Assembly: GCA_903907865.1 (NCBI GenBank)
Contig: CAIVPR010000149.1
Span: 1-64,000 of the forward strand
Direction of reading: 5' to 3'
Origin: an uncultured Acidobacteriia bacterium
Lineage (GTDB): Bacteria; Acidobacteriota; Terriglobia; Bryobacterales; Bryobacteraceae
Length of the DNA stretch: 64,000 nucleotides
Positions 1-64,000 of the stretch are shown in pieces. The position numbers and the translations under genes were made by a program. A model generated the notes under the pieces. That model searched no databases and was not told the origin of the DNA. It worked only from the letters and a program-made list of their open reading frames with translations. Position 1 is the first letter of the stretch, and each line of letters starts with the position of its first letter.

Positions 1-201
1 CGTCGATGATCCCCGTATAACCTGTCCGAGCCGGGATCGGGCTTGTAAAACCGTTTGTCGTCATGATGAGGTTTGCCTTTCCCGCCCTGCACTCTAATCC
101 TTGTCACACAGGCTGACTCATCAAGCTTGACACAGAGGGGTATACTTTTTCTGTGTTCGCACAAACCCTAAGCGGACACGAATACGTAAGGAGCCCACAT
201 A

Positions 202-363
202 ATGAACAAGATCGCCGCAGTAGTCCTTTTGGCCCTTGGCTGTTCCGCTGTACTCATGGCGATTCCGCCGCCCGTTCCGGAGATCGATCCGGCATCCGGG
301 GCCAGCGCTTTGGCCCTTCTCTCGGGCGCGGTTCTCGTCTTCCGCAGCCGTCGCCGCCGCTAG
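202..363 (+). CDS. VPEID-CTERM sorting-signal protein, 53 aa
   Basis: This tiny exported protein is the likely substrate of the exosortase encoded immediately downstream. Residues 1-20 form a signal peptide. The sorting motif VPEID lies at residues 25-29, then a hydrophobic helix (about 33-47) and a terminal RSRRRR cluster. That order (motif, helix, basic tail) is the C-terminal sorting signal of PEP-CTERM-type systems in the VPEID variant. The ATG has a good ribosome site, TAAGGAG, at 187-193. The mature region between signal peptide and sorting motif is only about four residues, so there is almost no passenger domain. Recognition of the motif is strong; what the processed peptide does is unknown. 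Confidence 0.85.
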   Translation: MNKIAAVVLLALGCSAVLMAIPPPVPEIDPASGASALALLSGAVLVFRSRRRR

Positions 364-370
364 CACCTCT

Positions 371-409
371 GCGATGACAGGGTGCCTAGACTTGGCACCC
401 TGTCATCGC
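371..409 (+). terminator. Perfect 16-bp hairpin between VPEID gene and exosortase
   Basis: GCGATGACAGGGTGCC (371-386) pairs perfectly with 394-409 around a 7-nt loop. No T-run follows, so it is not a classical Rho-independent terminator. It may attenuate read-through from the small substrate gene into the exosortase gene or protect the 3' end of the substrate mRNA. An in-frame ATG at 374 lies inside the stem, which argues against that start for the downstream gene. Confidence 0.6.
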
Positions 410-430
410 AAGATAGCCCCCAAATCCCCT

Positions 431-2068
431 GTGTCCAAGTTCCTCGCACGCCTCTCCTTTCTCTTCCTTCTGTTGGTATCAGAACTCCTGATCTTTTCGC
501 TGTGGCTGGACAATGACATGCTGTCAGGCCGGACTGGGCTACCAGGAGTTTTGCGCGAGTGGGGTCCTCGGAGCGTCCAAGTCAGCGTCGCGTTTGGGCT
601 CCTCCTTATCGCGATGTCGTGGGTCGCAAAGAAGGCCGACATCCTCGGCATTGCGGAAGCCGGCACCGGACAGTTTCGGCCTTCAGCCTTGGGGTTGCAC
701 TTTGGAGCGCTCGGCCTGTTCGCCCTCGCCTGCAACCGCCTCTACCAACCGTCGTCCCGAGGCGCTGGCGAAGACCTTCTGGTTGTCTGTTGGCTGGTCA
801 GCGGGCTAACCGCCCTGACCCTCGCCATTCTCGCATTCTTCCCCTTTCCCGTTTTGAGGCGGCTTGGTGGGGCCACCGGGTCGATATGGCTACCGGCGTT
901 GGGCGGTTCCATTCTCGTCGTCAGCATCCGTCATTCGACCCAGTCCCTATGGCCGGTGGCCACCAAGACCACACTCACCTTGGTCAGATGGATGCTCCAG
1001 CTCTACACCCATGACATCGTCTTCCTGCCAGGCCGCTTTCGGATCGGGACTTCGCGCTTCTATGTCGGAATCGCGCCGGAGTGTTCGGGCTTGGAGGGGG
1101 TCGCGCTCATGCTGGTCTTCGGCACCGCTTGGCTCGTCTATTTCCGCCGCGAATGCCGGTTTCCGCAAGCGCTCCTGCTGCTGCCGGTGGGTGCGGTTGT
1201 CGCCTTCCTTTTGAACTCTGTCCGAATCACAGCCTTGATCCTGATTGGCGACGCCGGAGCACCCGGAATCGCAGTTGGAGGATTCCACTCGCAGGCAGGC
1301 TGGCTGATGTTCAACCTGGTCGCCATCGGATTCGTTGTGGCGACCCGTAGTGTCCGGTGGATCTCCGCGCACCCCGCAGGCCCGGCCGTTGATATTCCTG
1401 CTGCCGGCGAAGAAGGCCGATCCAATCCGGTCGCGCCCAATCCAGTCGCACCTTGGATGCTCCCGTTCCTCGGCATTCTTACCGCAGGCATGGTTTCCAC
1501 CGCCATGACGGCAAGCTTCGAGTGGACCTATCCCCTCAGACTCGTCGTCGCCGCGACCTTGATCTACTATTTCCGTTCGACCTACCGGGATGCTGGAAAA
1601 GTCTGGCGGCCAACGTGGGAGGGTGTCGCTGCCGGCGTGGCGGTATTCGTTGCTTGGATGGCATTGGACCCGTCGCGCGGGCAGTCAGAGGCCATGCCCA
1701 GCGCATTGGCTGCGGCATCCGAGGCTCAAAGGTGGGGTTGGATCATCTGCCGAGCGCTTGCCGCCTCGGTGACGGTTCCGATCGCCGAGGAACTGGCCTT
1801 CCGGGGCTTTCTGCTCCGCCGGATCGTGTCCGAGGATTTCGAATCCGTATCGCTGAAGCGGGTGTCCTGGATCGCAATTATTGTCAGTTCCGTTGCGTTC
1901 GGACTCCTGCATGGCAACCGGTGGTTTGCGGCATCACTGGCCGGAGCTGTTTATGCGGGGGTGCAAATCCGCTCCGGCAGGATCGGCAACGCGATCCTCG
2001 CACACGCGATTACCAATGCGCTTATCGCGATCGCAGTAGTTGTCCTCGGCCAATGGCACCTTTGGTAG
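431..2068 (+). CDS. Exosortase E/protease, VPEID-CTERM system
   Basis: Membrane transpeptidase-like sorting enzyme fused to a CPBP (CAAX-type) intramembrane protease. The N-terminal half has many membrane segments and the exosortase triad: Cys218 in ECSG, Arg265 in NSVRI and His286 in GGFHSQAGW. The C-terminal half shows the CPBP motifs EELAFRG (Glu453, Glu454, Arg458), FGLLHG (His494) and HAITNA (His525). This fusion is the known exosortase E/protease type that pairs with VPEID-CTERM proteins, and the candidate substrate is the gene just upstream. It should act in the inner membrane, cleaving and possibly anchoring the substrate. I chose GTG 431 because ATG 374 sits inside the preceding hairpin; neither has a clear ribosome site, so the start is uncertain. 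Confidence 0.85.
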   Translation: MSKFLARLSFLFLLLVSELLIFSLWLDNDMLSGRTGLPGVLREWGPRSVQVSVAFGLLLIAMSWVAKKADILGIAEAGTGQFRPSALGLHFGALGLFALACNRLYQPSSRGAGEDLLVVCWLVSGLTALTLAILAFFPFPVLRRLGGATGSIWLPALGGSILVVSIRHSTQSLWPVATKTTLTLVRWMLQLYTHDIVFLPGRFRIGTSRFYVGIAPECSGLEGVALMLVFGTAWLVYFRRECRFPQALLLLPVGAVVAFLLNSVRITALILIGDAGAPGIAVGGFHSQAGWLMFNLVAIGFVVATRSVRWISAHPAGPAVDIPAAGEEGRSNPVAPNPVAPWMLPFLGILTAGMVSTAMTASFEWTYPLRLVVAATLIYYFRSTYRDAGKVWRPTWEGVAAGVAVFVAWMALDPSRGQSEAMPSALAAASEAQRWGWIICRALAASVTVPIAEELAFRGFLLRRIVSEDFESVSLKRVSWIAIIVSSVAFGLLHGNRWFAASLAGAVYAGVQIRSGRIGNAILAHAITNALIAIAVVVLGQWHLW

Positions 2069-2113
2069 CGGCGAAACAAGCCGCCACAGGCCTTCCAGCT
2101 ACAATCGGAAACT

Positions 2114-4744
2114 ATGGACGGGCCCACTCAAACCAGCCTTGGAGACTCCACCTCCGCCGAAACAGTGGCACTTCCCCCTAAATCGGCACCGCAGCCCTCT
2201 CGCCCCGTCCTGACCCAGACCTCCATTCCCGACGAGGGGCGCTTCGTGGCGGGTACGCTACTTGCCGGGCGCTACCGTATCGTCGGTCTGCTGGGCAAAG
2301 GCGGCATGGGCGAGGTCTACCGCGCGACCGACCTCGCGCTCGGCCAGGCAGTGGCTTTGAAATTTCTCCCGCCGGCCGCAGCCGACAACCCCCAGTTGCT
2401 CGAACGCTTCCACGGCGAAGTGCGCGTGGCCCGCCAAGTTTCGCACCCCAACGTCTGCCGGGTCTATGACATCGGCGAGTCCGACGGCCTCCCCTTCATT
2501 TCGATGGAGTACGTCGACGGAGAGGACCTTTCGTCCCTGCTGCTGCGCATCGGACGCCTGCCCGCCGACAAGGCAATCGACACCGCCCGCCGAATCTGCG
2601 CCGGACTCGCCGCCGCGCACTCCAAGGGCGTGATCCACCGCGACCTCAAGCCGCAGAACATCATGATGAACCGGCGGGGCGAGATCGTCATCATGGATTT
2701 CGGCCTCGCCGCCATCGCCGACCAACTTTCCGGCCCCGAAGCCCGCAACGGTACGCCCGCCTACATGTCGCCCGAGCAGTTGAAGGGCACCGAGGTCACC
2801 CCGCGCAGCGACATCTACGCACTGGGACTCGTCCTGTACGAGCTGTTCACGGGCCGCAAGCCGTACGAGGCGAAGACGGTCCGCCAGTTGATCGCGCTGC
2901 AGGAATCGGCGCAGGTCACCAGCATGAGTTCCGTCGCGGCAGATGTGGATCCGGTGGTGGACCGCGTGATTCGCCGTTGCCTCGACCCGGATCCGGCCAA
3001 ACGACCGGAATCGGCGCTGAAGGTCGCAGCGGCGCTGCCCGGCGGCGACCCCCTCGAAGCGGCGTTGGCTGCGGGCGAGACGCCGTCGCCGGAACTCGTG
3101 GCCTCGTCGGGCGAGACGGCGGGGATGGCCCCCAGACGGGCGCTGGTGTGCCTGGCTGTGGTCATCCTCAGTCTGTGTGTGGCACCGTGGCTGAAGCAGC
3201 AGAAGATCGCCTTTTACCGTGCTCCGCTGGACTACCCACCCGAGGTCCTGCGCCAGAAGGCCCGCGAAACCGCGGCGGCCCTCGGGCATACCCGCAAGCC
3301 GGCCGACTCGGAGGTCAAGCTCTTCCAGCAGTTGGAACTACTCACCTACCTTGATCTGCGACCCGAGCCGCGAAAGTGGCGCGAATGGATGGCGGCCGAG
3401 GCACCGGTCCGAGCCGCCTACCGGGAGTCCTTGTCTCCAATGGTCGCGTTGCCTTTCGGTCAGACGTCGGACAGCAACCCGCCGTTGGTGCAGCCCGGCA
3501 TGGTGGCGATGGACCTGGATGGGGCCGGCCGGCTGCGGTCGTTCACCGGTGTTCCCTACGACCATCCGGAACCCGGCCCTGGCCCGGTGGCTGTGGAGGC
3601 GGTCTTCCGGGCCGCACAACTCGACCCCGCCACATTCACGGAGACCAATCCCGGTACTCAGCCCATCACAGCCACTGACCAGTTGCGGGCTTGGAAGGGA
3701 CCGCATCCGGGAATCAAAGGGATGGATTTGACGGTGGAGATCGGGACGTGGAAAGGCCAATTGACCCACATGCGGATCATCTGGCCTTGGATGGCTGCGG
3801 CCAACAGACCCGTCCAACACCCGATCATGTTGCAGATCCGGGCGTTTCTGGACCCGTTCTTGGGCATCACGGGCATTGTGCTGGGTATCATTTTTGCCCG
3901 GCGCAATTGGAAGCTGCAGCGCGGGGACCGCCGGGGTGCCTTCGCGGTTGGCATCGCGCAAATGTGCCTGCAACTGGTCGCCTCCGGCGGGTCGATTCAT
4001 CCGGTGGTGGATGGGTCGATGGTCGATATCCTTTCGGCAGTTGTCGGCGACGCCTGCTTTGCGGGCACTGGCCTGCTCCTGCTGTATTTGGCGGCGGAAC
4101 CGGCGGTGCGCGCTCGCTGGCCGCATGCTGTGATTACCTGGAACCGGCTGCTCGCGGGGCGGTTCGGGGATGCCCAGGTCGCGTCCCACATTCTGATCGG
4201 TGCCGTGGTTGGCAGCCTGCTGTGGGTGACAGACGAGGCGCGGCTGGTGCTCTCCATCTCAAAATCGGGCTTGGACACGATGGGGGGACTGTACCTGCTA
4301 TATGGCCCGCGCCAGTGGGTGGCAGGCAATGTCGGACACGTGTCGGAAGCGCTGAAGTCCGGGCTGGTCGTGTTCGGGACGTTGTTCGCACTTCGGACTT
4401 TGTTGAAGCGCGACTGGATCGCGGCATTAGCGGCGGCCATCGTGTTCACGTTCCTGGAAGGCGGCCTCGCCAACTCGATCGACCTGGCAACCGAGATGGC
4501 CGTGACAACGGCAGCCTACACGCTGCTGATGTTCACCTTGCTGCGATTCGGCTTGGTGGCAACCATTTCGGCGGTCTTCTTCGTGAACACCATCAGCGGG
4601 ATCACCTTGGGCACGGACCCGACAACGTGGTACGCCCCGACCGGCTTCGCGACCATCGGCCTGGTATTGGTCTTGACACTATTCGCGTTCAAGCAAGCGC
4701 TGGGGCCGAACGGACTGTTCGGCCCGGACGAGGAACAGGCCTAG
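2114..4744 (+). CDS. Membrane Ser/Thr protein kinase with multi-TM C-terminal domain
   Basis: Hanks-type (PknB-like) kinase of 876 aa. The kinase domain covers about residues 53-305: glycine loop GKGGMGEVY (61-69), ATP-binding Lys83, HRDLKPQN (catalytic Asp177) and DFG (195-197), so it looks active. A transmembrane helix follows at about 343-358. Next is a 200-residue, presumably extracytoplasmic region, then a cluster of six or more membrane segments from about residue 575 to the end. The C-terminal membrane part is not a family I can name; such kinase/membrane fusions are common in Acidobacteriota and are usually sensors. The last bases overlap the stop of the convergent downstream gene (shared CTAG). 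Confidence 0.9.
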   Translation: MDGPTQTSLGDSTSAETVALPPKSAPQPSRPVLTQTSIPDEGRFVAGTLLAGRYRIVGLLGKGGMGEVYRATDLALGQAVALKFLPPAAADNPQLLERFHGEVRVARQVSHPNVCRVYDIGESDGLPFISMEYVDGEDLSSLLLRIGRLPADKAIDTARRICAGLAAAHSKGVIHRDLKPQNIMMNRRGEIVIMDFGLAAIADQLSGPEARNGTPAYMSPEQLKGTEVTPRSDIYALGLVLYELFTGRKPYEAKTVRQLIALQESAQVTSMSSVAADVDPVVDRVIRRCLDPDPAKRPESALKVAAALPGGDPLEAALAAGETPSPELVASSGETAGMAPRRALVCLAVVILSLCVAPWLKQQKIAFYRAPLDYPPEVLRQKARETAAALGHTRKPADSEVKLFQQLELLTYLDLRPEPRKWREWMAAEAPVRAAYRESLSPMVALPFGQTSDSNPPLVQPGMVAMDLDGAGRLRSFTGVPYDHPEPGPGPVAVEAVFRAAQLDPATFTETNPGTQPITATDQLRAWKGPHPGIKGMDLTVEIGTWKGQLTHMRIIWPWMAAANRPVQHPIMLQIRAFLDPFLGITGIVLGIIFARRNWKLQRGDRRGAFAVGIAQMCLQLVASGGSIHPVVDGSMVDILSAVVGDACFAGTGLLLLYLAAEPAVRARWPHAVITWNRLLAGRFGDAQVASHILIGAVVGSLLWVTDEARLVLSISKSGLDTMGGLYLLYGPRQWVAGNVGHVSEALKSGLVVFGTLFALRTLLKRDWIAALAAAIVFTFLEGGLANSIDLATEMAVTTAAYTLLMFTLLRFGLVATISAVFFVNTISGITLGTDPTTWYAPTGFATIGLVLVLTLFAFKQALGPNGLFGPDEEQA

Positions 4745-5985
4745 TTGTTGGGAATTCCAAAGATTCCCTTCAGAGACACGGGGACCGAGATTCCGATCAT
4801 GATGCCTCCGCGGTAGTGTGGCTCCAGAATCTGGCCGGTGTAGAGCGCAGTCCCGACGGCAGCACCGTTGGCGGCACTCGACGTAGTGGTGATTCCGCAG
4901 GTCTTCGCCCCGGCCGGACATTGAGTAGGGAAGCCGTCGAACGCACCCGCAAGGTTGTTGTTCATTGCTGGAACGCTGAAACCAGGGAAGAGGTTTGGGT
5001 TGGCGTTCGCCTGAACAGCGGCGATGGCTGCCGCACGGAAACCCGGAGACGGCTCCTGGAACTGGGTTAAGGTGTATCCCATCAGAACATCCAGATACTT
5101 CTGCAACCGATACGTCCCACCGAAAGTGTACCCCACCAGGGACGACCCGGTTCCGGGCGAGAATTTCAAGCTGGTGAAAACGTGGAACGGGCGGGGATCA
5201 TCAGCCCATTTCGCATCCCCCGCCGCCTTCTTGTGGAAGGGGTTTTGGAACGGCAGTTGGAACGACACGCCAGCCAGCAACTGTGGCGATGCGGCACCGA
5301 TCTGGCCCCCTTGTAGAGTGTTTGGAGAACTGCTCGTATTGAGCGTGTAGCTCGTTCGATTGGCTGTGATGAGGGAACCGATTCCGAAGACGAGGTCCAC
5401 GCCCGGAAACTGAGACTTGACCTTGAACACCCGGGAAACCGGCGTGGCCGCGGCCCAAACGTTGTCGCCCGATTCAGACGCCATCACCTGGCACCCCGTC
5501 GAATCAGCGGCTAGCAGGGTCAAGATGTTGCCCGCTACGGAACAAACGCCGGGAGGGCCGGCCGTGAAGAGCGGGGTACGACCGGATTCAGCGGTAGCGG
5601 AAAGGGGTGGGACGGGATGGCCGAGAGACTGGTCGCCTGGCCCGTCGAAGGTGATGGTCTGGGGACGCTTGGTCAACAGGAACGAGCGCTGGACCGGGGT
5701 GGCGGCCGCAACAGTTTCGCTCCCTGCTTGGTTTGCGGTGATTGTGCACAGCCCGGCCGCGACCGTGGTCAGCCTACCGTCCGGCGTCACCGTGCACACC
5801 GATGTGGTGTCAGATGTAAATGTGGGTGGTTGCCCGGAAGTGGAGGTTGCGGACAGTTGAATGGGGTCGTGCGACATCAGTTGGTCGCCAGGACTATTGA
5901 ACGTGATTGTCTGTGGATTTTTTTCGGCGGCGAGGCATCGTCCCACCAGGACCGATGCAGCGACCGCCATTCTGAGTGTCTTCAT
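4741..5985 (-). CDS. Secreted protein with two Ig-like repeats and a beta-rich C-terminal domain
   Basis: 414 aa. Residues 1-20 form a signal peptide. Two tandem repeats of about 85 residues follow, each opening with PQTITF and GPGDQ/SPGDQ-like text and each with paired cysteines. This pattern occurs in extracellular Ig-like/MBG repeats of Acidobacteriota surface proteins. The remaining 230 residues are Gly/Ser/Thr-rich with alternating hydrophobics and end in a short aromatic/hydrophobic segment, which suggests an outer-membrane beta-barrel or a surface domain. No catalytic motif is visible. It converges on the kinase gene, and the two stop codons share CTAG. Confidence 0.7.
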   Translation of the reverse strand: MKTLRMAVAASVLVGRCLAAEKNPQTITFNSPGDQLMSHDPIQLSATSTSGQPPTFTSDTTSVCTVTPDGRLTTVAAGLCTITANQAGSETVAAATPVQRSFLLTKRPQTITFDGPGDQSLGHPVPPLSATAESGRTPLFTAGPPGVCSVAGNILTLLAADSTGCQVMASESGDNVWAAATPVSRVFKVKSQFPGVDLVFGIGSLITANRTSYTLNTSSSPNTLQGGQIGAASPQLLAGVSFQLPFQNPFHKKAAGDAKWADDPRPFHVFTSLKFSPGTGSSLVGYTFGGTYRLQKYLDVLMGYTLTQFQEPSPGFRAAAIAAVQANANPNLFPGFSVPAMNNNLAGAFDGFPTQCPAGAKTCGITTTSSAANGAAVGTALYTGQILEPHYRGGIMIGISVPVSLKGIFGIPNN

Positions 5986-6048
5986 ACCCTGTCTAGCGCA
6001 GGGCGGACGCGTTTACGGACATTGTCTGCAAAAATTTTCCGTGAATTT

Positions 6049-6219
6049 CTAGCAGCACTTGGCACGGGCGTATTTGTCGCGGAACCGGGCGTCGGAAAAA
6101 CGCCGCCATTCTGCTCCGGAATCGGCCAACCCGTGAGCCGCCAAGTGCCGCGCGTAGGCGTTCTGGTCGCCGATTTCGCGCAGCAACGCCAAGACACCCG
6201 CAAGGAATCGGCGGAGCAT
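6049..6219 (-). CDS. ybdD: YbdD/YjiX family small protein
   Basis: 56-residue basic protein with the YbdD/YjiX layout (short amphipathic N-terminus, then REIGDQNAYARHLAAHG and a DKYARAKCC end). In many bacteria this family is the small partner of the CstA-type transporter and is needed for pyruvate uptake. Its ATG overlaps the cstA stop (TGATG) and is preceded by GGAGG, so the two are translationally coupled. That context supports the call more than the short sequence alone. Confidence 0.8.
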   Translation of the reverse strand: MLRRFLAGVLALLREIGDQNAYARHLAAHGLADSGAEWRRFSDARFRDKYARAKCC

Positions 6220-8237
6220 CAGTACTCCTCCGCCGTGAACCGCGTCGGCACGAACGGGGTTTCGCGGGACTCCTCGCGCCGGGCCGAGCCCAGCACGCCG
6301 ATCCACACCCGGAGCGAATCGATCAGGATCACCGCCACAAGCACCATGAAGACCCCGCAGATGGCGGCGTCGAGTTGGTTATTGAAGACCACGCGCGCCG
6401 GGGTCTTCGGCACCGCCGCCGCTGCCAGGAATCCGACGCGCGGCAAGGGCGAGAAGATCTTCTGCCACCCGGCCGTAAAGGTCACAATCACCAGCCACGC
6501 CAAGGGCACGCACGTGATCCACATGTACTTCGCACCATGTTTCTTCAGCAGAATCGTGGTGGCCACGGAGAGCGCAATCGCCGCCAGCAGCTGGTTGGCG
6601 ATGCCGAACAGCGGCCACAGGGAGTTGATACCGCCCAGCGGGTCGCGCACACCCTGAATCAGGAAGTAGCCCCAGGCGGCCACGATCGCGGCGCTGGAAC
6701 CGATGACGCCGGGCATCCAACTGGTCCGGCCCAGAGGCTCCGAAATGTTCCCCAGCAGATCCTGCAGCATGAAGCGTCCCACGCGGGTGCCGGCGTCGAT
6801 GATGGTCAGAATGAAGAGCGCCTCGAACATAATGGCGAAGTGGTACCAGAAGCCGAGCAGCGCCTCTCCCCCGCCCTGCGCGAAGATCTTGGCCATGCCG
6901 AGGGCGAGCGACGGCGCGCCGCCCGTCCTATTGAACAGCGTGACCTCGCCGACGCTCTTCGCCAAGGCCCTCATCGTGTCGGCTGTGACGGGATAGCCCC
7001 AACCGGAAATCGTGGCGACCGCCGCTTCGGCCGTCTTGCCCACCAGTCCGGCGGGCGCGTTGACGGCAAAGTAAACGCCGGGGTCGAGCGCGCAAGAGGC
7101 GATCATCGCCATGATGGCCACGAAACTCTCCAGCAGCATCGAGCCGTAGCCCACCAGCAGTGCATGGTTTTCGCGGGCGATCATCTTGGGAGTTGTGCCG
7201 GACGAAATCAGGGAGTGGAAGCCCGAAATCGCCCCGCAGGCGATAGTGATGAAGCAGAACGGGAAGATCTTGCCAGCGAAGACCGGGCCCGTGCCATCGA
7301 CGAATTTCGTCAACGCGGGCATCTGGAGGGTCGGGCGAACGGCCAGGATCCCCACCGCCAGCATCAAGATCACGCCCAGCTTCACGAAAGTGCTGAGGTA
7401 GTCACGTGGTGCCAGCAGCAGCCAGACCGGTAGGGCGCTGGCGAAGAACCCGTAGATGATGATGGCCACGGCAACCGACATCGCCGAGAGCGTGAACACG
7501 GGCGCCCAAGTCGGCGAGGAGGCAACCCACTGCCCCCCCACCACGGACGCAAGAACCAGCAGAAAGCCGAGCGCCGAGACCTCCAGCACCTTGCCGGGTC
7601 GCCAGTAGCGCAAATACAAACCCATGAAGACGGCGATCGGCATGGTGGCGGCGATCGTGAACGCTCCCCACGGGCTCCCGGCGAGCGCGTTCACCACCAC
7701 CAGCGCGACCACCGCCAAGAGGATGATCATGATCAGCAGCACCGTCACCAGAGCCACAAAGCCGCCGGTCTTGCCGATTTCGTCCTTCGCCATGCGCCCC
7801 AGCGATCGCCCGTCGCGCCGCATCGAGGCGAAGAGGATGACGAAATCCTGCACCGCGCCGCCGAGGATGGCCCCGGCAATGATCCACAGAGTCCCGGGCA
7901 GATAACCGAATTGGGCCGCAAGGACCGGTCCGACGAGGGGACCGGGTCCGGCGATGGCGGCGAAGTGGTGGCCGAAGACGATCCATTTGTTGGTCGGTAC
8001 GTAGTCGTGGCCGTTTTCGAGCCGCTCGGCGGGAGTGGCGCGGCTGGGGTCGAGGGCCATCACCTTGGCAGCTATGAAAGTTCCGTAGAACCGGTAGGCA
8101 AGCAAATAGGAGAGGGCTGCGGCGAGGACCAGCCAGAGGCTGTTGATCTGTTCCCCCCGGCTCGTGGCAACCGCTCCTAGACAAATGGCCGAGCCCGCCG
8201 CGATGGCGGTCCAACCGAGACGCTTCAACAAGGGCAT
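6219..8237 (-). CDS. cstA: CstA-family carbon starvation / pyruvate transporter
   Basis: 672-aa inner-membrane protein with about 16 predicted hydrophobic segments. The hallmark N-terminal CstA region is present ([17 protein letters not shown], then ILGGAVQDF and RRDGRSLG), as is the central [13 protein letters not shown] loop. CstA proteins import pyruvate and/or peptides when carbon is scarce. I chose ATG 8237, which puts the hydrophobic N-terminus directly after the start; the frame is open a further 20 codons upstream. It is followed by the coupled ybdD gene and is divergent from the TPR gene at 8367. Confidence 0.92.
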
Positions 8238-8280
8238 TAAATAGAGGTTGTCAGAATTGGAGACCCTGGCGCAAGGGCTG

Positions 8281-8296
8281 TGGCACGCCAGAAGCA
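8281..8296 (+). promoter_or_regulatory. Sigma-54-like -24/-12 promoter
   Basis: TGGCACGCCAGAAGCA has the invariant GG (8282-8283) and GC (8294-8295) separated by exactly 10 nt. The -24 element TGGCACG is a full consensus match; the -12 element is AAGCA instead of TTGCA. It lies 71 bp upstream of the ATG of the TPR gene at 8367 and points toward it. Confidence 0.45.
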
Positions 8297-8366
8297 TTTT
8301 TGTGGCATAATCAGGTCAACTCGTCGGCGGCGAATGCCCTGTAGGCAGGCCGCACAAGGGACGCAC

Positions 8367-9641
8367 ATGAAACGAATCGCAGCACTCGCCATCACATTGG
8401 CTTTCGGCGCCGTAGTCGCGCCAGCCCAGAATACGACTCCGCCGACCACCAGCGTGGGCACCGGAGCTTCGGGCAACAACATCGGGACGGGCGGCGGAAG
8501 CCCGAACACCGTCAGCAAGTCACCCGGCACCTCGCTGCCGACCACCCCCAGCACCACCAACTCACCCTCGAACCAGAGCGTCCAGCAACCCATTTTCCTT
8601 TCGGGCCAAGTGATGATGGACGACGGCTCCCAAGTGCCATCGAATGTGGTGATTCAGCAGATCTGCTCGGCGAGTGCGCACGCGGTGGCCTACACGGATA
8701 GCAAGGGCCACTTCTCGTTCCAGTTCGGGCAGCGGACCGGGGCCGTAATGGCGGATGCCTCCGAGGCCAGTTTTGGCGGGCGCGGGGGAGGCGGTTTCGG
8801 AGGCGGTACGTCGGCTGGCGGGTCCAACCCGCTAGCGAGCAATCCGTTCGGCAGCCAGATGAACGGTTGCGAGGTGCGGGCGGAGCTGGCTGGATACCGG
8901 TCCACCGTGGCGACGCTGTTCAACCGGACCAGCATGGACAACCCGGATGTCGGCACGCTGATCCTGCACCGGATGGGTGCCAGCGAAGGGACTTCGGTCA
9001 GCGCAACCTCGATGATGGCACCGAAGGACGCCAAGAAGGCCTACGAGCGCGCCATGCAGTCCATCCAAAAGGGCAAGATGACCGATGCCCAAAAAGATTT
9101 CGAGAAGGCCGTCACCGTGTACCCGAAGTACGCGGACGCGTGGTTGAGCCTTGGCAAGCTGCAAATGCAGCAGAAGGCATTCGAACCGGCGCGCGAGTCG
9201 TTGGCAAAGGCGATCGAGTCCGACGCCAAGCTGGTCGGGCCATACATCGAACTCGGGCTGATGGCGGCCCAGGAACGGAAGTGGGAAGAGGCCAGCCAGT
9301 ACTTGGACAAGGGCTTGAGGCTGGATCCGATCAGCTATCCGCAGGCGTGGTTCGCCTCCGCAGTGGCCAACACCAACCTGAAGAAGTACGACGCAGCCGA
9401 GAAGGCATGCCGGGAGACGATGAAGCTGGACCTGAAGCATACGATGCCGAAGGCCGTCTACATCCTCGGGATGCTGATGATCGAGAAGAAGGACTACGCG
9501 GGGGCTGCGGAACAGTACCGCGCCTACGTGAAGCTGGCACCCAACGCGCCGGAAATCGCCGCCGTGAAGGACCAATTGGGCCAGATGGAGAAGTTCCTGT
9601 CGGATACCAAGGAAGCCCGCGCCGCCCAGTCGCCGCAGTAG
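8367..9641 (+). CDS. Secreted TPR protein with N-terminal carboxypeptidase-regulatory-like domain
   Basis: 424 aa. Residues 1-21 form a signal peptide ending APAQ. A low-complexity Thr/Ser/Asn/Gly linker follows, then a beta-sandwich of the carboxypeptidase-regulatory/CNA-B type (about residues 78-200: VVIQQICSASAHAVAYTDSKG) interrupted by a glycine-rich loop. The last 200 residues are at least five TPR units (KAYERAMQSIQKGKMTDAQ onwards). This combination is common in Acidobacteriota periplasmic proteins, probably as a scaffold for envelope complexes. A sigma-54-like promoter precedes it, and ATG 8367 places the signal peptide at the N-terminus. Confidence 0.8.
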   Translation: MKRIAALAITLAFGAVVAPAQNTTPPTTSVGTGASGNNIGTGGGSPNTVSKSPGTSLPTTPSTTNSPSNQSVQQPIFLSGQVMMDDGSQVPSNVVIQQICSASAHAVAYTDSKGHFSFQFGQRTGAVMADASEASFGGRGGGGFGGGTSAGGSNPLASNPFGSQMNGCEVRAELAGYRSTVATLFNRTSMDNPDVGTLILHRMGASEGTSVSATSMMAPKDAKKAYERAMQSIQKGKMTDAQKDFEKAVTVYPKYADAWLSLGKLQMQQKAFEPARESLAKAIESDAKLVGPYIELGLMAAQERKWEEASQYLDKGLRLDPISYPQAWFASAVANTNLKKYDAAEKACRETMKLDLKHTMPKAVYILGMLMIEKKDYAGAAEQYRAYVKLAPNAPEIAAVKDQLGQMEKFLSDTKEARAAQSPQ

Positions 9642-9723
9642 CGGGATCTAGTACCAGGGACGGTCTCGAACCTGAAAACTATTTCGGGGTCGAGTGCATC
9701 TATTCGGCTGGAGGGATTAAAAG

Positions 9724-9939
9724 ATGAGTCTCCAGACGAACGAAATCCAGATGCCGAAAGCCCCGGTGTTCCGGCGGGTGGCGGCGCAGGTCCAGTGCCC
9801 CATTTGCACCCACTCGGTTCCGGCGGATGCCGGTGCCAACGGTCGCCGCTTGATGGTGTTGCGGGGGCAGAAGTGCCGCCGATGCCAAGCGTCGCTGGAT
9901 GCGGCCGCAGTGCTCTACACCGTCAGCGCCGCGGCGTAG
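9724..9939 (+). CDS. Small zinc-ribbon protein
   Basis: 71 aa, with CPIC at about residues 25-28 and CRRC at about 51-54, a spacing that fits a zinc ribbon. The start is preceded by GGAGGGATTAAAAG. No other domain is present. A role in nucleic-acid or protein binding is inference from the fold only. It lies between the TPR protein and another short cysteine-containing gene. Confidence 0.6.
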   Translation: MSLQTNEIQMPKAPVFRRVAAQVQCPICTHSVPADAGANGRRLMVLRGQKCRRCQASLDAAAVLYTVSAAA

Positions 9940-10007
9940 GATCGGACATTTTTGCCGGGCGGGTGGTGGCGCGCGATGCCATTTGACATAGTGGTAACAG
10001 TCGCCAC

Positions 10008-10256
10008 ATGAAACGCAAACCGCAAGCAATCCCGACGACGTCGGCCACCGAGGGGGTCGCAGGGATCGTATCCCCGGCGATTCTCGAAAACGCAAAGCGC
10101 TCCGTGCTCTCGGACCGGCCAAGGACAGTCGCTAAATGCGTTGTTTGCGCCTCCGAAGCGACCCCGAGCGCCGACGAGACTCTCTGCTGGGTTTGCCGGC
10201 GGCTGAAGATCAGTGCTTGGAAAGATGCCGACAACCAACTCTCCAGCCAGGAATAG
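10008..10256 (+). CDS. Small CxxC protein, function unknown
   Basis: 82 aa. Two CxxC pairs (KCVVCAS and LCWVCRR, about 19 residues apart) suggest a treble-clef or zinc-ribbon site. The N-terminal 40 residues are basic and probably unstructured. It is not a family I recognise. It ends 35 bp before the YtxH gene and may be co-transcribed with it. Confidence 0.55.
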   Translation: MKRKPQAIPTTSATEGVAGIVSPAILENAKRSVLSDRPRTVAKCVVCASEATPSADETLCWVCRRLKISAWKDADNQLSSQE

Positions 10257-10290
10257 TCTCGGGCTAGAATGGTCTCAGGAGACATCGGAA

Positions 10291-10554
10291 ATGGCACAAG
10301 ACAACGGCAGCAATCTCGGTTGGTTTGTAGCGGGCGCGGTGGTGGGCGCGGTAGCGGCCCTCCTGTATGCACCGCAGTCGGGTCAGGATACCCGCAAGCT
10401 CATCGGCAAGTCGGCCTTGGAAGGCAAGGAAGCCTTGGGCGAGAGCGGTCGCGAGCTCATGGAGCGCGGCAAGGAACTGTACGAGCGCGGCAAGCGCATC
10501 TCCGAAGACGCCGGCGACCTGTTCGACCGCGGCAAGAAGCTGGTCCAGGGCTAG
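10291..10554 (+). CDS. YtxH domain protein
   Basis: 87 aa. A single N-terminal membrane helix (about 10-27, GWFVAGAVVGAVAALLYAP) is followed by the PQSGQDTRK motif typical of YtxH proteins. A charged amphipathic helix with repeated ERGKELYERGKR-like text follows. The family is linked to general stress; its molecular function is unknown. Of two in-frame ATGs I chose 10291, which has GGAGAC upstream and gives the usual length. Confidence 0.8.
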   Translation: MAQDNGSNLGWFVAGAVVGAVAALLYAPQSGQDTRKLIGKSALEGKEALGESGRELMERGKELYERGKRISEDAGDLFDRGKKLVQG

Positions 10555-10561
10555 TTTTTCG

Positions 10562-11413
10562 GTGCCAAACAGCGTCATTGAAGTCGGTGACATCCGCGTC
10601 ACCTCGGTGCGAATTGGGTCTTACTGGTGGGACGGCGGGTCGTTTTTCGGCGTCGTCCCCAAGACCCTTTGGTCCAAGACCCACCCGACGGACGAGCGCA
10701 ACCTGATCGAGGCGGGCTTCAATTCCTACGTGATTGAAACCGGCGGAAACCGGGTGCTGATCGACACGGGCGGTGGTGTCCGCCACGACGAGCGCGCCAA
10801 GGAGAGGATGAACACCCCCAATCCGCCCGATGTCCGGGAGGTTGTTGCGGCGCATGGCTTCGACCCCGAGTCCATCGATACGGTCATCAACACCCACTTG
10901 CACTGGGACCACGCAGGTGGCAATACCGTTGACCAAGGGTCGCTGGTGCTGCCCTCGTTTCCCAAGGCGAAGTACTACGCGCAAAGGGGCGAGTTGGAGC
11001 ATGGGCGCGAACAGCATCCACGGGACGCCGTCAGCTACCGGGCGGTGAACTACGAGCCGTTGCTGGAATCCGGCCACCTGCACCTGTTGGACGGCGATGG
11101 CGAAGTGCTGCCGGGCGTCCACGTGCAAGTCGCGGTGGGCCACAACCGGACGATGATGGTGATCCAAGCGAGGTCGAAGGGCCAGACTTGGTGCATGTTC
11201 TCGGACTTGGTGCAGTTCACGATCAACGTGACGCCGACTTGGGTGTCGGGTTTCGACCTGTTCCCGTTGGAGGCGATCGACAACAAGACCGTGCTGCTGA
11301 ACCGCGCGGTGGAGGAGGGTTGGTGGGTGAGCTTCGGCCACGACCCCGCTGCGGCGTTTGCCAAGGTGCAGAACTCGGGCGGCAAGTGGCGGGTGTCGGA
11401 TGTGTTGCGGTAG
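10562..11413 (+). CDS. MBL-fold metallo-hydrolase
   Basis: 283 aa. The metal-binding signature HLHWDH (about residues 117-122) matches HxHxDH, with a further His in VAVGHNRTMM, an Asp in the SDLVQF region and a C-terminal His in FGHDP. This is the lactonase/hydrolase-like arrangement, but the substrate cannot be told from sequence. The only plausible start is GTG 10562, eight bases after the YtxH stop, so the two genes are probably co-transcribed. A strong terminator lies about 100 bp downstream. Confidence 0.82.
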   Translation: MPNSVIEVGDIRVTSVRIGSYWWDGGSFFGVVPKTLWSKTHPTDERNLIEAGFNSYVIETGGNRVLIDTGGGVRHDERAKERMNTPNPPDVREVVAAHGFDPESIDTVINTHLHWDHAGGNTVDQGSLVLPSFPKAKYYAQRGELEHGREQHPRDAVSYRAVNYEPLLESGHLHLLDGDGEVLPGVHVQVAVGHNRTMMVIQARSKGQTWCMFSDLVQFTINVTPTWVSGFDLFPLEAIDNKTVLLNRAVEEGWWVSFGHDPAAAFAKVQNSGGKWRVSDVLR

Positions 11414-11510
11414 CGTGGTAGTCTGAAAGTACCCCGATTCGAAGGGGACCAAGAAGTTGCAATTGTAAAGTTAATCCAGATCGACGCGGCGCAGGTTTCG
11501 CACCTGCTCC

Positions 11511-11540
11511 CAAAACGGGATCCTCCGGGATCCCGTTTTG
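11511..11540. terminator. Bidirectional Rho-independent terminator
   Basis: A perfect 13-bp stem (CAAAACGGGATCC, 11511-11523, with 11528-11540) closes a 4-nt loop. The AAAA/TTTT flanks give a U-tract on both strands, so it can serve the plus-strand metallo-hydrolase gene and the convergent minus-strand gene at 11557. Confidence 0.85.
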
Positions 11541-11556
11541 TTGTTGGACGCCGATA

Positions 11557-12348
11557 CTAGGAGAGTTCCATCTTGCCCGCCGTTGGCGGCGTTTGGCCGC
11601 TGGCCAACATGGTGAAGGCAAATTCGCTGCCCGATGGATCCACATTGTCGGCGATTGCCATGGGGCCGACGGAAGCCAGCCACTGCTTGTTGTCCGGATC
11701 GTTTGGAGATCCCCAGACCGTGTCTTGTCCGCTCAGGCCGAACTGGGCCGTCAAATCCGCAGGGGGGGCCAACAAGTCGGTCACGAAGCCGATGCCGTCC
11801 TTCGATGTAACCTTCATCGGCCCGTCAGAAAACTTGTGTTCCAAATTGGACGCGGCAAGCCGCCAAGTCATTGTGCCGCTGGCGGTGTACCATTTTACGA
11901 CCTTGGTGATGTCCTTGGCCGGGGCACCACTGTCCAGTGCCCTCAAATTCGCTGTCGCCGGAATCGAATTCAGGAAGACGAGCGCGCCATCGTTTCCGGA
12001 CTGTACCTCTGGATCCAATACGGGTCCAAGCCCGGTCACATTCAAGCTCCATTTGGTGGAACCCTTAAGCGATCGGACAACCAAGAAGTCACTGGTTCCG
12101 CCCTTGGGCACTTCGAGCACATCCACACCGAAAAAGCTGCCGGGCTTGAACGTGACCTCGTAGGGATAAGGCCGCAACGCGGCAGGCGTGTCCACTACAA
12201 CCTGCCACCCGATCCGGTCCCCAACGCGTGCCTGGATGGGAGTTTTCAGTTGCACTACAGGCTTTTCCAGATACGAGTACACTTTGGGCGCAGGCTTGCC
12301 GAAGCTGTCGAACTCCACCTTGACCAGGATCAAAAACGTCTTTGACAT
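11557..12348 (-). CDS. Hypothetical protein, beta-rich
   Basis: 263 aa, not recognised. No signal peptide or membrane helix. The composition suggests mostly beta structure (SKTFLILVKVEFDSFGKPAPKVYSY at the start, then repeated TW/KW strands). Its ATG lies 2 bp from the 3' end of the upstream kinase-TPR gene, so it is almost certainly expressed with that kinase and could be its partner or substrate (inference from context). Confidence 0.6.
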   Translation of the reverse strand: MSKTFLILVKVEFDSFGKPAPKVYSYLEKPVVQLKTPIQARVGDRIGWQVVVDTPAALRPYPYEVTFKPGSFFGVDVLEVPKGGTSDFLVVRSLKGSTKWSLNVTGLGPVLDPEVQSGNDGALVFLNSIPATANLRALDSGAPAKDITKVVKWYTASGTMTWRLAASNLEHKFSDGPMKVTSKDGIGFVTDLLAPPADLTAQFGLSGQDTVWGSPNDPDNKQWLASVGPMAIADNVDPSGSEFAFTMLASGQTPPTAGKMELS

Positions 12349-12350
12349 TG

Positions 12351-14954
12351 CTAAAGCCTTCCTTTCAGGACCTGCTGGTACGGCGCGGAGTCGCGCAAGG
12401 GCGCGAAATCCGGTTCCCGCTCGATCTCCTTCACATCATATCCGAGTTTCGCGGCCTCTGCCAAGGACTCCAGGGCAGCCTTCCTGTCGCCGACCACACT
12501 GAACGCCCGTGCCGCGTAGAATCGGACGCTGCCATCCTTGGGCCATTGGGCCTCGGCGCGGCGGGCCTCGGTCCGCGCCTCCGCGCCGCGTCCCAGTTTC
12601 GCCAGATAGAGTGGGTAGCTTTTGCGGACGCGCCGATTCCCGGGGTTCAGCGCGAGTTCCTTCTGGGATAGCTCGGCTGCGCGGCGGAACGCCTCCACGG
12701 CCTTTTCCCTGGCGGCCTCGACCTGCCACCACGCGTCGCCTAGGTTGCCCCAATTCACGGGGTTGGCCGGCTGCAGCCGGGTTGCCTCCTCCGTCTCCCG
12801 TGCAGCTTCCGCATACTTGCCTTGGTAAAAGAGAACCGCCCCGAGGTTTGAGTAGGCCACACCGGTGGGCTTGAGCGTGATCGATTTGCGGAATGCGGCC
12901 TCCGCCTCGGCCCACCTTCCCATCTGGAAGTAGAGCGCCCCCAGGTTGTATTGCAGGGTTTCCGATTTCGGTGCCAAGGCAATTCCAGTCGCGAAGGCTT
13001 CCTCGCTCTGCCGCTCGTGATGCTGCTGGCCGGCGTGGAAGTTCCCCAGTGCCTCGTAAAGTGGCGCGTAACCCGGCCGGAGGCGGAGTGCCTGGAGGTA
13101 AACTTTTTCCGCGTCCGCCGGTCGGGCCACTACGATGTATTCGTCGGCCAGCAGCCTGGATACCTCGACATTTCCCGGGTCGGCCTCCAAGTACTGCCGG
13201 TAAAGCGCGATGGCCTCCTCGGACCTGCCTGTGGCTTTGCGGATCAGCCCCTCGGCGAGCAGCGCCAGGGGAGTTGGACCGGCCTCCGCCGCGCGGGCAG
13301 CCTCCGCGTCCGCCAGAGCGAGCCATTTCGCGTCCTTTGTGAAGAGGTACTTGCGAGCGTAGGCCTCGGCAAGCCGGGCCCGCGCGGAAGAATATCCCGG
13401 ATCGGCGGCAACAGCTTTGGACAGCAAGTCGATGGCCCCGTCGAAGTCCCTTGAAACGAGCGCTCCCTGCCCTTGGAGGAACAGACTGTAGGCTGCGGAG
13501 TTTGCGGTCGTCTCCCCGGCCAAAGTGCTGGCACCCACTAGTGCGGAGCGACCGAAGAGCGCCCCGAGATCCTTGCCGAGGCGCTCCGGGAGTTGCGAGA
13601 ATTCCGATTCCTGAAGCGCGATGATCCGCGAGTTCTGCTGCCGGACGGGCTCGGTCTCGGAAAGGTTGAGAGTGATTTGGAGCATCCCCCCTGCATGCGC
13701 CACGCTGCCGGTGACCGCGAGATCGGCTCCGAACTGCCGCCTCGCGTCCCCTAGGGTTCTCACTTGGGCGCGCCGCAACTCCGAGGCCGGAATGACGGCC
13801 ATTCGGGCGCGCAGGCTAGGAGCCACGGACACGATGCTCGACACGGTTTCCTGCAAGCCGTCGCACAACGCCTGGTTGGATGGATCGGCACCGAGGTTTT
13901 CGAAAGGCAGCACCACGAGCGTTCGTTGCGCCTCGGGGCCGGCGCTCCCCCTGCGGTGCAAGAGCCAAACACCTGCCGCGCAGGCCGCAGTGACGGCGAG
14001 GATGGCTGAAAGGACCAGCGCCGTTCTTATTTTCCAAGTCGCGGGATTCCACGTCGGACGGCGGGGAACCGGCACCGGGGCCGACTCGGATATCACCATC
14101 GTTCGGGTAATCTCCGGCGACGCGCCGGCCGCGCAAGCCTCCAGAGAGTCGAGGAATTCGCCGATGGACCGGTGCCGGTGGTTCGGGTCCCTCGACAACG
14201 CCTTGGCGACGGTTTGGGAAAAGCCCGTCGGCAGCTCCGGTCGCAGGGTGGCCAGCGAAGGAATCGGCGCGCCCATCGCGGCCGCCATCCGACCCTGCCC
14301 GCCGTAGATCTTCCTGCCGGACGCCATTTCATAGACGACCGCGGCAAATGAATAGAGGTCGCTTTGGACGCTCGCGTCGAGTCCGGCAGCCACCTCCGGC
14401 GACATGTACCAGAGCGTGCCGACAGTCATCCCCGTTTGGGTGACGTCGTCGTCCTTCAATCCCTTGGCAAGGCCGAAGTCGAGCAGCTTCAAGGTGCCGC
14501 GGGAGTTGAACATGGCGTTGCCGGGTTTGACGTCCCTGTGGAGGATGCCTTGGGCATGCGCGCATGCCAACCCCTCGCCCAATTGCCGGGCATATCCGAG
14601 TAGTTCAGGTACCGGCATGCCGCCGGGCCGCATCCGGGCCTTCAGAGTGTCGCCATCCAGCAGTTCCATGGCGAGGAACGGAACCCCATCCCAATCGCCC
14701 AATTCAAACAGCGTAGCCACGTTGGGATGGTTGAGTGCCGCTACCGCTTCGGCTTCGCGTCGGAATCGTGCCAAGACATCGGGGGACTGCGGGCTGGACG
14801 CATCCGCGATGAACTTCAACGCCACCACACGGTTCAACCTTTTGTCGCGGGCGCGGTAGACGACGCCCATGCCGCCCTCCCCGCACTTGTCGAGGATTTC
14901 GTAATGGGGGTGTCCCGCCGGAAAAGCGCTGGCGTCGAGGAGGCCCATTGGCAC
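12351..14954 (-). CDS. Receptor-like Ser/Thr kinase with extracytoplasmic TPR array
   Basis: 867 aa. The N-terminal Hanks-type kinase (about 18-275) has GEGGMGVVY, Lys47, HRDVKPGN (Asp141) and DFG (159-161), so it should be active. A single membrane helix at about 311-332 leads to a TolB/FlgO-like segment (TLVVLPFENLGADPSNQ, about 345-470). Then come about 10 TPR units up to the C-terminus. This kinase-TM-TPR plan is widespread in Acidobacteriota and is thought to couple envelope state to phosphorylation. The downstream gene at 11557 follows after 2 bp. Confidence 0.9.
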   Translation of the reverse strand: MPMGLLDASAFPAGHPHYEILDKCGEGGMGVVYRARDKRLNRVVALKFIADASSPQSPDVLARFRREAEAVAALNHPNVATLFELGDWDGVPFLAMELLDGDTLKARMRPGGMPVPELLGYARQLGEGLACAHAQGILHRDVKPGNAMFNSRGTLKLLDFGLAKGLKDDDVTQTGMTVGTLWYMSPEVAAGLDASVQSDLYSFAAVVYEMASGRKIYGGQGRMAAAMGAPIPSLATLRPELPTGFSQTVAKALSRDPNHRHRSIGEFLDSLEACAAGASPEITRTMVISESAPVPVPRRPTWNPATWKIRTALVLSAILAVTAACAAGVWLLHRRGSAGPEAQRTLVVLPFENLGADPSNQALCDGLQETVSSIVSVAPSLRARMAVIPASELRRAQVRTLGDARRQFGADLAVTGSVAHAGGMLQITLNLSETEPVRQQNSRIIALQESEFSQLPERLGKDLGALFGRSALVGASTLAGETTANSAAYSLFLQGQGALVSRDFDGAIDLLSKAVAADPGYSSARARLAEAYARKYLFTKDAKWLALADAEAARAAEAGPTPLALLAEGLIRKATGRSEEAIALYRQYLEADPGNVEVSRLLADEYIVVARPADAEKVYLQALRLRPGYAPLYEALGNFHAGQQHHERQSEEAFATGIALAPKSETLQYNLGALYFQMGRWAEAEAAFRKSITLKPTGVAYSNLGAVLFYQGKYAEAARETEEATRLQPANPVNWGNLGDAWWQVEAAREKAVEAFRRAAELSQKELALNPGNRRVRKSYPLYLAKLGRGAEARTEARRAEAQWPKDGSVRFYAARAFSVVGDRKAALESLAEAAKLGYDVKEIEREPDFAPLRDSAPYQQVLKGRL

Positions 14955-15020
14955 AGACTAGCAGAGTCCCAGGCAAGATTGTCCGCCGCCTGGTGTCGAT
15001 TTGAGGCAGGCACACGTAAT

Positions 15021-15326
15021 TCAGCGCGCCCGATCAGGTATCCAGACAACTGCGAAGGCAGCCAGTTGATTTGTGTGGGCCGATTTGACTGCAGTCAGAT
15101 GGAACGAATACAGCCATGCACTCCCGAAGTTGGGAAATGGTCCATCCGGCCGAAGAGGCTTCGGCGACCATGCCATAGGCCTTGAGCGCAAGCGCGACGT
15201 CCTCGTATTCGCCGGATGCTCAATCACCTCGATCGAGTCTGAGAGCCATTCGTCCCGTTGGACCAACGAGATCTTTCCAGCCGCGAAAGACTCCAGCGTT
15301 CCGACGAGTTGTTGGTTGGTCGGCAT
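15021..15326 (-). CDS. Doubtful small ORF, 101 aa
   Basis: The only half-convincing reading frame in the 500-bp gap between the kinase-TPR gene and recJ. The first 40 residues (MPTNQQLVGTLESFAAGKIS onwards) look like real protein, but the rest is basic and low in helix-forming residues, as if the frame had been lost. No good ribosome site. It may be a decayed gene. I recognise no family. Confidence 0.3.
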   Translation of the reverse strand: MPTNQQLVGTLESFAAGKISLVQRDEWLSDSIEVIEHPANTRTSRLRSRPMAWSPKPLRPDGPFPNFGSAWLYSFHLTAVKSAHTNQLAAFAVVWIPDRAR

Positions 15327-15459
15327 GACAATCACTAGAGCCAGAGTACCCGAGTGGGAGATCCGCAGCAAGTTCAACCAAACGAGGGCGGTTGCACGAT
15401 GAAGATTGGTCAGATCGACCATGCTCGTGGCAGACAAGAGGCTGAAATCTTGAGGTCGC

Positions 15460-17148
15460 TCACGCAACCCGGCAGTCCCGCGCAATCAACCCCAGCCCCC
15501 CGAACCAGTCCCGCTCGATCTCGAACGCCACGTCCACCAAATCCGCCCCGCGCAGTTCCTCGGCACGGTCGCCCATGCCGAAACCCTTTAGAACAATGCT
15601 CCGCCCCCCGTGCTTGGCTGCGATTTTCAGGTGCTTGTCCTTCCACAATTGCGGCGGACCAGACAACTGCGCGCTCAGCGACGCGAAGATCGGCCGCGGA
15701 TTCTCCAAACCGAAAGGCGCGATCTTGTCGAGGGCATCCCACAAGTCCTCGGTAACGTCGCGGAACCCGATGGCGGCGTCCACCTTCACCACCCCGCGCA
15801 TGTCCTCAGGGGTCAGCCGCGCGGCAGCGTAATCGCGCAGACGCCGCTCCAAATCCTCCAGCGCCGACGCGGGCAGCGTCAACCCCGCCGCATGCGCGTG
15901 GCCGCCGAACTTGGTAAACAATTCGGACATGCTTTCCAGCGCATCCAAGAGATGGAACGAGTCCGTCGAGCGTCCCGACCCGTGTGCCACGCCATTCTCG
16001 ACACCCAGCACCACTGCGGGCCGGTGGTACCGCTGAACAACGCGGCTGGCAACGATTCCCACCACTCCGCGGTGCCAGCCCTCGCCCCAGAACACCAACG
16101 CGGCATCCTCGTCGGTCACCGGGCGTTCCAGACAGCGGTCCAGAATCTCGTCCACGATGGCGCGCTCCGCCGCCTGGCGCTCCTGGTTGAGGACAAACAA
16201 CTCGCGGGCGATCATCTCCGCCTCTTCGGGATCGTTGGTCAGGAACAGCCGGACCGCCTGCCCCGCGCTGTCCATGCGGCCGGAGGCGTTGATCGCAGGG
16301 GCGATGCGGAACCCGACCTCGGTCGCATTCGGAATCTTGTCCTTGAACCCGGCGGCATTCAACAGCGCCCTCAAGCCCGGATTGCGCACGTCGAGCAGCC
16401 CGTTCAATCCGTGTTTGACGATGATGCGGTTCTCCCCCACTAGAGGAACAATGTCGGCGACTGTCGCGATGGCCACCAGCTTCAGGAACGACTCCAGAAC
16501 GCGCGTCATCCGCTCAGGCGACCACCCCATTCCCAGCAGGACCGCGTGCGCCAGCTTCAACGCCACACCCGCACCGCACAGGTTCTTGTTCGGATACCGG
16601 CAGTCGATGCGGCTGGGGTTGACCACGGCCAGCGCCGGAGGCAGGGCCGCTTCGGGAAGGTGGTGGTCCGTGACGATCACGTCCAGCCCCAGTTCGCGCG
16701 CGCGCTCAATCGCGGCGACGGCGCGAGTGCCGTTGTCGACCGAAACCAACAGTTGAGCCCCGCGTTCCAGCGCGCCGTCGACGGCCTCGGGACGCATCCC
16801 GTAGCCGTCCTGCAGCCTATGCGGGATGTGCCAGCCGCAGTTCGCTCCAGCCATCTCCAGCGCTTTCTTCAGCACGACGGTCGAGGTGACGCCGTCCACA
16901 TCGTAGTCGCCGTGGATCTCGATCCGCTCCTTCCGGGCGATGGCCGTGCGGATGCGCGCAACCGCCGGGGCCATGTCGGCCAGCAGGAACGGGTCGTGGA
17001 GATCCTCGATGCGCGGATTCAGGAAGCGCGTGGCGGCGTCGGCGTCGCGGTAGCCGCGGTTCCAGAGAATGGACGCAGCGGCCTTGGGCAGGCCGAGGTC
17101 GTGCGCCAAGGCCGCCACGGCGGCGTCATCGCCGGGATTCGGAAACAC
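15460..17148 (-). CDS. recJ: Single-stranded-DNA-specific exonuclease RecJ
   Basis: 562 aa. 5'-3' ssDNA exonuclease acting in recombination and mismatch repair. Catalytic DHH-family motifs are in order: DYDVDG (81-86), SVDNGT (137-142) and DHH (161-163). The downstream DHHA1 part ends in GGHAHAAGLT, followed by the C-terminal OB-like domain. The frame is open further upstream, but that part overlaps the preceding gene and is low-complexity. GTG 17148, 16 bp after the upstream stop, gives the expected N-terminus (FPNPGDDAAVAALAHDLG). Last gene of a minus-strand group starting at 19231. Confidence 0.92.
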   Translation of the reverse strand: MFPNPGDDAAVAALAHDLGLPKAAASILWNRGYRDADAATRFLNPRIEDLHDPFLLADMAPAVARIRTAIARKERIEIHGDYDVDGVTSTVVLKKALEMAGANCGWHIPHRLQDGYGMRPEAVDGALERGAQLLVSVDNGTRAVAAIERARELGLDVIVTDHHLPEAALPPALAVVNPSRIDCRYPNKNLCGAGVALKLAHAVLLGMGWSPERMTRVLESFLKLVAIATVADIVPLVGENRIIVKHGLNGLLDVRNPGLRALLNAAGFKDKIPNATEVGFRIAPAINASGRMDSAGQAVRLFLTNDPEEAEMIARELFVLNQERQAAERAIVDEILDRCLERPVTDEDAALVFWGEGWHRGVVGIVASRVVQRYHRPAVVLGVENGVAHGSGRSTDSFHLLDALESMSELFTKFGGHAHAAGLTLPASALEDLERRLRDYAAARLTPEDMRGVVKVDAAIGFRDVTEDLWDALDKIAPFGLENPRPIFASLSAQLSGPPQLWKDKHLKIAAKHGGRSIVLKGFGMGDRAEELRGADLVDVAFEIERDWFGGLGLIARDCRVA

Positions 17149-17164
17149 CCACCGGGCTGCCCGT

Positions 17165-17665
17165 TTAGTTGTTGGAGTAGAAACCGCCGCCGAGTCCTTC
17201 GTGTTCGTCCCCTGAGAAATCGCCGTCCGGCATGAACGTCGAGAGCTCCTCGACGGCCTCGATGAACTCCTCGTACCAGTCGCTGCGCAGTTCGTAGACG
17301 TACATGTTCGAGTCGTGGGCGAAGGCGATCTCGATGGCGCAGGTGGAGCCGGTGTGGCGGCGCGCCCCTCGGATGGTCTTCTCAAACTCGCGCTTGTCCT
17401 CGCGCTCGAGGTGCGCGGACTCCAGTTCCTCCAACGCCTCCTCCAACTCCTCGTCCAGGAACTCCTGGCTGGAGAAGAGGATCATCGTCTTGCCCGCTTT
17501 TTCGGCGGTTTCGAGGAACATCCGGTAATCCGGGAATGTTTCGACGTCCCACGCGATCATCGAAAGCGCGTCCAAGGAGCCCGGCAGGCTTCGGAAAACG
17601 GCAAACTGGGACGCCCCGAGATATGCCAACATCTCCCGCTTCAAAGTGTCGAGATTCAAATCCAT
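17165..17665 (-). CDS. Hypothetical acidic protein upstream of recJ
   Basis: 166 aa from ATG 17665, chosen over longer in-frame starts because AAGGGAGG precedes it. Very acidic and helical in the middle (a run of EELEEALEELE), with a hydrophobic core pattern at DALSMIAWDVETFPDYRMFL. No family recognised. The 16-bp gap to recJ suggests co-expression. Confidence 0.65.
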   Translation of the reverse strand: MDLNLDTLKREMLAYLGASQFAVFRSLPGSLDALSMIAWDVETFPDYRMFLETAEKAGKTMILFSSQEFLDEELEEALEELESAHLEREDKREFEKTIRGARRHTGSTCAIEIAFAHDSNMYVYELRSDWYEEFIEAVEELSTFMPDGDFSGDEHEGLGGGFYSNN

Positions 17666-17724
17666 CGGCGGCCTCCCTTTCGCAGGTTTCAGAATAGCAC
17701 CGTGCAAAACCCGGTCGAAGCACC

Positions 17725-18723
17725 CTACTTCGCGAAGTAGTCGTATGTCAGAGCCCATTTGAAGGTCTTGCCGGGCTCCACCTTGATGTCAATGTAGGGC
17801 TCGATCGACATCACGGAGCGGATCGACCAGAGCATCGCCCTGGTGATCGGCCGGTCGCAGGTAACACGAAAACCGGTGCCGTTGGCCTTCTCGACGCGAA
17901 AATCGAAGTCTTTGGCGTCCGACGAATAACCGGTCAGCATTGTGAAGACGCGATTCTCGCCCTCGACTGGCTTCTTGTAGACGAGGCTCTTACCTTCGAT
18001 GGCGGCGAGGTCGTTTTCGAGAGGCGCCGGGGTCTTGAGGTCGAACGCGGCAGTGACTTTGTCGCCAGGCTTGGGGCCTTGCCCGTCCACCACGAGGAAG
18101 TTGTGGTTGTAGCCGTTGGCGTCAATGGTCTTGGTGCCGGTGTTCTTGAGGCTGTGCTCCAGCGTCATGCGCGCCGCGCCCTTTGCCAGCCGGACGGTCT
18201 TGGTGTAGACGTAGGCGTAGCCGTTGGGGCCCTTCAGCGTCTGGACGAACTGGATGCTGTCGGCTTGCTTCTTGATGGTCCACTTGCCTGGGTCTACGAC
18301 CTCGTAGGCGGTGTAGTGGTTGTACGGCTTGTCGTCGGGTCGGCGGAGCACGCCGATTCCGATCTTGATGAAGGTGCCGCCGGCCTTGGCCTCGTCGAAG
18401 CCGAGGGCGGTGGTGCCGGTGAAATACTCCTCGACCGGGCCGGGGATGGAACTGGCGGCACCGGTGACCACTTTCGGGCCTTCGTAGATGAAGTCGGTGA
18501 CGGCGGGGCGGATTTCCTGGTACCAAGGGCCGTAGAAGTCGTGCCCCTTGTACTTGAGGCTGTGGACGACGCCGGACCAGTCGAAGCGGGTGCCCCGGTA
18601 GTAGCCGTTCTTGGCGTCGGGCAGGTAGATCTTGGCGTCGATCTGGCCGTTGGAGATTCTGGCCTCGGGCGGATCGGCGGCGAAGGCTGCGGCTGCGGTC
18701 AGCGCTATGAGGAGGAGTCTCAT
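17725..18723 (-). CDS. Secreted galactose-mutarotase-like protein
   Basis: 332 aa. Signal peptide at 1-16 (MRLLLIALTAAAAFAA). The rest is beta-rich with features of the galactose-mutarotase/aldose-epimerase superfamily: repeated W-x-Y/F strands, DANGYNHNFLVVDGQ in the middle and a C-terminal WALTYDYFAK. The true substrate is unknown, and assignment to the superfamily is by pattern only. It starts 1 bp after the DUF2007-like gene, so the two are in one operon. Confidence 0.6.
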   Translation of the reverse strand: MRLLLIALTAAAAFAADPPEARISNGQIDAKIYLPDAKNGYYRGTRFDWSGVVHSLKYKGHDFYGPWYQEIRPAVTDFIYEGPKVVTGAASSIPGPVEEYFTGTTALGFDEAKAGGTFIKIGIGVLRRPDDKPYNHYTAYEVVDPGKWTIKKQADSIQFVQTLKGPNGYAYVYTKTVRLAKGAARMTLEHSLKNTGTKTIDANGYNHNFLVVDGQGPKPGDKVTAAFDLKTPAPLENDLAAIEGKSLVYKKPVEGENRVFTMLTGYSSDAKDFDFRVEKANGTGFRVTCDRPITRAMLWSIRSVMSIEPYIDIKVEPGKTFKWALTYDYFAK

Positions 18724-18724
18724 G

Positions 18725-19231
18725 TTATTCGGCCTCCTCGTCGAATTCTTCGCCGTCCGCAAAACCGGCGGCTTCGGCCTGGGCGGCCAGTTCCTCTTCG
18801 GAGAGTTCGTCGGCCAGTACTTCGAGAGCCTCCTCGACCCGGTCGGCGGGCACCAGCAGCTGGATCGCTCCAAGCGCCGTCTGTTCGTTGGCGAGGAAGG
18901 AGGGGATTCCGGCCACTTCGAGGAGTCCGCGGGCCAATCGCGCCTCGTCGGGATGGGTGTAGGAGGCGATCAAGGCCACCGCGCCCAGCTCGGCTTCAGG
19001 GGTCTTGGCATCGGCCGCCGCGCCTTCTTCGGAGACGGTTTCCGCGGCTTCCTGCCAGGAGGGCTCGGGGCCTGGATCCGCCGCGACATCGTCCACCGGC
19101 TTGCGCCGCGCGATTTCTTCGTCCAGCACCTGCTGTGCCGCCTCGACCAAGTCGTCGCGCTTTACGGCGAGCAGCGAGTGGTCGGAAAGAAGTGCGAAAT
19201 GCCGCCGGACATCATCGAGATCGATCGTCAT
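18725..19231 (-). CDS. DUF2007-like domain protein
   Basis: 168 aa from ATG 19231, with GGAGGCTCC just upstream. The N-terminal 40 residues are helical. Residues about 85-150 (VALIASYTHPDEARLARGLL to LLVPADRVEEALEVL) match the DUF2007 putative signal-transducing domain (ferredoxin-like fold: strand, EA-containing helix, ANE segment, LLVP strand, helix). The C-terminus is strongly acidic. First gene of the minus-strand group leading to recJ. Confidence 0.7.
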   Translation of the reverse strand: MTIDLDDVRRHFALLSDHSLLAVKRDDLVEAAQQVLDEEIARRKPVDDVAADPGPEPSWQEAAETVSEEGAAADAKTPEAELGAVALIASYTHPDEARLARGLLEVAGIPSFLANEQTALGAIQLLVPADRVEEALEVLADELSEEELAAQAEAAGFADGEEFDEEAE

Positions 19232-19821
19232 GGAGCCTCCGTGGCCCGCGTGGGCCGCCGGATTCAGCGTATCAAATGGGGTGCGCGATCTTCCTGCCGG
19301 CCTGGCGCGACGGCTACCAAATGCGATCAAGCCCGCGAATCGCGTCCCGTCCTCATATCGGGGTGCCAATGCGCTCGCGGAAGGGACGCTGGCCGCAGAA
19401 TCGCAAGGTGTACGGGCTTCAGGGTATCAAGGGTATCAAAAGGGACAGTGCAAATCCTGCACCCCGACGCATTCTTCGTACAATGGGACATGGCCGAGAT
19501 GCCGATCACGTTCGTTGGTCCTTACGCCTTCCAGCGCAGCGCAACAGTTCTGAAACCACAATCGGTTCGAGAGAGCATTGTTCAGGGCCTAACCGAAGCG
19601 ATTGCCGGGACGGAGGGTCGGAACAATGAAGTTCAAGTCACTGTCGTACAGAGACCCGAGGTAAACGGTCCAAGCCCGACGCCCCCGCTCGCGCCTTGTT
19701 GGCCGTGATCGCCAAGCACCCTGAAGCCGTGGATGATGCACTGCGCAAGGCCAGCTGACGATTGAGCGCCTTGCATGTCGGGCGGTTGTAGTCGCGGTCG
19801 CTATCATGAAACTGCCAGAGG
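19232..19821. other. 590-bp intergenic region with no secure gene
   Basis: It contains a short direct repeat of GGGTATCAA (two copies within 19422-19440) and a weak ORF 19490-19708 (72 aa, plus). It also contains the apparently broken reading frame described separately at 19626. Nothing else convincing on either strand. Confidence 0.5.
19626..19758 (+). pseudogene. Possible frameshifted small gene
   Basis: ATG 19626 (after GGAGGGTCGGAACA) reads MKFKSLSYRDPR and then stops. In another frame, the bases directly after give RGKRSKPDAPARALLAVIAK and end in HPEAVDDALRKAS before TGA 19758. Joined across a one- or two-base shift near 19659, this is a coherent basic, helical protein of about 45 aa. 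It could be a decayed gene or a coincidence. Confidence 0.35.
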
Positions 19822-21378
19822 ATGCCCAACTTTACCGAATCGTCCGAAGAATTCTTCGCCCGCGGCGGAGCCCCCAGCACCACCATTGAGGGTGCACAGG
19901 TCTTCGACTCCGAGTCCGACGCCCGCCTCGCCCTCTTCTACCGCCAACTGAAGACCGGTCCATGGATCCAACCCGGCCCGCGCGTCGCCATCGCCGACGG
20001 TCAACAGATCACGAGCCCCGGAATCGACCAGCCCCTCCCCAATTCCACCTTCCCGTTCCGGCCCCTGAAGCTCTACCCGGTCTCCGCCGACAGCCAGGCC
20101 GAACTCCTCACCAGCGTCGCAGCACTGGCCAACAACACACCCGTCCAAGCCTTCCAAGAATGGTCGCCCGCCCGCCATTCCGCCGTCATCCTCGCGAAAA
20201 ACCCCGAAGAACTGGCCCGCGAAATCGCCCAAGCCCAAATCGGCATCCCGCGCGCCTTCGAATCCGGCGGCGAGTGGAAGACTCCCGGCGGCAGCTACTT
20301 CACCGCCACCCCGCTCGGTGCCGACGGAGTCGCCTTCCTCTATCCCGGCATCGGCAGCCCCTATCCCGGTCTCGGCGCGGACCTCTTCTCCCTCTCCCCG
20401 CCCCTCCAGGACCGCTTCGAGGCCATGACCCGCGGCGAGGCCCACCACTACCTCCACGTCGACGAGATGTATCCGGCAACGCCCGGCAATGAGGCCGCCT
20501 TCTACCGCGACGTCGTCATGCTCGGCCACTGCGCCATCGCCACATCGCTCATCTACACTTGGATCTTGCGCGAACTCTTCGGCGTCAAGCCCCGGGCCGC
20601 CTGCGGCTACAGCTTCGGCGAGGCCATCATGCTCGCCTGCCTCGGCGTCTGGCCCGACCCTCTCGAACTAGCCAAGAACCTCGACCGCATCCCCACCTTC
20701 AGCACCCGCCTCCACGGACCCAAGGATTCCATCCGCGAACAGTGGGGCCTGCCGCCGGGCACCAAGGTCGAGTGGGATTCCTGGACAGTCCGCACCACCC
20801 CCGCGATCGCCTTCGCCGCCATCAAACCGGAAAAAAACGTATTCCTCTGCAACATCAACACGCCGGGCGAGGTGGTCATCGCGGGCGACCGCAATGGCTG
20901 CAACCGGGCGCTCGAACGCATCGGCGCTTCCGTCGCCAGCCCCGTGCCGATCCCCGTCACCATGCACTGCGAGGCCACGCGCGGCGAGTACGACAACCTG
21001 GTCGCGATCCACGACCTCACCGTGATCCCGCAACCCGGCATCGACTTCTTCTCGTCCGCCTATTGCCGCCCCATCGATTTCGCCAAGGAATCTCCCGCGC
21101 ACACCACCGCCGAGGCCTACTGCCGCGTGGCCGACTTCCCCCGGCTCGTGCGGAACATTTACGCGACAGGCCCGAAAATCTTCCTCGAACTGGGCGGACG
21201 GCGCAATTGCTGCACCTGGATCGAGAAGATCCTCAAAGACCGCCCGCATTCCGCCATCCCCTGCGACCTCAAGGGACAGCCCAGCGAAGTGTCGATCCTC
21301 CGCGCGCTGGCCCGGCTTGTCTCGAACGGCGTGCCGGTCGACTTGCGGGCGCTCTACTCGGTAGTAGAATCAAGGTGA
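19822..21378 (+). CDS. Orphan PfaB/PKS-type acyltransferase
   Basis: 518 aa. The second half is an acyltransferase domain of the malonyl-CoA:ACP type. It has an oxyanion-loop-like FLYPGIGSPYPGLG (about 172-185), the nucleophile motif GYSFGE (Ser264), NINTPGEVVIAG (344-355) and His382 in VTMHCEA. These phrases resemble the PfaB subunits of polyunsaturated-fatty-acid synthases and related glycolipid/PKS acyltransferases more than FabD. The first 165 residues are not recognised and could be a degenerate partner domain. There is no ketosynthase, ACP or other PKS gene in this window, so it acts with a synthase elsewhere or on its own. Confidence 0.75.
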   Translation: MPNFTESSEEFFARGGAPSTTIEGAQVFDSESDARLALFYRQLKTGPWIQPGPRVAIADGQQITSPGIDQPLPNSTFPFRPLKLYPVSADSQAELLTSVAALANNTPVQAFQEWSPARHSAVILAKNPEELAREIAQAQIGIPRAFESGGEWKTPGGSYFTATPLGADGVAFLYPGIGSPYPGLGADLFSLSPPLQDRFEAMTRGEAHHYLHVDEMYPATPGNEAAFYRDVVMLGHCAIATSLIYTWILRELFGVKPRAACGYSFGEAIMLACLGVWPDPLELAKNLDRIPTFSTRLHGPKDSIREQWGLPPGTKVEWDSWTVRTTPAIAFAAIKPEKNVFLCNINTPGEVVIAGDRNGCNRALERIGASVASPVPIPVTMHCEATRGEYDNLVAIHDLTVIPQPGIDFFSSAYCRPIDFAKESPAHTTAEAYCRVADFPRLVRNIYATGPKIFLELGGRRNCCTWIEKILKDRPHSAIPCDLKGQPSEVSILRALARLVSNGVPVDLRALYSVVESR

Positions 21379-21391
21379 ATAGGACTTGTTT

Positions 21392-21985
21392 ATGAGACTT
21401 TCATCCATCCTCTGCGTAGTCCTATCGGTCGCAAACCTGCTTGCGGCGGAGCCGCTTTCCAGCAGCGACGCTCCGCAGGCTGACATGAAGACTCCGGTCA
21501 TCAGCGTTTACTCGGGCAACCACGCGGTGAACAGCGTGCCAAACAAAGACGCCTTCGCCCCGGTCGTGCGGATTCTGACCCCCCAGGGAGCCCCGATCAG
21601 CGGGGTTGCGGTGCGGTTCGAACTTCCCGATACCAACGTGGGTTACTACGGCAACCACCAGGCGACCTTCGAAACAACCACCGACAACAAGGGATTTGCG
21701 ACGGCCAGGGGTTATGTGCCCGCCAAGATCGGCCCCGTGACGATCAAGGCCACGGCGACACACGAAGGTGCGGTCATCTCGGCCACGGTATTCCAGCGGA
21801 ACGGCAAGCAGCCGCAGGTGATCACCGTCGAGGAGAAAAAGAGCCGGGCGTCGTCGTTGGGCAACAAGTGGCTCCTGTTGGGAGTGGCGGTCGTGGTGGG
21901 TATTGTCGTGGCCGTCGTGGCCACCCGCAGCTCCTCAACCGGGACGATCAAACTGGGGACGCCGACCGTCGGAGGTGGCGCCTGA
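21392..21985 (+). CDS. Membrane-anchored Ig-like (Big_1) protein
   Basis: 197 aa. N-terminal signal peptide, then one invasin/Big-1-like Ig domain (about 38-125: VVRILTPQGAPISGVAVRFE and TDNKGFATARGYVPAKIGPV are typical strands). A C-terminal membrane helix (about 153-175) and a short Ser/Thr tail follow. Probably a surface or periplasmic adhesive module held in the membrane. Its stop overlaps the CTG start of the next gene. Three secreted proteins follow one another here. Confidence 0.7.
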   Translation: MRLSSILCVVLSVANLLAAEPLSSSDAPQADMKTPVISVYSGNHAVNSVPNKDAFAPVVRILTPQGAPISGVAVRFELPDTNVGYYGNHQATFETTTDNKGFATARGYVPAKIGPVTIKATATHEGAVISATVFQRNGKQPQVITVEEKKSRASSLGNKWLLLGVAVVVGIVVAVVATRSSSTGTIKLGTPTVGGGA

Positions 21986-22953
21986 TCCGCTGCACCAGTT
22001 TCGCGCTGTTCGCGGCCTTGACGGCACAGGCGCAACAGGTGCAGGTGTCCGGCGTTACTTCCGGGGCGCTTTTCGACCCCCCGTCGGGCAGTATCCGCCA
22101 AGTTCTAGGCGTTCCCGGCGGGGCCCGGTTTGGCTCCCCGATCGTAAGCGGCCTCGACAACGCGTGGATTTCACCCGACGGGAAAAGCGCCGTCACACTG
22201 GCGGCCGGACAGGTCTCGGGCATTCGGATTCAGGCGGACGGCGGCTACTCGACAACTCCATGGGGGCCCGCGCCGGACAAATTCAAAGCCGTTTGGTCGC
22301 GCGACGGCAAGGCGGCAGTCGGAATCTACCCCCAGGAGGACGGCACCGCGGCATTCCAAGTCTGGCGCGTTGAACAGTCGTCGGTGGACGGGCCGATCCC
22401 GATAACTTTGGTCTACGCCTCGATCCGCAGCCTCGCGGTCCGGGCCCGCACGTCGGAAATCTTCGCAGCCGTCCAAGACGCCAACGCCGGGGGACTTTAC
22501 AGCGTCGCCTTCAGCGGCAACTCCTCGCAGCTCAACTCCCAAATCGGCTTGGAGGCGTTGGCCCTCGACACGGTGGACACGCTCCTCTACGGGTTCACGT
22601 CGACCGGGAATACGCTGCTGACCTTCAACACCGCGACAGACTCCCTGCCTGTCGCGATGCCAGCCCAAGTTTCGACCGAAGTCACCTGCCCTTGCTCGCT
22701 GGCCCCCTCCACTGACGGGGGCCATCTCGCCCTTGCCTACGCGGCGACCGACCAGTTGCTCGTCTATGAAACCGCCACCGCCAATCCACCGGCTGTAATA
22801 CTGCTCGAAGGTCGCCCCGAAGGCTTGGACGCCTACGGCTCCGCAGGGTTGTTTACGTTGGCGCTGCGCCGCCAGGACGCGGCGAGCGCGCTGCTGCTGG
22901 ACGTGAAATCGGGCTCGGTGTATTTCGTTCCGGCCTCGCCGCCTGCCAACTAA
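21982..22953 (+). CDS. Secreted beta-propeller-like protein with CTG start
   Basis: 323 aa from CTG 21982. The frame has no ATG/GTG/TTG that would give a signal peptide. The CTG sits 6 nt after a perfect GGAGG (21971-21975), overlaps the upstream stop (CTGA) and opens directly into a signal peptide (LIRCTSFALFAALTAQA). The mature part has repeated WISPDGKSAV-like and LAPSTDGGHLALAY strands as in WD40/TolB-type propellers. Function unknown; likely co-exported with its neighbours. Confidence 0.65.
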   Translation: MIRCTSFALFAALTAQAQQVQVSGVTSGALFDPPSGSIRQVLGVPGGARFGSPIVSGLDNAWISPDGKSAVTLAAGQVSGIRIQADGGYSTTPWGPAPDKFKAVWSRDGKAAVGIYPQEDGTAAFQVWRVEQSSVDGPIPITLVYASIRSLAVRARTSEIFAAVQDANAGGLYSVAFSGNSSQLNSQIGLEALALDTVDTLLYGFTSTGNTLLTFNTATDSLPVAMPAQVSTEVTCPCSLAPSTDGGHLALAYAATDQLLVYETATANPPAVILLEGRPEGLDAYGSAGLFTLALRRQDAASALLLDVKSGSVYFVPASPPAN

Positions 22954-22958
22954 CCGCC

Positions 22959-25121
22959 ATGCGTGCCCTCCACTCCATCGCGCTCTTTTTGCTGGCTGGC
23001 GTCGGAAGCCTGTCCGCGCAGGTGATCCAGTTCCGCGTGCAGAGTTCCGGCAGCGTATTCGCCGTCCCGAACGCCGGAACCCTGACGATGGCAGCTCCCG
23101 CTCGCGGTCAGACTGCAGAGGTCACAGTAAGCGCCTTTTATGCGGGTGCGAAAGCGGCCAGCATCCTCAAGACGGAGCTGCTGGGCACCTCGGACTACGC
23201 GCTCGGCTCCACCGCCACGCCAACCCTGCAGCCTACCGACATTTACTCCTTCCCCGTGCGCTACACGGCCTCGACCGCGAATGCCACGCAGGCGCTGCTG
23301 GTGGTCACCTACCGGGAGACTGGCGGCGACATCGCCACGGCCGGTTTTGGCATCTCCGGGACCGCGCCACAGGTCGTCGCCACCTACTCCCTGCCGTCCG
23401 ACAACAACGCGAGGACGCTGGCAAGCGGCGGTCAACTAGCCCTGCCTCCGGTACCGGTCTACACTCCGGCCCAGGCGACCGTAACGCTCAACAACACCGG
23501 ATCCGCGACGGCGACAATCACCGGCATCACGGCGTCGGGCTCAGTGTTTGACCTGATCAACCTGCCCCTGCTGCCTCTGACCATCGATCCCGCGCGCAGC
23601 ATCTCGTTCAACGTCCGGTTCCAACCCACGGACCCTGGCTCGCTCGCAGGCACGGTCCAGGTGAATGGCCCCGGAAGTCCGTTCGTCTTTGCCGTCACCG
23701 GCTCAGCCTACGCCGCGCAGTTGAGTTATACGCTGGTTCCCGATACCGGGACCCCGACCGCGGTCACCGCGAATTCCACGCTGACGTTCCCGTCGACCTT
23801 GGTCGGACAGCAGGCGAGCCTCCGGCTGCGCCTCGCCAACCAGACTCCCAGCAGCTTCACCCTTTCCAGCATCTCTTTGAGCGACTCCACCAACTTCCAG
23901 TTGCCGACCCTGCCCGTATTCCCGCTCATCCTCGCCAGCGGCGCGTCTCTGGACGTTCAGGCGAATTTCGTTCCGGGCAAGGGCGGCATCTTCAATTCGC
24001 AACTGCGTATCGGCAACGACTCCATCCTTTTGACCGGGGCCGGTTTGAGCAGCGCACTCGATTTTTCCGTCGTCGGCCCCCAGGGCGAGACCCTGATCGC
24101 GCCAGGCGGCACGATTCCCTTCCCCATTACTGCCGTCGGGACCATCGGAACCGCCAACGTGGTGATCCGCAACAAAACCTCGGCACCTGTCACATTGACC
24201 GCTTGGAGCTTGGCGAACGACCGCTCGGCTTTCGCGGTAACAGGTACGCCACAGTTTCCGTTGACGCTGCAGCCCTCGCAGTCGGCGAATTTCTCGGTAC
24301 AGTTTACCCCCAACACCACCGGGCCGTTTTCCGGAACCGTGGTCTTCGACACGTATTCCTACACGTTGGTCGCATCGGCGACTTCGCCATCTTCCATTCC
24401 GAATCTGACCATCGCGGGAGCACCCGCCTCCGTGACGGCTTTGCAGCAGCTACCGCTCTCGGTTTCCATCGACAAGGTTTGGCCGATTGATTTGGTGGGA
24501 GACCTGACGCTTTCATTCGATTCGGGGGCGTTCACGATCGACCCCTCGGTGCAGTTCTCGACAGGCGGCATCAAGGTGAGCTTCAAGATCCCCGCAGGCT
24601 CCCTGAAGGCGACGTTCGCCAACAGCAGCACTCTGGTGCGGATTCAAACGGGCAGCGTGGCGGGCGAGATCCAAGTCACCCCGACGCTCCGTACTGCGTC
24701 GAGCTTGGACGTAGGCCCCGTTTCCGCCTCGGTTCTCCGGCTGACTGTTGCTCCGGCCGCTCCAACTTTGTTCAGCATTGGACTCACAACTACCGGCGGG
24801 GTGTACCTGGTGCAAGTGACGGGGATTTCAACGCCCCGCAGCCTGGGCCATGCGCACCTCAAGTTTGCGCCCACCGGCAAGATCCCGTTCGGCACAACGG
24901 ATTTCACCGTTGATTTGACCGCCGTGTCCAATGCTTGGTTCCGCACCACCACTTCGAATTCCTATGGCGGACTGTTTACGGTGTCGATCCCGGTCTCGCT
25001 CACGATTCCCACGTCACTCGCAACCACCGCGCTGACGCTTGCCGACGTCTTCAAATCGATCACCATGGACGTGGATAATTCGCTCGGCGTCTCCGCCCCG
25101 CTGACCTTGACAGTCCAATAA
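22959..25121 (+). CDS. Secreted choice-of-anchor-D (ASH/Ig-like) repeat protein
   Basis: 720 aa with signal peptide 1-20. Four tandem beta-sandwich domains of the ASH / choice-of-anchor-D type occupy about residues 25-510. They are recognised by phrases such as VTLNNTGSATATITGI, SISFNVRFQPTDPGSLAGTV and SANFSVQFTPNTTGPFSGTV. A further C-terminal beta domain follows. Such proteins are common large secreted proteins in Acidobacteriota. Starts 5 bp after the upstream gene, completing a three-gene secreted-protein operon. Confidence 0.8.
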   Translation: MRALHSIALFLLAGVGSLSAQVIQFRVQSSGSVFAVPNAGTLTMAAPARGQTAEVTVSAFYAGAKAASILKTELLGTSDYALGSTATPTLQPTDIYSFPVRYTASTANATQALLVVTYRETGGDIATAGFGISGTAPQVVATYSLPSDNNARTLASGGQLALPPVPVYTPAQATVTLNNTGSATATITGITASGSVFDLINLPLLPLTIDPARSISFNVRFQPTDPGSLAGTVQVNGPGSPFVFAVTGSAYAAQLSYTLVPDTGTPTAVTANSTLTFPSTLVGQQASLRLRLANQTPSSFTLSSISLSDSTNFQLPTLPVFPLILASGASLDVQANFVPGKGGIFNSQLRIGNDSILLTGAGLSSALDFSVVGPQGETLIAPGGTIPFPITAVGTIGTANVVIRNKTSAPVTLTAWSLANDRSAFAVTGTPQFPLTLQPSQSANFSVQFTPNTTGPFSGTVVFDTYSYTLVASATSPSSIPNLTIAGAPASVTALQQLPLSVSIDKVWPIDLVGDLTLSFDSGAFTIDPSVQFSTGGIKVSFKIPAGSLKATFANSSTLVRIQTGSVAGEIQVTPTLRTASSLDVGPVSASVLRLTVAPAAPTLFSIGLTTTGGVYLVQVTGISTPRSLGHAHLKFAPTGKIPFGTTDFTVDLTAVSNAWFRTTTSNSYGGLFTVSIPVSLTIPTSLATTALTLADVFKSITMDVDNSLGVSAPLTLTVQ

Positions 25122-25247
25122 ACCTCGAAACGGTGTTTGGCGGCGCTTCAATGGCGTCCCTCCGCCCGTCGATAGACCCAGTACCTCCAGTACTGATACA
25201 CTGTCTAATAGCAGGTCTTGTTACGGCGCAGGTGAGGTGCGCCAGGT

Positions 25248-26435
25248 ATGATGGACAGCCGGGATGACCATCCAACGATCTTGATCGTTGTGTCGATTGA
25301 TGCCATAGGCGTGGCGCGGCTCCCCGGGATCTTCCATCGGGCGGGCTACGTGGTGGATGTTTTGGCGCGCCAGCGCACGGCGGTCCTTGCCAGCCGTTTC
25401 GTGTCCAACCGGCGGGTTGTTGCTGGCGGGCCGGTTGACGTGGCACAGGCGCTTGCCGAGGGTCTGCCCGAGTTCACCAAGACCTACGATTGGATCCTTC
25501 CTGCCGACGAACCGCTGCTTGAAGCAATCGCCGAACGTCCCGACCGGGAGCTGATGGCAGCCCGAATGCCCTTACTGCCACGCCCCGCAATAATGGACGA
25601 GGTTCTCTCAAAGATCAAGTTCCTTACGCGCGCGGTGGCAGTCGGTTTGCCAATTCCCGAATTCGAGATCTGCCATACCCACGACGAGATCGTAGCCGCG
25701 GTCGCGAAGCTGGGGTATCCCGTTGTTCTGAAGCGCGAGCGCAGCATGGCCGGTTCCGGCGTGCGCGTTGCGCGCGACCCGGCCGGACTGGCGCAAGGCA
25801 TCGCGCAGCTGGGGCAGGCCGACATCATGGTCCAACGCTGCATCCAAGGCCGGATCGGCGGGGCGACAATCCTCATGGAACATGGGGTTCCGATCCGATA
25901 CTTTGCCTTCTACAAGTTGTTCAATTGGCCGACGATCCTGGCACCGAGCGGCGGTGGCGAACTGGTGGAAGATCCCGAGATCGACGCCTTGGTGGACAAG
26001 GTTGGCGAGATGGAGCAGTTCCACGGCCTGTGCAGCATCGATTGGATGCGCGAGGACGGGACCGGGAAGATCTACCTGATTGAGTTCAATCCGCGTTCCA
26101 CGCCCAGCACCTATGCCTCCGGATGGGCGGGCTCGGACTTCATTCCAGTACTGCGCGGCATGCATCGGGAAAGGCCCAGGGCCGAACAAATCCGGCCGAG
26201 GGGCGGTGCCGGGCGGATTTTCCGCATGTTCCCGGAATCAGCCTTCCGGGCCATCGACGACCGGGACCTGTGCCTGTTTCTCCGTAGCCTGGGCTCGGCC
26301 CCGTGGGGCGACCCGGTGCTTCTGCTTGCGGTGTTCCGGCGGCTGGTTGGCCACTACGTCCCTACCGGTTGGAAAATATGGAAGAAATGGTCGGGCGTCG
26401 AACGCAGGAATCTGCATTCCAGACCTCCGTTGTGA
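25248..26435 (+). CDS. ATP-grasp domain protein
   Basis: 395 aa. The preATP-grasp region covers 1-110. The ATP-grasp fold follows: YPVVLKRERSMAGSGV (nucleotide-binding strand/loop) and IMVQRCIQGRIGGATIL, then IDWMREDGTGKIYLIEFNPR with the metal-binding E-x-N. This is the carbamoyl-phosphate-synthase/biotin-carboxylase-like family that makes amide or peptide-type bonds. The acceptor is unknown. It stands alone, without a biosynthetic cluster beside it. Confidence 0.75.
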   Translation: MMDSRDDHPTILIVVSIDAIGVARLPGIFHRAGYVVDVLARQRTAVLASRFVSNRRVVAGGPVDVAQALAEGLPEFTKTYDWILPADEPLLEAIAERPDRELMAARMPLLPRPAIMDEVLSKIKFLTRAVAVGLPIPEFEICHTHDEIVAAVAKLGYPVVLKRERSMAGSGVRVARDPAGLAQGIAQLGQADIMVQRCIQGRIGGATILMEHGVPIRYFAFYKLFNWPTILAPSGGGELVEDPEIDALVDKVGEMEQFHGLCSIDWMREDGTGKIYLIEFNPRSTPSTYASGWAGSDFIPVLRGMHRERPRAEQIRPRGGAGRIFRMFPESAFRAIDDRDLCLFLRSLGSAPWGDPVLLLAVFRRLVGHYVPTGWKIWKKWSGVERRNLHSRPPL

Positions 26436-26466
26436 ACCGCATGCGTCGCGAAAGGGTATGAGCTTG

Positions 26467-26475
26467 TGCTATGAT
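26467..26475 (+). promoter_or_regulatory. Extended -10 element for rpmE
   Basis: TGCTATGAT (TG at 26467-26468, -10 TATGAT at 26470-26475) matches an extended -10. No clear -35. It lies 24 bp upstream of the rpmE ATG. Confidence 0.4.
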
Positions 26476-26498
26476 GGTCTTTCCCTTCGAGTACAAGC

Positions 26499-26738
26499 AT
26501 GAAACCCGGTATCCACCCCGCCTACAATGAGTTGAACGTCATCTGCGCGTGTACGCATACGTTCAAAACGCGTTCCACCCACAAGGGCGACATCCGCGTT
26601 GAAATCTGCTCCAGCTGCCACCCGTTCTTCACGGGCAAGCAGAAGCTGATCGACACCGCAGGTCGCGTTGACAAGTTCCAGAGAAAGTACGCCGCGCAGA
26701 TCGCCGAGAAGGCCGCGCGCTTGGCAGCCAAGAACTAA
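26499..26738 (+). CDS. rpmE: 50S ribosomal protein L31
   Basis: 79 aa bL31 of the zinc-binding type. It starts [20 protein letters not shown] and carries the CxC pair (CAC) and [13 protein letters not shown], i.e. the C+ form. The C-terminus is extended by Lys/Ala-rich residues. It is a single-gene unit with its own promoter-like element and a strong terminator 16 bp downstream. Confidence 0.95.
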
Positions 26739-26753
26739 ACCAGCCTCAGGGCA

Positions 26754-26797
26754 GCAAAAGGGGCGGAACCGGCACCAGCCAGTTCCGCCCCTTTTGC
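26754..26797 (+). terminator. Rho-independent terminator of rpmE
   Basis: A perfect 16-bp inverted repeat, GCAAAAGGGGCGGAAC (26754-26769) with 26782-26797, 12-nt loop, with the TTTT end in the descending arm. The AAAA on the other side lets it also act for the convergent minus-strand operon ending at 26814. Confidence 0.85.
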
Positions 26798-26813
26798 TAT
26801 TTCTTTTCGCCAA

Positions 26814-27218
26814 CTACTGGGCTTGCTTCTTCTTGGCCTGCGCGGCTGCGGCTCGTTCGGCACGCCAAGCGTCGTAGGCCGCGCGCTGCTTTTCATTCAG
26901 CACGTTGCGTATGCCCTCGACCCGGTCGCGGTCGATGGTCTCCCGCATCGGCTTGTGTTCCGCGTGCAGAGCGTCCAAGCGCCTTTTGGCCTCGTCCAAA
27001 ACCTTGTCGATCTCGGCAATCTGGACGTCGGTTGCTCCGACGCGCGTCCGAAGTTCTGAAAACAGCGTTTGCCGATACTGCGCCATCGTTCGCGGCGGAT
27101 TCGAATTGGCGCTGGCGGACCTGACCATGTAGAGCCGGTTTGAAACGCCTCCAACAAGCATGCCGCTGGCGAATACCGCGAGGAGATATAGTGTTGCGCT
27201 CAGGCGGGTTTTCGTCAT
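26814..27218 (-). CDS. CpxP/Spy-like periplasmic protein
   Basis: 134 aa from ATG 27218. N-terminal membrane/signal helix (about 8-28), then a long, highly charged helical region (QTLFSELRTRVGATDVQIAE onwards) with the LxxLxxxH and LNEKQRAAYD pattern of the LTXXQ (CpxP/Spy/ZraP) family. In this family the helices form a periplasmic chaperone or metal sensor. Third gene of the ECF sigma / anti-sigma operon, so probably part of an envelope-stress response. Confidence 0.7.
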   Translation of the reverse strand: MTKTRLSATLYLLAVFASGMLVGGVSNRLYMVRSASANSNPPRTMAQYRQTLFSELRTRVGATDVQIAEIDKVLDEAKRRLDALHAEHKPMRETIDRDRVEGIRNVLNEKQRAAYDAWRAERAAAAQAKKKQAQ

Positions 27219-27237
27219 GGCTGACTCCTGTCCAAAC

Positions 27238-27585
27238 TTATTGTTGCTCCAACTCCGCGATCCCTTCCAAACTGAAGGGTTCAAGCGACGAGATGTGCTC
27301 GGCGGCCAAGGCTTCCAAGTACGTGCCGGGTTCCCGGATTCCAGTTTGAGCGCCCCCCGACGGCACCGAGTTGGCGGCCAAGGTGCCCAGGATTACCGAC
27401 GCCGCGACAGCCGCCGTGACCAGTGCCTTGGCCATCCGGCTGAACAGGGTTGAGGACTTTTCGCGTGCGTCGATCCTTGCCCACATTCCAGGCATGAAGT
27501 TGACGCTCGGACTCGGATCGGGGCAGGCGTCGCGGTAGGCGACGAACAGAGCGCCCAGCTTGGCGTCCAATTCGTTGTCGTTCAT
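27238..27585 (-). CDS. Putative anti-sigma factor
   Basis: 115 aa. Cytoplasmic N-terminal part (about 1-45) with a helical DAKLGALFVAYRDACPDPSPSVNFMPGMWARI segment, one membrane helix (about 52-70) and a short periplasmic tail. No zinc-binding HxxxCxxC motif. The call rests on size, topology and its place directly after an ECF sigma gene. ATG 27585 was chosen because AAGGTAG precedes it. Confidence 0.6.
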   Translation of the reverse strand: MNDNELDAKLGALFVAYRDACPDPSPSVNFMPGMWARIDAREKSSTLFSRMAKALVTAAVAASVILGTLAANSVPSGGAQTGIREPGTYLEALAAEHISSLEPFSLEGIAELEQQ

Positions 27586-27699
27586 TCCGCTACCTTTTCC
27601 AGTCGTCATCGCATTCCTCATATGATCATAGCGCTCGGACTCTTGTTCCGATCCCATTCCCTGCTTGATTTGGCGGACGGCAACCGGTACCGGTTACAC

Positions 27700-28263
27700 C
27701 TATTCGCCGCCCCGGCGCATGTTTTTCAAGACGCGCTGGCGGGCCCGGAACAGCCGTACTTTCAGCGCGTTCTCATTCACCCCGTAGACCTTCTCCATCT
27801 CCTTCAAGGACAACCCTTCGACCTCTTTGAGCGTCAACAGGATCCGGTCCTCGTCGGAAACCGAGGCCAACAGGGTTTCTACAGTATCCCGCACCCGGCT
27901 CCTTTCCGACTCGTCCAACTGTACTTTGGAACCGGCGGCGGCATCGGCCATGGTGACCTGCTGCTCCGATAGGTCGGACATGCGGGATTCACGACGGCGT
28001 TTGCTCTTGCGCAGGTAGTCGTAGCAGGCGTTTACGGTGAGTCGGTACAGCCACGGCTCGAAGACCTCCGGCGTGCGCAGTTGCTCCAAGGAGAAATACA
28101 GGCGCATGAACACCTCCTGTGCGACATCCTCAACATCCTCGGGGCGACCGATCAGACGCGAAATGGTACCCAGAATGCGGCGGCGATAGGCAGTCACGAC
28201 TAGGTTGAATGCACCCCCGTCTCCCCCGCGCGCTTTTTGGATCAGCTCGAACTCAACCAGCAA
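27700..28263 (-). CDS. ECF RNA polymerase sigma factor
   Basis: 187 aa. Region 2 is visible at 18-85 (AFNLVVTAYRRRILGTISRL, DVEDVAQEVFMRLYFSL) and region 4 at about 128-180 (LLTLKEVEGLSLKEMEKVYG, VNENALKVRLFRARQRVL). The linker is Asp/Glu-rich. It heads an operon with a membrane anti-sigma and a CpxP-like protein, the usual layout for envelope-stress ECF systems, so it probably controls its own operon. Confidence 0.92.
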   Translation of the reverse strand: MLVEFELIQKARGGDGGAFNLVVTAYRRRILGTISRLIGRPEDVEDVAQEVFMRLYFSLEQLRTPEVFEPWLYRLTVNACYDYLRKSKRRRESRMSDLSEQQVTMADAAAGSKVQLDESERSRVRDTVETLLASVSDEDRILLTLKEVEGLSLKEMEKVYGVNENALKVRLFRARQRVLKNMRRGGE

Positions 28264-28310
28264 ACCTTTAGGGTACCGTCGTTGGTGCCCGGAAAACCAC
28301 TATGAAACCT

Positions 28311-28877
28311 TTATTTTACGAACTTTGGTGGCTCCGCAACGCCGGCAGGGCCCTCAAGGCGCTTATAGAAGAGGGTCGTTGATTCGATGCTGGAGGAATC
28401 GAAGTTCAGCGCATACCCCGGAATATGCCCGACGGCAACGTATCCCAGCGCCACGTAAAGGGGTTCGGCATCGCCGCCGGTAACGGTGTCGAGAGTGAGC
28501 AAGGTCCTGGATTTCTTCATCGCCAGCGACTCCACCGCAACCATGAGCGCGCGCGCAATGCCCCGGCGGCGCACATCGGGATGGACCAGCACCTTCATGA
28601 CGTCGGCGCGGTGCGGCTGGTTGGGCGGGGTTCCGATGTCGAGCTGGGCCGTTCCCACAATCCGCCCGTCCAGCCGCGCCACGAAAGCGAAGCGGGTTCC
28701 TGCGGCGATCCGCGGTGCCACCGAATCGCGCCAGAAGCCCAGTGCGTCATCCAACGTGAAGGGGAGGATGAAGGACACGCTGGCACCTGCGTGTACGCAG
28801 GCATGCAGGATTTCAGCCAACGCCGAAAGCTCGGAGGCGTCACCAGGGGTCCAAAGAGTGATTTCCATGGATTCCAT
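28311..28877 (-). CDS. GNAT family N-acetyltransferase
   Basis: 188 aa with the GNAT core: VMKVLVHPDVRRRGIARALM (acetyl-CoA-binding Q/RxxGxG/A variant, RRRGIA), then the beta5/alpha4 region SRTLLTLDTVTGGDAEPLYVALGYVAVG. The substrate cannot be assigned. Divergent from the DCC protein gene. An alternative ATG 9 bp further in (28868) is equally possible. Confidence 0.85.
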   Translation of the reverse strand: MESMEITLWTPGDASELSALAEILHACVHAGASVSFILPFTLDDALGFWRDSVAPRIAAGTRFAFVARLDGRIVGTAQLDIGTPPNQPHRADVMKVLVHPDVRRRGIARALMVAVESLAMKKSRTLLTLDTVTGGDAEPLYVALGYVAVGHIPGYALNFDSSSIESTTLFYKRLEGPAGVAEPPKFVK

Positions 28878-28904
28878 GATAGCCGCGCCACGCTAGTATG
28901 AAGC

Positions 28905-29459
28905 ATGAGGCTGTTGGCCGCCGTATCGGTGCTCGCCGCATTCGCGGTTCCCGCCAGGAGTCCGGCGCTCTTATTTCTATTCCTCGCTACAGCCGCAACG
29001 GTGCTCGCTGGCACTTGGCCGAAAGGACCGGTCACCGTGATCTGGGACGGCGACTGCGGCTTCTGTGCCACGTCGAGGAAGTGGGTTGAAGTCTTCGATT
29101 TCGGCAGGCAGTTGGTCTGGCGCACCTACCAGTCCGGGGCGGGCACAGCGTTGGGCATTTCGGAAGAACAGGCCCGGCAGCGACTTTACGTGGCGTATGG
29201 GGGCCGCACCTGGTCGGGCTTCGCGGCGTTCAAAAAGATCGTGCTGTGGAATCCGGCGTGGCACCTGCTCCTGTGGGGAGTGCTGATTTTGCCCGGACTC
29301 AATGCGGTGTTGCGGGATGGAATGGCTGTCGCGGTTCTGCTGGCGTTCTCGCCCCTGTGCAGCCCGATTGGCAACGCGGCTTACGACCTTGTAGCGCGCA
29401 ACCGCCACCGGTTGATGCCTAACAGCACCTGCGGCTTGGACGACAGGCCGGAGGACTGA
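28905..29459 (+). CDS. DCC-type thiol-disulfide oxidoreductase (DUF393)
   Basis: 184 aa. Two N-terminal hydrophobic segments precede the DCC family motif, here DGDCGFC, within VTVIWDGDCGFCATSRKWV, and later WSGFAAFKKI. A membrane segment follows (about 118-150) near the C-terminus. The family is a thioredoxin-like redox protein; partners unknown. Its stop lies 48 bp left of the prophage end, so the prophage did not interrupt it. Confidence 0.8.
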   Translation: MRLLAAVSVLAAFAVPARSPALLFLFLATAATVLAGTWPKGPVTVIWDGDCGFCATSRKWVEVFDFGRQLVWRTYQSGAGTALGISEEQARQRLYVAYGGRTWSGFAAFKKIVLWNPAWHLLLWGVLILPGLNAVLRDGMAVAVLLAFSPLCSPIGNAAYDLVARNRHRLMPNSTCGLDDRPED

Positions 29460-29502
29460 TCCTGGAAACGGCAGTTCCCCCGAATTGACGCTCCCTCGCG
29501 GT

Positions 29503-29507
29503 CGCGT
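29503..29507. repeat. Left copy of 5-bp target-site duplication (TCGCG)
   Basis: TCGCG directly abuts the left terminal repeat at 29508. The same five bases directly follow the right terminal repeat (63625-63629). A 5-bp duplication is what Mu-type transposition makes. Confidence 0.75.
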
Positions 29508-29651
29508 ACTACGGAGCACGGTAAATGGCAAATCGTGGCCAGAGATGGCAGGAGCAGGACTGGATTGGGAAACGTGTATGGAAATCAGTGGGTTAGAAAT
29601 CCGCGCCTCGGCCAAATCGCACGTCTTCGCGTTGCACGGTAAATTGCACAA
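29508..29651 (+). repeat. Left end with transposase-binding-like repeats
   Basis: GCACGGTAAATGGCAAAT at 29517-29534 and GCACGGTAAATTGCACAA at 29634-29651 are two direct copies of one motif. The first matches the inverted right-end copy at 63576-63593 in 15 of 18 positions. By analogy with Mu attL these are L sites for the transposase. Confidence 0.65.
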
Positions 29652-29787
29652 CGGGAGAGCCAGAGGTTCGCCGCGAACGACGTCTCAATAGTTTAGCGGG
29701 ATCCGCAAGAAGATAGGGCAACCGTCTCCGCCGGACATCGGCACTCACCAGCCACCAGAAACCAGCCAGACGCGACGCTGGAGGAGT

Positions 29788-29919
29788 TTAATCAGCCGTC
29801 CGACCGCACTTCGGGAAATGCGCACGCATCTCCCTCCCCCCGAACTCCGCTCCACATCGCGCGCAAGGCCTCAACGTCTTGGGTTTGCCATGTCGGACCC
29901 GCCTCGACATCACAGCCAT
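29788..29919 (-). CDS. Small C2HC zinc-finger-like protein
   Basis: 43 aa from ATG 29919 (or 40 from 29910). It reads a basic N-terminus, then LRPCARCGAEFGGREMRAHF and PKCGRTAD. The CxxC...H...C spacing is a compact zinc finger. It lies inside the left end of the prophage on the same strand as the repressor group. No clear ribosome site, so I hold it at moderate confidence. Between it and 29652 I see nothing secure. Confidence 0.45.
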   Translation of the reverse strand: MAVMSRRVRHGKPKTLRPCARCGAEFGGREMRAHFPKCGRTAD

Positions 29920-30020
29920 GCCGTTGACCGACCGCGCCGCTGCCGCGCACGCTGGCGACAGCCGGAAGTGCTACTGCGAGACCGCGGCCAGGCGCGTCGG
30001 AATTTTGGAGACGAGGCAGG

Positions 30021-30587
30021 TCACGGCCTGAGCTTTGGGAGACCGGCATTCGGGCAGGCTTCGCGGATCCGCTCCTCGACATCACGGAAACCCAGCAGCT
30101 TGAAGGTGGCTGTCCTGCGGATGCCGCCGTCCGAGGCGAAGTCGACAGAGAAGGTCGTCGCCGACAGCAGCTTCTTCGCCAACGGTGCGAATCCTAGAAT
30201 GGCCGTGCTGGTCTTTTCGTGCAGGCTCTCGTGGATGGCGGTCCGAGGCCCATCGTCTAGCCAATAGTGGAGCACTTGGTCCGGCAGCCGCGACGGGTCG
30301 GGCTCGAAGATGACCCCGACATAGCCCTCAACGCATCGCACGCTCAACACGCCATACGACACCTGTTTCTTACCACTGACCGATTCCTCGCTTTCGACCG
30401 ATACAAAGGCCATCCGTGTTCCGGGCAGCGCTGGCATCTCGGACCACTCGCCGGGAACTGGCGCGGCCTTCGCCGGTTTCGCCGCGACCTCCGAGGGCTT
30501 GCTCGATGCCCACGATCCGAGTTCCATCACCATGCCGAAGATCGCGACCGCGATCAGCGCTGCTGCAGCAAGTGTCTTTTGATCCAT
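30021..30587 (-). CDS. Prophage membrane-anchored protein, unknown
   Basis: 188 aa. One N-terminal membrane helix (about 6-26, LAAAALIAVAIFGMVMELG), a Pro/Ala/Lys-rich linker (33-48), then an extracytoplasmic alpha/beta domain. The domain has VSYGVLSVRCVEGYVGVIFE and TFSVDFASDGGIRRTATFKL strands. No family recognised. It lies 28 bp after the secreted protein gene and in line with the repressor, so it should be expressed in the lysogen. Its position is that of phage lysogenic-conversion genes (superinfection exclusion or host fitness); that role is inference. Confidence 0.65.
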   Translation of the reverse strand: MDQKTLAAAALIAVAIFGMVMELGSWASSKPSEVAAKPAKAAPVPGEWSEMPALPGTRMAFVSVESEESVSGKKQVSYGVLSVRCVEGYVGVIFEPDPSRLPDQVLHYWLDDGPRTAIHESLHEKTSTAILGFAPLAKKLLSATTFSVDFASDGGIRRTATFKLLGFRDVEERIREACPNAGLPKLRP

Positions 30588-30615
30588 GGTTGTCCCACCC
30601 ACGATGCCTATCCAC

Positions 30616-31131
30616 CTACAACAGGTCGCTCTTGGGCAATGGCAAGTAGACCAGCCATAGCGACCTAAAGGAGATCTGCTTCAAATCCGTATATTGAAGC
30701 AGAATCAGCGCCGTCGGCGTTTTCCATTGAGACGTGCGGGTTTGACCATCCTTCGACGCGAACGGCTGCCCGTATTTGGCCGTGAGCGCGAGCTCAAGCC
30801 TTTGCAGGTTGGTCTCGTTCGAATCCGTCTTTGTGACCGGATCGAGATTCACCTGATGCAAACCGCCTTCGGTCAGGAACGACACCTTCAGGTCTACGCC
30901 CGCAATCTCGATGGAAGGAATGCCAACCATGGGCGCTTCAAAGGCTTCGCGGTCCGCGACGCGATATTTGGTCGCCTCTTTCAGGTCTATGACCTGACCC
31001 GGTTCGAACGCAGCCTTAAGGTCAGTCGGGCTCATTCCCCATGAAGAACGCGACCACGCGGACGGGAGGGGCGCTTCGGCCCACGACGCGAGCGCCAAGC
31101 CCAAAATGACAAGCGGTCCTGAAAGTCTCAT
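30616..31131 (-). CDS. Prophage secreted protein, unknown
   Basis: 171 aa. Signal peptide 1-19 (MRLSGPLVILGLALASWAEA). The mature domain contains WGMSPTDLKAAF, IAGVDLKVSFLTEGGLHQV and a following LQRLELALTAKYGQPFASK. This order (W-G-x-S helix, strand with LxV, LxxxLxxKYGxP helix) is seen in small periplasmic proteins of unknown function. I chose ATG 31131 (5 bp after the repressor stop) over TTG 31140 because the signal peptide then begins at the start. Confidence 0.65.
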   Translation of the reverse strand: MRLSGPLVILGLALASWAEAPLPSAWSRSSWGMSPTDLKAAFEPGQVIDLKEATKYRVADREAFEAPMVGIPSIEIAGVDLKVSFLTEGGLHQVNLDPVTKTDSNETNLQRLELALTAKYGQPFASKDGQTRTSQWKTPTALILLQYTDLKQISFRSLWLVYLPLPKSDLL

Positions 31132-31136
31132 TGTCT

Positions 31137-31538
31137 TCAAGCCATCCTTTCAACGGCGATCCTCATGACTCGCAGGAACGACTCCAGCGCGCCGATGATC
31201 TCCGGGTCTCCAGATTCAATGATCACGTCCAGCATATTGTGGAACGAGTCCGTGAGATCAACCCCTCCACCGGCATGTACGCGGACTCGCCGACCGGCTT
31301 CCTTCGGCTCAAACACCTTCGTGACGACTGCCTGGCGTCCGACCAAGGCGATCCCGAGATCGGCAAAGCCTTTCTCGGCGGCCAAGGTCTGCATTTTGCA
31401 TATGGAGGACTCGCTTGGGTGCTGCCCCCTCTCGTAATTCTGAATCATCGAGATGGACATCCCGAGCGCACTCGCAAACTGTGTCTGTGTCCATCCGAGC
31501 GCATCGCGGAGTTGGCGGATGGGGTTATCGCTAGCCAC
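31137..31538 (-). CDS. XRE-family phage repressor
   Basis: 133 aa from GTG 31538, which has AAAGGA 8 nt upstream. The N-terminal HTH reads LRDALGWTQTQFASALGMSI and SMIQNYERGQHPSE. The C-terminal 60 residues lack the S24 peptidase motifs, so it is not a LexA-type self-cleaving repressor. It is divergent from the early operon, with palindromes between. By position it is the lysogeny repressor (functional counterpart of Mu c), and it heads an operon with the two exported proteins. Confidence 0.82.
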   Translation of the reverse strand: MASDNPIRQLRDALGWTQTQFASALGMSISMIQNYERGQHPSESSICKMQTLAAEKGFADLGIALVGRQAVVTKVFEPKEAGRRVRVHAGGGVDLTDSFHNMLDVIIESGDPEIIGALESFLRVMRIAVERMA

Positions 31539-31583
31539 TGCAATTCCTTTCACGCACTGGGGTCCATAGGGGTTCCCCGTGCC

Positions 31584-31700
31584 TGTTGCGATGCAACAAG
31601 CCCCAGTGTAACAGCGAACCCCCAAAAAACAATCATCTTTCTGTTGCGATAGCGATAGGGGTAGTGATAGTCTTGTCGTTAGCTATGTTGCGAAGCAACG
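31584..31700. promoter_or_regulatory. Operator-like palindromes in the early control region
   Basis: TGTTGCGATGCAACA (31584-31598) is a perfect 6+3+6 palindrome, and TGTTGCGAAGCAACG (31686-31700) a near-perfect one. TGTTGCGAT at 31642-31650 is a half site. The last palindrome overlaps the start codon of the first early gene (ATG 31685). They probably bind the divergent XRE repressor. Confidence 0.65.
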
Positions 31701-31915
31701 ACATCGAGTTCGAAAAATGGAAATGGCTGCGCCAGAACAGGGGACGCTTGGTGCGAGTGGCTCGCGAAGCAAGTCCACCCGTCACGCCAGCCTACGTCCG
31801 CATGGTGTTTTGGTCCCATCGTCACTGTGATCGGATCTTGGACACGCTGCGCCGGCTCGGTGCGCCTGTCGGGACCGTGCCGACTGCATCGGCCCAGCAG
31901 CGCGAGGCAGCCTAA
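31685..31915 (+). CDS. Small early protein, HTH-like
   Basis: 76 aa. It contains AREASPPVTPAYVRMVFWSH followed by a basic helix RHCDRILDTLRRLGAP, which could be an HTH as in phage Cro/Ner-type early regulators. The start codon lies inside an operator-like palindrome, so expression should be shut off when the repressor is bound. A longer frame upstream (from 31586) would add a hydrophobic stretch but would run through the operator region. Confidence 0.55.
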   Translation: MLRSNDIEFEKWKWLRQNRGRLVRVAREASPPVTPAYVRMVFWSHRHCDRILDTLRRLGAPVGTVPTASAQQREAA

Positions 31916-32287
31916 ATGCGAACCCTCACGCGTATTGACGAAGCGAAGTCCTTCCACCGAAAGATTCTGGCCTCACTCGCCCGATTCCTCAACAAGGGCT
32001 CCGTCAGGGAAGCGGAGGAATTGATAGCCGGGGTGGAATTGCTCTGGTTGCGCGTGGAGCTTGGCTATGCCCGTTTGTACCTGAGAAACGGATTCCCGTG
32101 TATCCTTTCCGAAGCTGACTGCACGCTAGTGAGTTCGTGGTTGGAAAGCTACACTGACTTCCGGAAAAAACCGAAGCACCAGCCGGTTGCCTCGACCGGC
32201 TGGATCGACGGGCCGGGGCGGCTGCGTTGGAAGCTCAACAGCTTCTTCGGACCCATCGCGCCCGCGTCGGCCCGGAGGGCTGCGTGA
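31916..32287 (+). CDS. Hypothetical early phage protein
   Basis: 123 aa. The first half is helical and charged (HRKILASLARFLNKGSVREA, EELIAGVELLWLRVELGYAR) and the C-terminal half basic. No known domain. It starts at the base after the previous stop and overlaps the next ATG (TGATG). Confidence 0.55.
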   Translation: MRTLTRIDEAKSFHRKILASLARFLNKGSVREAEELIAGVELLWLRVELGYARLYLRNGFPCILSEADCTLVSSWLESYTDFRKKPKHQPVASTGWIDGPGRLRWKLNSFFGPIAPASARRAA

Positions 32288-32688
32288 TGACGAGATATCG
32301 GATCTACAAGCCCAACCGCATCGAAGTGACGGATGCGCTGGAACTGACGATTCCTTCCGGCGCCCGCTTCGCCCACGCCGTCCTCGACGGCTCCAAGACC
32401 CACACGATCCGCGCCAAGCGCAAGGCCCCCCCGCGAGTGGGCGAGATCCTCCACTGCTACACGGGCCTTCGCACCAAGAAAGTGAAGCTGCTGGGACGCT
32501 TCCAGTGCGGACGTGACGGGTTCGCCAACCCTGCCTACGCGTGGAAGTGGTGGTTACCGGCTCTTCCTTTCACAGGCCACCTCATCCACTGGTCGCCAAA
32601 GGAGGCGGCCTACTCGCACACTGACGCAATGCGGATAAGAAGGTCCAGCATCCGCGGCGGCTATGTGCAGCCAAAGGATTCCGCATAG
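32287..32688 (+). CDS. ASCH-like early phage protein
   Basis: 133 aa. The segment RFAHAVLDGSKTHTIRAKRK followed by PPRVGEILHCYTGLRTKKV has the G-x-KT-x-TIR, R, G-D/E-x-L and YTG-R pattern of ASCH/PUA-like domains, which bind RNA or modified nucleotides. It then becomes basic and less regular after residue 80. It lies just before the transposase gene. Possible roles are protection of phage nucleic acid or interference with host restriction; neither is shown. Confidence 0.55.
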   Translation: MTRYRIYKPNRIEVTDALELTIPSGARFAHAVLDGSKTHTIRAKRKAPPRVGEILHCYTGLRTKKVKLLGRFQCGRDGFANPAYAWKWWLPALPFTGHLIHWSPKEAAYSHTDAMRIRRSSIRGGYVQPKDSA

Positions 32689-32691
32689 TCC

Positions 32692-34734
32692 ATGGGCGCG
32701 CTGAAGGTACGCGACATCGCCGAAGTCCTGAACGTCTCCGAACGCCACGCGCGCCGGGTCGCGTCCCCCACCGACTCGCCCGTCTGGACAGGCACCCGCA
32801 ACGTGGTCCAGACCGAACCCGGCAAGGTCGCCCTGTCCCTCACCCTGCCCGCCGGGCCCAACGGCAGCGAGGCCGACATTGCCGAGGCCCAGCGCCGCCT
32901 GCGCGCCATCGAACCGCTGCTCCGCCCCGAACGCTACCGAGTCCTCTGGGCCGAGCACAAGGGCAGCAAGACCAGCCTCATCGACTGGATCGCCACCGAA
33001 CACGACACAGCCCGTCGCACCATCTATAACTGGCTGGCCCTGTTCGAGGCGAAGGGCCTGCAGGGTCTCGTGCCCAAGGACCGCGCCGACAAGGGCAAGC
33101 CGCAGGTGCTCAACGACGCCGCGCTCAACTTCCTGCTCGCCTGCACCATCGCGGGCAGCTACAGCGTGCGTGACATCTACCGCGCCTACAACGAGGAACG
33201 CGCGTGGCGCGCAGCCCACCTCGGCCAGCCCATGGGCGCGCTCGAACGCAACAAGTATAAGAAGTACCTCGACGACGAGCTTCGCCTCCGGCCCGAAGCG
33301 CTGCTGCCCGAATGCAGCTACGCCACCATGACCCGCTGGTTCGACCGCATCCCCGAAGTGGTCCGCACCATGGCACGCGACGGCGACGAGGCCTTCCACA
33401 ACTCGCAGGAAATCCTGAGCTGGCGCGACATCGCCGCGGTGGATCCGCTCGAATACGTGGTCATGGACCATCGCCGACTCGACATCTTCTGTCTGATCGC
33501 CGACCGCGAGTCCGGCAAGCCGAAGTGGAAGCTCGCCCGGCCATGGCTCACCGCGGCCATCGACATGCGCACGCGCAAGTGGCTCGGCTGGGTCATCGTC
33601 GAGTCGCCGTCCAGCGACTCCATCGCCACCGTCCTCAAACAAGTCTTCATGGACCACGGCGTCCCGGTCGCCTGCTACTGGGACAACGGCAAGGACTTCC
33701 GCTGCGAGTGGCTCGAAGGCGGCCGCAAGGCCCGTCAGTCCACCGTGACCGTCGACGGCCTCAACCCGCAGTTCCGCGGCGTCCTCGACAGCCTCGGCAT
33801 CCGCGTCCACCATGCCATCGTCAAGCGCGCCCGCGCCAAGCTGATCGAGCCCAACTTCGGACGCACAGCCGACTTCGACCGCACCCTGGCGTGGTGGTGT
33901 GGCAACACGCCATCCGCGCGCCCTACCGAGCGCTTCGACAAGCTCTTGGGCCAACACGAAAAATGGCTCGAAGGCACCCGCGCCGAGGCAGCTTTCCCGA
34001 CCCTCGAAGAGGTCGCCATCCTCTACGACGGCTGCATGCGCGAACTCAACGAGCGCGAGCTCGAAGGCGACGGCATGGCGAAGATCAAGCACACCGGCGG
34101 CCGTGGCTGGATGTCTCCCAACGAGGCTTGGCAAAAGCTCATCCCGCGCATTGAGAAGCGCACCATCGGTCTCGAACTGCTGCACCTCTGCTTCATGAAG
34201 CGGAAGGAACTCACCGTCCGCAACGGCGAGGTCCAGACGACGTGGGGCGGAACCCCGCGCCATTACCGAATGCTCGGCAACTCCATCGGCCTCACTGCGC
34301 TGAACGGTCGCACCGTCGAATTCGCCTACGATCCGCTGGATTTACAGACCGCTGTCATCTACTACGAGTCGCGGCTGTTCTGCCTGGTCGAGTGCATCGA
34401 GTTGCGCAAGATGGGCGAGCGCGACTTCGTCCGAGACGAACGCGACCGCCGGGCCCAGCGCCGCAACACCAACACTTTTATCGAAGCCGTCCACGCCGCG
34501 GAGTATGTGCCGGACGCCTTCGAGCGCGCCCGTCGGCGCGACATCCAACCTCGGCCTGAACCGCAACGCCAGATCGTATCGGCGAAGGTTCCGGCCGCCC
34601 TGATCGAGGCCGCCGAGGCGGTCCGCGACAACCAGCCGGGCCCACTGCCCGAGCCGGACATCTTCTTGACAACCGTCCGCCCCGGTCCTGAACAGACCGC
34701 AACGGATGACGACGTGTTTACATTTTTCTCGTAA
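32692..34734 (+). CDS. Mu A-type DDE transposase
   Basis: 680 aa. An N-terminal MuA-type DNA-binding part (helical, with SLIDWIATEHDTARRTIYNW as one HTH) precedes the rve-type catalytic core. Catalytic Asp259 is in VVMDHRRLD, Asp331 in YWDNGKDF and Glu386 in KLIEPNFGR. A C-terminal Mu-type beta-barrel and tail follow. It should cut and join the prophage ends and carry out replicative transposition. The start at 32692 follows the previous gene by 3 bp. The MuB-type gene is next. Confidence 0.93.
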   Translation: MGALKVRDIAEVLNVSERHARRVASPTDSPVWTGTRNVVQTEPGKVALSLTLPAGPNGSEADIAEAQRRLRAIEPLLRPERYRVLWAEHKGSKTSLIDWIATEHDTARRTIYNWLALFEAKGLQGLVPKDRADKGKPQVLNDAALNFLLACTIAGSYSVRDIYRAYNEERAWRAAHLGQPMGALERNKYKKYLDDELRLRPEALLPECSYATMTRWFDRIPEVVRTMARDGDEAFHNSQEILSWRDIAAVDPLEYVVMDHRRLDIFCLIADRESGKPKWKLARPWLTAAIDMRTRKWLGWVIVESPSSDSIATVLKQVFMDHGVPVACYWDNGKDFRCEWLEGGRKARQSTVTVDGLNPQFRGVLDSLGIRVHHAIVKRARAKLIEPNFGRTADFDRTLAWWCGNTPSARPTERFDKLLGQHEKWLEGTRAEAAFPTLEEVAILYDGCMRELNERELEGDGMAKIKHTGGRGWMSPNEAWQKLIPRIEKRTIGLELLHLCFMKRKELTVRNGEVQTTWGGTPRHYRMLGNSIGLTALNGRTVEFAYDPLDLQTAVIYYESRLFCLVECIELRKMGERDFVRDERDRRAQRRNTNTFIEAVHAAEYVPDAFERARRRDIQPRPEPQRQIVSAKVPAALIEAAEAVRDNQPGPLPEPDIFLTTVRPGPEQTATDDDVFTFFS

Positions 34735-34745
34735 AAGGGGGCAAC

Positions 34746-35717
34746 TTGATCGAGAACCAAGACGCACTGAGGCAGCGCATACGCGCGCTGCTCGAAAGAC
34801 GGAAAGAGCTCAACATCACCCAGATCGGGCATCTGACGACATTGGGCGAGAGCACGGTCCGCAACTGGTACAGCCATCAGAAGGACTATGGACAGAATGT
34901 GTTCCAGCAGATCGAAGCGGCGGTCGACCGGATCGAGTCGCTCGATTTCCCCATCGCCCAGCCAACGGTCGTGCAGCAGAACAGCAGGGGCCGCCGCTAC
35001 TACGAAGGGCTGACCACGGCGCGACACATCGCCGAAACGCTGCAATTCTGCCAGAAGAAGAAGGCCATCGGGGTCCTGACCGGCGAGTACGGCATAGGCA
35101 AGACCGAATCGATAAAGGACTGGCAGCGGAGCCACCTCGACATCCCGTCGACGGTCATCGAGTTCAAGCACTTCACGAGCTCGTCGATGCTGACGTTCCT
35201 GTCGTTCCTGTCGAAGAAACTGCACGCGGGCACGCCCCGTTCGCAGGGCGGCGACGCCGTGATGCAGGCCATCGTCGACGAACTCAACCGCATACCGCAG
35301 TTGCTGATCTTCGACCAAGCGGAAGGTGTCCGACCCCGCGTCTTCCAGCTGATCCGCCAGATCTGGGACGACTGCAAGATCGGCATCGTGATCGCTGGAT
35401 CTCCGTTGCTCTGGCGACGGCTGAAGGAAAGCCGTCTGCATGACATCGGCGCGCTCGAAAGCCGGGTCGGAATCTGGAAGAACCTGAACGGCCTGACCCG
35501 CGACGAGACCGTCGACGTGCTCCGGTTCGAGGGCGTGACCAATATCGACGCCGAGGGCTTCGACCTGCTGTGCCGCGGCATCGGCGGCTCGATGCGCCGG
35601 CTGCTGGCCGTGAGCGACCTGCTGGTCGAGGGGCATAGCGGCAAGCCCATCACTGCCCGCACGATTCAAGGCGTGATGGGCAACCTTTGGGGCATGCAGA
35701 CCGGGAGGGCGTCATGA
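34746..35717 (+). CDS. Mu B-type AAA+ target-selection ATPase
   Basis: 323 aa from TTG 34746 (AAGGGGG ribosome site). N-terminal HTH (about 20-55), then the AAA core with Walker A GEYGIGKT (113-120). Walker B is LLIFDQ (Asp190 followed by Gln rather than the usual Glu). It should bind target DNA and deliver it to the transposase. The Glu-to-Gln change at the end of Walker B is unusual and may slow hydrolysis. Confidence 0.88.
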   Translation: MIENQDALRQRIRALLERRKELNITQIGHLTTLGESTVRNWYSHQKDYGQNVFQQIEAAVDRIESLDFPIAQPTVVQQNSRGRRYYEGLTTARHIAETLQFCQKKKAIGVLTGEYGIGKTESIKDWQRSHLDIPSTVIEFKHFTSSSMLTFLSFLSKKLHAGTPRSQGGDAVMQAIVDELNRIPQLLIFDQAEGVRPRVFQLIRQIWDDCKIGIVIAGSPLLWRRLKESRLHDIGALESRVGIWKNLNGLTRDETVDVLRFEGVTNIDAEGFDLLCRGIGGSMRRLLAVSDLLVEGHSGKPITARTIQGVMGNLWGMQTGRAS

Positions 35718-35923
35718 GCGACCTATTTCTATACGACATGCACGGGAACCAGTGCTCCAGTCGGGTCCCAATCGGCGACCGGGTATTCGGGCATGACGTG
35801 ACATCCGTTGTCGACGGCGACTTCGGCTCGACGGCGCTCGTGGTCGAGCTGCAGGGGCGTCCGTTGATCATTGAGATCCCGTGCGGCGGATCGGTTGTGA
35901 TGTCCGCTGGAGGTGATCTGTGA
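35714..35923 (+). CDS. Hypothetical phage protein
   Basis: 69 aa, beta-rich (GDFGSTALVVELQGRPLIIE). ATG overlaps the MuB stop (ATGA). No family recognised. Confidence 0.6.
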   Translation: MSDLFLYDMHGNQCSSRVPIGDRVFGHDVTSVVDGDFGSTALVVELQGRPLIIEIPCGGSVVMSAGGDL

Positions 35924-36138
35924 CGGTCACTTTGGCGAATGCGGCAAACCGGATGGCGTCACAAGTACTGGAGCTGGCCGCGGACGGTGCCGAGATCTCT
36001 CCCGAGCTGAAGCACTCAATAGGCGTGCTTCTCAATGCAGCCAACAAGCGTTTGATGGCTGGCCACGACGCTGCTTCCTTTTTGGACCTTCTGCGCTTTG
36101 TCGAGTCGGCTCGTAAGGCCGAGAGGGCATCATGCTAG
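35920..36138 (+). CDS. Hypothetical phage protein, helical
   Basis: 72 aa from GTG (GTGA overlap with the previous stop). All-helical: ANRMASQVLELAADGAEISP, ELKHSIGVLLNAANKRLMAG. Unknown function. Confidence 0.55.
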   Translation: MTVTLANAANRMASQVLELAADGAEISPELKHSIGVLLNAANKRLMAGHDAASFLDLLRFVESARKAERASC

Positions 36139-36353
36139 CCCTCTTTGTCATCACCGACGCGCAGGACATGGAGCAAGCCTTGGAAATGGAGGCAGTGCTC
36201 TCCAAGCAAGCGCATCGGGTCAACGTGATCGATATGACCCTCGAAACGGGTAACCCGATTTTTCCCAACGCCCGCTTCGGTCCGTGCGGGCTCTGCAGCG
36301 GCATCCACCTGAAGGGCGCGGCCTGTCCGCGCAAGAAAAAGGAGGTCAAGTAG
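36132..36353 (+). CDS. Hypothetical phage protein with cysteine cluster
   Basis: 73 aa. An alpha/beta N-terminus (LALFVITDAQDMEQALEMEA) is followed by GPCGLCSGIHLKGAACPRKK, which could hold zinc. Overlaps the preceding gene by 7 bp and abuts gam. Confidence 0.55.
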   Translation: MLALFVITDAQDMEQALEMEAVLSKQAHRVNVIDMTLETGNPIFPNARFGPCGLCSGIHLKGAACPRKKKEVK

Positions 36354-36872
36354 ATGGCACGTCCAAAGACGCCGAAACGCACAATCACCACCGAACAGGA
36401 CGCCAGCACGGCCTTGGGTGACCTGCTGGTCTGGCAGCTCGAACAGGAACGCCAGGCGGGCGCGATGGATCTTGAGGTGTGCGCAGTCCACACCAAATAC
36501 GAGCCTGTGATCGACAACTGCAAGACCCAGATCGCGGACATCAAACTCGCGCTGCAGGTCTGGTACATGGCCAACCAAGAAAAGCTGGAGAAGGCCGGGA
36601 AGAAGTCCCTCCGGCTGGCGACAGGCGTGATCGGGCGGCGTCTCGGCAACAAGGCGCTGGTGCTGTTGAACCGCGCGTGCACCTGGGCATCGAGCCTCGT
36701 TATCCTGCGGAACCTCGACCGCGACGACATCTGGCATGACTACACGCCGCGCGAACTCGACCGCGAGGCAGCAGTTGCCAAGCTGACGGCCGAAGAACTG
36801 GCCAAGGCCGGACTGAAAGTAGCGCAGGAGCAAAGGTTCTTCGCGGAGCCGGATCGGAGCCTCGTCAAATGA
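36354..36872 (+). CDS. Gam-like host-nuclease inhibitor
   Basis: 172 aa, mostly helical, with the Mu Gam family layout. A long helix (LEVCAVHTKYEPVIDNCKTQ, IADIKLALQVWYMANQEKLE) is followed by LRLATGVIGRRLGNKALVLL and a C-terminal helical pair. Mu Gam is a Ku-like protein that binds DNA ends and blocks exonucleases. Position after MuB fits the Mu early operon. Confidence 0.82.
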   Translation: MARPKTPKRTITTEQDASTALGDLLVWQLEQERQAGAMDLEVCAVHTKYEPVIDNCKTQIADIKLALQVWYMANQEKLEKAGKKSLRLATGVIGRRLGNKALVLLNRACTWASSLVILRNLDRDDIWHDYTPRELDREAAVAKLTAEELAKAGLKVAQEQRFFAEPDRSLVK

Positions 36873-37090
36873 ACCCCTGCGCAATCCCGAACTGCACCGG
36901 CCACTTCTGTGCGCCGTTTCCGTTCTGCGCGCGCCACTGGCACATGCTGCCCTTCGGCGCGATCCGCGGCAACATCATCCGCGAGTACCACTCCGGACAC
37001 CGCCGGAAACAACACCCGACTGAACGGTACCTCGCCGAGGTCGCCATTGCCGTCGAGGTCGTGAAGGAAAAGGAGGCGCGAAAGCGATGA
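36869..37090 (+). CDS. Small Cys/His-rich phage protein
   Basis: 73 aa. The N-terminus MNPCAIPNCTGHFCAPFPFC followed by ARHWHML has several Cys/His residues typical of small phage zinc-finger proteins; basic C-terminus. ATGA overlap with gam. Confidence 0.6.
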   Translation: MNPCAIPNCTGHFCAPFPFCARHWHMLPFGAIRGNIIREYHSGHRRKQHPTERYLAEVAIAVEVVKEKEARKR

Positions 37091-37275
37091 AACAGACGGG
37101 CATACATGTGATCGTGGACCCCGAATTCATGGCCAGGCTGGTGTCGTTGCCAGATGTCCAACTGATGAGAGAGTTTGCCGAGTGCGTCGAAATGACGGGA
37201 GAGGCGCTGCTAACACTCATTCTGCAGCACAAACAAGAGGCACGCGCCGCGCAGTTGCCGGAGGTGGTCCATTGA
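37087..37275 (+). CDS. Hypothetical phage protein
   Basis: 62 aa, helical and acidic (LVSLPDVQLMREFAECVEMT). ATGA overlap with the upstream gene. Unknown. Confidence 0.5.
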   Translation: MKQTGIHVIVDPEFMARLVSLPDVQLMREFAECVEMTGEALLTLILQHKQEARAAQLPEVVH

Positions 37276-37601
37276 GCTACTCTGACCCACGTAGACTGCC
37301 CGCGCAGGGCCTGTTCGGGCCTGTGGGCGAGCCCGTGAAGGTGAAGCGGACGGCGGCCAAGGAACCGGATCCGGTCGCGAAATGGACCAACCGCGACATC
37401 GAAGAGGCCGCGATGGACATCATGAACCGGGTCTCGTTCTCCCAGTACTCGTATCTAGACGTTGATCCGAAGCTGTTTCATGACCAGGCCGAGGCCGAAC
37501 AACTTCGGATCGTCGACGCGCTGCTCTCCTATCTCGGATACCGGCGCAAGCTGCTGACCGACCTCATTTCCGGTCGCAAAAGGAAAAGTGCCGGTGCCTG
37601 A
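37272..37601 (+). CDS. Hypothetical phage protein
   Basis: 109 aa from TTG 37272 (TTGA overlap, GGAGGTGG upstream). The central region is helical (WTNRDIEEAAMDIMNRVSFS) and the C-terminus basic. The overlap and ribosome site decide this start over longer frames. Unknown function. Confidence 0.55.
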   Translation: MSYSDPRRLPAQGLFGPVGEPVKVKRTAAKEPDPVAKWTNRDIEEAAMDIMNRVSFSQYSYLDVDPKLFHDQAEAEQLRIVDALLSYLGYRRKLLTDLISGRKRKSAGA

Positions 37602-37788
37602 GCTCTTCGCCCCTTCCACCCCCCACTTCTTCGACGCCGACGACATGACGCGGATGCTGCCCGTGCCATTCCTGTGCGCCACCGGGCACGATCTTCTCAG
37701 CCAGCACCACTGGCAGGTTGCAATTTACGGACTGATGCTCCGCGACTACGGCAATCAAGTCGCGGAGATGGAAAAGGAGGGCTTGTGA
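37588..37788 (+). CDS. Hypothetical phage protein
   Basis: 66 aa from GTG 37588 (AGGAAAA upstream), overlapping the previous gene by 14 bp. Contains FFDADDMTRMLPVPFLCATG. Unknown. Confidence 0.5.
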   Translation: MPVPELFAPSTPHFFDADDMTRMLPVPFLCATGHDLLSQHHWQVAIYGLMLRDYGNQVAEMEKEGL

Positions 37789-38171
37789 CGCTTTTCGACA
37801 CTGGAACCGATATCCAGCCGGTCGGCAACGACGGGCGTATCTACGACATCATCAAGGGCGCGCACGGCGTCCGCCAAGCCATTTCGATCAAGACGATCCA
37901 CGGCATCACCGGGCTCTCCGAGCGCGTGGTCAAAGAGGCCGTGGCGTCGTTGATCGTGGGCTACCACGCCCGGATCGGCGCGATCCGCTACGGCGACGCG
38001 CCGGGTTACTTCATGATCGAGTCCGCAGCGGATCTGGAAGCCGCGGTGAAGCCCCTGAAGGGCCAGATCATCGCCATGGCCGCCCGGCTCCGCATCATTT
38101 CTGGCGATGCGCACGTCCGGGAGTTCCTCGGCCAGATGCTGCTGGAAGGGGGCTCCAATGGAAAGGCTTGA
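37785..38171 (+). CDS. Winged-helix-like phage protein
   Basis: 128 aa from GTG 37785 (GTGA overlap). The segment SIKTIHGITGLSERVVKEAV followed by ASLIVGYHARIGAIRYGDAP has the helix-turn-helix plus wing pattern of replication or regulatory winged helices. Likely DNA-binding; target unknown. Confidence 0.6.
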   Translation: MTLFDTGTDIQPVGNDGRIYDIIKGAHGVRQAISIKTIHGITGLSERVVKEAVASLIVGYHARIGAIRYGDAPGYFMIESAADLEAAVKPLKGQIIAMAARLRIISGDAHVREFLGQMLLEGGSNGKA

Positions 38172-38268
38172 CCAAGACCAGGGCTCCTCCGAATCCAAGA
38201 GTTTCTCCGACCGGGTCGCGACGGTCGGACTGGTTTCGGTGGCCATCGCCGCGAGGTTGTCGCTATGA
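38158..38268 (+). CDS. 36-aa overlapping phage ORF
   Basis: ATG 38158 follows GGAAGGGGG with good spacing, overlaps the upstream gene by 14 bp and ends ATGA-coupled to the next gene (38265). The product has a hydrophobic C-terminal half (VATVGLVSVAIAARLSL). It could be a small membrane peptide or simply a translational coupler. Confidence 0.45.
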   Translation: MERLDQDQGSSESKSFSDRVATVGLVSVAIAARLSL

Positions 38269-38900
38269 TCTGCGAATGCGGCCGCGGCGAGGCATCGAGA
38301 CAAGGGAAATGCCTTGCGTGCTGGGGCGAGCAGCGCCGGGTGTATGTCTTCAGCGACGAACTCGTGTCGAAGCTCCGCATCGCATACGGAAGCCGAAAGG
38401 CCGAGAAAACATCAAGGCTGAACGAGTTGATCCGCCAGACACGGTGGCCAAGGAGTGTCTTCCATCGGGAGGCTCGGCGGCTTGGCCTCGTGGGGTCCAC
38501 CGGGCGCAAGGCGTGGTCGAAACGCGATAATGACACCCTGTCATTCAATCTGGGCGACCACAGCATCGAGCAAATTGCACGAATGCTTGGTCGGAGCCCG
38601 ATCAGCGTGAGAGCGCGGGCCGAAGTGCTCGAACTGTCGCGGCGGATTCGCGAAGGCTATTCGTCGACCGAGTTCGCATCCGCCATGGGTGTGACGCTCA
38701 AGCAGGTTAGCCAGTGGATTGAACAAGGACTGTTGAAGCCCGATCTGCCCGGCAACCACGGCCATCGCCGGATCTCGGAGTCGAGGGCTCGCGGCTTTAT
38801 CACGCGCCACGCCGATAAGTACGACCTGAGGAAAGTGGATCAATTGTGGTTCAGAACGATAGCTTTTACATCGACGAAACGGCTGGTTGCAACCTTATGA
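38265..38900 (+). CDS. Zinc-finger/HTH phage regulator
   Basis: 211 aa. The N-terminal CECG...CLACW pair suggests a small zinc finger. Then come two or three HTH-like units: SIEQIARMLGRSPISVRARA (SANT/HTH-like) and YSSTEFASAMGVTLKQVSQW followed by IEQGLLKPDLPGNHGHRRIS (MerR-like recognition helix and wing). It sits between the early genes and GemA, where Mu-like phages carry their middle or late activator (Mor/C). It is not Mor/C by sequence, so it is a candidate late activator of another type. Confidence 0.65.
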   Translation: MICECGRGEASRQGKCLACWGEQRRVYVFSDELVSKLRIAYGSRKAEKTSRLNELIRQTRWPRSVFHREARRLGLVGSTGRKAWSKRDNDTLSFNLGDHSIEQIARMLGRSPISVRARAEVLELSRRIREGYSSTEFASAMGVTLKQVSQWIEQGLLKPDLPGNHGHRRISESRARGFITRHADKYDLRKVDQLWFRTIAFTSTKRLVATL

Positions 38901-39349
38901 ACATCCTCGCCGCTAAACCCGCCATGGGAAAGACGCCCCTATCACCCCGCACGAAACTGATGCGGATGCTCCACGCGGAGGCTGCGAAACGCGGTCTTTC
39001 GCACGAAGATCTGCGGTCGGCCTTCGGCGTCGAGTCCCTCTCGAAGGCCTCGGACGCCGATCTCACCGCATGGCTGCGCAACGCGGGCAAGCGCCTCCGC
39101 TCGCAGCCCCTGCCCCGCGCCGGGGACCACAAGAAGGCCACCGTCGAGTTCCTCACCGAAGAGAACCGGGAACTGCTCGACCGCGCCTTCGAATCCATGG
39201 GCTGGGACGCGGACACGCGCCGCGGCTTCATCATGCGCCAGATCAAGCGCGACAAAATCTACACCAACGCCGACTTCCACCGTGTTTTCAGCGGGATACG
39301 GGGCATGCAGCGGCGGACGGCAAAGTCGAAGGGAGTCCAAACATCATGA
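38897..39349 (+). CDS. GemA-like regulatory protein (Mu gp16-type)
   Basis: 150 aa from ATG 38897 (ATGA overlap). The LSPRTKLMRMLHAEAAKRGL, SHEDLRSAFGVESLSKASDA and LRNAG pattern, with helical C-terminus, is the DUF1018/GemA family found at this position in Mu-like phages. In Mu, GemA/Mor-region proteins modulate host gene expression. Moderate to good confidence. Confidence 0.75.
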   Translation: MNILAAKPAMGKTPLSPRTKLMRMLHAEAAKRGLSHEDLRSAFGVESLSKASDADLTAWLRNAGKRLRSQPLPRAGDHKKATVEFLTEENRELLDRAFESMGWDADTRRGFIMRQIKRDKIYTNADFHRVFSGIRGMQRRTAKSKGVQTS

Positions 39350-39540
39350 ACGCAACGGTAGTGAACGACATTCTTGTCTTCATCGTGGTCGCCATCGCTG
39401 GCGGCGGATTGTGCGTCTGGGGATCGCCGCACGCCCTCGTCAAGCTGGCGCGACACCTGCGGGCACGGTCCGCGGCGCTCGCAGCCGGGCGCAGTGCCTA
39501 CGAGACGGCGTGGTCGGAGTCGATGGAGACCGACCTGTGA
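39346..39540 (+). CDS. Small membrane protein (holin/spanin candidate)
   Basis: 64 aa with one N-terminal membrane helix (VVNDILVFIVVAIAGGGLCV) and a basic tail. ATGA overlap. One of three small membrane proteins before the lysozyme, so a lysis role is possible. Confidence 0.55.
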   Translation: MNATVVNDILVFIVVAIAGGGLCVWGSPHALVKLARHLRARSAALAAGRSAYETAWSESMETDL

Positions 39541-39815
39541 CCATGCGATTCACCCAGGCCGACGTCAACACCATGGCCAGGCACGGTATCCGGATCGAGG
39601 CCGGAGACTTCGAGCTGGGCGAGCCTGTGGCGTCCGACATGATCGCGCGGCTGGAAGAAGCCCGCAAAGAAAGGGCGATTTGGCTGCGCGCCACGGCTGT
39701 CGCCGACAGGTGGCGCAGACAGGCGCTGATCAGCTTCGGATTGCTGCAAGTCCTTCTAATCGTGGTGTTTATGATCGGTGTGCGCCTCTGGTGCATGGAC
39801 GTCAGCCTATTCTGA
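39537..39815 (+). CDS. Small C-tail membrane protein
   Basis: 92 aa from GTG 39537 (GTGA overlap, GGAG upstream; ATG 39543 also possible). A long helical cytoplasmic part (MIARLEEARKERAIWLRATA) and a C-terminal membrane helix (ISFGLLQVLLIVVFMIGVRL). Possible lysis or membrane-remodelling role; no family recognised. Confidence 0.55.
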   Translation: MTMRFTQADVNTMARHGIRIEAGDFELGEPVASDMIARLEEARKERAIWLRATAVADRWRRQALISFGLLQVLLIVVFMIGVRLWCMDVSLF

Positions 39816-39858
39816 CGCTCTTCGACTTCCGAAACAAAATCGGGGTACCCTGTTCCCA

Positions 39859-40140
39859 GTGGAAGACGTCATCTTCAAGCTCGCTGGACAGCTGGGTGCC
39901 CCGATTGTTTGTTTCTATCTGTTCTACCGGCTGATCGACAAATACGCCGGTCAGGCTGTGGAAGTACTGAAAGAGATCAACACCAGTTCGATCCGTCAGT
40001 CCGAGGCCATCAGCAGGATTGCCGAGAACATGACGGAGAGCCGGAACGAGATGAAGGACGTTGGCCTAGCGCTGAGGACGATCTCGGCGCAACTGAATGA
40101 AGTTCTGGGCAGGGTAAAGGACGTGGAGGGCAAGCTTTAA
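39859..40140 (+). CDS. DUF2730-like membrane/coiled-coil protein
   Basis: 93 aa from GTG 39859. One N-terminal membrane helix (LGAPIVCFYLFYRLI) and a coiled-coil (SSIRQSEAISRIAENMTESR). Size, topology and position directly before the VpaChn25_0724-like and DUF3486-like genes match the DUF2730 family of Mu-like phages (Mu gp25/26 region). Function unknown. Confidence 0.6.
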   Translation: MEDVIFKLAGQLGAPIVCFYLFYRLIDKYAGQAVEVLKEINTSSIRQSEAISRIAENMTESRNEMKDVGLALRTISAQLNEVLGRVKDVEGKL

Positions 40141-40473
40141 ATGACGGCAGCAGAGATGGCGGAAATCCGGCATGCCACCGAGCGCGGTCGCATCCTCGAA
40201 ACACTGGCCGCCGACTACTCGTCGGAGATGACCAGCATGTCCAGCCTCATCGCCGCGCTGGACCTGATGGGCGTGTCCTGCAGCGTCGAGTCCATGGCGT
40301 TCCACCTCCAGTATCTGGTGGATAGCGAGTACATCAAGGTCTGGCGGAACCGCGACATACCCGGCCGCCGTCCGCCCGGTGCTGCCAGCGATGTGCGCTT
40401 TCTCCGCCTCCAGCCAAAGGGCCTTCAACTTCGAGACGGCCACATCAAGGCCGATCCCATGGTGAGGTTTTGA
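40141..40473 (+). CDS. Winged-helix phage protein (VpaChn25_0724-like)
   Basis: 110 aa. MSSLIAALDLMGVSCSVESM followed by AFHLQYLVDSEYIKVWRNRD is a winged-helix pattern. In Mu-like phages a ~100-residue protein of this kind lies just before the small terminase. I assign by size, fold pattern and position. Confidence 0.65.
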   Translation: MTAAEMAEIRHATERGRILETLAADYSSEMTSMSSLIAALDLMGVSCSVESMAFHLQYLVDSEYIKVWRNRDIPGRRPPGAASDVRFLRLQPKGLQLRDGHIKADPMVRF

Positions 40474-40479
40474 CGGCCG

Positions 40480-41031
40480 ATGCCAAAACCCCGCAGCGTC
40501 GATCAGCTTTCCTCCGAGGCCCGCAACCTTCTCTATGCGTGCTTCGCGGAGGGGTTGACCGCGGCGGAAACGACGGCGCGGCTGAAGGATACCCTCGACG
40601 TCGAACTGGCCGAACGGACCGTCGGTCGCCGGAAGGCGGAGTGGACGGAAGCGCAGGCGCGGCGGCAGCGCGGGCGCGAGCAACTGGAGGATCTAGTCTC
40701 CGCGAGCCGCAAGGGCAACGCGACCGCGTCGGAGATGCTGACCGCGCTGGCGATGCAGCAGCTCATGAACGATCCGGACGGGGTGATGGAGCTCGATCCC
40801 ATCGCGCTGCAGCAGACCAGCATCAAGGCCGAGCAAGTCAAGCTGCAGGCGCAGTCGCTGGCCCTGAAGGAACGCGAGATCGCGTTGAGCGAGAGCAAGT
40901 TCGCGCTGCTGAAGGCGGAAAGGGAACGCGCTTTGGCCGCGACTAGCGAACTGGAAAAGAAGGCCCAGTCGGGCCAGCAGTTGACCGCCGACGACATCCG
41001 GCGGATTCGGGAGGTCTATGGACTCGCTTAA
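40480..41031 (+). CDS. Small terminase-like protein (DUF3486, Mu gp27-type)
   Basis: 183 aa. N-terminal HTH (SVDQLSSEARNLLYACFAEG, LTAAETTARLKDTLDVELAE) followed by a long charged coiled coil (AEQVKLQAQSLALKEREIAL). This is the DUF3486 family, placed just before the large terminase in Mu-like phages and thought to recognise the packaging site. Confidence 0.8.
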   Translation: MPKPRSVDQLSSEARNLLYACFAEGLTAAETTARLKDTLDVELAERTVGRRKAEWTEAQARRQRGREQLEDLVSASRKGNATASEMLTALAMQQLMNDPDGVMELDPIALQQTSIKAEQVKLQAQSLALKEREIALSESKFALLKAERERALAATSELEKKAQSGQQLTADDIRRIREVYGLA

Positions 41032-41224
41032 GTTCGTCGCGGTGGAACACAACCGGCATAGGGTCCTGATCGCCGTCGACAACATTGAGATGATCGACTT
41101 CTCTTCACAGCGGACCTGCACCGTCCGGTTGATTAGCGGTCGCGAGGTGATCATCACCGACCACGGGTCGGCGGATCGCCTCCGGGCGCTGGGTGGGCCT
41201 ATCACAGAGGAGGGAAACCTCTAA
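41018..41224 (+). CDS. Hypothetical phage protein
   Basis: 68 aa, beta-rich (FVAVEHNRHRVLIAVDNIEM). It ends with ADRLRALGGP, encoded by a 28-bp stretch repeated (27/28) at 41784-41811 in the gene after the lysozyme. Overlaps the previous gene by 14 bp. Confidence 0.55.
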   Translation: MDSLKFVAVEHNRHRVLIAVDNIEMIDFSSQRTCTVRLISGREVIITDHGSADRLRALGGPITEEGNL

Positions 41225-41746
41225 ATGGCTGATTTCCTCACGGCCATGCGATTCGTCCAAGGCAACGAGGGCTCGAAGCTCTTGGACGATCCCAAGACTG
41301 GCGAGTACTCGCGCTTCGGAATCACGCTCGCCACGGCATCCGGCTACGGTCTCTGCGCGCCGGATGACCGCGACTTCATCCTGCATCTCACGCAGGAGAA
41401 GGCGGACGCGATCTATCTCGAACACTTCTGGACGCCCTTGCGGCTATCGGATGTGAACTCGCAGTCGGTCGCCACCAAGCTGCTGGACATGGGCGTCAAC
41501 ATGGGTTCCTACCGCGCGGTGCGGATCTGTCAGCAGGCGCTAAACGCAATCGTGGCTGGCGGGACGCTCAAAGAGGATGGCCAGATGGGCCCGGCGACGG
41601 TGAACACGATCAACTGCATCATCGGAGTCGAGGTGCTGTTGGAGCTGCGCGCCAAGTCGCTGGAGTTCTACCAGTCTCTCGTTAAGGCCTCGCCGGACAA
41701 GTACGCCAAGTACTGGGAGACGTGGAAGGCGAGGGCAACGAAGTGA
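41225..41746 (+). CDS. GH108-family phage lysozyme (endolysin)
   Basis: 173 aa. The N-terminal GH108 domain has a catalytic-type Glu15 in FVQGNEGSKLLDDP and FGITLATA; LLDMGVNMGSYRAVRICQQA and DGQMGPATVNTINC are the family's later helix and PG-binding part. It should cleave peptidoglycan at lysis. The usual EGG is EGS here. No signal peptide, so it depends on a holin; three small membrane proteins lie upstream. Confidence 0.82.
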   Translation: MADFLTAMRFVQGNEGSKLLDDPKTGEYSRFGITLATASGYGLCAPDDRDFILHLTQEKADAIYLEHFWTPLRLSDVNSQSVATKLLDMGVNMGSYRAVRICQQALNAIVAGGTLKEDGQMGPATVNTINCIIGVEVLLELRAKSLEFYQSLVKASPDKYAKYWETWKARATK

Positions 41747-42210
41747 CAGGCCAAGAGAGAACTCGTGACGGGGTCGCGTGGACGGATCGCCTCCGGGCGC
41801 TGGATGGGCCTGCAAAGGAGCTCATCCAAGTGACCGAAACTCACGAGGGGACAAAGGTCCCGGTCGCAAACGGGGCCGCGCGAATCAAGTGCTCCTGCGG
41901 ATGGCAAAGCACGGTCCGCGATGACGGTTACATGTTCGATCCCGGACACCCGTTGAATCTGGATATCGACAGGCAATTCCAGGAACACGCGTCGACGGCG
42001 CCCAGGAAACGCCCGAGTTCCTCCATGAGTTTCAGCCAGGCACTTGTTGCTCTGGAAGCCGGGAAGTCCGTGCAGCGGGCATCCTGGGAACAATGGCAGA
42101 GACTTCGGATGCAGGGTCCGGATATTCAGGAGTTCTACGGCGGCAGCTGGTCTCTTTGGCAGCCTCACCAAGTCGCGATCCTCGCGAATGACTGGAGGGT
42201 TGTCAGTTGA
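41743..42210 (+). CDS. Tad2-like (DUF2829, anti-Thoeris) domain protein
   Basis: 155 aa from GTG 41743 (GTGA overlap). Residues 94-155 read MSFSQALVALEAGKSVQRAS, W, then a gap region, and finish LWQPHQVAILANDWRVV. This is the signature of the DUF2829 family, now known for Thoeris anti-defence protein Tad2 (MxFxQALxxLxxGKxVxRxxW ... W.PxQxxxLAxDW.V). Tad2 sponges the cyclic-ADP-ribose-type signal of Thoeris defence. The N-terminal 93 residues, with a CSCGW segment, are extra. An internal ATG at 42025 could give the domain alone. Whether this copy binds a nucleotide is inference. Confidence 0.72.
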   Translation: MTGQERTRDGVAWTDRLRALDGPAKELIQVTETHEGTKVPVANGAARIKCSCGWQSTVRDDGYMFDPGHPLNLDIDRQFQEHASTAPRKRPSSSMSFSQALVALEAGKSVQRASWEQWQRLRMQGPDIQEFYGGSWSLWQPHQVAILANDWRVVS

Positions 42211-42407
42211 CCTGCGCGAAGTGCGGGCAGGACCATCGGACTGTAGGCATCGCCGTCGAGCGCGTCGAATACGACGTGTACCTGCGCGCGGCTGGCGACA
42301 AGCTGGCGAAGTCACAGCGGGTGCAGGCCGGACACGAGACGGCGCGATGCCTCGTCTGCTCGGCACCTCTCGAAGCGGAGGTTGCGGAGCTCATCCGCCG
42401 GGACTAG
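42207..42407 (+). CDS. Small zinc-ribbon phage protein
   Basis: 66 aa from TTG 42207 (TTGA overlap; GGAGG upstream). CAKC at the N-terminus and CLVC near residue 48 form a zinc ribbon. It directly precedes the large terminase gene. Confidence 0.6.
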   Translation: MTCAKCGQDHRTVGIAVERVEYDVYLRAAGDKLAKSQRVQAGHETARCLVCSAPLEAEVAELIRRD

Positions 42408-42409
42408 CC

Positions 42410-43759
42410 ATGGTCGTAATCAACCTGCAGGAATGGCAACGGAACTGGGTCGAGGATGATTCCCGATTCAAGATTCTTGCCGCGTCCAGGCAGGTCGGCA
42501 AGTCGTTCATCATGTCGCTCGACGACACGATGGAGTGTATCGAGAAGCCGTCAAATCTCGAGATTTTGCTTTCCGCGTCCGACAAGCAATCCTTGGAACT
42601 GGCTGAAAAGGTGAAGGCCCACGCCTACGCCATGAACTGTGCAACCGAGGGCAGCACGGACTTCTTCCAGGACACCTCCATCACCCTGCACAAGATCACT
42701 TTCCCAAATCGGTCGAGGGTGATCGCGGTGGCTGCCAACCCGGACACGGCACGCGGATTCAGCGGGAACATCTCGCTCGACGAGTACGCGATCCACAAGG
42801 ACCCGATTCCGATCTGGAAGGCCGCGATGGGTATCGCCATGCGTGGCTTCAAGTTGCGCGTCGCCAGTACGTTCAAGGGGAAAAAGGGGAAATTTTTTGA
42901 AGTTGCGAAGGAAGTCGGACTCGCCGAAGGCGTTGCGCCCAGCCCGAATCCCATCAAGTCCGGCGTGTGGTCGGGCCATTGGTGCAACATCCACATGGCC
43001 GACCAGCAGGGGTTGACGGACCCGCAGGGCAACCGCCTCGACATCGAAGGCCTCCGCGCGGCGGTTGGCGACGAGGACGTCTGGGCAGAGGAGTTTTGCA
43101 ACATCCCGACCGACTCCGCGGCGGAGTTCATTTCCAAGGACTTGGTCATGTCCTGCGAGTCGCCCGCGGCATCCATCGAATGGGATGGCGAAACCCGGCC
43201 CGACCTCTACTTCGGCTTCGACGTCGCGCGCAAACGCGACTTGTCCGTGATCTGGATCGTCGAGCGGCTCGAAGACGGGACCTGCCTGACGCGCGGCGTG
43301 ATCCGCATGCTGCGGGTGCCGTTCGCCGAGCAAGAGCGGATCGCGCGCGAAGTCGCCAAGTCCTGCGCCCGCGGCTGCATCGACGCAACCGGGATCGGCG
43401 CGCAACTCGCCGAGAATCTGCGGTTTGCCAGCGCCGGGCAGGTCGAGCCCGTCCAGTTCAACGCCTCGAACAAAGAGACGATGGCCGTCCAGATGAAGAC
43501 AATGATGGAATCGCATAAATTGCTGATTCCAGAGGACGTCAGCATCCGGCGCTCGATCCAGGCGGTGAAGCAATACGTCGGCGCGACCGGCGGTGCCCGC
43601 TTCGACGCCGACCGGACCGCATCCGGACACGCCGACGAATTCTGGGCCTGCGCGATGGCCCTCTCGGCAGCCCAGACTTCCGCGAGCTACGTGCCCGCGT
43701 CGGAAGGCGGTTTGAAGTCGGATTCCGCGCTCAAAGGCATGTCGGGGAGGAAGTTCTAA
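42410..43759 (+). CDS. Terminase large subunit (Mu gp28-type)
   Basis: 449 aa. Walker A variant ASRQVGKS (25-32), Walker B ISLDE (121-125, Asp124/Glu125), then a C-terminal RuvC-like nuclease beginning YFGFDVARKRDLSVIWIVE with acidic residues in CIDATGIG and SGHADEFWA. It should pump and cut phage DNA during headful packaging. It lies between the small terminase and portal. Confidence 0.9.
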   Translation: MVVINLQEWQRNWVEDDSRFKILAASRQVGKSFIMSLDDTMECIEKPSNLEILLSASDKQSLELAEKVKAHAYAMNCATEGSTDFFQDTSITLHKITFPNRSRVIAVAANPDTARGFSGNISLDEYAIHKDPIPIWKAAMGIAMRGFKLRVASTFKGKKGKFFEVAKEVGLAEGVAPSPNPIKSGVWSGHWCNIHMADQQGLTDPQGNRLDIEGLRAAVGDEDVWAEEFCNIPTDSAAEFISKDLVMSCESPAASIEWDGETRPDLYFGFDVARKRDLSVIWIVERLEDGTCLTRGVIRMLRVPFAEQERIAREVAKSCARGCIDATGIGAQLAENLRFASAGQVEPVQFNASNKETMAVQMKTMMESHKLLIPEDVSIRRSIQAVKQYVGATGGARFDADRTASGHADEFWACAMALSAAQTSASYVPASEGGLKSDSALKGMSGRKF

Positions 43760-45898
43760 ATGATCTCTCTCAACATCGGCCAGCTCGATAGAGGCCTCTT
43801 CGATATATCCCCCGTCAACACAGCACCTGTCAACGTGCCGGAGACCCGCAAAGAGGCTACCACCGAATTCGGAGTCTCCGGCACACCGATACTGGGTGGG
43901 TTCCTGCGGGAACTGGGTGAGTACAACCCCGAGCTCGTCGGCCACTCCGCAATCCTCCGCTACGAGGAAATGCGTCGAAGCGACGGGCAGGTCGCGGCCA
44001 CGCTGTCCGCTATGAAACTCCCGATCCGGGGCGCGGAATGGTCGGTCACGGCACCGGATGACCCGACGCCAGCCGAACAGGAGGCCGCCGACTTCGTGCA
44101 GGACTGCCTCTTCAACGAGTGCGATTTCGACGGCATCGTCGAGAACGCGCTGCTGATGCTCGACTTCGGCTTCGCCGCGCACGAGGACGTTTTCTACATT
44201 TCGGGTGATCAAATCCGCCTCCGCAAGTGCGCGCCTCGCCTGCCGGTGACCTGCTACCGCTGGGTGACGAACAACGACGGACCACCCGATCTCATCCAGA
44301 TGGGCTACCAAGGATCGTCCTACAAGACGGTCCAGATCCCAGGCAACAAGCTCGCCCTGTTCACCCTCGGACAGGAGGGCGACAACTACACCGGTAGGAG
44401 CTTGTGCCGCCCCATGTACAAGCACTGGTACATGAAGACGGCGTTGGAGATCGTCGAAGCCATCGCCTCCGAACGGAACGGCATGGGCATCCCGGTCATC
44501 ACGATGGCCGCGAACGCCACGTCGAACGACAGGCGCGTCGCCGAGCAATGGCTCCAGTCGCTGTCCGTAAGCGAAAAAACCGGGCTGCTGAATCCCCCTG
44601 GTTGGACGTTCGAACTGGTCGGGGTGAAGGGGCAGGTGCACAGCGCGCTGCCGACCATCGAGTACCACGACAGCAAGATCACCAAGGCCGCGCTGGCCCA
44701 GTTTATGGACTTGGGCGGCGGGCACAGCGGCGGGAATCGGGCGCTCGGACAGACGATGTCCGACTTCTTTTACCTGTCATTGCAGGCGCTGGCGTCGTCG
44801 ATTGCACGGGTCCTCACAGAGACCACCTGCAAACGCTTGTGCGACTTGAACTTCGCCGGATTGACCCGGTATCCGAAGATCAGCGTGCAAAAGATCCTGA
44901 GCACGAAGATCGAAACGGCGGTCGACGCGCTCACCAAGCTGGCGGCCGGCACGGTCAACGTGATCCAGCCGGATGACGATTTGGAAGCGTGGATCCGGCA
45001 GGATCTCGGCGCGCCTCCGGCAAGCAAGCCCCGTCCGCGTCCGGCATCGGGCGGCGAGGGCGGCGCGCCGAAGGCCGGTCCCGATCTTTCCGCGAGCGAA
45101 GCGGCTCCTCCGGCGTCCGCGCCGAAGCTGTCGCGCGAACCGCGTGGAGTTGAAAAATTCATGGCGCTCTCGGCCATCGTGGGCACCCTCGATCAGGGCC
45201 AGCAGGACATCGCGGCTGCACTTCGCGCCGCGCGGCCGCGGCTGCAAAAGGAGATCGTCCAGAAGCTCATGAGCCGTCCGGCAGCCGAAGCCCACCGGGT
45301 TTCGATTGGTCTGGATGAAGTTCTGGTGACTGCGGTTCGATCCATCATGGATGGGATCTCGGACTATGGGCACAAGTCGGTCACAGAGGAACGCGCACGG
45401 CAACTCCGCGCCGGTGGCCAGGTTCCCACCGCGGCCACGGTCCGCGCCTCGGCAGCCGGAAAAAAACAGGACCTCGGCGTCTACGCGGACGGCATCGTTT
45501 CGGAGTTCAGCAACAATCTGCAGGCGCGCGCGGCGAATGTAGTGCTCGACCAGCGGCGGACGTCCAAGTCCACCGGGCAGCAGATCCTCGACGCCGAGGA
45601 GACACTCGACGAGCAAAGCGACGGCTGGATCGACGGCATGTCGTACAAGGGTGCCAACGAGGCCTTCGCCGATGGGCGTCAGGACGGGTACGAGGCATAT
45701 GCCGAGGAGATCGGCGAAGTACTCTACTCGGCATTGCTCGATCCGAACACATGCGACCAGTGTTCGAGCGCGGACGGGGAGTCCGGCGCTACTCCCGACG
45801 ACATCACTGCCGTGCCCAACCCGGACTGCGACGGCGGCGATAAGTGCCGTTGCGTCCATGTCTTCGTCTTCGCGGACGAAGGGAAGGCGGTCAAGTAG
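43760..45898 (+). CDS. Portal protein fused to MuF minor head domain
   Basis: 712 aa. The first ~430 residues are a DUF935 (Mu gp29-type) portal: LRYEEMRRSDGQVAATLSAM, WSVTAPDDPTPAEQEAADFV and LTRYPKIS-type phrases. A Pro/Ala linker (about 415-455) follows. The C-terminal ~250 residues end in YSALLDPNTCDQCSSADGES and CDGGDKCRCVHVFVF, the MuF (Mu F-like, capsid morphogenesis) Cys-rich end. In Mu the portal and MuF are separate genes; here they are one polypeptide. Confidence 0.88.
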   Translation: MISLNIGQLDRGLFDISPVNTAPVNVPETRKEATTEFGVSGTPILGGFLRELGEYNPELVGHSAILRYEEMRRSDGQVAATLSAMKLPIRGAEWSVTAPDDPTPAEQEAADFVQDCLFNECDFDGIVENALLMLDFGFAAHEDVFYISGDQIRLRKCAPRLPVTCYRWVTNNDGPPDLIQMGYQGSSYKTVQIPGNKLALFTLGQEGDNYTGRSLCRPMYKHWYMKTALEIVEAIASERNGMGIPVITMAANATSNDRRVAEQWLQSLSVSEKTGLLNPPGWTFELVGVKGQVHSALPTIEYHDSKITKAALAQFMDLGGGHSGGNRALGQTMSDFFYLSLQALASSIARVLTETTCKRLCDLNFAGLTRYPKISVQKILSTKIETAVDALTKLAAGTVNVIQPDDDLEAWIRQDLGAPPASKPRPRPASGGEGGAPKAGPDLSASEAAPPASAPKLSREPRGVEKFMALSAIVGTLDQGQQDIAAALRAARPRLQKEIVQKLMSRPAAEAHRVSIGLDEVLVTAVRSIMDGISDYGHKSVTEERARQLRAGGQVPTAATVRASAAGKKQDLGVYADGIVSEFSNNLQARAANVVLDQRRTSKSTGQQILDAEETLDEQSDGWIDGMSYKGANEAFADGRQDGYEAYAEEIGEVLYSALLDPNTCDQCSSADGESGATPDDITAVPNPDCDGGDKCRCVHVFVFADEGKAVK

Positions 45899-48800
45899 AT
45901 GTTTCGTAAGTTGGCATTCGCGTCGGTCTTTGTAGTGGCGTCCGTGTGCGGGCAAACCTGCCCGTCCGGCCTAACTCCGGTAGTAGATACGATATATGCG
46001 CCCGGAGTCGGCAATGTGTCAAACTTATTCAACGGGACAGTAACAGCTAACATCGTGCTGCCGGTCGGAGTATCCGGGGTAACATACGGAAAGATCCCTG
46101 TTAAGGTCAATGTAACTAGCGGCGCTCTCTCCGTTTGTATTGCTCCTAACTCCACGGCATCAATTTCCGGCACGACTTATGCTGTCCACTACGAGCATCA
46201 CGACGCGAACGGGACGGCGGCGTGGAACGAGACCTGGTACGTGACCGCGTCGAGCACGGCGCTGAAGATCAACCCGCTGCGGGTCATCGCCCCGCTTACA
46301 CCCGGCATGCAGGTCCCGACAGGTCCGGTGGGGCCCACCGGTGCGCAGGGTCCGACAGGCCCGCAAGGCGTGACCGGATCGACCGGGCCTCAGGCCGTGC
46401 TGCCGACCACCACGCCTACCGCGTGGTTCGGCTTGGACAGCGAGAGCACCACGGCTGGCACGGGCGCGGCCTATCCCGACTACCTGACGCTCGGCGGCTA
46501 CACGGAAGTGCTCGGCGGCGTGCCTGGCACGCGGGTCTGCGGGTTTGCCTCGTCGACGATCACATCGACCTTCGCGAGCGGCGCGTTGAACAACACCGCA
46601 CTGGTGTGGGGATCCACGAACGACGTCGCGATAGACGGGGAGACGCCGGCACAAGTAGTTGCCTGCCTGCAGACCATCGCGACGGCGATTCACGCGGCGG
46701 GCGGGCGGATTGTGGTCGGGACCATGATCTCGCGCGGCGGCGTGCTCTGGTCCACAATCGCCGCGGTGAACGCAGCGATAAAGGCCGCGGCGTCCAGCTG
46801 GGACGGCATCGCCGATTTTGCGGCGTCACCATACCTCGGCTGCTCGGCTGGCGGCGTGAACGGTGGCGGCTATTGCACGGCGGACCAGAATACGATCTGG
46901 TACGCGGGTGACAACACCCACCTGACGCAACGGGCCAAACAACTGCTGATCGCGCCTGTCGCGGCTCCGTTCTTTCCGGGCAACTGGTCCACCCGTGGAC
47001 CGTACCAGGCCCCGAACCCACCTTGCCCCATTGCGACGCTGATCCCTTTCAACATCGCCACCAACCAGCAGGGATGCGATCTCAATTTCAGCTACGACCA
47101 AGCCAACGGACGGCTCTTCGTGGGTACGACGTCGAGCCCTGGCACGAACTTCTACGCCAACTGGTCTTGCTCGGTTGGCAATTGCTTTGGGTTCCATTCG
47201 ACTTCGTCAACGAGCGGGAACTCCGGGATATTCATCGGGCACGCTAATACGCCTGTGTTCGGACTGTTGCATTTGAATGACTTCCGCGCCAGCATCACGA
47301 ATTCGGTGGGCGCGGCGGTGCAGACCTTCGACGTGCTGAATGGTCATATTGCTATTCCGCGCGGTGGCAGCTATGTGTCGGGCCGTGTAGCTCCGCGCAG
47401 TTCCTCCGCGTTCGACCTAACCTGTGTGACGGGCAACTGTTTCGGGATTCTCGATTCAGTTGGTGCAGTCAACGTCGGTTTCAAAATCTACGTGAATGGG
47501 TCGCTGATAGGCTATCCGGGCTACTGGGATGCTGGCTCTTCTGTCTGGCGTATTGCGGGCATCGGTGGGGCTGACGGAACTTACCATGATTTCGCGAATG
47601 GCATTTTCGGATTGGCATCCGGGTGGCTGCTCAAGACGCCGTCTCTGCAAATAACGGGTCTGTCCTCGGTAATGACAAAGGTCGGGGCGACGGGGCTGGT
47701 ACAAGCCGCGACACCTGGAACCGACTATCTGGCTCCATTCGGGGCCCAGTCCGCCGGATCAGTTTACGCGGCGGCGGCAGGAACGGGGCTGCCCACTTGG
47801 CGCGCGATCCTGGCGACGGACCTGCCCGGCTCGATCACGAGCAACACGAGCGGCAACGCAGCAACGGCGACGGCATTAGCCTCGACGCCGACCGGGTGTC
47901 CGGCTGGGCAGGTCGCCCGCTTGATCGACGCCGCTGGCAATCTGACCTGCACGGCGGTCACATCGTCCTACATCCCCGCATCCCAGACGTTTACGACGCC
48001 CACGTTTGTGGGTGGCGCTGTCAATACCTGTACGTCGGGCAATTGTTTTATCGACCTGAACGCGCCGAGCGGATCTAACTCAGGACTCCGCATCATGGAG
48101 GGCGGCGTAATCAAGGCCTACGTCTACCATCCCGCGGGTACGAACACGCTCTTTTTCGGGGATGCAGCCGGGAGTTCGGCGTTGACGCTGGACTATGGGA
48201 ACGGTTGGATCACGGCGGCTAGCGGGTACGCGTACAAGGGGACGGGGTCCCTATTGACTGGCCTCAATGCCACGAACATCAATACCGGGCACTTGGACTA
48301 TACCCTCGCGGGTACGTTTGGTCTGACCGGCGTGATCTGTGGCACTGGCACCCGCAGCGCGAACTGTGTCGCAGGGACCGACTATGCTGCGCCGACCCAA
48401 GGGGTGCTCGGTGCGATTCCATCCGTCGACGGCGCTGGCGGCTGGTCGACAAGCTACGCCCGATCTGGATCCGGCAGCGTGGCAATGACAAACTCGCCGA
48501 CGTTTGTGACGCCCAATCTTGGCACGCCATCGGCAGTAATTTTGACAAATGCTACTCAGTTGCCGCTCGCGACTGGAGTCACTGGCACGCTGCCAAATGC
48601 CAATCTGGCCGGTTCTGGCACCACGACGATCAACGGCACAGCTTGCGCGGTGGGTGGTACCTGCACGGTATCGGCTGGAGGCTACAACCCGTTTTGTGTC
48701 GTGTTCCGCGGCCCGGTCAGCGTGACCTTCCTTGATTTTCCGAACTGTGCTGTGGAGTCCGGCACAACTGCGAACTACACCAGTTCCCGCACTTTGACCG

Positions 48801-49297
48801 CGCCGAACGGGGTGTCGATGGTCTGCGGTTGGGAGGATGCGCCGGGCGGAACAGTGAACGTTTTCACCAGCTATACAACGACGGCTGGGTACAACCAAGA
48901 TCCGCGATTCGCCGGGACAGCCTACGCGCAAGATGACGGCACCGGAAAGCGCTGGCGGTGCGACCTGCCCGCCGCTGGCACGTATGAGATCAGCCTTTCC
49001 TTCGCCGATCAGCGAGGCAATGCCTTTCAGGCCCGAGCCACGTTGCTGGATAACACCACGTCGGTTTGGACGGTATCGGTGGACGGCGCAAGCGGATATT
49101 CGGTGGTCGATGCGACAGGCAAGCTCTGGCCTTCGAGCGGGCTGCCAGGCGTCAATGGCTGGGCCAACACAGGGCATGGCGGCATTCCTCGCGCGGCAAC
49201 ATTCAGTTCGACGACGATGCGGCTGCGGATCGGCGACGTGTCGGTGAGCTCCGGCTACACCCACGTCACGGCGTTCATCGTCAGGAGGATTTCGTGA
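45899..49297 (+). CDS. Collagen-like / SGNH-hydrolase fibre protein with signal peptide
   Basis: 1132 aa. Signal-peptide-like N-terminus (1-19, ending VCGQ). Residues 23-135 form a beta domain; a collagen-like Gly-x-y run spans 142-164. The region 171-360 looks like an SGNH/GDSL hydrolase: DSES at 180-183, GSTND at 238-242 and DNTH at 338-341. Repeated SGNCFG-type beta segments follow to about residue 930, then a globular C-terminus. It reads as a receptor-binding fibre that deacetylates a surface glycan, but it sits in the head operon between portal and protease, and a signal peptide is odd for a virion protein. Its first 300 bp are more AT-rich than neighbours. Confidence 0.7.
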   Translation: MFRKLAFASVFVVASVCGQTCPSGLTPVVDTIYAPGVGNVSNLFNGTVTANIVLPVGVSGVTYGKIPVKVNVTSGALSVCIAPNSTASISGTTYAVHYEHHDANGTAAWNETWYVTASSTALKINPLRVIAPLTPGMQVPTGPVGPTGAQGPTGPQGVTGSTGPQAVLPTTTPTAWFGLDSESTTAGTGAAYPDYLTLGGYTEVLGGVPGTRVCGFASSTITSTFASGALNNTALVWGSTNDVAIDGETPAQVVACLQTIATAIHAAGGRIVVGTMISRGGVLWSTIAAVNAAIKAAASSWDGIADFAASPYLGCSAGGVNGGGYCTADQNTIWYAGDNTHLTQRAKQLLIAPVAAPFFPGNWSTRGPYQAPNPPCPIATLIPFNIATNQQGCDLNFSYDQANGRLFVGTTSSPGTNFYANWSCSVGNCFGFHSTSSTSGNSGIFIGHANTPVFGLLHLNDFRASITNSVGAAVQTFDVLNGHIAIPRGGSYVSGRVAPRSSSAFDLTCVTGNCFGILDSVGAVNVGFKIYVNGSLIGYPGYWDAGSSVWRIAGIGGADGTYHDFANGIFGLASGWLLKTPSLQITGLSSVMTKVGATGLVQAATPGTDYLAPFGAQSAGSVYAAAAGTGLPTWRAILATDLPGSITSNTSGNAATATALASTPTGCPAGQVARLIDAAGNLTCTAVTSSYIPASQTFTTPTFVGGAVNTCTSGNCFIDLNAPSGSNSGLRIMEGGVIKAYVYHPAGTNTLFFGDAAGSSALTLDYGNGWITAASGYAYKGTGSLLTGLNATNINTGHLDYTLAGTFGLTGVICGTGTRSANCVAGTDYAAPTQGVLGAIPSVDGAGGWSTSYARSGSGSVAMTNSPTFVTPNLGTPSAVILTNATQLPLATGVTGTLPNANLAGSGTTTINGTACAVGGTCTVSAGGYNPFCVVFRGPVSVTFLDFPNCAVESGTTANYTSSRTLTAPNGVSMVCGWEDAPGGTVNVFTSYTTTAGYNQDPRFAGTAYAQDDGTGKRWRCDLPAAGTYEISLSFADQRGNAFQARATLLDNTTSVWTVSVDGASGYSVVDATGKLWPSSGLPGVNGWANTGHGGIPRAATFSSTTMRLRIGDVSVSSGYTHVTAFIVRRIS

Positions 49298-49353
49298 TCG
49301 CCTACGGCAGCACGGTCACAGGTTTATTTTTCAGGATCAAGGTACAAAACTGA
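49294..49353 (+). CDS. 19-aa coupled micro-ORF
   Basis: GTG 49294 follows a perfect AGGAGG (49283-49288), overlaps the fibre gene stop (GTGA) and ends TGATG with the protease start. The product is MIAYGSTVTGLFFRIKVQN. It is probably a translational coupler. Confidence 0.4.
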   Translation: MIAYGSTVTGLFFRIKVQN

Positions 49354-50462
49354 TGATACCCATGCAGAATCTAAATACCTTCACCCTCGCGCTCTCGGAC
49401 GATCAGCACACCGTCCGCGTGCCCATCTGCCAGATCGGCCGCTTCTTTAAAGGCAAACAGGAGTTTTCTATCTCCCCTGCCGACGTTCGCGCCATGGCCG
49501 CCAACTTCTCCAAGCGCGGGAACGGCTCGGTGGTCATCGACTACGAGCACGCGAGCAACAACCCGCAGATCGCCTTGGGCGGCGCGGTTCCGGCAGCCGG
49601 ATGGATCGAGTCCGTCGACGACAAAGCCGACGGCGACGGCATCGTCTGGGGTAGCGCAGAATTCAACGCGGACGGCGCGCAGCTGATCCGCGACGACAAA
49701 TACAGGTTTCTCTCGCCCACCCTTTCATGGGCGGCGACGGATCGAACGACAGGCAAGCCGCAGGGACTCACCCTGCTGTCTGTCGCGCTGACCAACACAC
49801 CAGTGTTGGACAACATGCCGCGGATCGCATTGTCCGAGGCGGACCAAACAAAGGAGCAAAACATGGCAGAAAAAGACAAGGTGATGTGCAGCGAGCATCC
49901 CCAGACGCCGCTGTTGTGCCCGAAGTGCGACGCCTCCAAACCGGCGTTCACGGGCAGCGAGCACCACCACGGACCGGAAGTACTTTCGCTCAGCGCGGTG
50001 ACCCGCAAGAACGGGCGCATCGACCTCTCGGCGCACGCGGGCGTGGCGGCAATCGGCGTCGACGTGTTCCAGGCTTGGCAGGCCGAGCAGGTGGCGTTGA
50101 GCGAGGTGGCCGAGGCGGTCCGTACCGGTCGGATCACACCGGCCCAGCGACCGTCCATGGAACGGATCGCGCTGAACGATGTGGCCTCGTTCCGGGAATT
50201 GCTCGGCACGATGCCCCAGCAGGTCAATCTCAGCGAGATCGGCCACAGCGGGGGCGGAGAGGGCGTCGGCCCGCGGACAGCGTTGCGCCGGGCGGAAAAG
50301 GCGCTGAACGACAAGGCTATGGAACTGTCCGCCGCGAAGGGGATCCCGTTCTCGGAAGGCGTCAAAATGGCCGCGCGGCAACTGCCCGAGGTGTTGCGCG
50401 AGCGCAACAGGCTGGCATCCATCGTGATGTCGATGGCCCCTGCGGGAGCCAACGAGGACTAG
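49353..50462 (+). CDS. Phage head maturation protease / scaffold (Mu gpI-type)
   Basis: 369 aa. The N-terminal ~150 residues (VVIDYEHASNNPQ with Asp/His, PVLDNMPRI) match the Mu gpI family protease that clears scaffold and trims the head. The C-terminal half is charged and helical as in the scaffolding portion. A Cys-rich insert (CSEHPQTPLLCPKC) lies in between. Mu makes protease and scaffold from one gene by internal initiation; the ATG at 49864 inside this gene follows AAAGGAG and could serve the same purpose. Confidence 0.82.
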   Translation: MIPMQNLNTFTLALSDDQHTVRVPICQIGRFFKGKQEFSISPADVRAMAANFSKRGNGSVVIDYEHASNNPQIALGGAVPAAGWIESVDDKADGDGIVWGSAEFNADGAQLIRDDKYRFLSPTLSWAATDRTTGKPQGLTLLSVALTNTPVLDNMPRIALSEADQTKEQNMAEKDKVMCSEHPQTPLLCPKCDASKPAFTGSEHHHGPEVLSLSAVTRKNGRIDLSAHAGVAAIGVDVFQAWQAEQVALSEVAEAVRTGRITPAQRPSMERIALNDVASFRELLGTMPQQVNLSEIGHSGGGEGVGPRTALRRAEKALNDKAMELSAAKGIPFSEGVKMAARQLPEVLRERNRLASIVMSMAPAGANED

Positions 50463-50502
50463 CGAAAGCGCCTCCCCACTGAAAACACTGGAGAACATAA
50501 AC

Positions 50503-50913
50503 ATGGCACAAACACTACTCTTCGAGAAACCGTTCTACATCGACAACGCGGGCGGCGTTGGGAAGAACGTCTGCGTCGTTCAAGGCGCTGCAAACGGGAC
50601 TTGCAAGCTGCCGACCGCTCAAAATGCGGCAGGATTCCTCGGCGTCACCATCGAGAGCCAGCCCAACCAGAATCGCGGGGTCGGAGTCTGCCGTCTCGGC
50701 GTCTTCAACATGCTGGCGGGAGGCACCATTGCCCGCGGCGACCGGGTGGGGATCAATAGCGCAGCGGGAGACGTGAGGTCGGTGGAAGCTCTGATCATCG
50801 CGTCGCCCATGGGAAATGCCGTGATCCATGTGGTCGGGCGCGCCGAGGTCGCGGCTGTGTCCGGGGATCTCTTCCCGGTCATGATCCAGGACTACACCGT
50901 CAACGGCGCGTAA
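50503..50913 (+). CDS. Capsid decoration/cement protein
   Basis: 136 aa, all-beta, with QPNQNRGVGVCRLGVFNMLA and GTIARGDRVGINSAAGDVRS as in DUF2190-like decoration proteins. It lies between protease and major capsid genes, the usual place. Assigned by position and pattern. Confidence 0.65.
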   Translation: MAQTLLFEKPFYIDNAGGVGKNVCVVQGAANGTCKLPTAQNAAGFLGVTIESQPNQNRGVGVCRLGVFNMLAGGTIARGDRVGINSAAGDVRSVEALIIASPMGNAVIHVVGRAEVAAVSGDLFPVMIQDYTVNGA

Positions 50914-51003
50914 TCTCCGCGCCGGGAGCCTGGTGCGCGCCCGAACGCGCATCCGGCTCCATTGGCAGAATTCGGGTTTTCGAACTCAACAGAAAGGATT
51001 CCA

Positions 51004-51948
51004 ATGCTCTCTCCCCAACAGGGACATATTGATGTGGCGCTGACAAACGTCAGCCTCATGTTCAACAACAAAAGTTTCATCTCGGAAAAGGTGGCACCGC
51101 CTGTCCCAGTCCTGAAAGAGTCGGCCAAGTACCTCGTCTACGGCACAGACCACCTCAGGGCGGGTATCGACCTGCGCCGTCCGGCGACCCGGTCCAACCA
51201 GCTCGAACTGTCCACCACATTCGCAGGCCCTTATTTCTGCGACGGTCACGCCCTCCACGACTACGTGTCGGACGAAGGTGCGGTCAATGCGGACAAGCCG
51301 ATTGATCTGGAGGTGGACGTGACGAACACGTTGACCGAGGCGATTTTCCTGAACCGCGAGGTCAACTTGGTCAGCGCGCTGATCGCGGCGCTCAACCCCA
51401 CGGACCTCTCCGCGTCGACCTACGCGAATGCGTGGGACCAGTCGGGGATCGATCCCATCGCCGTGATCGACGCGGCGAAGGAAACCGTGCAGCTCCAGAT
51501 TGCGAGGCGGCCCAACACGATGGTGCTGTCCCGACCCGTGTTCCGTGCGATCCGGAATAACCCGAACGTCAAGGCCCGCGTGAGCGGCGCGCTCGAAGGC
51601 ATCGACAAGTCCCTGATCACGCCCCAACAGTTGGCTCAACTGCTGGAAGTGGATCAGGTGTTGATCGGGGAGGCCGTCAAAAATACGGCAGCACCCAACC
51701 AGACCCCGTCCGACGCGTTCGTCTGGGGACGTTCGGCGTTCTTGTGTTACGTCCCGGAATCGCCGGGTCTCAGAACTCCGGCTTTGGCGTACCAGTTCAC
51801 CTGGGACGCGGGCAATCTCGGCTCGCTCGTGTACACGAAGTACGACGACGAGCGGCATGCCAAGCGGATCGAGGTCATGAAGTACTACGACGTCCGCGTC
51901 GTGTCCGCGCTTTGCGGTGTCGGCTGGATCAACGCCTCCTCCACATAG
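51004..51948 (+). CDS. Major capsid protein
   Basis: 314 aa from ATG 51004 (AGAAAGGA upstream). N-terminal SFISEKVAPPVPVLKESAKY, an NREVNLVSALIAAL helix, DPIAVIDAAKETVQLQIARR and PNTMVLSRPVFRAIRNNPNV are characteristic of the HK97-fold capsid proteins of Mu-like phages (Mu gpT region). It is the only protein of suitable size between the decoration and connector genes. Confidence 0.85.
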   Translation: MLSPQQGHIDVALTNVSLMFNNKSFISEKVAPPVPVLKESAKYLVYGTDHLRAGIDLRRPATRSNQLELSTTFAGPYFCDGHALHDYVSDEGAVNADKPIDLEVDVTNTLTEAIFLNREVNLVSALIAALNPTDLSASTYANAWDQSGIDPIAVIDAAKETVQLQIARRPNTMVLSRPVFRAIRNNPNVKARVSGALEGIDKSLITPQQLAQLLEVDQVLIGEAVKNTAAPNQTPSDAFVWGRSAFLCYVPESPGLRTPALAYQFTWDAGNLGSLVYTKYDDERHAKRIEVMKYYDVRVVSALCGVGWINASST

Positions 51949-51954
51949 GCCACC

Positions 51955-52686
51955 ATGTCGGCACCGGTTCTCAATTCGGTTTCGCCCGTGTTTGGGCCCC
52001 CTGGCACGGCGATCACCCTGACGGGCAGCGGGTTCAACCCCGCTGCCCAGGTGGGGTGCCCGGTCTACGTCCCGACGACGTGGGTGTCCGCAACCCAACT
52101 AACCGCCGTAATTCCGGCGGATCTGACCGGTCCCGAGGGCCGGTCCATGCTGGTCGCCGTATACGTGTCCAACCCGGACGGCACCTCCAGCGCACAACAA
52201 ATATTCACGGTTTTATTTCCGTCCACCCTGCAGACGTACACCACCATCGATCTCGTGATCGGCGAGGTGCCCGGTTTCTCGCGGGGCGGCGGGATTCCGG
52301 ACTCAACGATTTTCCAGTGGCTCAAGACCACGGCTCAGGCTCTCAACGGGATGCTGGCGCGGCGCAATTTGCCCCTCGACCCGTCGCAGTGGGCCCAGCC
52401 GGATCCGACCACCGGGCAGCCCAATCCGCAGGCGATCCTCGAAAACATCGTGCGCCTCGGCGTCGCGGCCAAGCTCGCGGCTGCCGTGCAGGCCCAGTTC
52501 GGCACCGCCGATTCCGGTTTGGCAAAAAGCCTCAACGCGGCCTACATGGCCGAGTGCAAGCTCGTGATGGCTGGCGAGTACGACCCGATGTTCAATCCCG
52601 CCCGCGCGGCCACCGTCGAGACGGGCACGCTGGGATTCGGAGGAGTGGCCGGCGTCGGCAGGTTCTACAAGGACCAGAGGTTCTAA
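51955..52686 (+). CDS. Connector-like protein with N-terminal IPT/TIG domain
   Basis: 243 aa. Residues 3-88 are an IPT/TIG Ig-like domain (SVSPVFGPPGTAITLTGSGF followed by VSATQLTAVIPADLTGPEGR). The second half is helical (DLVIGEVPGFSRGGGIPDST, NPQAILENIVRLGVAAKLAA), as in small head-tail connector proteins at this position. An IPT/TIG domain on a connector is unusual and may decorate the neck or capsid. Confidence 0.65.
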   Translation: MSAPVLNSVSPVFGPPGTAITLTGSGFNPAAQVGCPVYVPTTWVSATQLTAVIPADLTGPEGRSMLVAVYVSNPDGTSSAQQIFTVLFPSTLQTYTTIDLVIGEVPGFSRGGGIPDSTIFQWLKTTAQALNGMLARRNLPLDPSQWAQPDPTTGQPNPQAILENIVRLGVAAKLAAAVQAQFGTADSGLAKSLNAAYMAECKLVMAGEYDPMFNPARAATVETGTLGFGGVAGVGRFYKDQRF

Positions 52687-52690
52687 CGCT

Positions 52691-52987
52691 ATGAATTTGA
52701 ATTTGATCGACTTCTCACAGGCGACGGCGGCGGCCGAAAACATCGAGGACCACGGCGTCAAACAGGTCACCTCGCAGGTGATTCCCGTGCTGCAGGCGGC
52801 GACATCCACCGTCATAAGCGAGGCGCAGGACAGGCTTGACCGCACGCTCGGCGACGCCATCAACGGCCTCGACGCGGTCCTAAAAGAGCGGATCCAGTCG
52901 CTGGACGGCTGGACGCTCAAAGGTTCGGTCACCCTCAATTTCGACGTGCGCCTCTCCGCGCCCGAGCCAAAGGAGGCCGCGGCCTAA
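52691..52987 (+). CDS. Hypothetical helical phage protein
   Basis: 98 aa, coiled-coil-like (VISEAQDRLDRTLGDAINGL) with a beta C-terminus. Starts 4 bp after the connector gene. Unknown structural or assembly role. Confidence 0.6.
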   Translation: MNLNLIDFSQATAAAENIEDHGVKQVTSQVIPVLQAATSTVISEAQDRLDRTLGDAINGLDAVLKERIQSLDGWTLKGSVTLNFDVRLSAPEPKEAAA

Positions 52988-53223
52988 TGCCCCGTCTCCT
53001 GTGGATTTACCAGTTCGTCGAGGCGCACGAAGCCTTCTTCTTTATCGTGTTCGCAGCATGGGTCTATTCCATGCCCAGCCAGTTGCCCGAAAACCTCTAC
53101 GAGTTTCCGCAGTGGGCGTGGGGCTGGTTCCACGACTGCCTCAAGTTGTTCCTCAACTACCGTGCACCGGCGGTACCGGGCCCAAACTCGTCAAGCCCGT
53201 CAGGGCAGAAAGCAGGTCAGTAG
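52987..53223 (+). CDS. Small membrane phage protein
   Basis: 78 aa with one membrane helix (FFFIVFAAWVYSMPSQLP region) and Trp-rich patch (WAWGWFHDCLKLFL). TAATG overlap with the previous gene. Unknown; holin-like topology is possible. Confidence 0.55.
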   Translation: MPRLLWIYQFVEAHEAFFFIVFAAWVYSMPSQLPENLYEFPQWAWGWFHDCLKLFLNYRAPAVPGPNSSSPSGQKAGQ

Positions 53224-53597
53224 TGTTTCTTCTCTCCACTTTCGAACACGCGTTTGCCACCGCGGCGACCGACGTGGTTAAGATCGCGAAGTTCGTCGAG
53301 TCGAAAGTACTTCCGGAGCTTCGGAAGGCGAACGCAAGTGCGGCCACTCTGGAATCCGTTACCGCGTTGGTGAGCCCGCAGGCCGCCAACATTGAGCGCG
53401 TCGGTTTCGGGATCCTCGGTCTCGCGATCAAGGCCATTCAGGACGCCGAGGCCGCGGTCGGTGCGGGCGGCGTGAACCTCACGCTCGATGCCTCGCTGGT
53501 GGCCGACATCAAGTCGCTCATCCCTGCGATCCAGAGCCAGTCGGCGCTGGGCTATGCAGCGGCCAATGCCGCGACTCCCGCAAAGGCGACCGCATAA
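53223..53597 (+). CDS. Hypothetical phage protein
   Basis: 124 aa from GTG 53223 (TAGTG overlap). Helical; FVESKVLPELRKANASAATL and SLVADIKSLIPAIQSQSALG. No family recognised. Lies between the membrane protein and tail-completion genes. Confidence 0.55.
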   Translation: MFLLSTFEHAFATAATDVVKIAKFVESKVLPELRKANASAATLESVTALVSPQAANIERVGFGILGLAIKAIQDAEAAVGAGGVNLTLDASLVADIKSLIPAIQSQSALGYAAANAATPAKATA

Positions 53598-53600
53598 GCC

Positions 53601-54212
53601 ATGGTCCGCTTCCGCATGGAAATCGCCGGAGAGGTCCAGGTGGACCGCGCGATCGCGCGGTTCGCCGAGGGCTGCTCGGACTACCGGACCGTCTGGCCGC
53701 AGGTCATGGACGAATTCTATGCGGAAGAACGGGACCAGTTTCAATCGGAGGGGGCGGCTGGCGGCCAAGGCTGGCAGCCGCTCTCACCCGCGTATCTGCA
53801 GTGGAAAGAGCGCCATTACCCGGGCCAGCCGATCATGCGGCGCACGGGCGCGCTCGAAAGTTCCCTCACTTCGGCGACGGACGCGAACGCGGTCGCGTTG
53901 CAGGGCCGGACGGCGCTCGCCCTGGGCAGCCGGGTGCAATATGCGCTGTACCACCAGTCGCTGGAGCCGCGGACACGGTTGCCGCGCCGACCGCTGGTGC
54001 AGTTGACCGAACAGTTCGCGCGTACCGTGATGCGGCTGTTTCAGGTGTATTTGGTCGATGTCGCCACTGCGGCCGGGCTGCGGGGCGGCTTGACGTCGAC
54101 ACAGATGTCGAGTTTGATCGCGCGGACTGGCAGCGGGATTCCTCCGCGCCAATCTCTCGAGAGAAAAGTACAGCGTAAGGATCACGCGCTGGTAGGGGGC
54201 AAACATGGGTGA
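53601..54212 (+). CDS. Virion morphogenesis / tail completion protein (Mu gpG-type)
   Basis: 203 aa. WQPLSPAYLQWKERHYPGQP, IMRRTGALESSLTS, VQYALYHQSLEPRTRLPRRP and LVQLTEQFARTVMRLFQVYL are the phage virion-morphogenesis family (gpS/gpG-like) pattern. It should join head and tail or complete the tail. Overlaps the next short gene by 8 bp. Confidence 0.83.
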   Translation: MVRFRMEIAGEVQVDRAIARFAEGCSDYRTVWPQVMDEFYAEERDQFQSEGAAGGQGWQPLSPAYLQWKERHYPGQPIMRRTGALESSLTSATDANAVALQGRTALALGSRVQYALYHQSLEPRTRLPRRPLVQLTEQFARTVMRLFQVYLVDVATAAGLRGGLTSTQMSSLIARTGSGIPPRQSLERKVQRKDHALVGGKHG

Positions 54213-54345
54213 ACCAAACATGGGTGAACCAAACATGGATAAGCCGTTGATCGAACTCGTCGACGCATCGAATTACCTCGAGGAGGCGGTCAAACAGGTC
54301 AGGTTCCTTGCCCAAGCGGCGCAGGAGGCAAGCGCCCGTGGCTAG
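54205..54345 (+). CDS. 46-aa phage protein with tandem repeat start
   Basis: Short, coupled gene (overlaps gpG by 8 bp and the next GTG by 8 bp). A perfect 15-bp tandem duplication (54205-54219 and 54220-54234) encodes MGEPNMGEPN. Any of three in-frame ATGs could start it. The rest is a helix (YLEEAVKQVRFLAQAAQEAS). Unknown. Confidence 0.55.
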   Translation: MGEPNMGEPNMDKPLIELVDASNYLEEAVKQVRFLAQAAQEASARG

Positions 54346-54766
54346 CCTGCTGATCGGACCCTATCTCGACGCCGTGAAGGCGTGCCTCGCGACCGTGACG
54401 CCCGCGTTCGGGCGGATCCGGATCGGCGACGCCGCGCCCATCGCGTCACTGGAAGCTTTCGTGCTGCCGGTCAAGACCGACTTCCCCAACGAGGGCGAAG
54501 GATCGACGCGCGGGCAGGTACACGAGATTCTTGTCCGCCTAGCGGTGACGGGCACCGACCCGGAGGCGCTCACGCAATTGTGCCTGCAGACGGTCCAGGC
54601 TGTCGACGCGGCGCTGGAAGATTGGACCGCGTGGCCGCTGGATGTTCCCAGCACGATGTACGCGTTCGTGGCGGGCCACAACTACGGCCCCATGTTTCAA
54701 AAGGGCGCGGGGCTGGCCTACTGGCCGGAGATCACGCTCAGGCTTTACGCAGTGGAGGTTTCATGA
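54338..54766 (+). CDS. Tail terminator-like protein (Mu gp37-type)
   Basis: 142 aa from GTG 54338 (GGAGG upstream). LLIGPYLDAVKACLATVTPA, PVKTDFPNEGEGSTRGQVHE and WPEITLRLYAVEVS are consistent with tail terminator/DUF1834-like proteins just before the tail tube. Assigned mainly by position. Confidence 0.6.
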   Translation: MASLLIGPYLDAVKACLATVTPAFGRIRIGDAAPIASLEAFVLPVKTDFPNEGEGSTRGQVHEILVRLAVTGTDPEALTQLCLQTVQAVDAALEDWTAWPLDVPSTMYAFVAGHNYGPMFQKGAGLAYWPEITLRLYAVEVS

Positions 54767-54897
54767 AGTACAAGGTCATTCTGCCCATCGACGTCGACGG
54801 GCGGATCTATCACTACGGCGACATCGTCGAGCTCGATCTCGACACTGCCGTCCTATACGCACACGCGCTGATCGCGCAGGAAGAAGAGGGCAAGTAA
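54763..54897 (+). CDS. 44-aa tail-module protein (Mu gp38-like position)
   Basis: MKYKVILPIDVDGRIYHYGD and a helix LYAHALIAQEEEGK. ATGA overlap with the upstream gene and immediately before the tube gene. Beta-strand start and short helix recall the small protein between terminator and sheath/tube in Mu-like phages. Unknown function. Confidence 0.6.
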   Translation: MKYKVILPIDVDGRIYHYGDIVELDLDTAVLYAHALIAQEEEGK

Positions 54898-55494
54898 ATG
54901 GCTGGAACGGCAAAAGCTTACGTCCCCGCGGCAATGAACCAAGGGCCGGGGGACATCTGGATCATCGGCACTCCGCCTTCGGATTCCGCGCAGAGGTTGA
55001 CGCTGGCCGCGGACGGTACCCCGGACGCGACGGCGCACCCGTCCAGCATCCACCTCGGCGCTACGACGGGGCCAATCACCTTCAACCTGAAGAACAAGGC
55101 GAAGGACATCATGGCGGACCAGTTCGACGCGCCTATCGACAAGTTCGTTGAAGCGGTGGAGGGCACCCTCGAAGCCGAGATGGCCCAGCAATCGGTGGAT
55201 TTGCTGCAGCAGGCATTTTCGACCGGGGTCTATTCGACGGGCACGGGCTACAAACAGTTGACATTCGGTGGCATCGCGCAGGTGCCCAGCGTATGCGTCG
55301 CTGCGATTGCTCCCAAGCGGATGGGGGCTGGCCTGTTTCTGGTCTCCCTCCTGTACAAGGTGGCGACGACGGATGGATTCACCGTCACGTATGGCCGCGC
55401 GAAACAGTCGGCGCACAAGCTGACGTTCCATGGCATGGTGGACATCACGCGGACGGCCGGCCGCCAAATCGGCGTGCAGTACGAGACGATCTAG
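54898..55494 (+). CDS. Major tail tube protein
   Basis: 198 aa, beta-rich with a single helix. DIWIIGTPPSDSAQRLTLAA and FVEAVEGTLEAEMAQQSVDL followed by TFHGMVDITRTAGRQIGVQY are the phage tail-tube fold pattern. No sheath gene lies next to it, which argues for a non-contractile (siphovirus-like) tail. Confidence 0.75.
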   Translation: MAGTAKAYVPAAMNQGPGDIWIIGTPPSDSAQRLTLAADGTPDATAHPSSIHLGATTGPITFNLKNKAKDIMADQFDAPIDKFVEAVEGTLEAEMAQQSVDLLQQAFSTGVYSTGTGYKQLTFGGIAQVPSVCVAAIAPKRMGAGLFLVSLLYKVATTDGFTVTYGRAKQSAHKLTFHGMVDITRTAGRQIGVQYETI

Positions 55495-55516
55495 TCCGGT
55501 TCGCAAGGGGGCAAAC

Positions 55517-56075
55517 ATGCAGAATCGTGCAAAGTTGTGGAGAGAAAAGGCCCGGCAGCAGGCCATCGCTGGCGCGGTGTTCTTGACCTTGCCGTCCGGC
55601 GCGGAGATCTTGGCGCGGAGGCCGGGTCCGTCGTGGTTCGCGGCACAGCAGAGGCTTCCAGTCGGGCTAGCGGCGGCGGCCACCGGCGTTCAGGGCGGCG
55701 ATCCGAGCGACGAGCAGATCGCCGACATGATCGGCTTTCTGCGGCGCGTGATGGAGTACTCCGTTCTGGATCCGGCAATCTCGCTCACGCCGGGCCCTGA
55801 CGAGATGCATCCATCCGAGATCCCGGATGAGGATTCGGCCTACATTATCCGGTGGGCGATGCGGGGGGTGGAAGCCGCTGAGCTCGCCGAGTTTCGTGCA
55901 GTCGAACCAGATGGAGGCGTTGGCGGTGGCGGCGCACACCTTCGGGCAGCGCCCGTCGACGCTGCTGGCGATTGTGGATCCGGTGTTGGCGTTGGAGCTG
56001 GATCTGGCGGCCTCCGCTACGTTCCAACGGATGAAGTCTGAGGCGTTTGAAGCTGCAACTGGGATGGGGGATTAG
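55517..56075 (+). CDS. Tail assembly chaperone with probable -2 programmed frameshift
   Basis: The first frame (from ATG 55517) runs to 56041 but, after the G-run at 55863, becomes a Gly-rich shadow. The second frame, open from before the run to 56075, gives a sensible helical end (MEALAVAAHTFGQRPSTLLA, LELDLAASATFQRMKSEAFE). A shift of -2 (or +1) at GGGGGG joins IPDEDSAYIIRWAMRG to GWKPLSSPSF and on to the second part. Tail chaperones just before the tape measure commonly use such shifts, and a -2 shift is known for Mu. One protein of about 186 aa results. Confidence 0.75.
55863..55868 (+). promoter_or_regulatory. Slippery G6 frameshift site
   Basis: CGG GGG GTG in the zero frame; six G's let the P-site tRNA-Gly at 55865-55867 re-pair at 55863-55865, giving -2. 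A +1 slip at the same place is the alternative. Confidence 0.6.
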
Positions 56076-58505
56076 GTGGGCTTCGACTCGACGGCGGGAA
56101 TCTTGTTCAATATCAACGCGAACGCGGACGATGCGACCAGCAACGTCGCGAAGTTCCGCACCCTGCTGAGCAAGGATCTGAGCGACATCGGTGCCGAGTT
56201 TGATTCCTGGTCGACCAAGATCTTCGGCGAGATGACGACGATGACCGCCGTTACCACCGCCGGGCTGGCGGCGATTGCGGCGGGAGCTGTGGCTTTGACG
56301 TCGGCGCTCGTCTCCGCGACTGAAAAGTACATCGAGTACGCCTCCGAAATCGGGAAGGCTTCCAGGCTGACGGGTATCACTGCGGAGAACATGTCCGTAC
56401 TCCGCTATGCGGCCCAACAGACAGGAACCGATTTCGGACAGGTCGAAAAGGCGCTGGAGAAGTTTGCGGTCGCCACAGTCCAGGCCGCTTCGGGCTCGGG
56501 CACTGCGGCGCAAGCTTTCAAGGGACTGGGGATCAATGCCAGCGATGTCGCGAACGGCCAGAAGGATCTCTGGTCGCTGTTCGGGAAAGTATCGGATTCG
56601 CTTCACGACAATGCGACCTCCGTGCAGCGGACTACGGCCATGCACGAGCTTTTCGGGCGGCAGGGTGCCCAGACCAACAGGGTGGTAGCGTCGGGGTCGG
56701 CTGCCTTGAAGAAGTACGCGGAAGCTGCCGAGAAGGCCGGGATGATCCTCAATACCAAGTTATTGGCGGAGACTGGTGCCTACAAGGCACAGCTGCGCGA
56801 CCTTCAGGCACAGCAACAAGCTTTCGATCTGGAGATGGGGCAGGCGTTTTTGCCCCTGATGCAGCAATGGAACGCGCTGTGGTTGGCGATTCTTCAAACC
56901 GTGAAGGACACGTTCAGTTCGGATGCGGCGACGGCAAATAAAACCAACGTCTTGGACAACTATGAAATCCAGATGAAACGTCTGGACAAGATCAAGGCGG
57001 ATTCCATTGCACGGGCGAAAGCGGAGGAAGAGCAGAACAAGAAAGAACAGCTGGGAATCGTCAACCAAGCTGAAGCCGTCGCCCAGCTGAGCCAGGAATG
57101 GTATGGACTGTCGGGCATCATGGAGAGCCTGCAGGCGAAGATTGCCGCAGGCGACGGACCTTTGGCCAAGCTGGCCGAGGAGATGCACCACTACTGGTTC
57201 GAGACCGACAAGGCCATTGAGGAGCTGCAGAAGCTGCAGAGCGAAGGCAAGATCACGGGCGAGACGTTCGACCGCGAATACGCCAAGCTGATGCAGATTC
57301 CAGCCGCTCTCGACAAGATCCAGCAGCAGACGCGCGACAAGATCATCGAAGGCCAGATCGTTGAGCTCGAAAAGGAGCAGGACGCGCTGGCGAATGCCCA
57401 CCGGCAGCTGGTCGACAAGCTGGATACCTATGCAGCCGACGAGTGGTCCCACCGGCGAGCGGCTTTCGTCAAGGAATACGACTCGCTGGTTCACGAGATG
57501 GAGCAAAAGGCCAAGCTGACGGAGGCCGACGAGAAGCTGTTGGTCCAGATCCGGGCGGCCGGGCTGGAGAAGATCCATCGCGACCAGCAAGAGGCCTTCC
57601 TTAAAGAGATTGTCGCGTTGCAGGAGCAGACGAAGTCCGTCGTCGCGGAAGCGATGACCCAGAGGCAAAAGCTCGAATTCGAGTATGAGGAGTCGCTGGT
57701 CAAGTACTCGCAGATCGAGGAGCAAAAGGCGCTGAAAACGGCGCAGTCCGAGGCGGAGGCGAACACGATCCGCGAGCTTTACGCCCGCAACCGCACCCTG
57801 CTCACCGAAAAGTACAACCGCGATCTACAGACCCTCGTCAATTCGCAGGGCTGGCAGGGCGTGTTCGGCGCCTACTTCGCGCAGGAGCTCAAGAACAACG
57901 AAGTACTGATGCGGCAGTGGGCCCAGTCGAGCAACCAGAGCTTGTTGATGGTCAAGGTGACCATGGAGGCACTGCGGCAGACTGGCCGGCAGGCGTTCGC
58001 CGAGTTCGCCCAGGGCATGGGCTCCGGGATCGCGCAGGCCATCGTGTATAGCACGTCCATCGGACAGGCCATGCGGGCGGCGCTGGCATCGACATTGGAG
58101 AGCATCGCGGCCCGGTCGCTGATGCAAGCGATTTATGCTACTGGACTGGGTTTCCTCGATCTGGCGGAAGGCGATGATGCGGGCGCGACGGCGGCTTTCA
58201 CTTCCGCGGCTATCTTTGGTTCGATTGGGGCGGTGGCTGCCATCGCGGGGCGCGCCGTCGCCCCTCCACAGGGCGGTGCCTCGACCGGTGCGTCGGCATC
58301 GTCTTCCTCGTCAACGTCTGCCGCAGGCGCGGTGGCGGGTACGTCCGCGGCGTCGCCCGGCCCGACCGTGATCTTGTACGTGCAGGGGCATGTGATCGGC
58401 ACGTCGGGAGTGCAGCAGCTCACCGACATCATCAACCAGGCCGTATACGGGAACGACGTCAAGCTCTACGCGTCGCACGCGGCGTCGACGGGGGCGCAAC
58501 TCTAA
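56076..58505 (+). CDS. Tail tape measure protein
   Basis: 809 aa from GTG 56076, abutting the chaperone stop. Early hydrophobic segments (about 48-75), then long charged coiled coils (KIKADSIARAKAEEEQNKKE, LEKEQDALANAHRQLVDKLD), a second hydrophobic region near 650-740 and a Ser/Ala-rich end. Its length sets the tail length; 809 residues imply a tail of about 120 nm by the usual 1.5 A per residue rule. Confidence 0.92.
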   Translation: MGFDSTAGILFNINANADDATSNVAKFRTLLSKDLSDIGAEFDSWSTKIFGEMTTMTAVTTAGLAAIAAGAVALTSALVSATEKYIEYASEIGKASRLTGITAENMSVLRYAAQQTGTDFGQVEKALEKFAVATVQAASGSGTAAQAFKGLGINASDVANGQKDLWSLFGKVSDSLHDNATSVQRTTAMHELFGRQGAQTNRVVASGSAALKKYAEAAEKAGMILNTKLLAETGAYKAQLRDLQAQQQAFDLEMGQAFLPLMQQWNALWLAILQTVKDTFSSDAATANKTNVLDNYEIQMKRLDKIKADSIARAKAEEEQNKKEQLGIVNQAEAVAQLSQEWYGLSGIMESLQAKIAAGDGPLAKLAEEMHHYWFETDKAIEELQKLQSEGKITGETFDREYAKLMQIPAALDKIQQQTRDKIIEGQIVELEKEQDALANAHRQLVDKLDTYAADEWSHRRAAFVKEYDSLVHEMEQKAKLTEADEKLLVQIRAAGLEKIHRDQQEAFLKEIVALQEQTKSVVAEAMTQRQKLEFEYEESLVKYSQIEEQKALKTAQSEAEANTIRELYARNRTLLTEKYNRDLQTLVNSQGWQGVFGAYFAQELKNNEVLMRQWAQSSNQSLLMVKVTMEALRQTGRQAFAEFAQGMGSGIAQAIVYSTSIGQAMRAALASTLESIAARSLMQAIYATGLGFLDLAEGDDAGATAAFTSAAIFGSIGAVAAIAGRAVAPPQGGASTGASASSSSSTSAAGAVAGTSAASPGPTVILYVQGHVIGTSGVQQLTDIINQAVYGNDVKLYASHAASTGAQL

Positions 58506-58936
58506 TGAGTGTCCGGCTGACCTACACGGACGCGTCCTCGGTCACGCACCAGCTCGTGTTCGAGCCGGAAAATTTCACCTGCGAGGACGTGTATCGGGCG
58601 AAGGACAATCTGTCCACGAGCGGATACCGCGAGCGCGTGCTACAGGCGGCGGATGCGCTGATCTCGTTCACTTTGCCGGGTCTGGTGGTCGGGGTAACGC
58701 TGGGCAATTGGCTGTTTTTCTATCGGTGGGCGTCGGTCGGAGGCCAGTTCAGCGTGGAGCCGAACTACCAGCACTCGTCGCAGTCCTACCATTGCGTGCT
58801 GGAGGACACGGGCTGCAAGACCACCCGCGTCGCGCTGAAGGTGTATTCGCTCGCTGCGCGTTTCCGGATTGTGCCGGATTCCTCCGCGCCGTTTCACGCG
58901 GGCGAGGTCATGGACTCGTTCTGGGGGCTGTTCTAG
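58505..58936 (+). CDS. Tail-tip/baseplate protein, unknown
   Basis: 143 aa, beta-rich (MSVRLTYTDASSVTHQLVFE) with two Cys. TAATG overlap with the tape measure. Distal-tail proteins occupy this position; no sequence-level assignment. Confidence 0.6.
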   Translation: MSVRLTYTDASSVTHQLVFEPENFTCEDVYRAKDNLSTSGYRERVLQAADALISFTLPGLVVGVTLGNWLFFYRWASVGGQFSVEPNYQHSSQSYHCVLEDTGCKTTRVALKVYSLAARFRIVPDSSAPFHAGEVMDSFWGLF

Positions 58937-58937
58937 G

Positions 58938-60272
58938 GTGCTGACGGTCACCTCCGGTTTCGCGACCCGCAATGCCGCACTGGCGAAGATGCCGATCTAC
59001 GTCTTCACCATCGCGTCGCTGTCGGACGCCTATTCGACGCATGATCTGGGGCGCTACTCGATCACGGGCGTCCCGATGACCTGCCACCCGTGGCTGAAGA
59101 CGCCGCAGGGCGCGTCGCAGTCGATTGACGTGCAGGCCGGAAGCTCGTCGATTGGGGAGATGACCTGCGAGGTGGTGGATTTAGGCGGCGCGGTGCGGTC
59201 GGTGGTCGGCGGCCAGACGCTGGAGGGGCAGCAGGTCCAGTTGCTGGTGGGGTATCCGGGCTCGGCGTGGTCGGATTTCGTGGTGCTAAACACCTACAAG
59301 CTCTACAAGATCGTGCCTTCGAAGGACTACGGGAGCTATGTATTCTCGTCGCGGGATGTCCAAATGGATTCGAAGACAACGATCTGGAACCACCCGGAGA
59401 ACGGCGCGCCGCTGAGCAGTTCGAACCCGTGGGTGCTGCAGGGGACGCCGTGCGAGATCATCCAGGCGGTCTGGCTGGCCGGTTTGATGCTCGGCGCGGA
59501 TACGATCGATCGTGCGACGATGGCCGCCTTGGATTCCGAGACCGAGTCGATGTATGGCAATTCGCGGCCCTACCTGTTCAGCATGGTCGAGCCGTTTCAG
59601 GCGAAGCCGTTTCTGGAGAAGCTGTACCAGTCGGCGGGGATGTATCCGGTGGTCGACGCGCTGGGGAGGCTGAGTGTGCGGGGTTTCCGTGCGCCCGCGG
59701 CTGGCGCGAGTCCCGTCTTCGCGTTTAGCGCGGACAACGTGATCGGGCTGCCGGAGTTCGACCGGGCTCCGATTCTGAACGATTTGCAGTGGGAGATTGA
59801 CGCCCAGACCAGCGCTAGTTCGTCGAGCGGGAACTACAAGACGACGTTGCTGTTTTTGAATGCGACGTCGATCAGCTTGTTCCAGCGTTCGCAGCAGCGG
59901 GACATCCAGTCGGACGGACTCCGGACGGAACTCGGGGCCCAGTGGTGGTGTCAGGAGGTCTCGCAGCGTGTGTTCGACCGGTTCGCCGGGACGTCGGCGC
60001 TGAGGGGCGGAGCTCCGCTGATTTCCGTGACCGCGTTTCTGGCCACGTTGCCGGTGTGGGTGGGCGATTACGTGTCCCTGACACACCCCTTGATGCCGAA
60101 TCTTTTCACCGGCGGGCTGGGACTGACGAACCGGGTGATGGAAGTGGTGGACCGTGCGCCGGATTATGCGAATGGTCGGATGCAGTACAAGCTGCTGGAT
60201 ACCGGGTTGACGGGCGCGGGGGCGGCGACGAGCATCGGGTCGGCGGTGATCGGGACAACGACTTTGTATTGA
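58938..60272 (+). CDS. Baseplate hub / tail-tip protein
   Basis: 444 aa from GTG 58938. N-terminal beta domains (GFATRNAALAKMPIYVFTIA) and a central region with LFSMVEPFQAKPFLEKLYQS and MYPVVDALGRLSVRGFRAPA, as in hub/tail-tip proteins. No catalytic motif. By position it is the central hub after the tape measure. Confidence 0.65.
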   Translation: MLTVTSGFATRNAALAKMPIYVFTIASLSDAYSTHDLGRYSITGVPMTCHPWLKTPQGASQSIDVQAGSSSIGEMTCEVVDLGGAVRSVVGGQTLEGQQVQLLVGYPGSAWSDFVVLNTYKLYKIVPSKDYGSYVFSSRDVQMDSKTTIWNHPENGAPLSSSNPWVLQGTPCEIIQAVWLAGLMLGADTIDRATMAALDSETESMYGNSRPYLFSMVEPFQAKPFLEKLYQSAGMYPVVDALGRLSVRGFRAPAAGASPVFAFSADNVIGLPEFDRAPILNDLQWEIDAQTSASSSSGNYKTTLLFLNATSISLFQRSQQRDIQSDGLRTELGAQWWCQEVSQRVFDRFAGTSALRGGAPLISVTAFLATLPVWVGDYVSLTHPLMPNLFTGGLGLTNRVMEVVDRAPDYANGRMQYKLLDTGLTGAGAATSIGSAVIGTTTLY

Positions 60273-60279
60273 GGTGCTT

Positions 60280-60618
60280 ATGGAGAAGACGAAGAAGGCG
60301 AAGATGATCAACGTGATTGTGTCGGCGGAGGATTTGGCGCGGACGCCGGAGCTGGCCGAGGCTGGCCTCGAGGCCGGGGATCTGGTGGGCATCGAGCCTG
60401 AGGATCTGGTGGAACCCAATCAGGCCACGCCGGTAACGCGGGCGATCCCGGTGTTTTACATTCGCGCCGACGAGCCGGATGGCATCTGGATGCTGATCGG
60501 GGCGGTGGATGCGGCGAAGAAGAGACACGTCCATAAGCCGATGGACCCGGATCGCTTGCGGAGGTTGCAGCACACGATCCGCGAGTTCGATCTGTGGATG
60601 GAGGAGCAATGTCACTAG
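60280..60618 (+). CDS. Hypothetical tail-module protein
   Basis: 112 aa from ATG 60280 (GAGGTG upstream). Acidic N-terminal part (TPELAEAGLEAGDLVGIEPE) and helical end. Unknown. Overlaps the next gene by 10 bp. Confidence 0.55.
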   Translation: MEKTKKAKMINVIVSAEDLARTPELAEAGLEAGDLVGIEPEDLVEPNQATPVTRAIPVFYIRADEPDGIWMLIGAVDAAKKRHVHKPMDPDRLRRLQHTIREFDLWMEEQCH

Positions 60619-61067
60619 TCCTGACCACCGGGCAGCCGGGGTTTACGGAGATCGCGGACTCCACCTTCAATTCAGGCAATGCGCTGTCGGCGTCGGCCTT
60701 GAAGAGCCTGAATGCCGACGCCAAGTTTGGCGTGGTGAGGAATGAGCAGTTCTGGGGCTACTACCGGAATGGCGAGACGGTGTCGCTGCCGGTTTCGACC
60801 GCGGACGGTTACACATATTCGCGGTCCGAGCTGCTCTATACGTGGGCCTTGTACTGGAGTGGATCGGCGACCGCAGCGTGCAATGGCACCCAGACAGCGC
60901 CCTCGCGTGGGGCGACCAGCGGCGGCGGCACACTGCTGCAGATGGGGTGTGTGATCGATCAGTCAACGGGGGACGTGGCGTGCACGGCATCGTATTTCAG
61001 CGGTTCGCAGCACGATACCAACGACGGCATCTGGCTGGTGATCACGCACGCGCAGAGGTCCAGATAG
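60609..61067 (+). CDS. Fibre-associated protein, unknown
   Basis: 152 aa, Ser/Thr/Gly-rich beta composition (GFTEIADSTFNSGNALSASA), with two Cys near the end. Probably part of the tail-fibre assembly that follows. Confidence 0.55.
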   Translation: MSLVLTTGQPGFTEIADSTFNSGNALSASALKSLNADAKFGVVRNEQFWGYYRNGETVSLPVSTADGYTYSRSELLYTWALYWSGSATAACNGTQTAPSRGATSGGGTLLQMGCVIDQSTGDVACTASYFSGSQHDTNDGIWLVITHAQRSR

Positions 61068-61071
61068 GGGG

Positions 61072-61824
61072 ATGGTGATCGCGCCCAATTCCGTGCGCCG
61101 CGGCGTCGTGAGCGGTTTCGTGCTCGACGTTGGCACCGCTTTGGTGCCCGTGGTGGGAATTGGGGTGCTGTTTTTCGGATCGGGCGCGGGCACGATGTAC
61201 CGACCGGCGACCGCGCCGACTTTGCCGGCCGCATCGGCGTCGACGCTGCAGTGGTTGGGATACGGGGCGTCGGGGTTCTACTGGGCCTCGACGCCGGGCG
61301 GCGTGGGGGCGACGGATGCGCTGGTCGGGTGGGTACTGACGGACGGGTCGACGGTGGTCCAGACGAGTGCGCAGCAGTTCGCGGTGGCGGCAGATTCGGG
61401 ATCCGGGTCGACGGGCGGCGGGGTGCCGTCGTCGTCGGGCGCGCCTCCGAGTTTGGGCACGGGCATGGTTGGGGGTATCCCGTTCGGGTATTCGACCGTG
61501 AGCGCAGTGGCTGGGTCGGTGGCTGTTGATTTGGCGACGGGCGACAATTTCCGGCTGACGCTGGGGGCGACGGCGGTGACGATGGCCGCGCCGACGTGGG
61601 CGTATACGATTCCGTTCGGGTCGGTGATCTATGTGTATTTGGTGTCGACGTCGGGGTGTGCGGCTCCGGTTTGGACGGGTGGCGCGGGCGGGTATTGCTC
61701 GGATACTGCCTCGCGGATCGCGATAGACCCCACGCCGGGGACTGAGACCAATGTGGCGATCAAGTTCCATTCGACGGGGTATTGGTCGGTGGAGTATACG
61801 GACACGGGGAGGGCTACGTCATGA
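61072..61824 (+). CDS. Tail fibre-like protein, Ser/Gly-rich
   Basis: 250 aa. An initial hydrophobic stretch (about 12-40), a Ser/Gly linker (about 108-125) and a beta-rich C-terminal domain (FGYSTVSAVAGSVAVDLATG to FHSTGYWSVEYTD). Typical of fibre or receptor-binding proteins. ATGA overlap with the next fibre gene. Confidence 0.6.
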   Translation: MVIAPNSVRRGVVSGFVLDVGTALVPVVGIGVLFFGSGAGTMYRPATAPTLPAASASTLQWLGYGASGFYWASTPGGVGATDALVGWVLTDGSTVVQTSAQQFAVAADSGSGSTGGGVPSSSGAPPSLGTGMVGGIPFGYSTVSAVAGSVAVDLATGDNFRLTLGATAVTMAAPTWAYTIPFGSVIYVYLVSTSGCAAPVWTGGAGGYCSDTASRIAIDPTPGTETNVAIKFHSTGYWSVEYTDTGRATS

Positions 61825-63197
61825 GGATGATCTGGTTGGGGTTGGTGTTTGCGGCGGGGAGTTCGGCCCAGCAACAGAAGGTTGGATCGATTGAGATCAT
61901 TCCGAATACGGCTCGGACGGTGGCCGGGTATGTCCAGTTCGACGATGCCGACCAGGCGCATTATGTGCGGCTGCAGGCTCCTGCGACGGTGGGTACGAGC
62001 GTGGTTTTCACCTTGCCGGGTGCGTTTCCGTCTTCGACCAGCTGCGCTACGATCTCGTCGACGGGGGTGATCGGGACTGCGAATTGCGCGTTGACCGCGG
62101 GGACCGGGGTCACGATCAGCAGTGGCGTTGTGAGTATCGGGCAATCGGTGGCGACCAATGCGGCGCCCACGTTCGCCAGCCTTACCTTGAGCTCAACTGG
62201 CGACACGGGGCAGGCGATCCTCGGATCCGCGCTGTTCGGCAACGCGAGCACGATATGGTCTGCCAACGGCGGAACGAACGTCTGGCAGGTCAAGGCGACG
62301 CCCGGCGGCGGTCTCCATTTCCTGCAGGGGACGCTGTCCAGCGGGGTCTATTCCCTGTCGGAAGTCGGCTCGATATCGAATTCCGGCGGTTTGACGGTGA
62401 CCTCGTGCAGTGGATGCGGAGGAGTCACGGCAGGCACAGGCGTCTCTATTTCGAGCGGCGTGCTGAGTATCGGGCAGTCGGTTGCGACCAGTGCGGTGCC
62501 GACGTTCGCCAGCCTTACCTTGAGCTCTACTGGCGACACGGGGCAGGCGATCCTCGGATCCGCCCTGTTCGGCAACGCGAGCACGATATGGTCCGCCAAC
62601 GGCGGAACGAACGTCTGGCAGCTTAAGGCGACGCCCGGCGGCGGTCTCCATTTCCTACAGGGGACGCTGTCCAGCGGGGTCTATTCCCTGTCCGAGGTTG
62701 GCTCGATATCGAATTCCGGCGGGTTGACCGTTGCGAGCTGCACGGGATGTGGGACGGGCCGCAGCGCGACAGTCGCGGTGGGGACTGTCACGACGGGATC
62801 TGCTGGCTCATCCGCGGTGGTGACCAATGTCGGTACGTCGACCGCGGCTGTGTTCAATTTCACTATCCCGGCGGGTGCGACGGGTGCTACCGGGGCAACC
62901 GGTGCGACGGGGGCAACCGGAGCTACTGGAGCGACAGGGGCGACCGGGCCAGCGGGTTCGGGCGGGATCGTGGGATCGGGGCTGGCTAAGATGGCTGCCG
63001 GGTTCGGACAGTTCACTTCCGGCAGTGCGACGATTTCGACGGGTTTTACTACGGTCGTGTCATGCGTGGCTGTGATCGTGTCGGGGTCGAGTACCTCCGA
63101 GACCGTGGCCGCTCAGGATAGCGGGAGTACTTGCCAGTTCCATTCGAGCTCCGGGTCCGGAAGCTCCTATTTCTACTACTTGATCGGAGGCAACTAG
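61821..63197 (+). CDS. Tail fibre with duplicated domain and Gly-Ala-Thr collagen-like run
   Basis: 458 aa. Signal-peptide-like N-terminus (MRMIWLGLVFAAGSSAQQQK). Residues about 92-313 are two nearly identical 111-aa repeats. They are followed by a Thr/Val beta segment, a (Gly-Ala-Thr)n run of about eight units (352-376) and a C-terminal SGSGSSYFYYLIGGN. Beta-repeat plus collagen-like stem plus tip is the layout of trimeric phage fibres. The N-terminal signal-like segment is unexpected. Confidence 0.7.
   Translation: MRMIWLGLVFAAGSSAQQQKVGSIEIIPNTARTVAGYVQFDDADQAHYVRLQAPATVGTSVVFTLPGAFPSSTSCATISSTGVIGTANCALTAGTGVTISSGVVSIGQSVATNAAPTFASLTLSSTGDTGQAILGSALFGNASTIWSANGGTNVWQVKATPGGGLHFLQGTLSSGVYSLSEVGSISNSGGLTVTSCSGCGGVTAGTGVSISSGVLSIGQSVATSAVPTFASLTLSSTGDTGQAILGSALFGNASTIWSANGGTNVWQLKATPGGGLHFLQGTLSSGVYSLSEVGSISNSGGLTVASCTGCGTGRSATVAVGTVTTGSAGSSAVVTNVGTSTAAVFNFTIPAGATGATGATGATGATGATGATGATGPAGSGGIVGSGLAKMAAGFGQFTSGSATISTGFTTVVSCVAVIVSGSSTSETVAAQDSGSTCQFHSSSGSGSSYFYYLIGGN
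62094..62759 (+). repeat. Two tandem 333-bp repeats inside fibre gene
   Basis: 62094-62426 and 62427-62759 keep the reading frame (111 codons each) and are nearly identical over most of their length. Differences are mainly silent or conservative. A recent tandem duplication. Confidence 0.9.
62874..62953 (+). repeat. Gly-Ala-Thr coding microsatellite
   Basis: About eight consecutive 9-bp units with varied third bases (GGNGCNACN), coding a collagen-like stem. It could expand or contract. Confidence 0.85.
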
Positions 63198-63199
63198 GC

Positions 63200-63472
63200 G
63201 TGAAGAGAGTATGCGGCGTGATGCTGGTGGCGGCATTGGCTTGGGGGGCGGAGGCGGTACCGAAGCCGGTCCCTGTCGAGAAGCAGGAGGCATTGAGTCG
63301 TCTCATGTTGGCCGTGCAGGATTCACAGTTGGCCGTCGCGCGGGCTCAGGCGGTCCAAGCGCGGGCGGAAGCGCAGTATGCAGCCGCTTTGGCTGCGGCT
63401 AAAAAGGATGCCGGGGCGGAGGAGGAGTGCCAGCTCACGTTTGAAAAGACGTGGGTGTGTCCGAAGAAGTAG
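63200..63472 (+). CDS. Small exported helical phage protein
   Basis: 90 aa from GTG 63200 (GGAGG upstream). Signal peptide 1-18 (MKRVCGVMLVAALAWGAEA), then a long Ala/Gln-rich coiled coil (SRLMLAVQDSQLAVARAQAV) and a Cys pair (ECQLTFEKTWVCPKK). The last gene of the prophage. Periplasmic role in lysis (spanin-like) or in the lysogen is possible; no family recognised. Confidence 0.6.
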   Translation: MKRVCGVMLVAALAWGAEAVPKPVPVEKQEALSRLMLAVQDSQLAVARAQAVQARAEAQYAAALAAAKKDAGAEEECQLTFEKTWVCPKK

Positions 63473-63498
63473 GCGCGGGGTCGGGAGGATCGGCAAAA

Positions 63499-63526
63499 CG
63501 AGCGTGGTGCGCAGGTGCCACGCTCG
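63499..63526 (+). terminator. Hairpin after the last phage gene
   Basis: CGAGCGTGG (63499-63507) pairs with 63518-63526 around a 10-nt loop. No U-run. Possible terminator of the late operon. Confidence 0.45.
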
Positions 63527-63554
63527 AAGTGCGTCTGGGCGGTGTTAGTGCGCC

Positions 63555-63624
63555 GTTTGCCAAAGAGCGTGCGCCGTTTGCCATTGATCGTGCAATTCCG
63601 CGCCAAAGAGCGTGCGCCGCAGTA
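63555..63624 (-). repeat. Right end with three phased transposase-binding-like sites
   Basis: Three inverted copies of an 18-bp motif at 63555-63572, 63576-63593 and 63598-63615 start 21 and 22 bp apart, about two helical turns. The end is CGTGCGCCGCAGTA at 63624. Mu attR has the same kind of closely spaced R1-R3 sites. Confidence 0.75.
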
Positions 63625-63629
63625 TCGCG
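63625..63629. repeat. Right copy of 5-bp target-site duplication (TCGCG)
   Basis: TCGCG directly after the right terminus, identical to 29503-29507 at the left end. Confidence 0.75.
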
Positions 63630-63725
63630 GCTCGGCTGGATCAGCCTGTAACCGAGGTTAGACCGCGCAGGAGGTCAGGTCGGGGAACCGAAAATGCGCC
63701 GTGGCACTGCCAACCGCCTTTCGGC

Positions 63726-64000
63726 CTACTGGATCCACCGCCCGAAGGCCACCAGATTGCCGCTGTTGGCCTGCGAATAATACGCCGAGGCGTCCACGGT
63801 GCTCCAGGTGTAGCCGGTCGGCGCGAAGTTCAGTCCGACATAGAAGCGCGCCACGCCGATCCCGATGCCGCCGGGCTTGTTGGCACGCGTGTCGGTCGGA
63901 CCGTGGAAGGACGCCGACGAGTCCAGCACAGTCACGTCGTAGTAGCCGAGGATTTCCGGATAACCGCCGCCCAAGAAAGTCTGCGTGGACTTGGAGCGCG
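63726..64000 (-). CDS. Partial host gene, 3' end, secreted-type beta protein
   Basis: The frame is open to the window edge, so the start is outside. About 90 residues are visible, with Gly/Ser/Thr/Tyr-rich alternating pattern (FYVGLNFAPTGYTWSTVDAS) and end FGRWIQ. Possibly a surface or outer-membrane protein. Not interrupted by the prophage: 96 bp of intergenic DNA separate them. Confidence 0.6.
   Translation of the reverse strand, partial: RSKSTQTFLGGGYPEILGYYDVTVLDSSASFHGPTDTRANKPGGIGIGVARFYVGLNFAPTGYTWSTVDASAYYSQANSGNLVAFGRWIQ

Follow-up and report, generated by a model that had tools for sequence, protein, structure and literature searches.

A 155-aa protein encoded in a Mu-like prophage of an uncultured Acidobacteriia bacterium carries at its C-terminus a short, divergent Tad2-like domain (PF11195, formerly DUF2829) that has the predicted fold of Tad2, scores higher against other short forms than against long ones, has lost conserved residues of the known pocket loops, and lies in a gene cassette inserted between the two terminase genes. 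These features are directly supported. The protein – here P0001 – was found in the window, by which we mean the whole stretch of DNA analysed (64,000 nucleotides of contig CAIVPR010000149.1, assembly GCA_903907865.1). We consider P0001 to be, on balance, probably an accessory (cargo) phage protein in which this domain, joined to an orphan Cys/His segment, would serve a binding role in counter-defence or host takeover, and not through the known Tad2 pockets.

The fusion gene and its prophage context

The features of the window that bear on P0001 are as follows:

32692..34734, +, Mu-type DDE transposase (DDE_2)
40480..41031, +, homologue of the gene directly preceding TerL in related prophages (small-terminase position; tblastn down to 4e-16)
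41018..41224, +, 68-aa ORF, first gene of a four-gene insertion
41225..41746, +, lysozyme, Glyco_hydro_108 (GH108), with a weak PG_binding_3 match
41743..42210, +, gene for P0001 (Tad2-like fusion, 155 aa); starts with a GTG that overlaps the stop codon of the lysozyme gene
41743..42024, +, N-terminal extension of P0001, about 93 residues, with CSCGW and later histidines in PGHP and QEH
42025..42207 (stop to 42210), +, short-form Tad2-like domain (PF11195), by profile, structure and short-form score
42207..42407, +, Zn-ribbon-like ORF of 66 aa, with two CxxC pairs; its TTG start overlaps the P0001 stop codon and has GGAGGG upstream
42410..43759, +, large terminase (Terminase_6N/6C)
43760..45898, +, Mu-type portal protein (Portal_Mu, 1.7e-49)

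A preliminary description of this DNA, made from its letters, placed the gene beside a lysozyme in a Mu-like prophage, and both statements are borne out: the P0001 gene directly follows that of the GH108 lysozyme, and the prophage has a Mu-type DDE transposase, an AAA protein, a Mu Gam-like gene, a Mu-type portal, a head protease and a head protein. Between the portal and head protease genes, at 45899-49297 (+), is a 1132-aa protein with a signal-peptide-like N-terminus, collagen-like GPTG repeats and a weak tail-fibre match.

The four genes between the small and large terminases (the 68-aa ORF, the lysozyme, P0001 and the Zn-ribbon-like ORF, the last with no family match) are specific to the window. 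A related TerL is present in 48 of 399 genomes of the class and PF11195 in three only; peptide patterns yielded no TerL relatives in genome contigs or IMG/VR. The product of 40480-41031 matches upstream of TerL in six relatives by tblastn, and in most of the relatives read the pre-TerL gene lies directly against TerL; none of these relatives has the lysozyme, fusion or Zn-ribbon genes before TerL. The presence of the inserted genes here, and their absence from the pre-TerL gap of relatives, is thus a pattern expected of cargo.

The P0001 start is a GTG at 41743, preceded by GAGGG and overlapping the stop of the lysozyme gene. Coding scores over residues 1-93 are best in the +1 frame (0.07, the other five frames being at most -0.22, a weak margin) and also favour the + frame over the Tad2 part. 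With margins this small, the case for the extension as coding sequence is carried chiefly by its open frame, by the context of the start and by the domain fused to it; to all appearances, it is real coding sequence. Translation of the domain alone from an ATG at 42025 is possible and not favoured, since AGGA lies about 17 bases upstream of it.

A C-terminal domain with a predicted Tad2 fold

The DUF2829/Tad2 signature recognized in the preliminary description holds up in profile and model alike. PF11195 matches the end of P0001 (aa 95-154, within its last 61 residues) with 38.5 bits (E 1.8e-9; curated cut-off 25 bits) over all of its 73 positions (1-73), and this is the sole PF11195 match within the 7.5 Mb host assembly. 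An AlphaFold2 model, built without templates from an alignment of 32 sequences, has pLDDT of 90-97 over residues 91-155. With this model Foldseek returned Tad2 chains for all of its top 20 matches (probability 1.00), and VIA-align 2 placed 61-64 residues onto the solved structures of SPO1, Myroides, Spt and Hgm Tad2/AcrIIA7 (Z scores 10.4-12.4, rmsd 0.8-1.3 Å); the next row after the Tad2 chains, a neck protein of phage 812, has Z 5.7. The alignment behind the model included Tad2-like sequences, so the fold match depends in part on the sequence match. Residues F97, A100, G107, R112, W115, W139, L147, A148, D150 and W151 of the fold core are retained, and, as modelled, the C-terminus of P0001 is a true Tad2-fold domain. 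A tight hairpin alone takes the place of the middle insertion in the model, and strands 2 and 3 have no helix between them; the Tad2 homotetramer forms via helices 1 and 2 and strand 2 (PMC12043709).

Loss of conserved pocket-loop residues

In a review of the Tad2 structures (PMC12043709), two protomers together form the gcADPR pocket: one gives loops b1-b2 and b3-b4 along with strand b4, the other loops b1-b2 and b4-a3 along with helix a3. Cyclic dinucleotides are held, in that account, by the insertion between b2 and b5. We took the pocket regions from this review and judged pocket loss by loops and conservation, not by geometry. Among 24 long-form domains from viral contigs, the b1-b2 loop has an invariant N and G, the b4-a3 region has an invariant D, and an S is present in 23, the conservation of N-G being inflated by a query containing GWNGRGMF with which the set was fetched. 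GWNGK is present in each of the Tad2 sequences of SPO1, Myroides and Hgm. P0001 has replacements at all four positions (N116E, G117Q, S142H and D145A, canonical residue first) and lacks 27 columns of the middle insertion that are each occupied in over 60% of the long-form relatives, confirming the shortened middle loop that had been noticed earlier. A stand-alone relative, L010, is also without N-G, yet keeps the S and D.

The preliminary description went on to suggest a variant signal sponge, and proposed that loss of the ligand-pocket residues in a model would count against it. Such a loss is seen in part: the Tad2 fold is kept, and the conserved pocket-loop residues are gone. Because these residues are replaced and the insertion that holds cyclic dinucleotides is missing, the sponge claim is not supported, and to judge from the residues P0001 is unlikely to be a gcADPR sponge via the known pocket.

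Short and fused forms in other phages

We searched for short forms with a gapped DNA pattern (G-K-x-[IV]-x-R-x-x-W, 25-35 residues, A-[DN]-D-W), which matched 13 viral contigs, 12 of them with a matching open frame. Many of the short forms found in this way stand alone, at 60-90 aa, and score above the PF11195 cut-off. In two places short Tad2-like ORFs lie adjacent or near to each other on the same viral contig (L018:1384-1858 and L015:7581-8855), which suggests local duplication. The P0001 domain scores 49.3 bits against a short-form profile of only seven sequences and 29.8 bits against a long-form profile that includes the SPO1, Myroides and Hgm Tad2 proteins, P0001 itself being in neither. 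In BFVD, a DUF2829 protein of 60 residues from Klebsiella phage KpS110 (A0A2K9VAK2) matches P0001 over 61 columns at 1.3 Å. From this protein and the short stand-alone forms, the short loop is seen to be a known type.

Fusions are likewise widespread, and the earlier statement that Tad2 proteins are usually stand-alone is too strong. The Tad2-like domain is C-terminal in longer proteins of phrog_872, phrog_1048 and phrog_30130; a search of IMG/VR with a phrog_872-type protein of Acidovorax phage AP1 gave 120 relatives, and 52 of the 80 loci kept match both modules; and BFVD holds many Tad2-like proteins of 130-270 residues. Genes flanking the fused relatives in viral contigs have no consistent shared family. 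Fused and shortened Tad2-like domains are both already common in phages, and neither oddity is unique to P0001.

An orphan N-terminal extension

The Cys-containing N-terminus of 93 residues, described from the sequence as new, is indeed fused to the Tad2-fold domain and was not found elsewhere. The extension has no relatives among plasmids, phages or PDB sequences, and its weak matches in 400 genomes of the phylum were not convincing once read. For P0001 as a whole, a peptide-pattern search of IMG/VR gave no close relatives; two weak genome matches (L007 and L008) were rejected as antisense to other ORFs. The extension has no confident fold in the model of P0001 (pLDDT about 38-62) and is unusable when folded alone (pLDDT 40), and we discounted PDB structural rows over residues 35-85, with Z up to 3.1. 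A common origin with the N-terminal module of phrog_872 was also rejected (hhalign probability 0.2%, E 0.32). From its residue pattern, CSCGW together with the two later histidines could form a metal (zinc) site.

Possible Thoeris components of the host

Three TIR proteins of the host match ThsB_TIR. One of these, a 379-aa ThsB-like TIR protein (L027:248-1387, -), matches the PADLOC ThsB model PDLC00434 almost end to end (E 9e-84); its gene is at the start of contig C159, beside a beta-lactamase-like gene. Searches of the host with STALD and ThsA_Macro, as well as their controls, were empty, so that ThsA was not found and its absence is weak as evidence. The proposed check of the host for ThsA and ThsB thus gave one ThsB-like candidate gene at a contig edge and, in these searches, no ThsA. 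A SIR2_2 protein of the host aligns with ThsA models in their SIR2 half only, and no SMODS CD-NTase was found in the host. Contig C164 of the host encodes a 609-aa SIR2_2 protein (L112:496-2322, -) with a match to PDC-S65, a candidate defence family in PADLOC (E 2e-189).

A proposed role for P0001 and its alternatives

The history we propose is that P0001 arrived with the lysozyme in the four-gene cassette between the small and large terminases and would be translated late by coupling. Its C-terminal domain is a minimal, divergent member of the PF11195 fold family, probably with a remodelled surface, and the extension may bind a metal ion. As a binding domain, it would use that surface to sequester a small ligand or block a protein, in counter-defence or host takeover, and we infer that it does not soak up gcADPR or cyclic dinucleotides via the known Tad2 pockets. 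In the literature searched we found no function for any short-form Tad2-like protein, and the counter-defence role is accordingly drawn from the family name alone. Alternatively, the domain may serve as an adaptor, either structural or regulatory.

A working sponge, in which the short domain forms a tetramer and blocks Thoeris by capturing gcADPR, hisADPR or another ADP-ribose signal of this kind, would fit the Tad2 fold, the PF11195 match above threshold and the ThsB-like TIR protein of the host. The ligands of Tad2 also vary, with SPO1 Tad2 binding gcADPR and the Myroides protein hisADPR (PMC13299392). Against these points are the replacement of the pocket-loop N, G, S and D, the low score against the profile that includes proven sponges and – a weaker argument, given the empty controls – the failure to find ThsA, and we regard such a sponge as improbable.

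Inhibition of a protein is about equally doubtful. As has been claimed for the homologous AcrIIA7, which carries DUF2829 (PMC6739104), P0001 might target a defence protein of the host, such as a nuclease, in place of a small ligand; the solved AcrIIA7 structure aligns to the P0001 model with Z 11.2, and the extension could add a second contact surface. However, its interaction partner is not known and, P0001 being an orphan, a conserved surface is not measurable. Moreover, the AcrIIA7 chain has also been deposited as HgmTad2 with bound nucleotides, so protein inhibition need not be the main role of the domain.

Least likely of these is a part in the virion or in lysis, with P0001 as a small protein made late that aids assembly, or lysis beside the lysozyme, as the late position, the translational coupling to the lysozyme and a weak match of residues 86-155 (41998-42207) to the phage 812 neck protein (8qkh_s, Z 5.7, rmsd 4.1 Å) might suggest, but P0001 is absent from relatives that have this terminase module in common, Z scores below 8 are common among unrelated folds, and the fused relatives have no consistent structural neighbours.

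Whichever role the cargo protein has, the PF11195 label ('Thoeris anti-defense 2-like') does not alone imply a Thoeris sponge. The many phage proteins with a shortened domain and without the conserved pocket loops form a defined set in which to try other ligands: if they bind something, they would make a further class of phage sponge or inhibitor, and if they bind nothing, automatic anti-Thoeris labels should go. That short-form domains, joined here to a putative metal-binding extension, are a separate functional class whose remodelled pocket captures another immune signal, or else a host protein, is a speculative and rather unlikely extension of this reading.

Comparison with known Tad2-like proteins

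SPO1 Tad2 (Gp34.65) and Myroides ModTad2 agree with P0001 in fold and in domain order, with 61-64 residues aligned at rmsd 0.8-1.1 Å in the best rows, and all three share a core of the Arg and Trp of strand 1, the Trp of strand 4 and a terminal A-x-D-W. P0001 differs in that the GWNGK and S-x-x-D loops are replaced, the middle insertion is absent and an N-terminal extension is added. HgmTad2/AcrIIA7 also has the fold of P0001 (34% identity at the Z score given above), but with a long insertion and GWNGK, both of which P0001 lacks.

Like P0001, phrog_872 and related fused phage proteins (phiAH14a gp64 and UIS65504 of Acidovorax phage AP1) begin with an N-terminal module, theirs being about 80 residues long, and end in a Tad2-like domain. 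Their module (TKxIxAxPMTRxxYNxxRGW...) is unrelated to the P0001 extension, and their Tad2 domain, unlike that of P0001, is mostly of the long form. The length class of the P0001 domain is that of the short-form DUF2829 proteins (L015, L022, L023 and L026 of IMG/VR, KpS110 A0A2K9VAK2 and phrog_6670), which like P0001 have R-x-[SA]-W without N-G and no middle insertion. Unlike P0001, these are stand-alone or have other short flanks, and the residue before L-x-A-x-D-W, an A in P0001, is a D in five of seven short forms.
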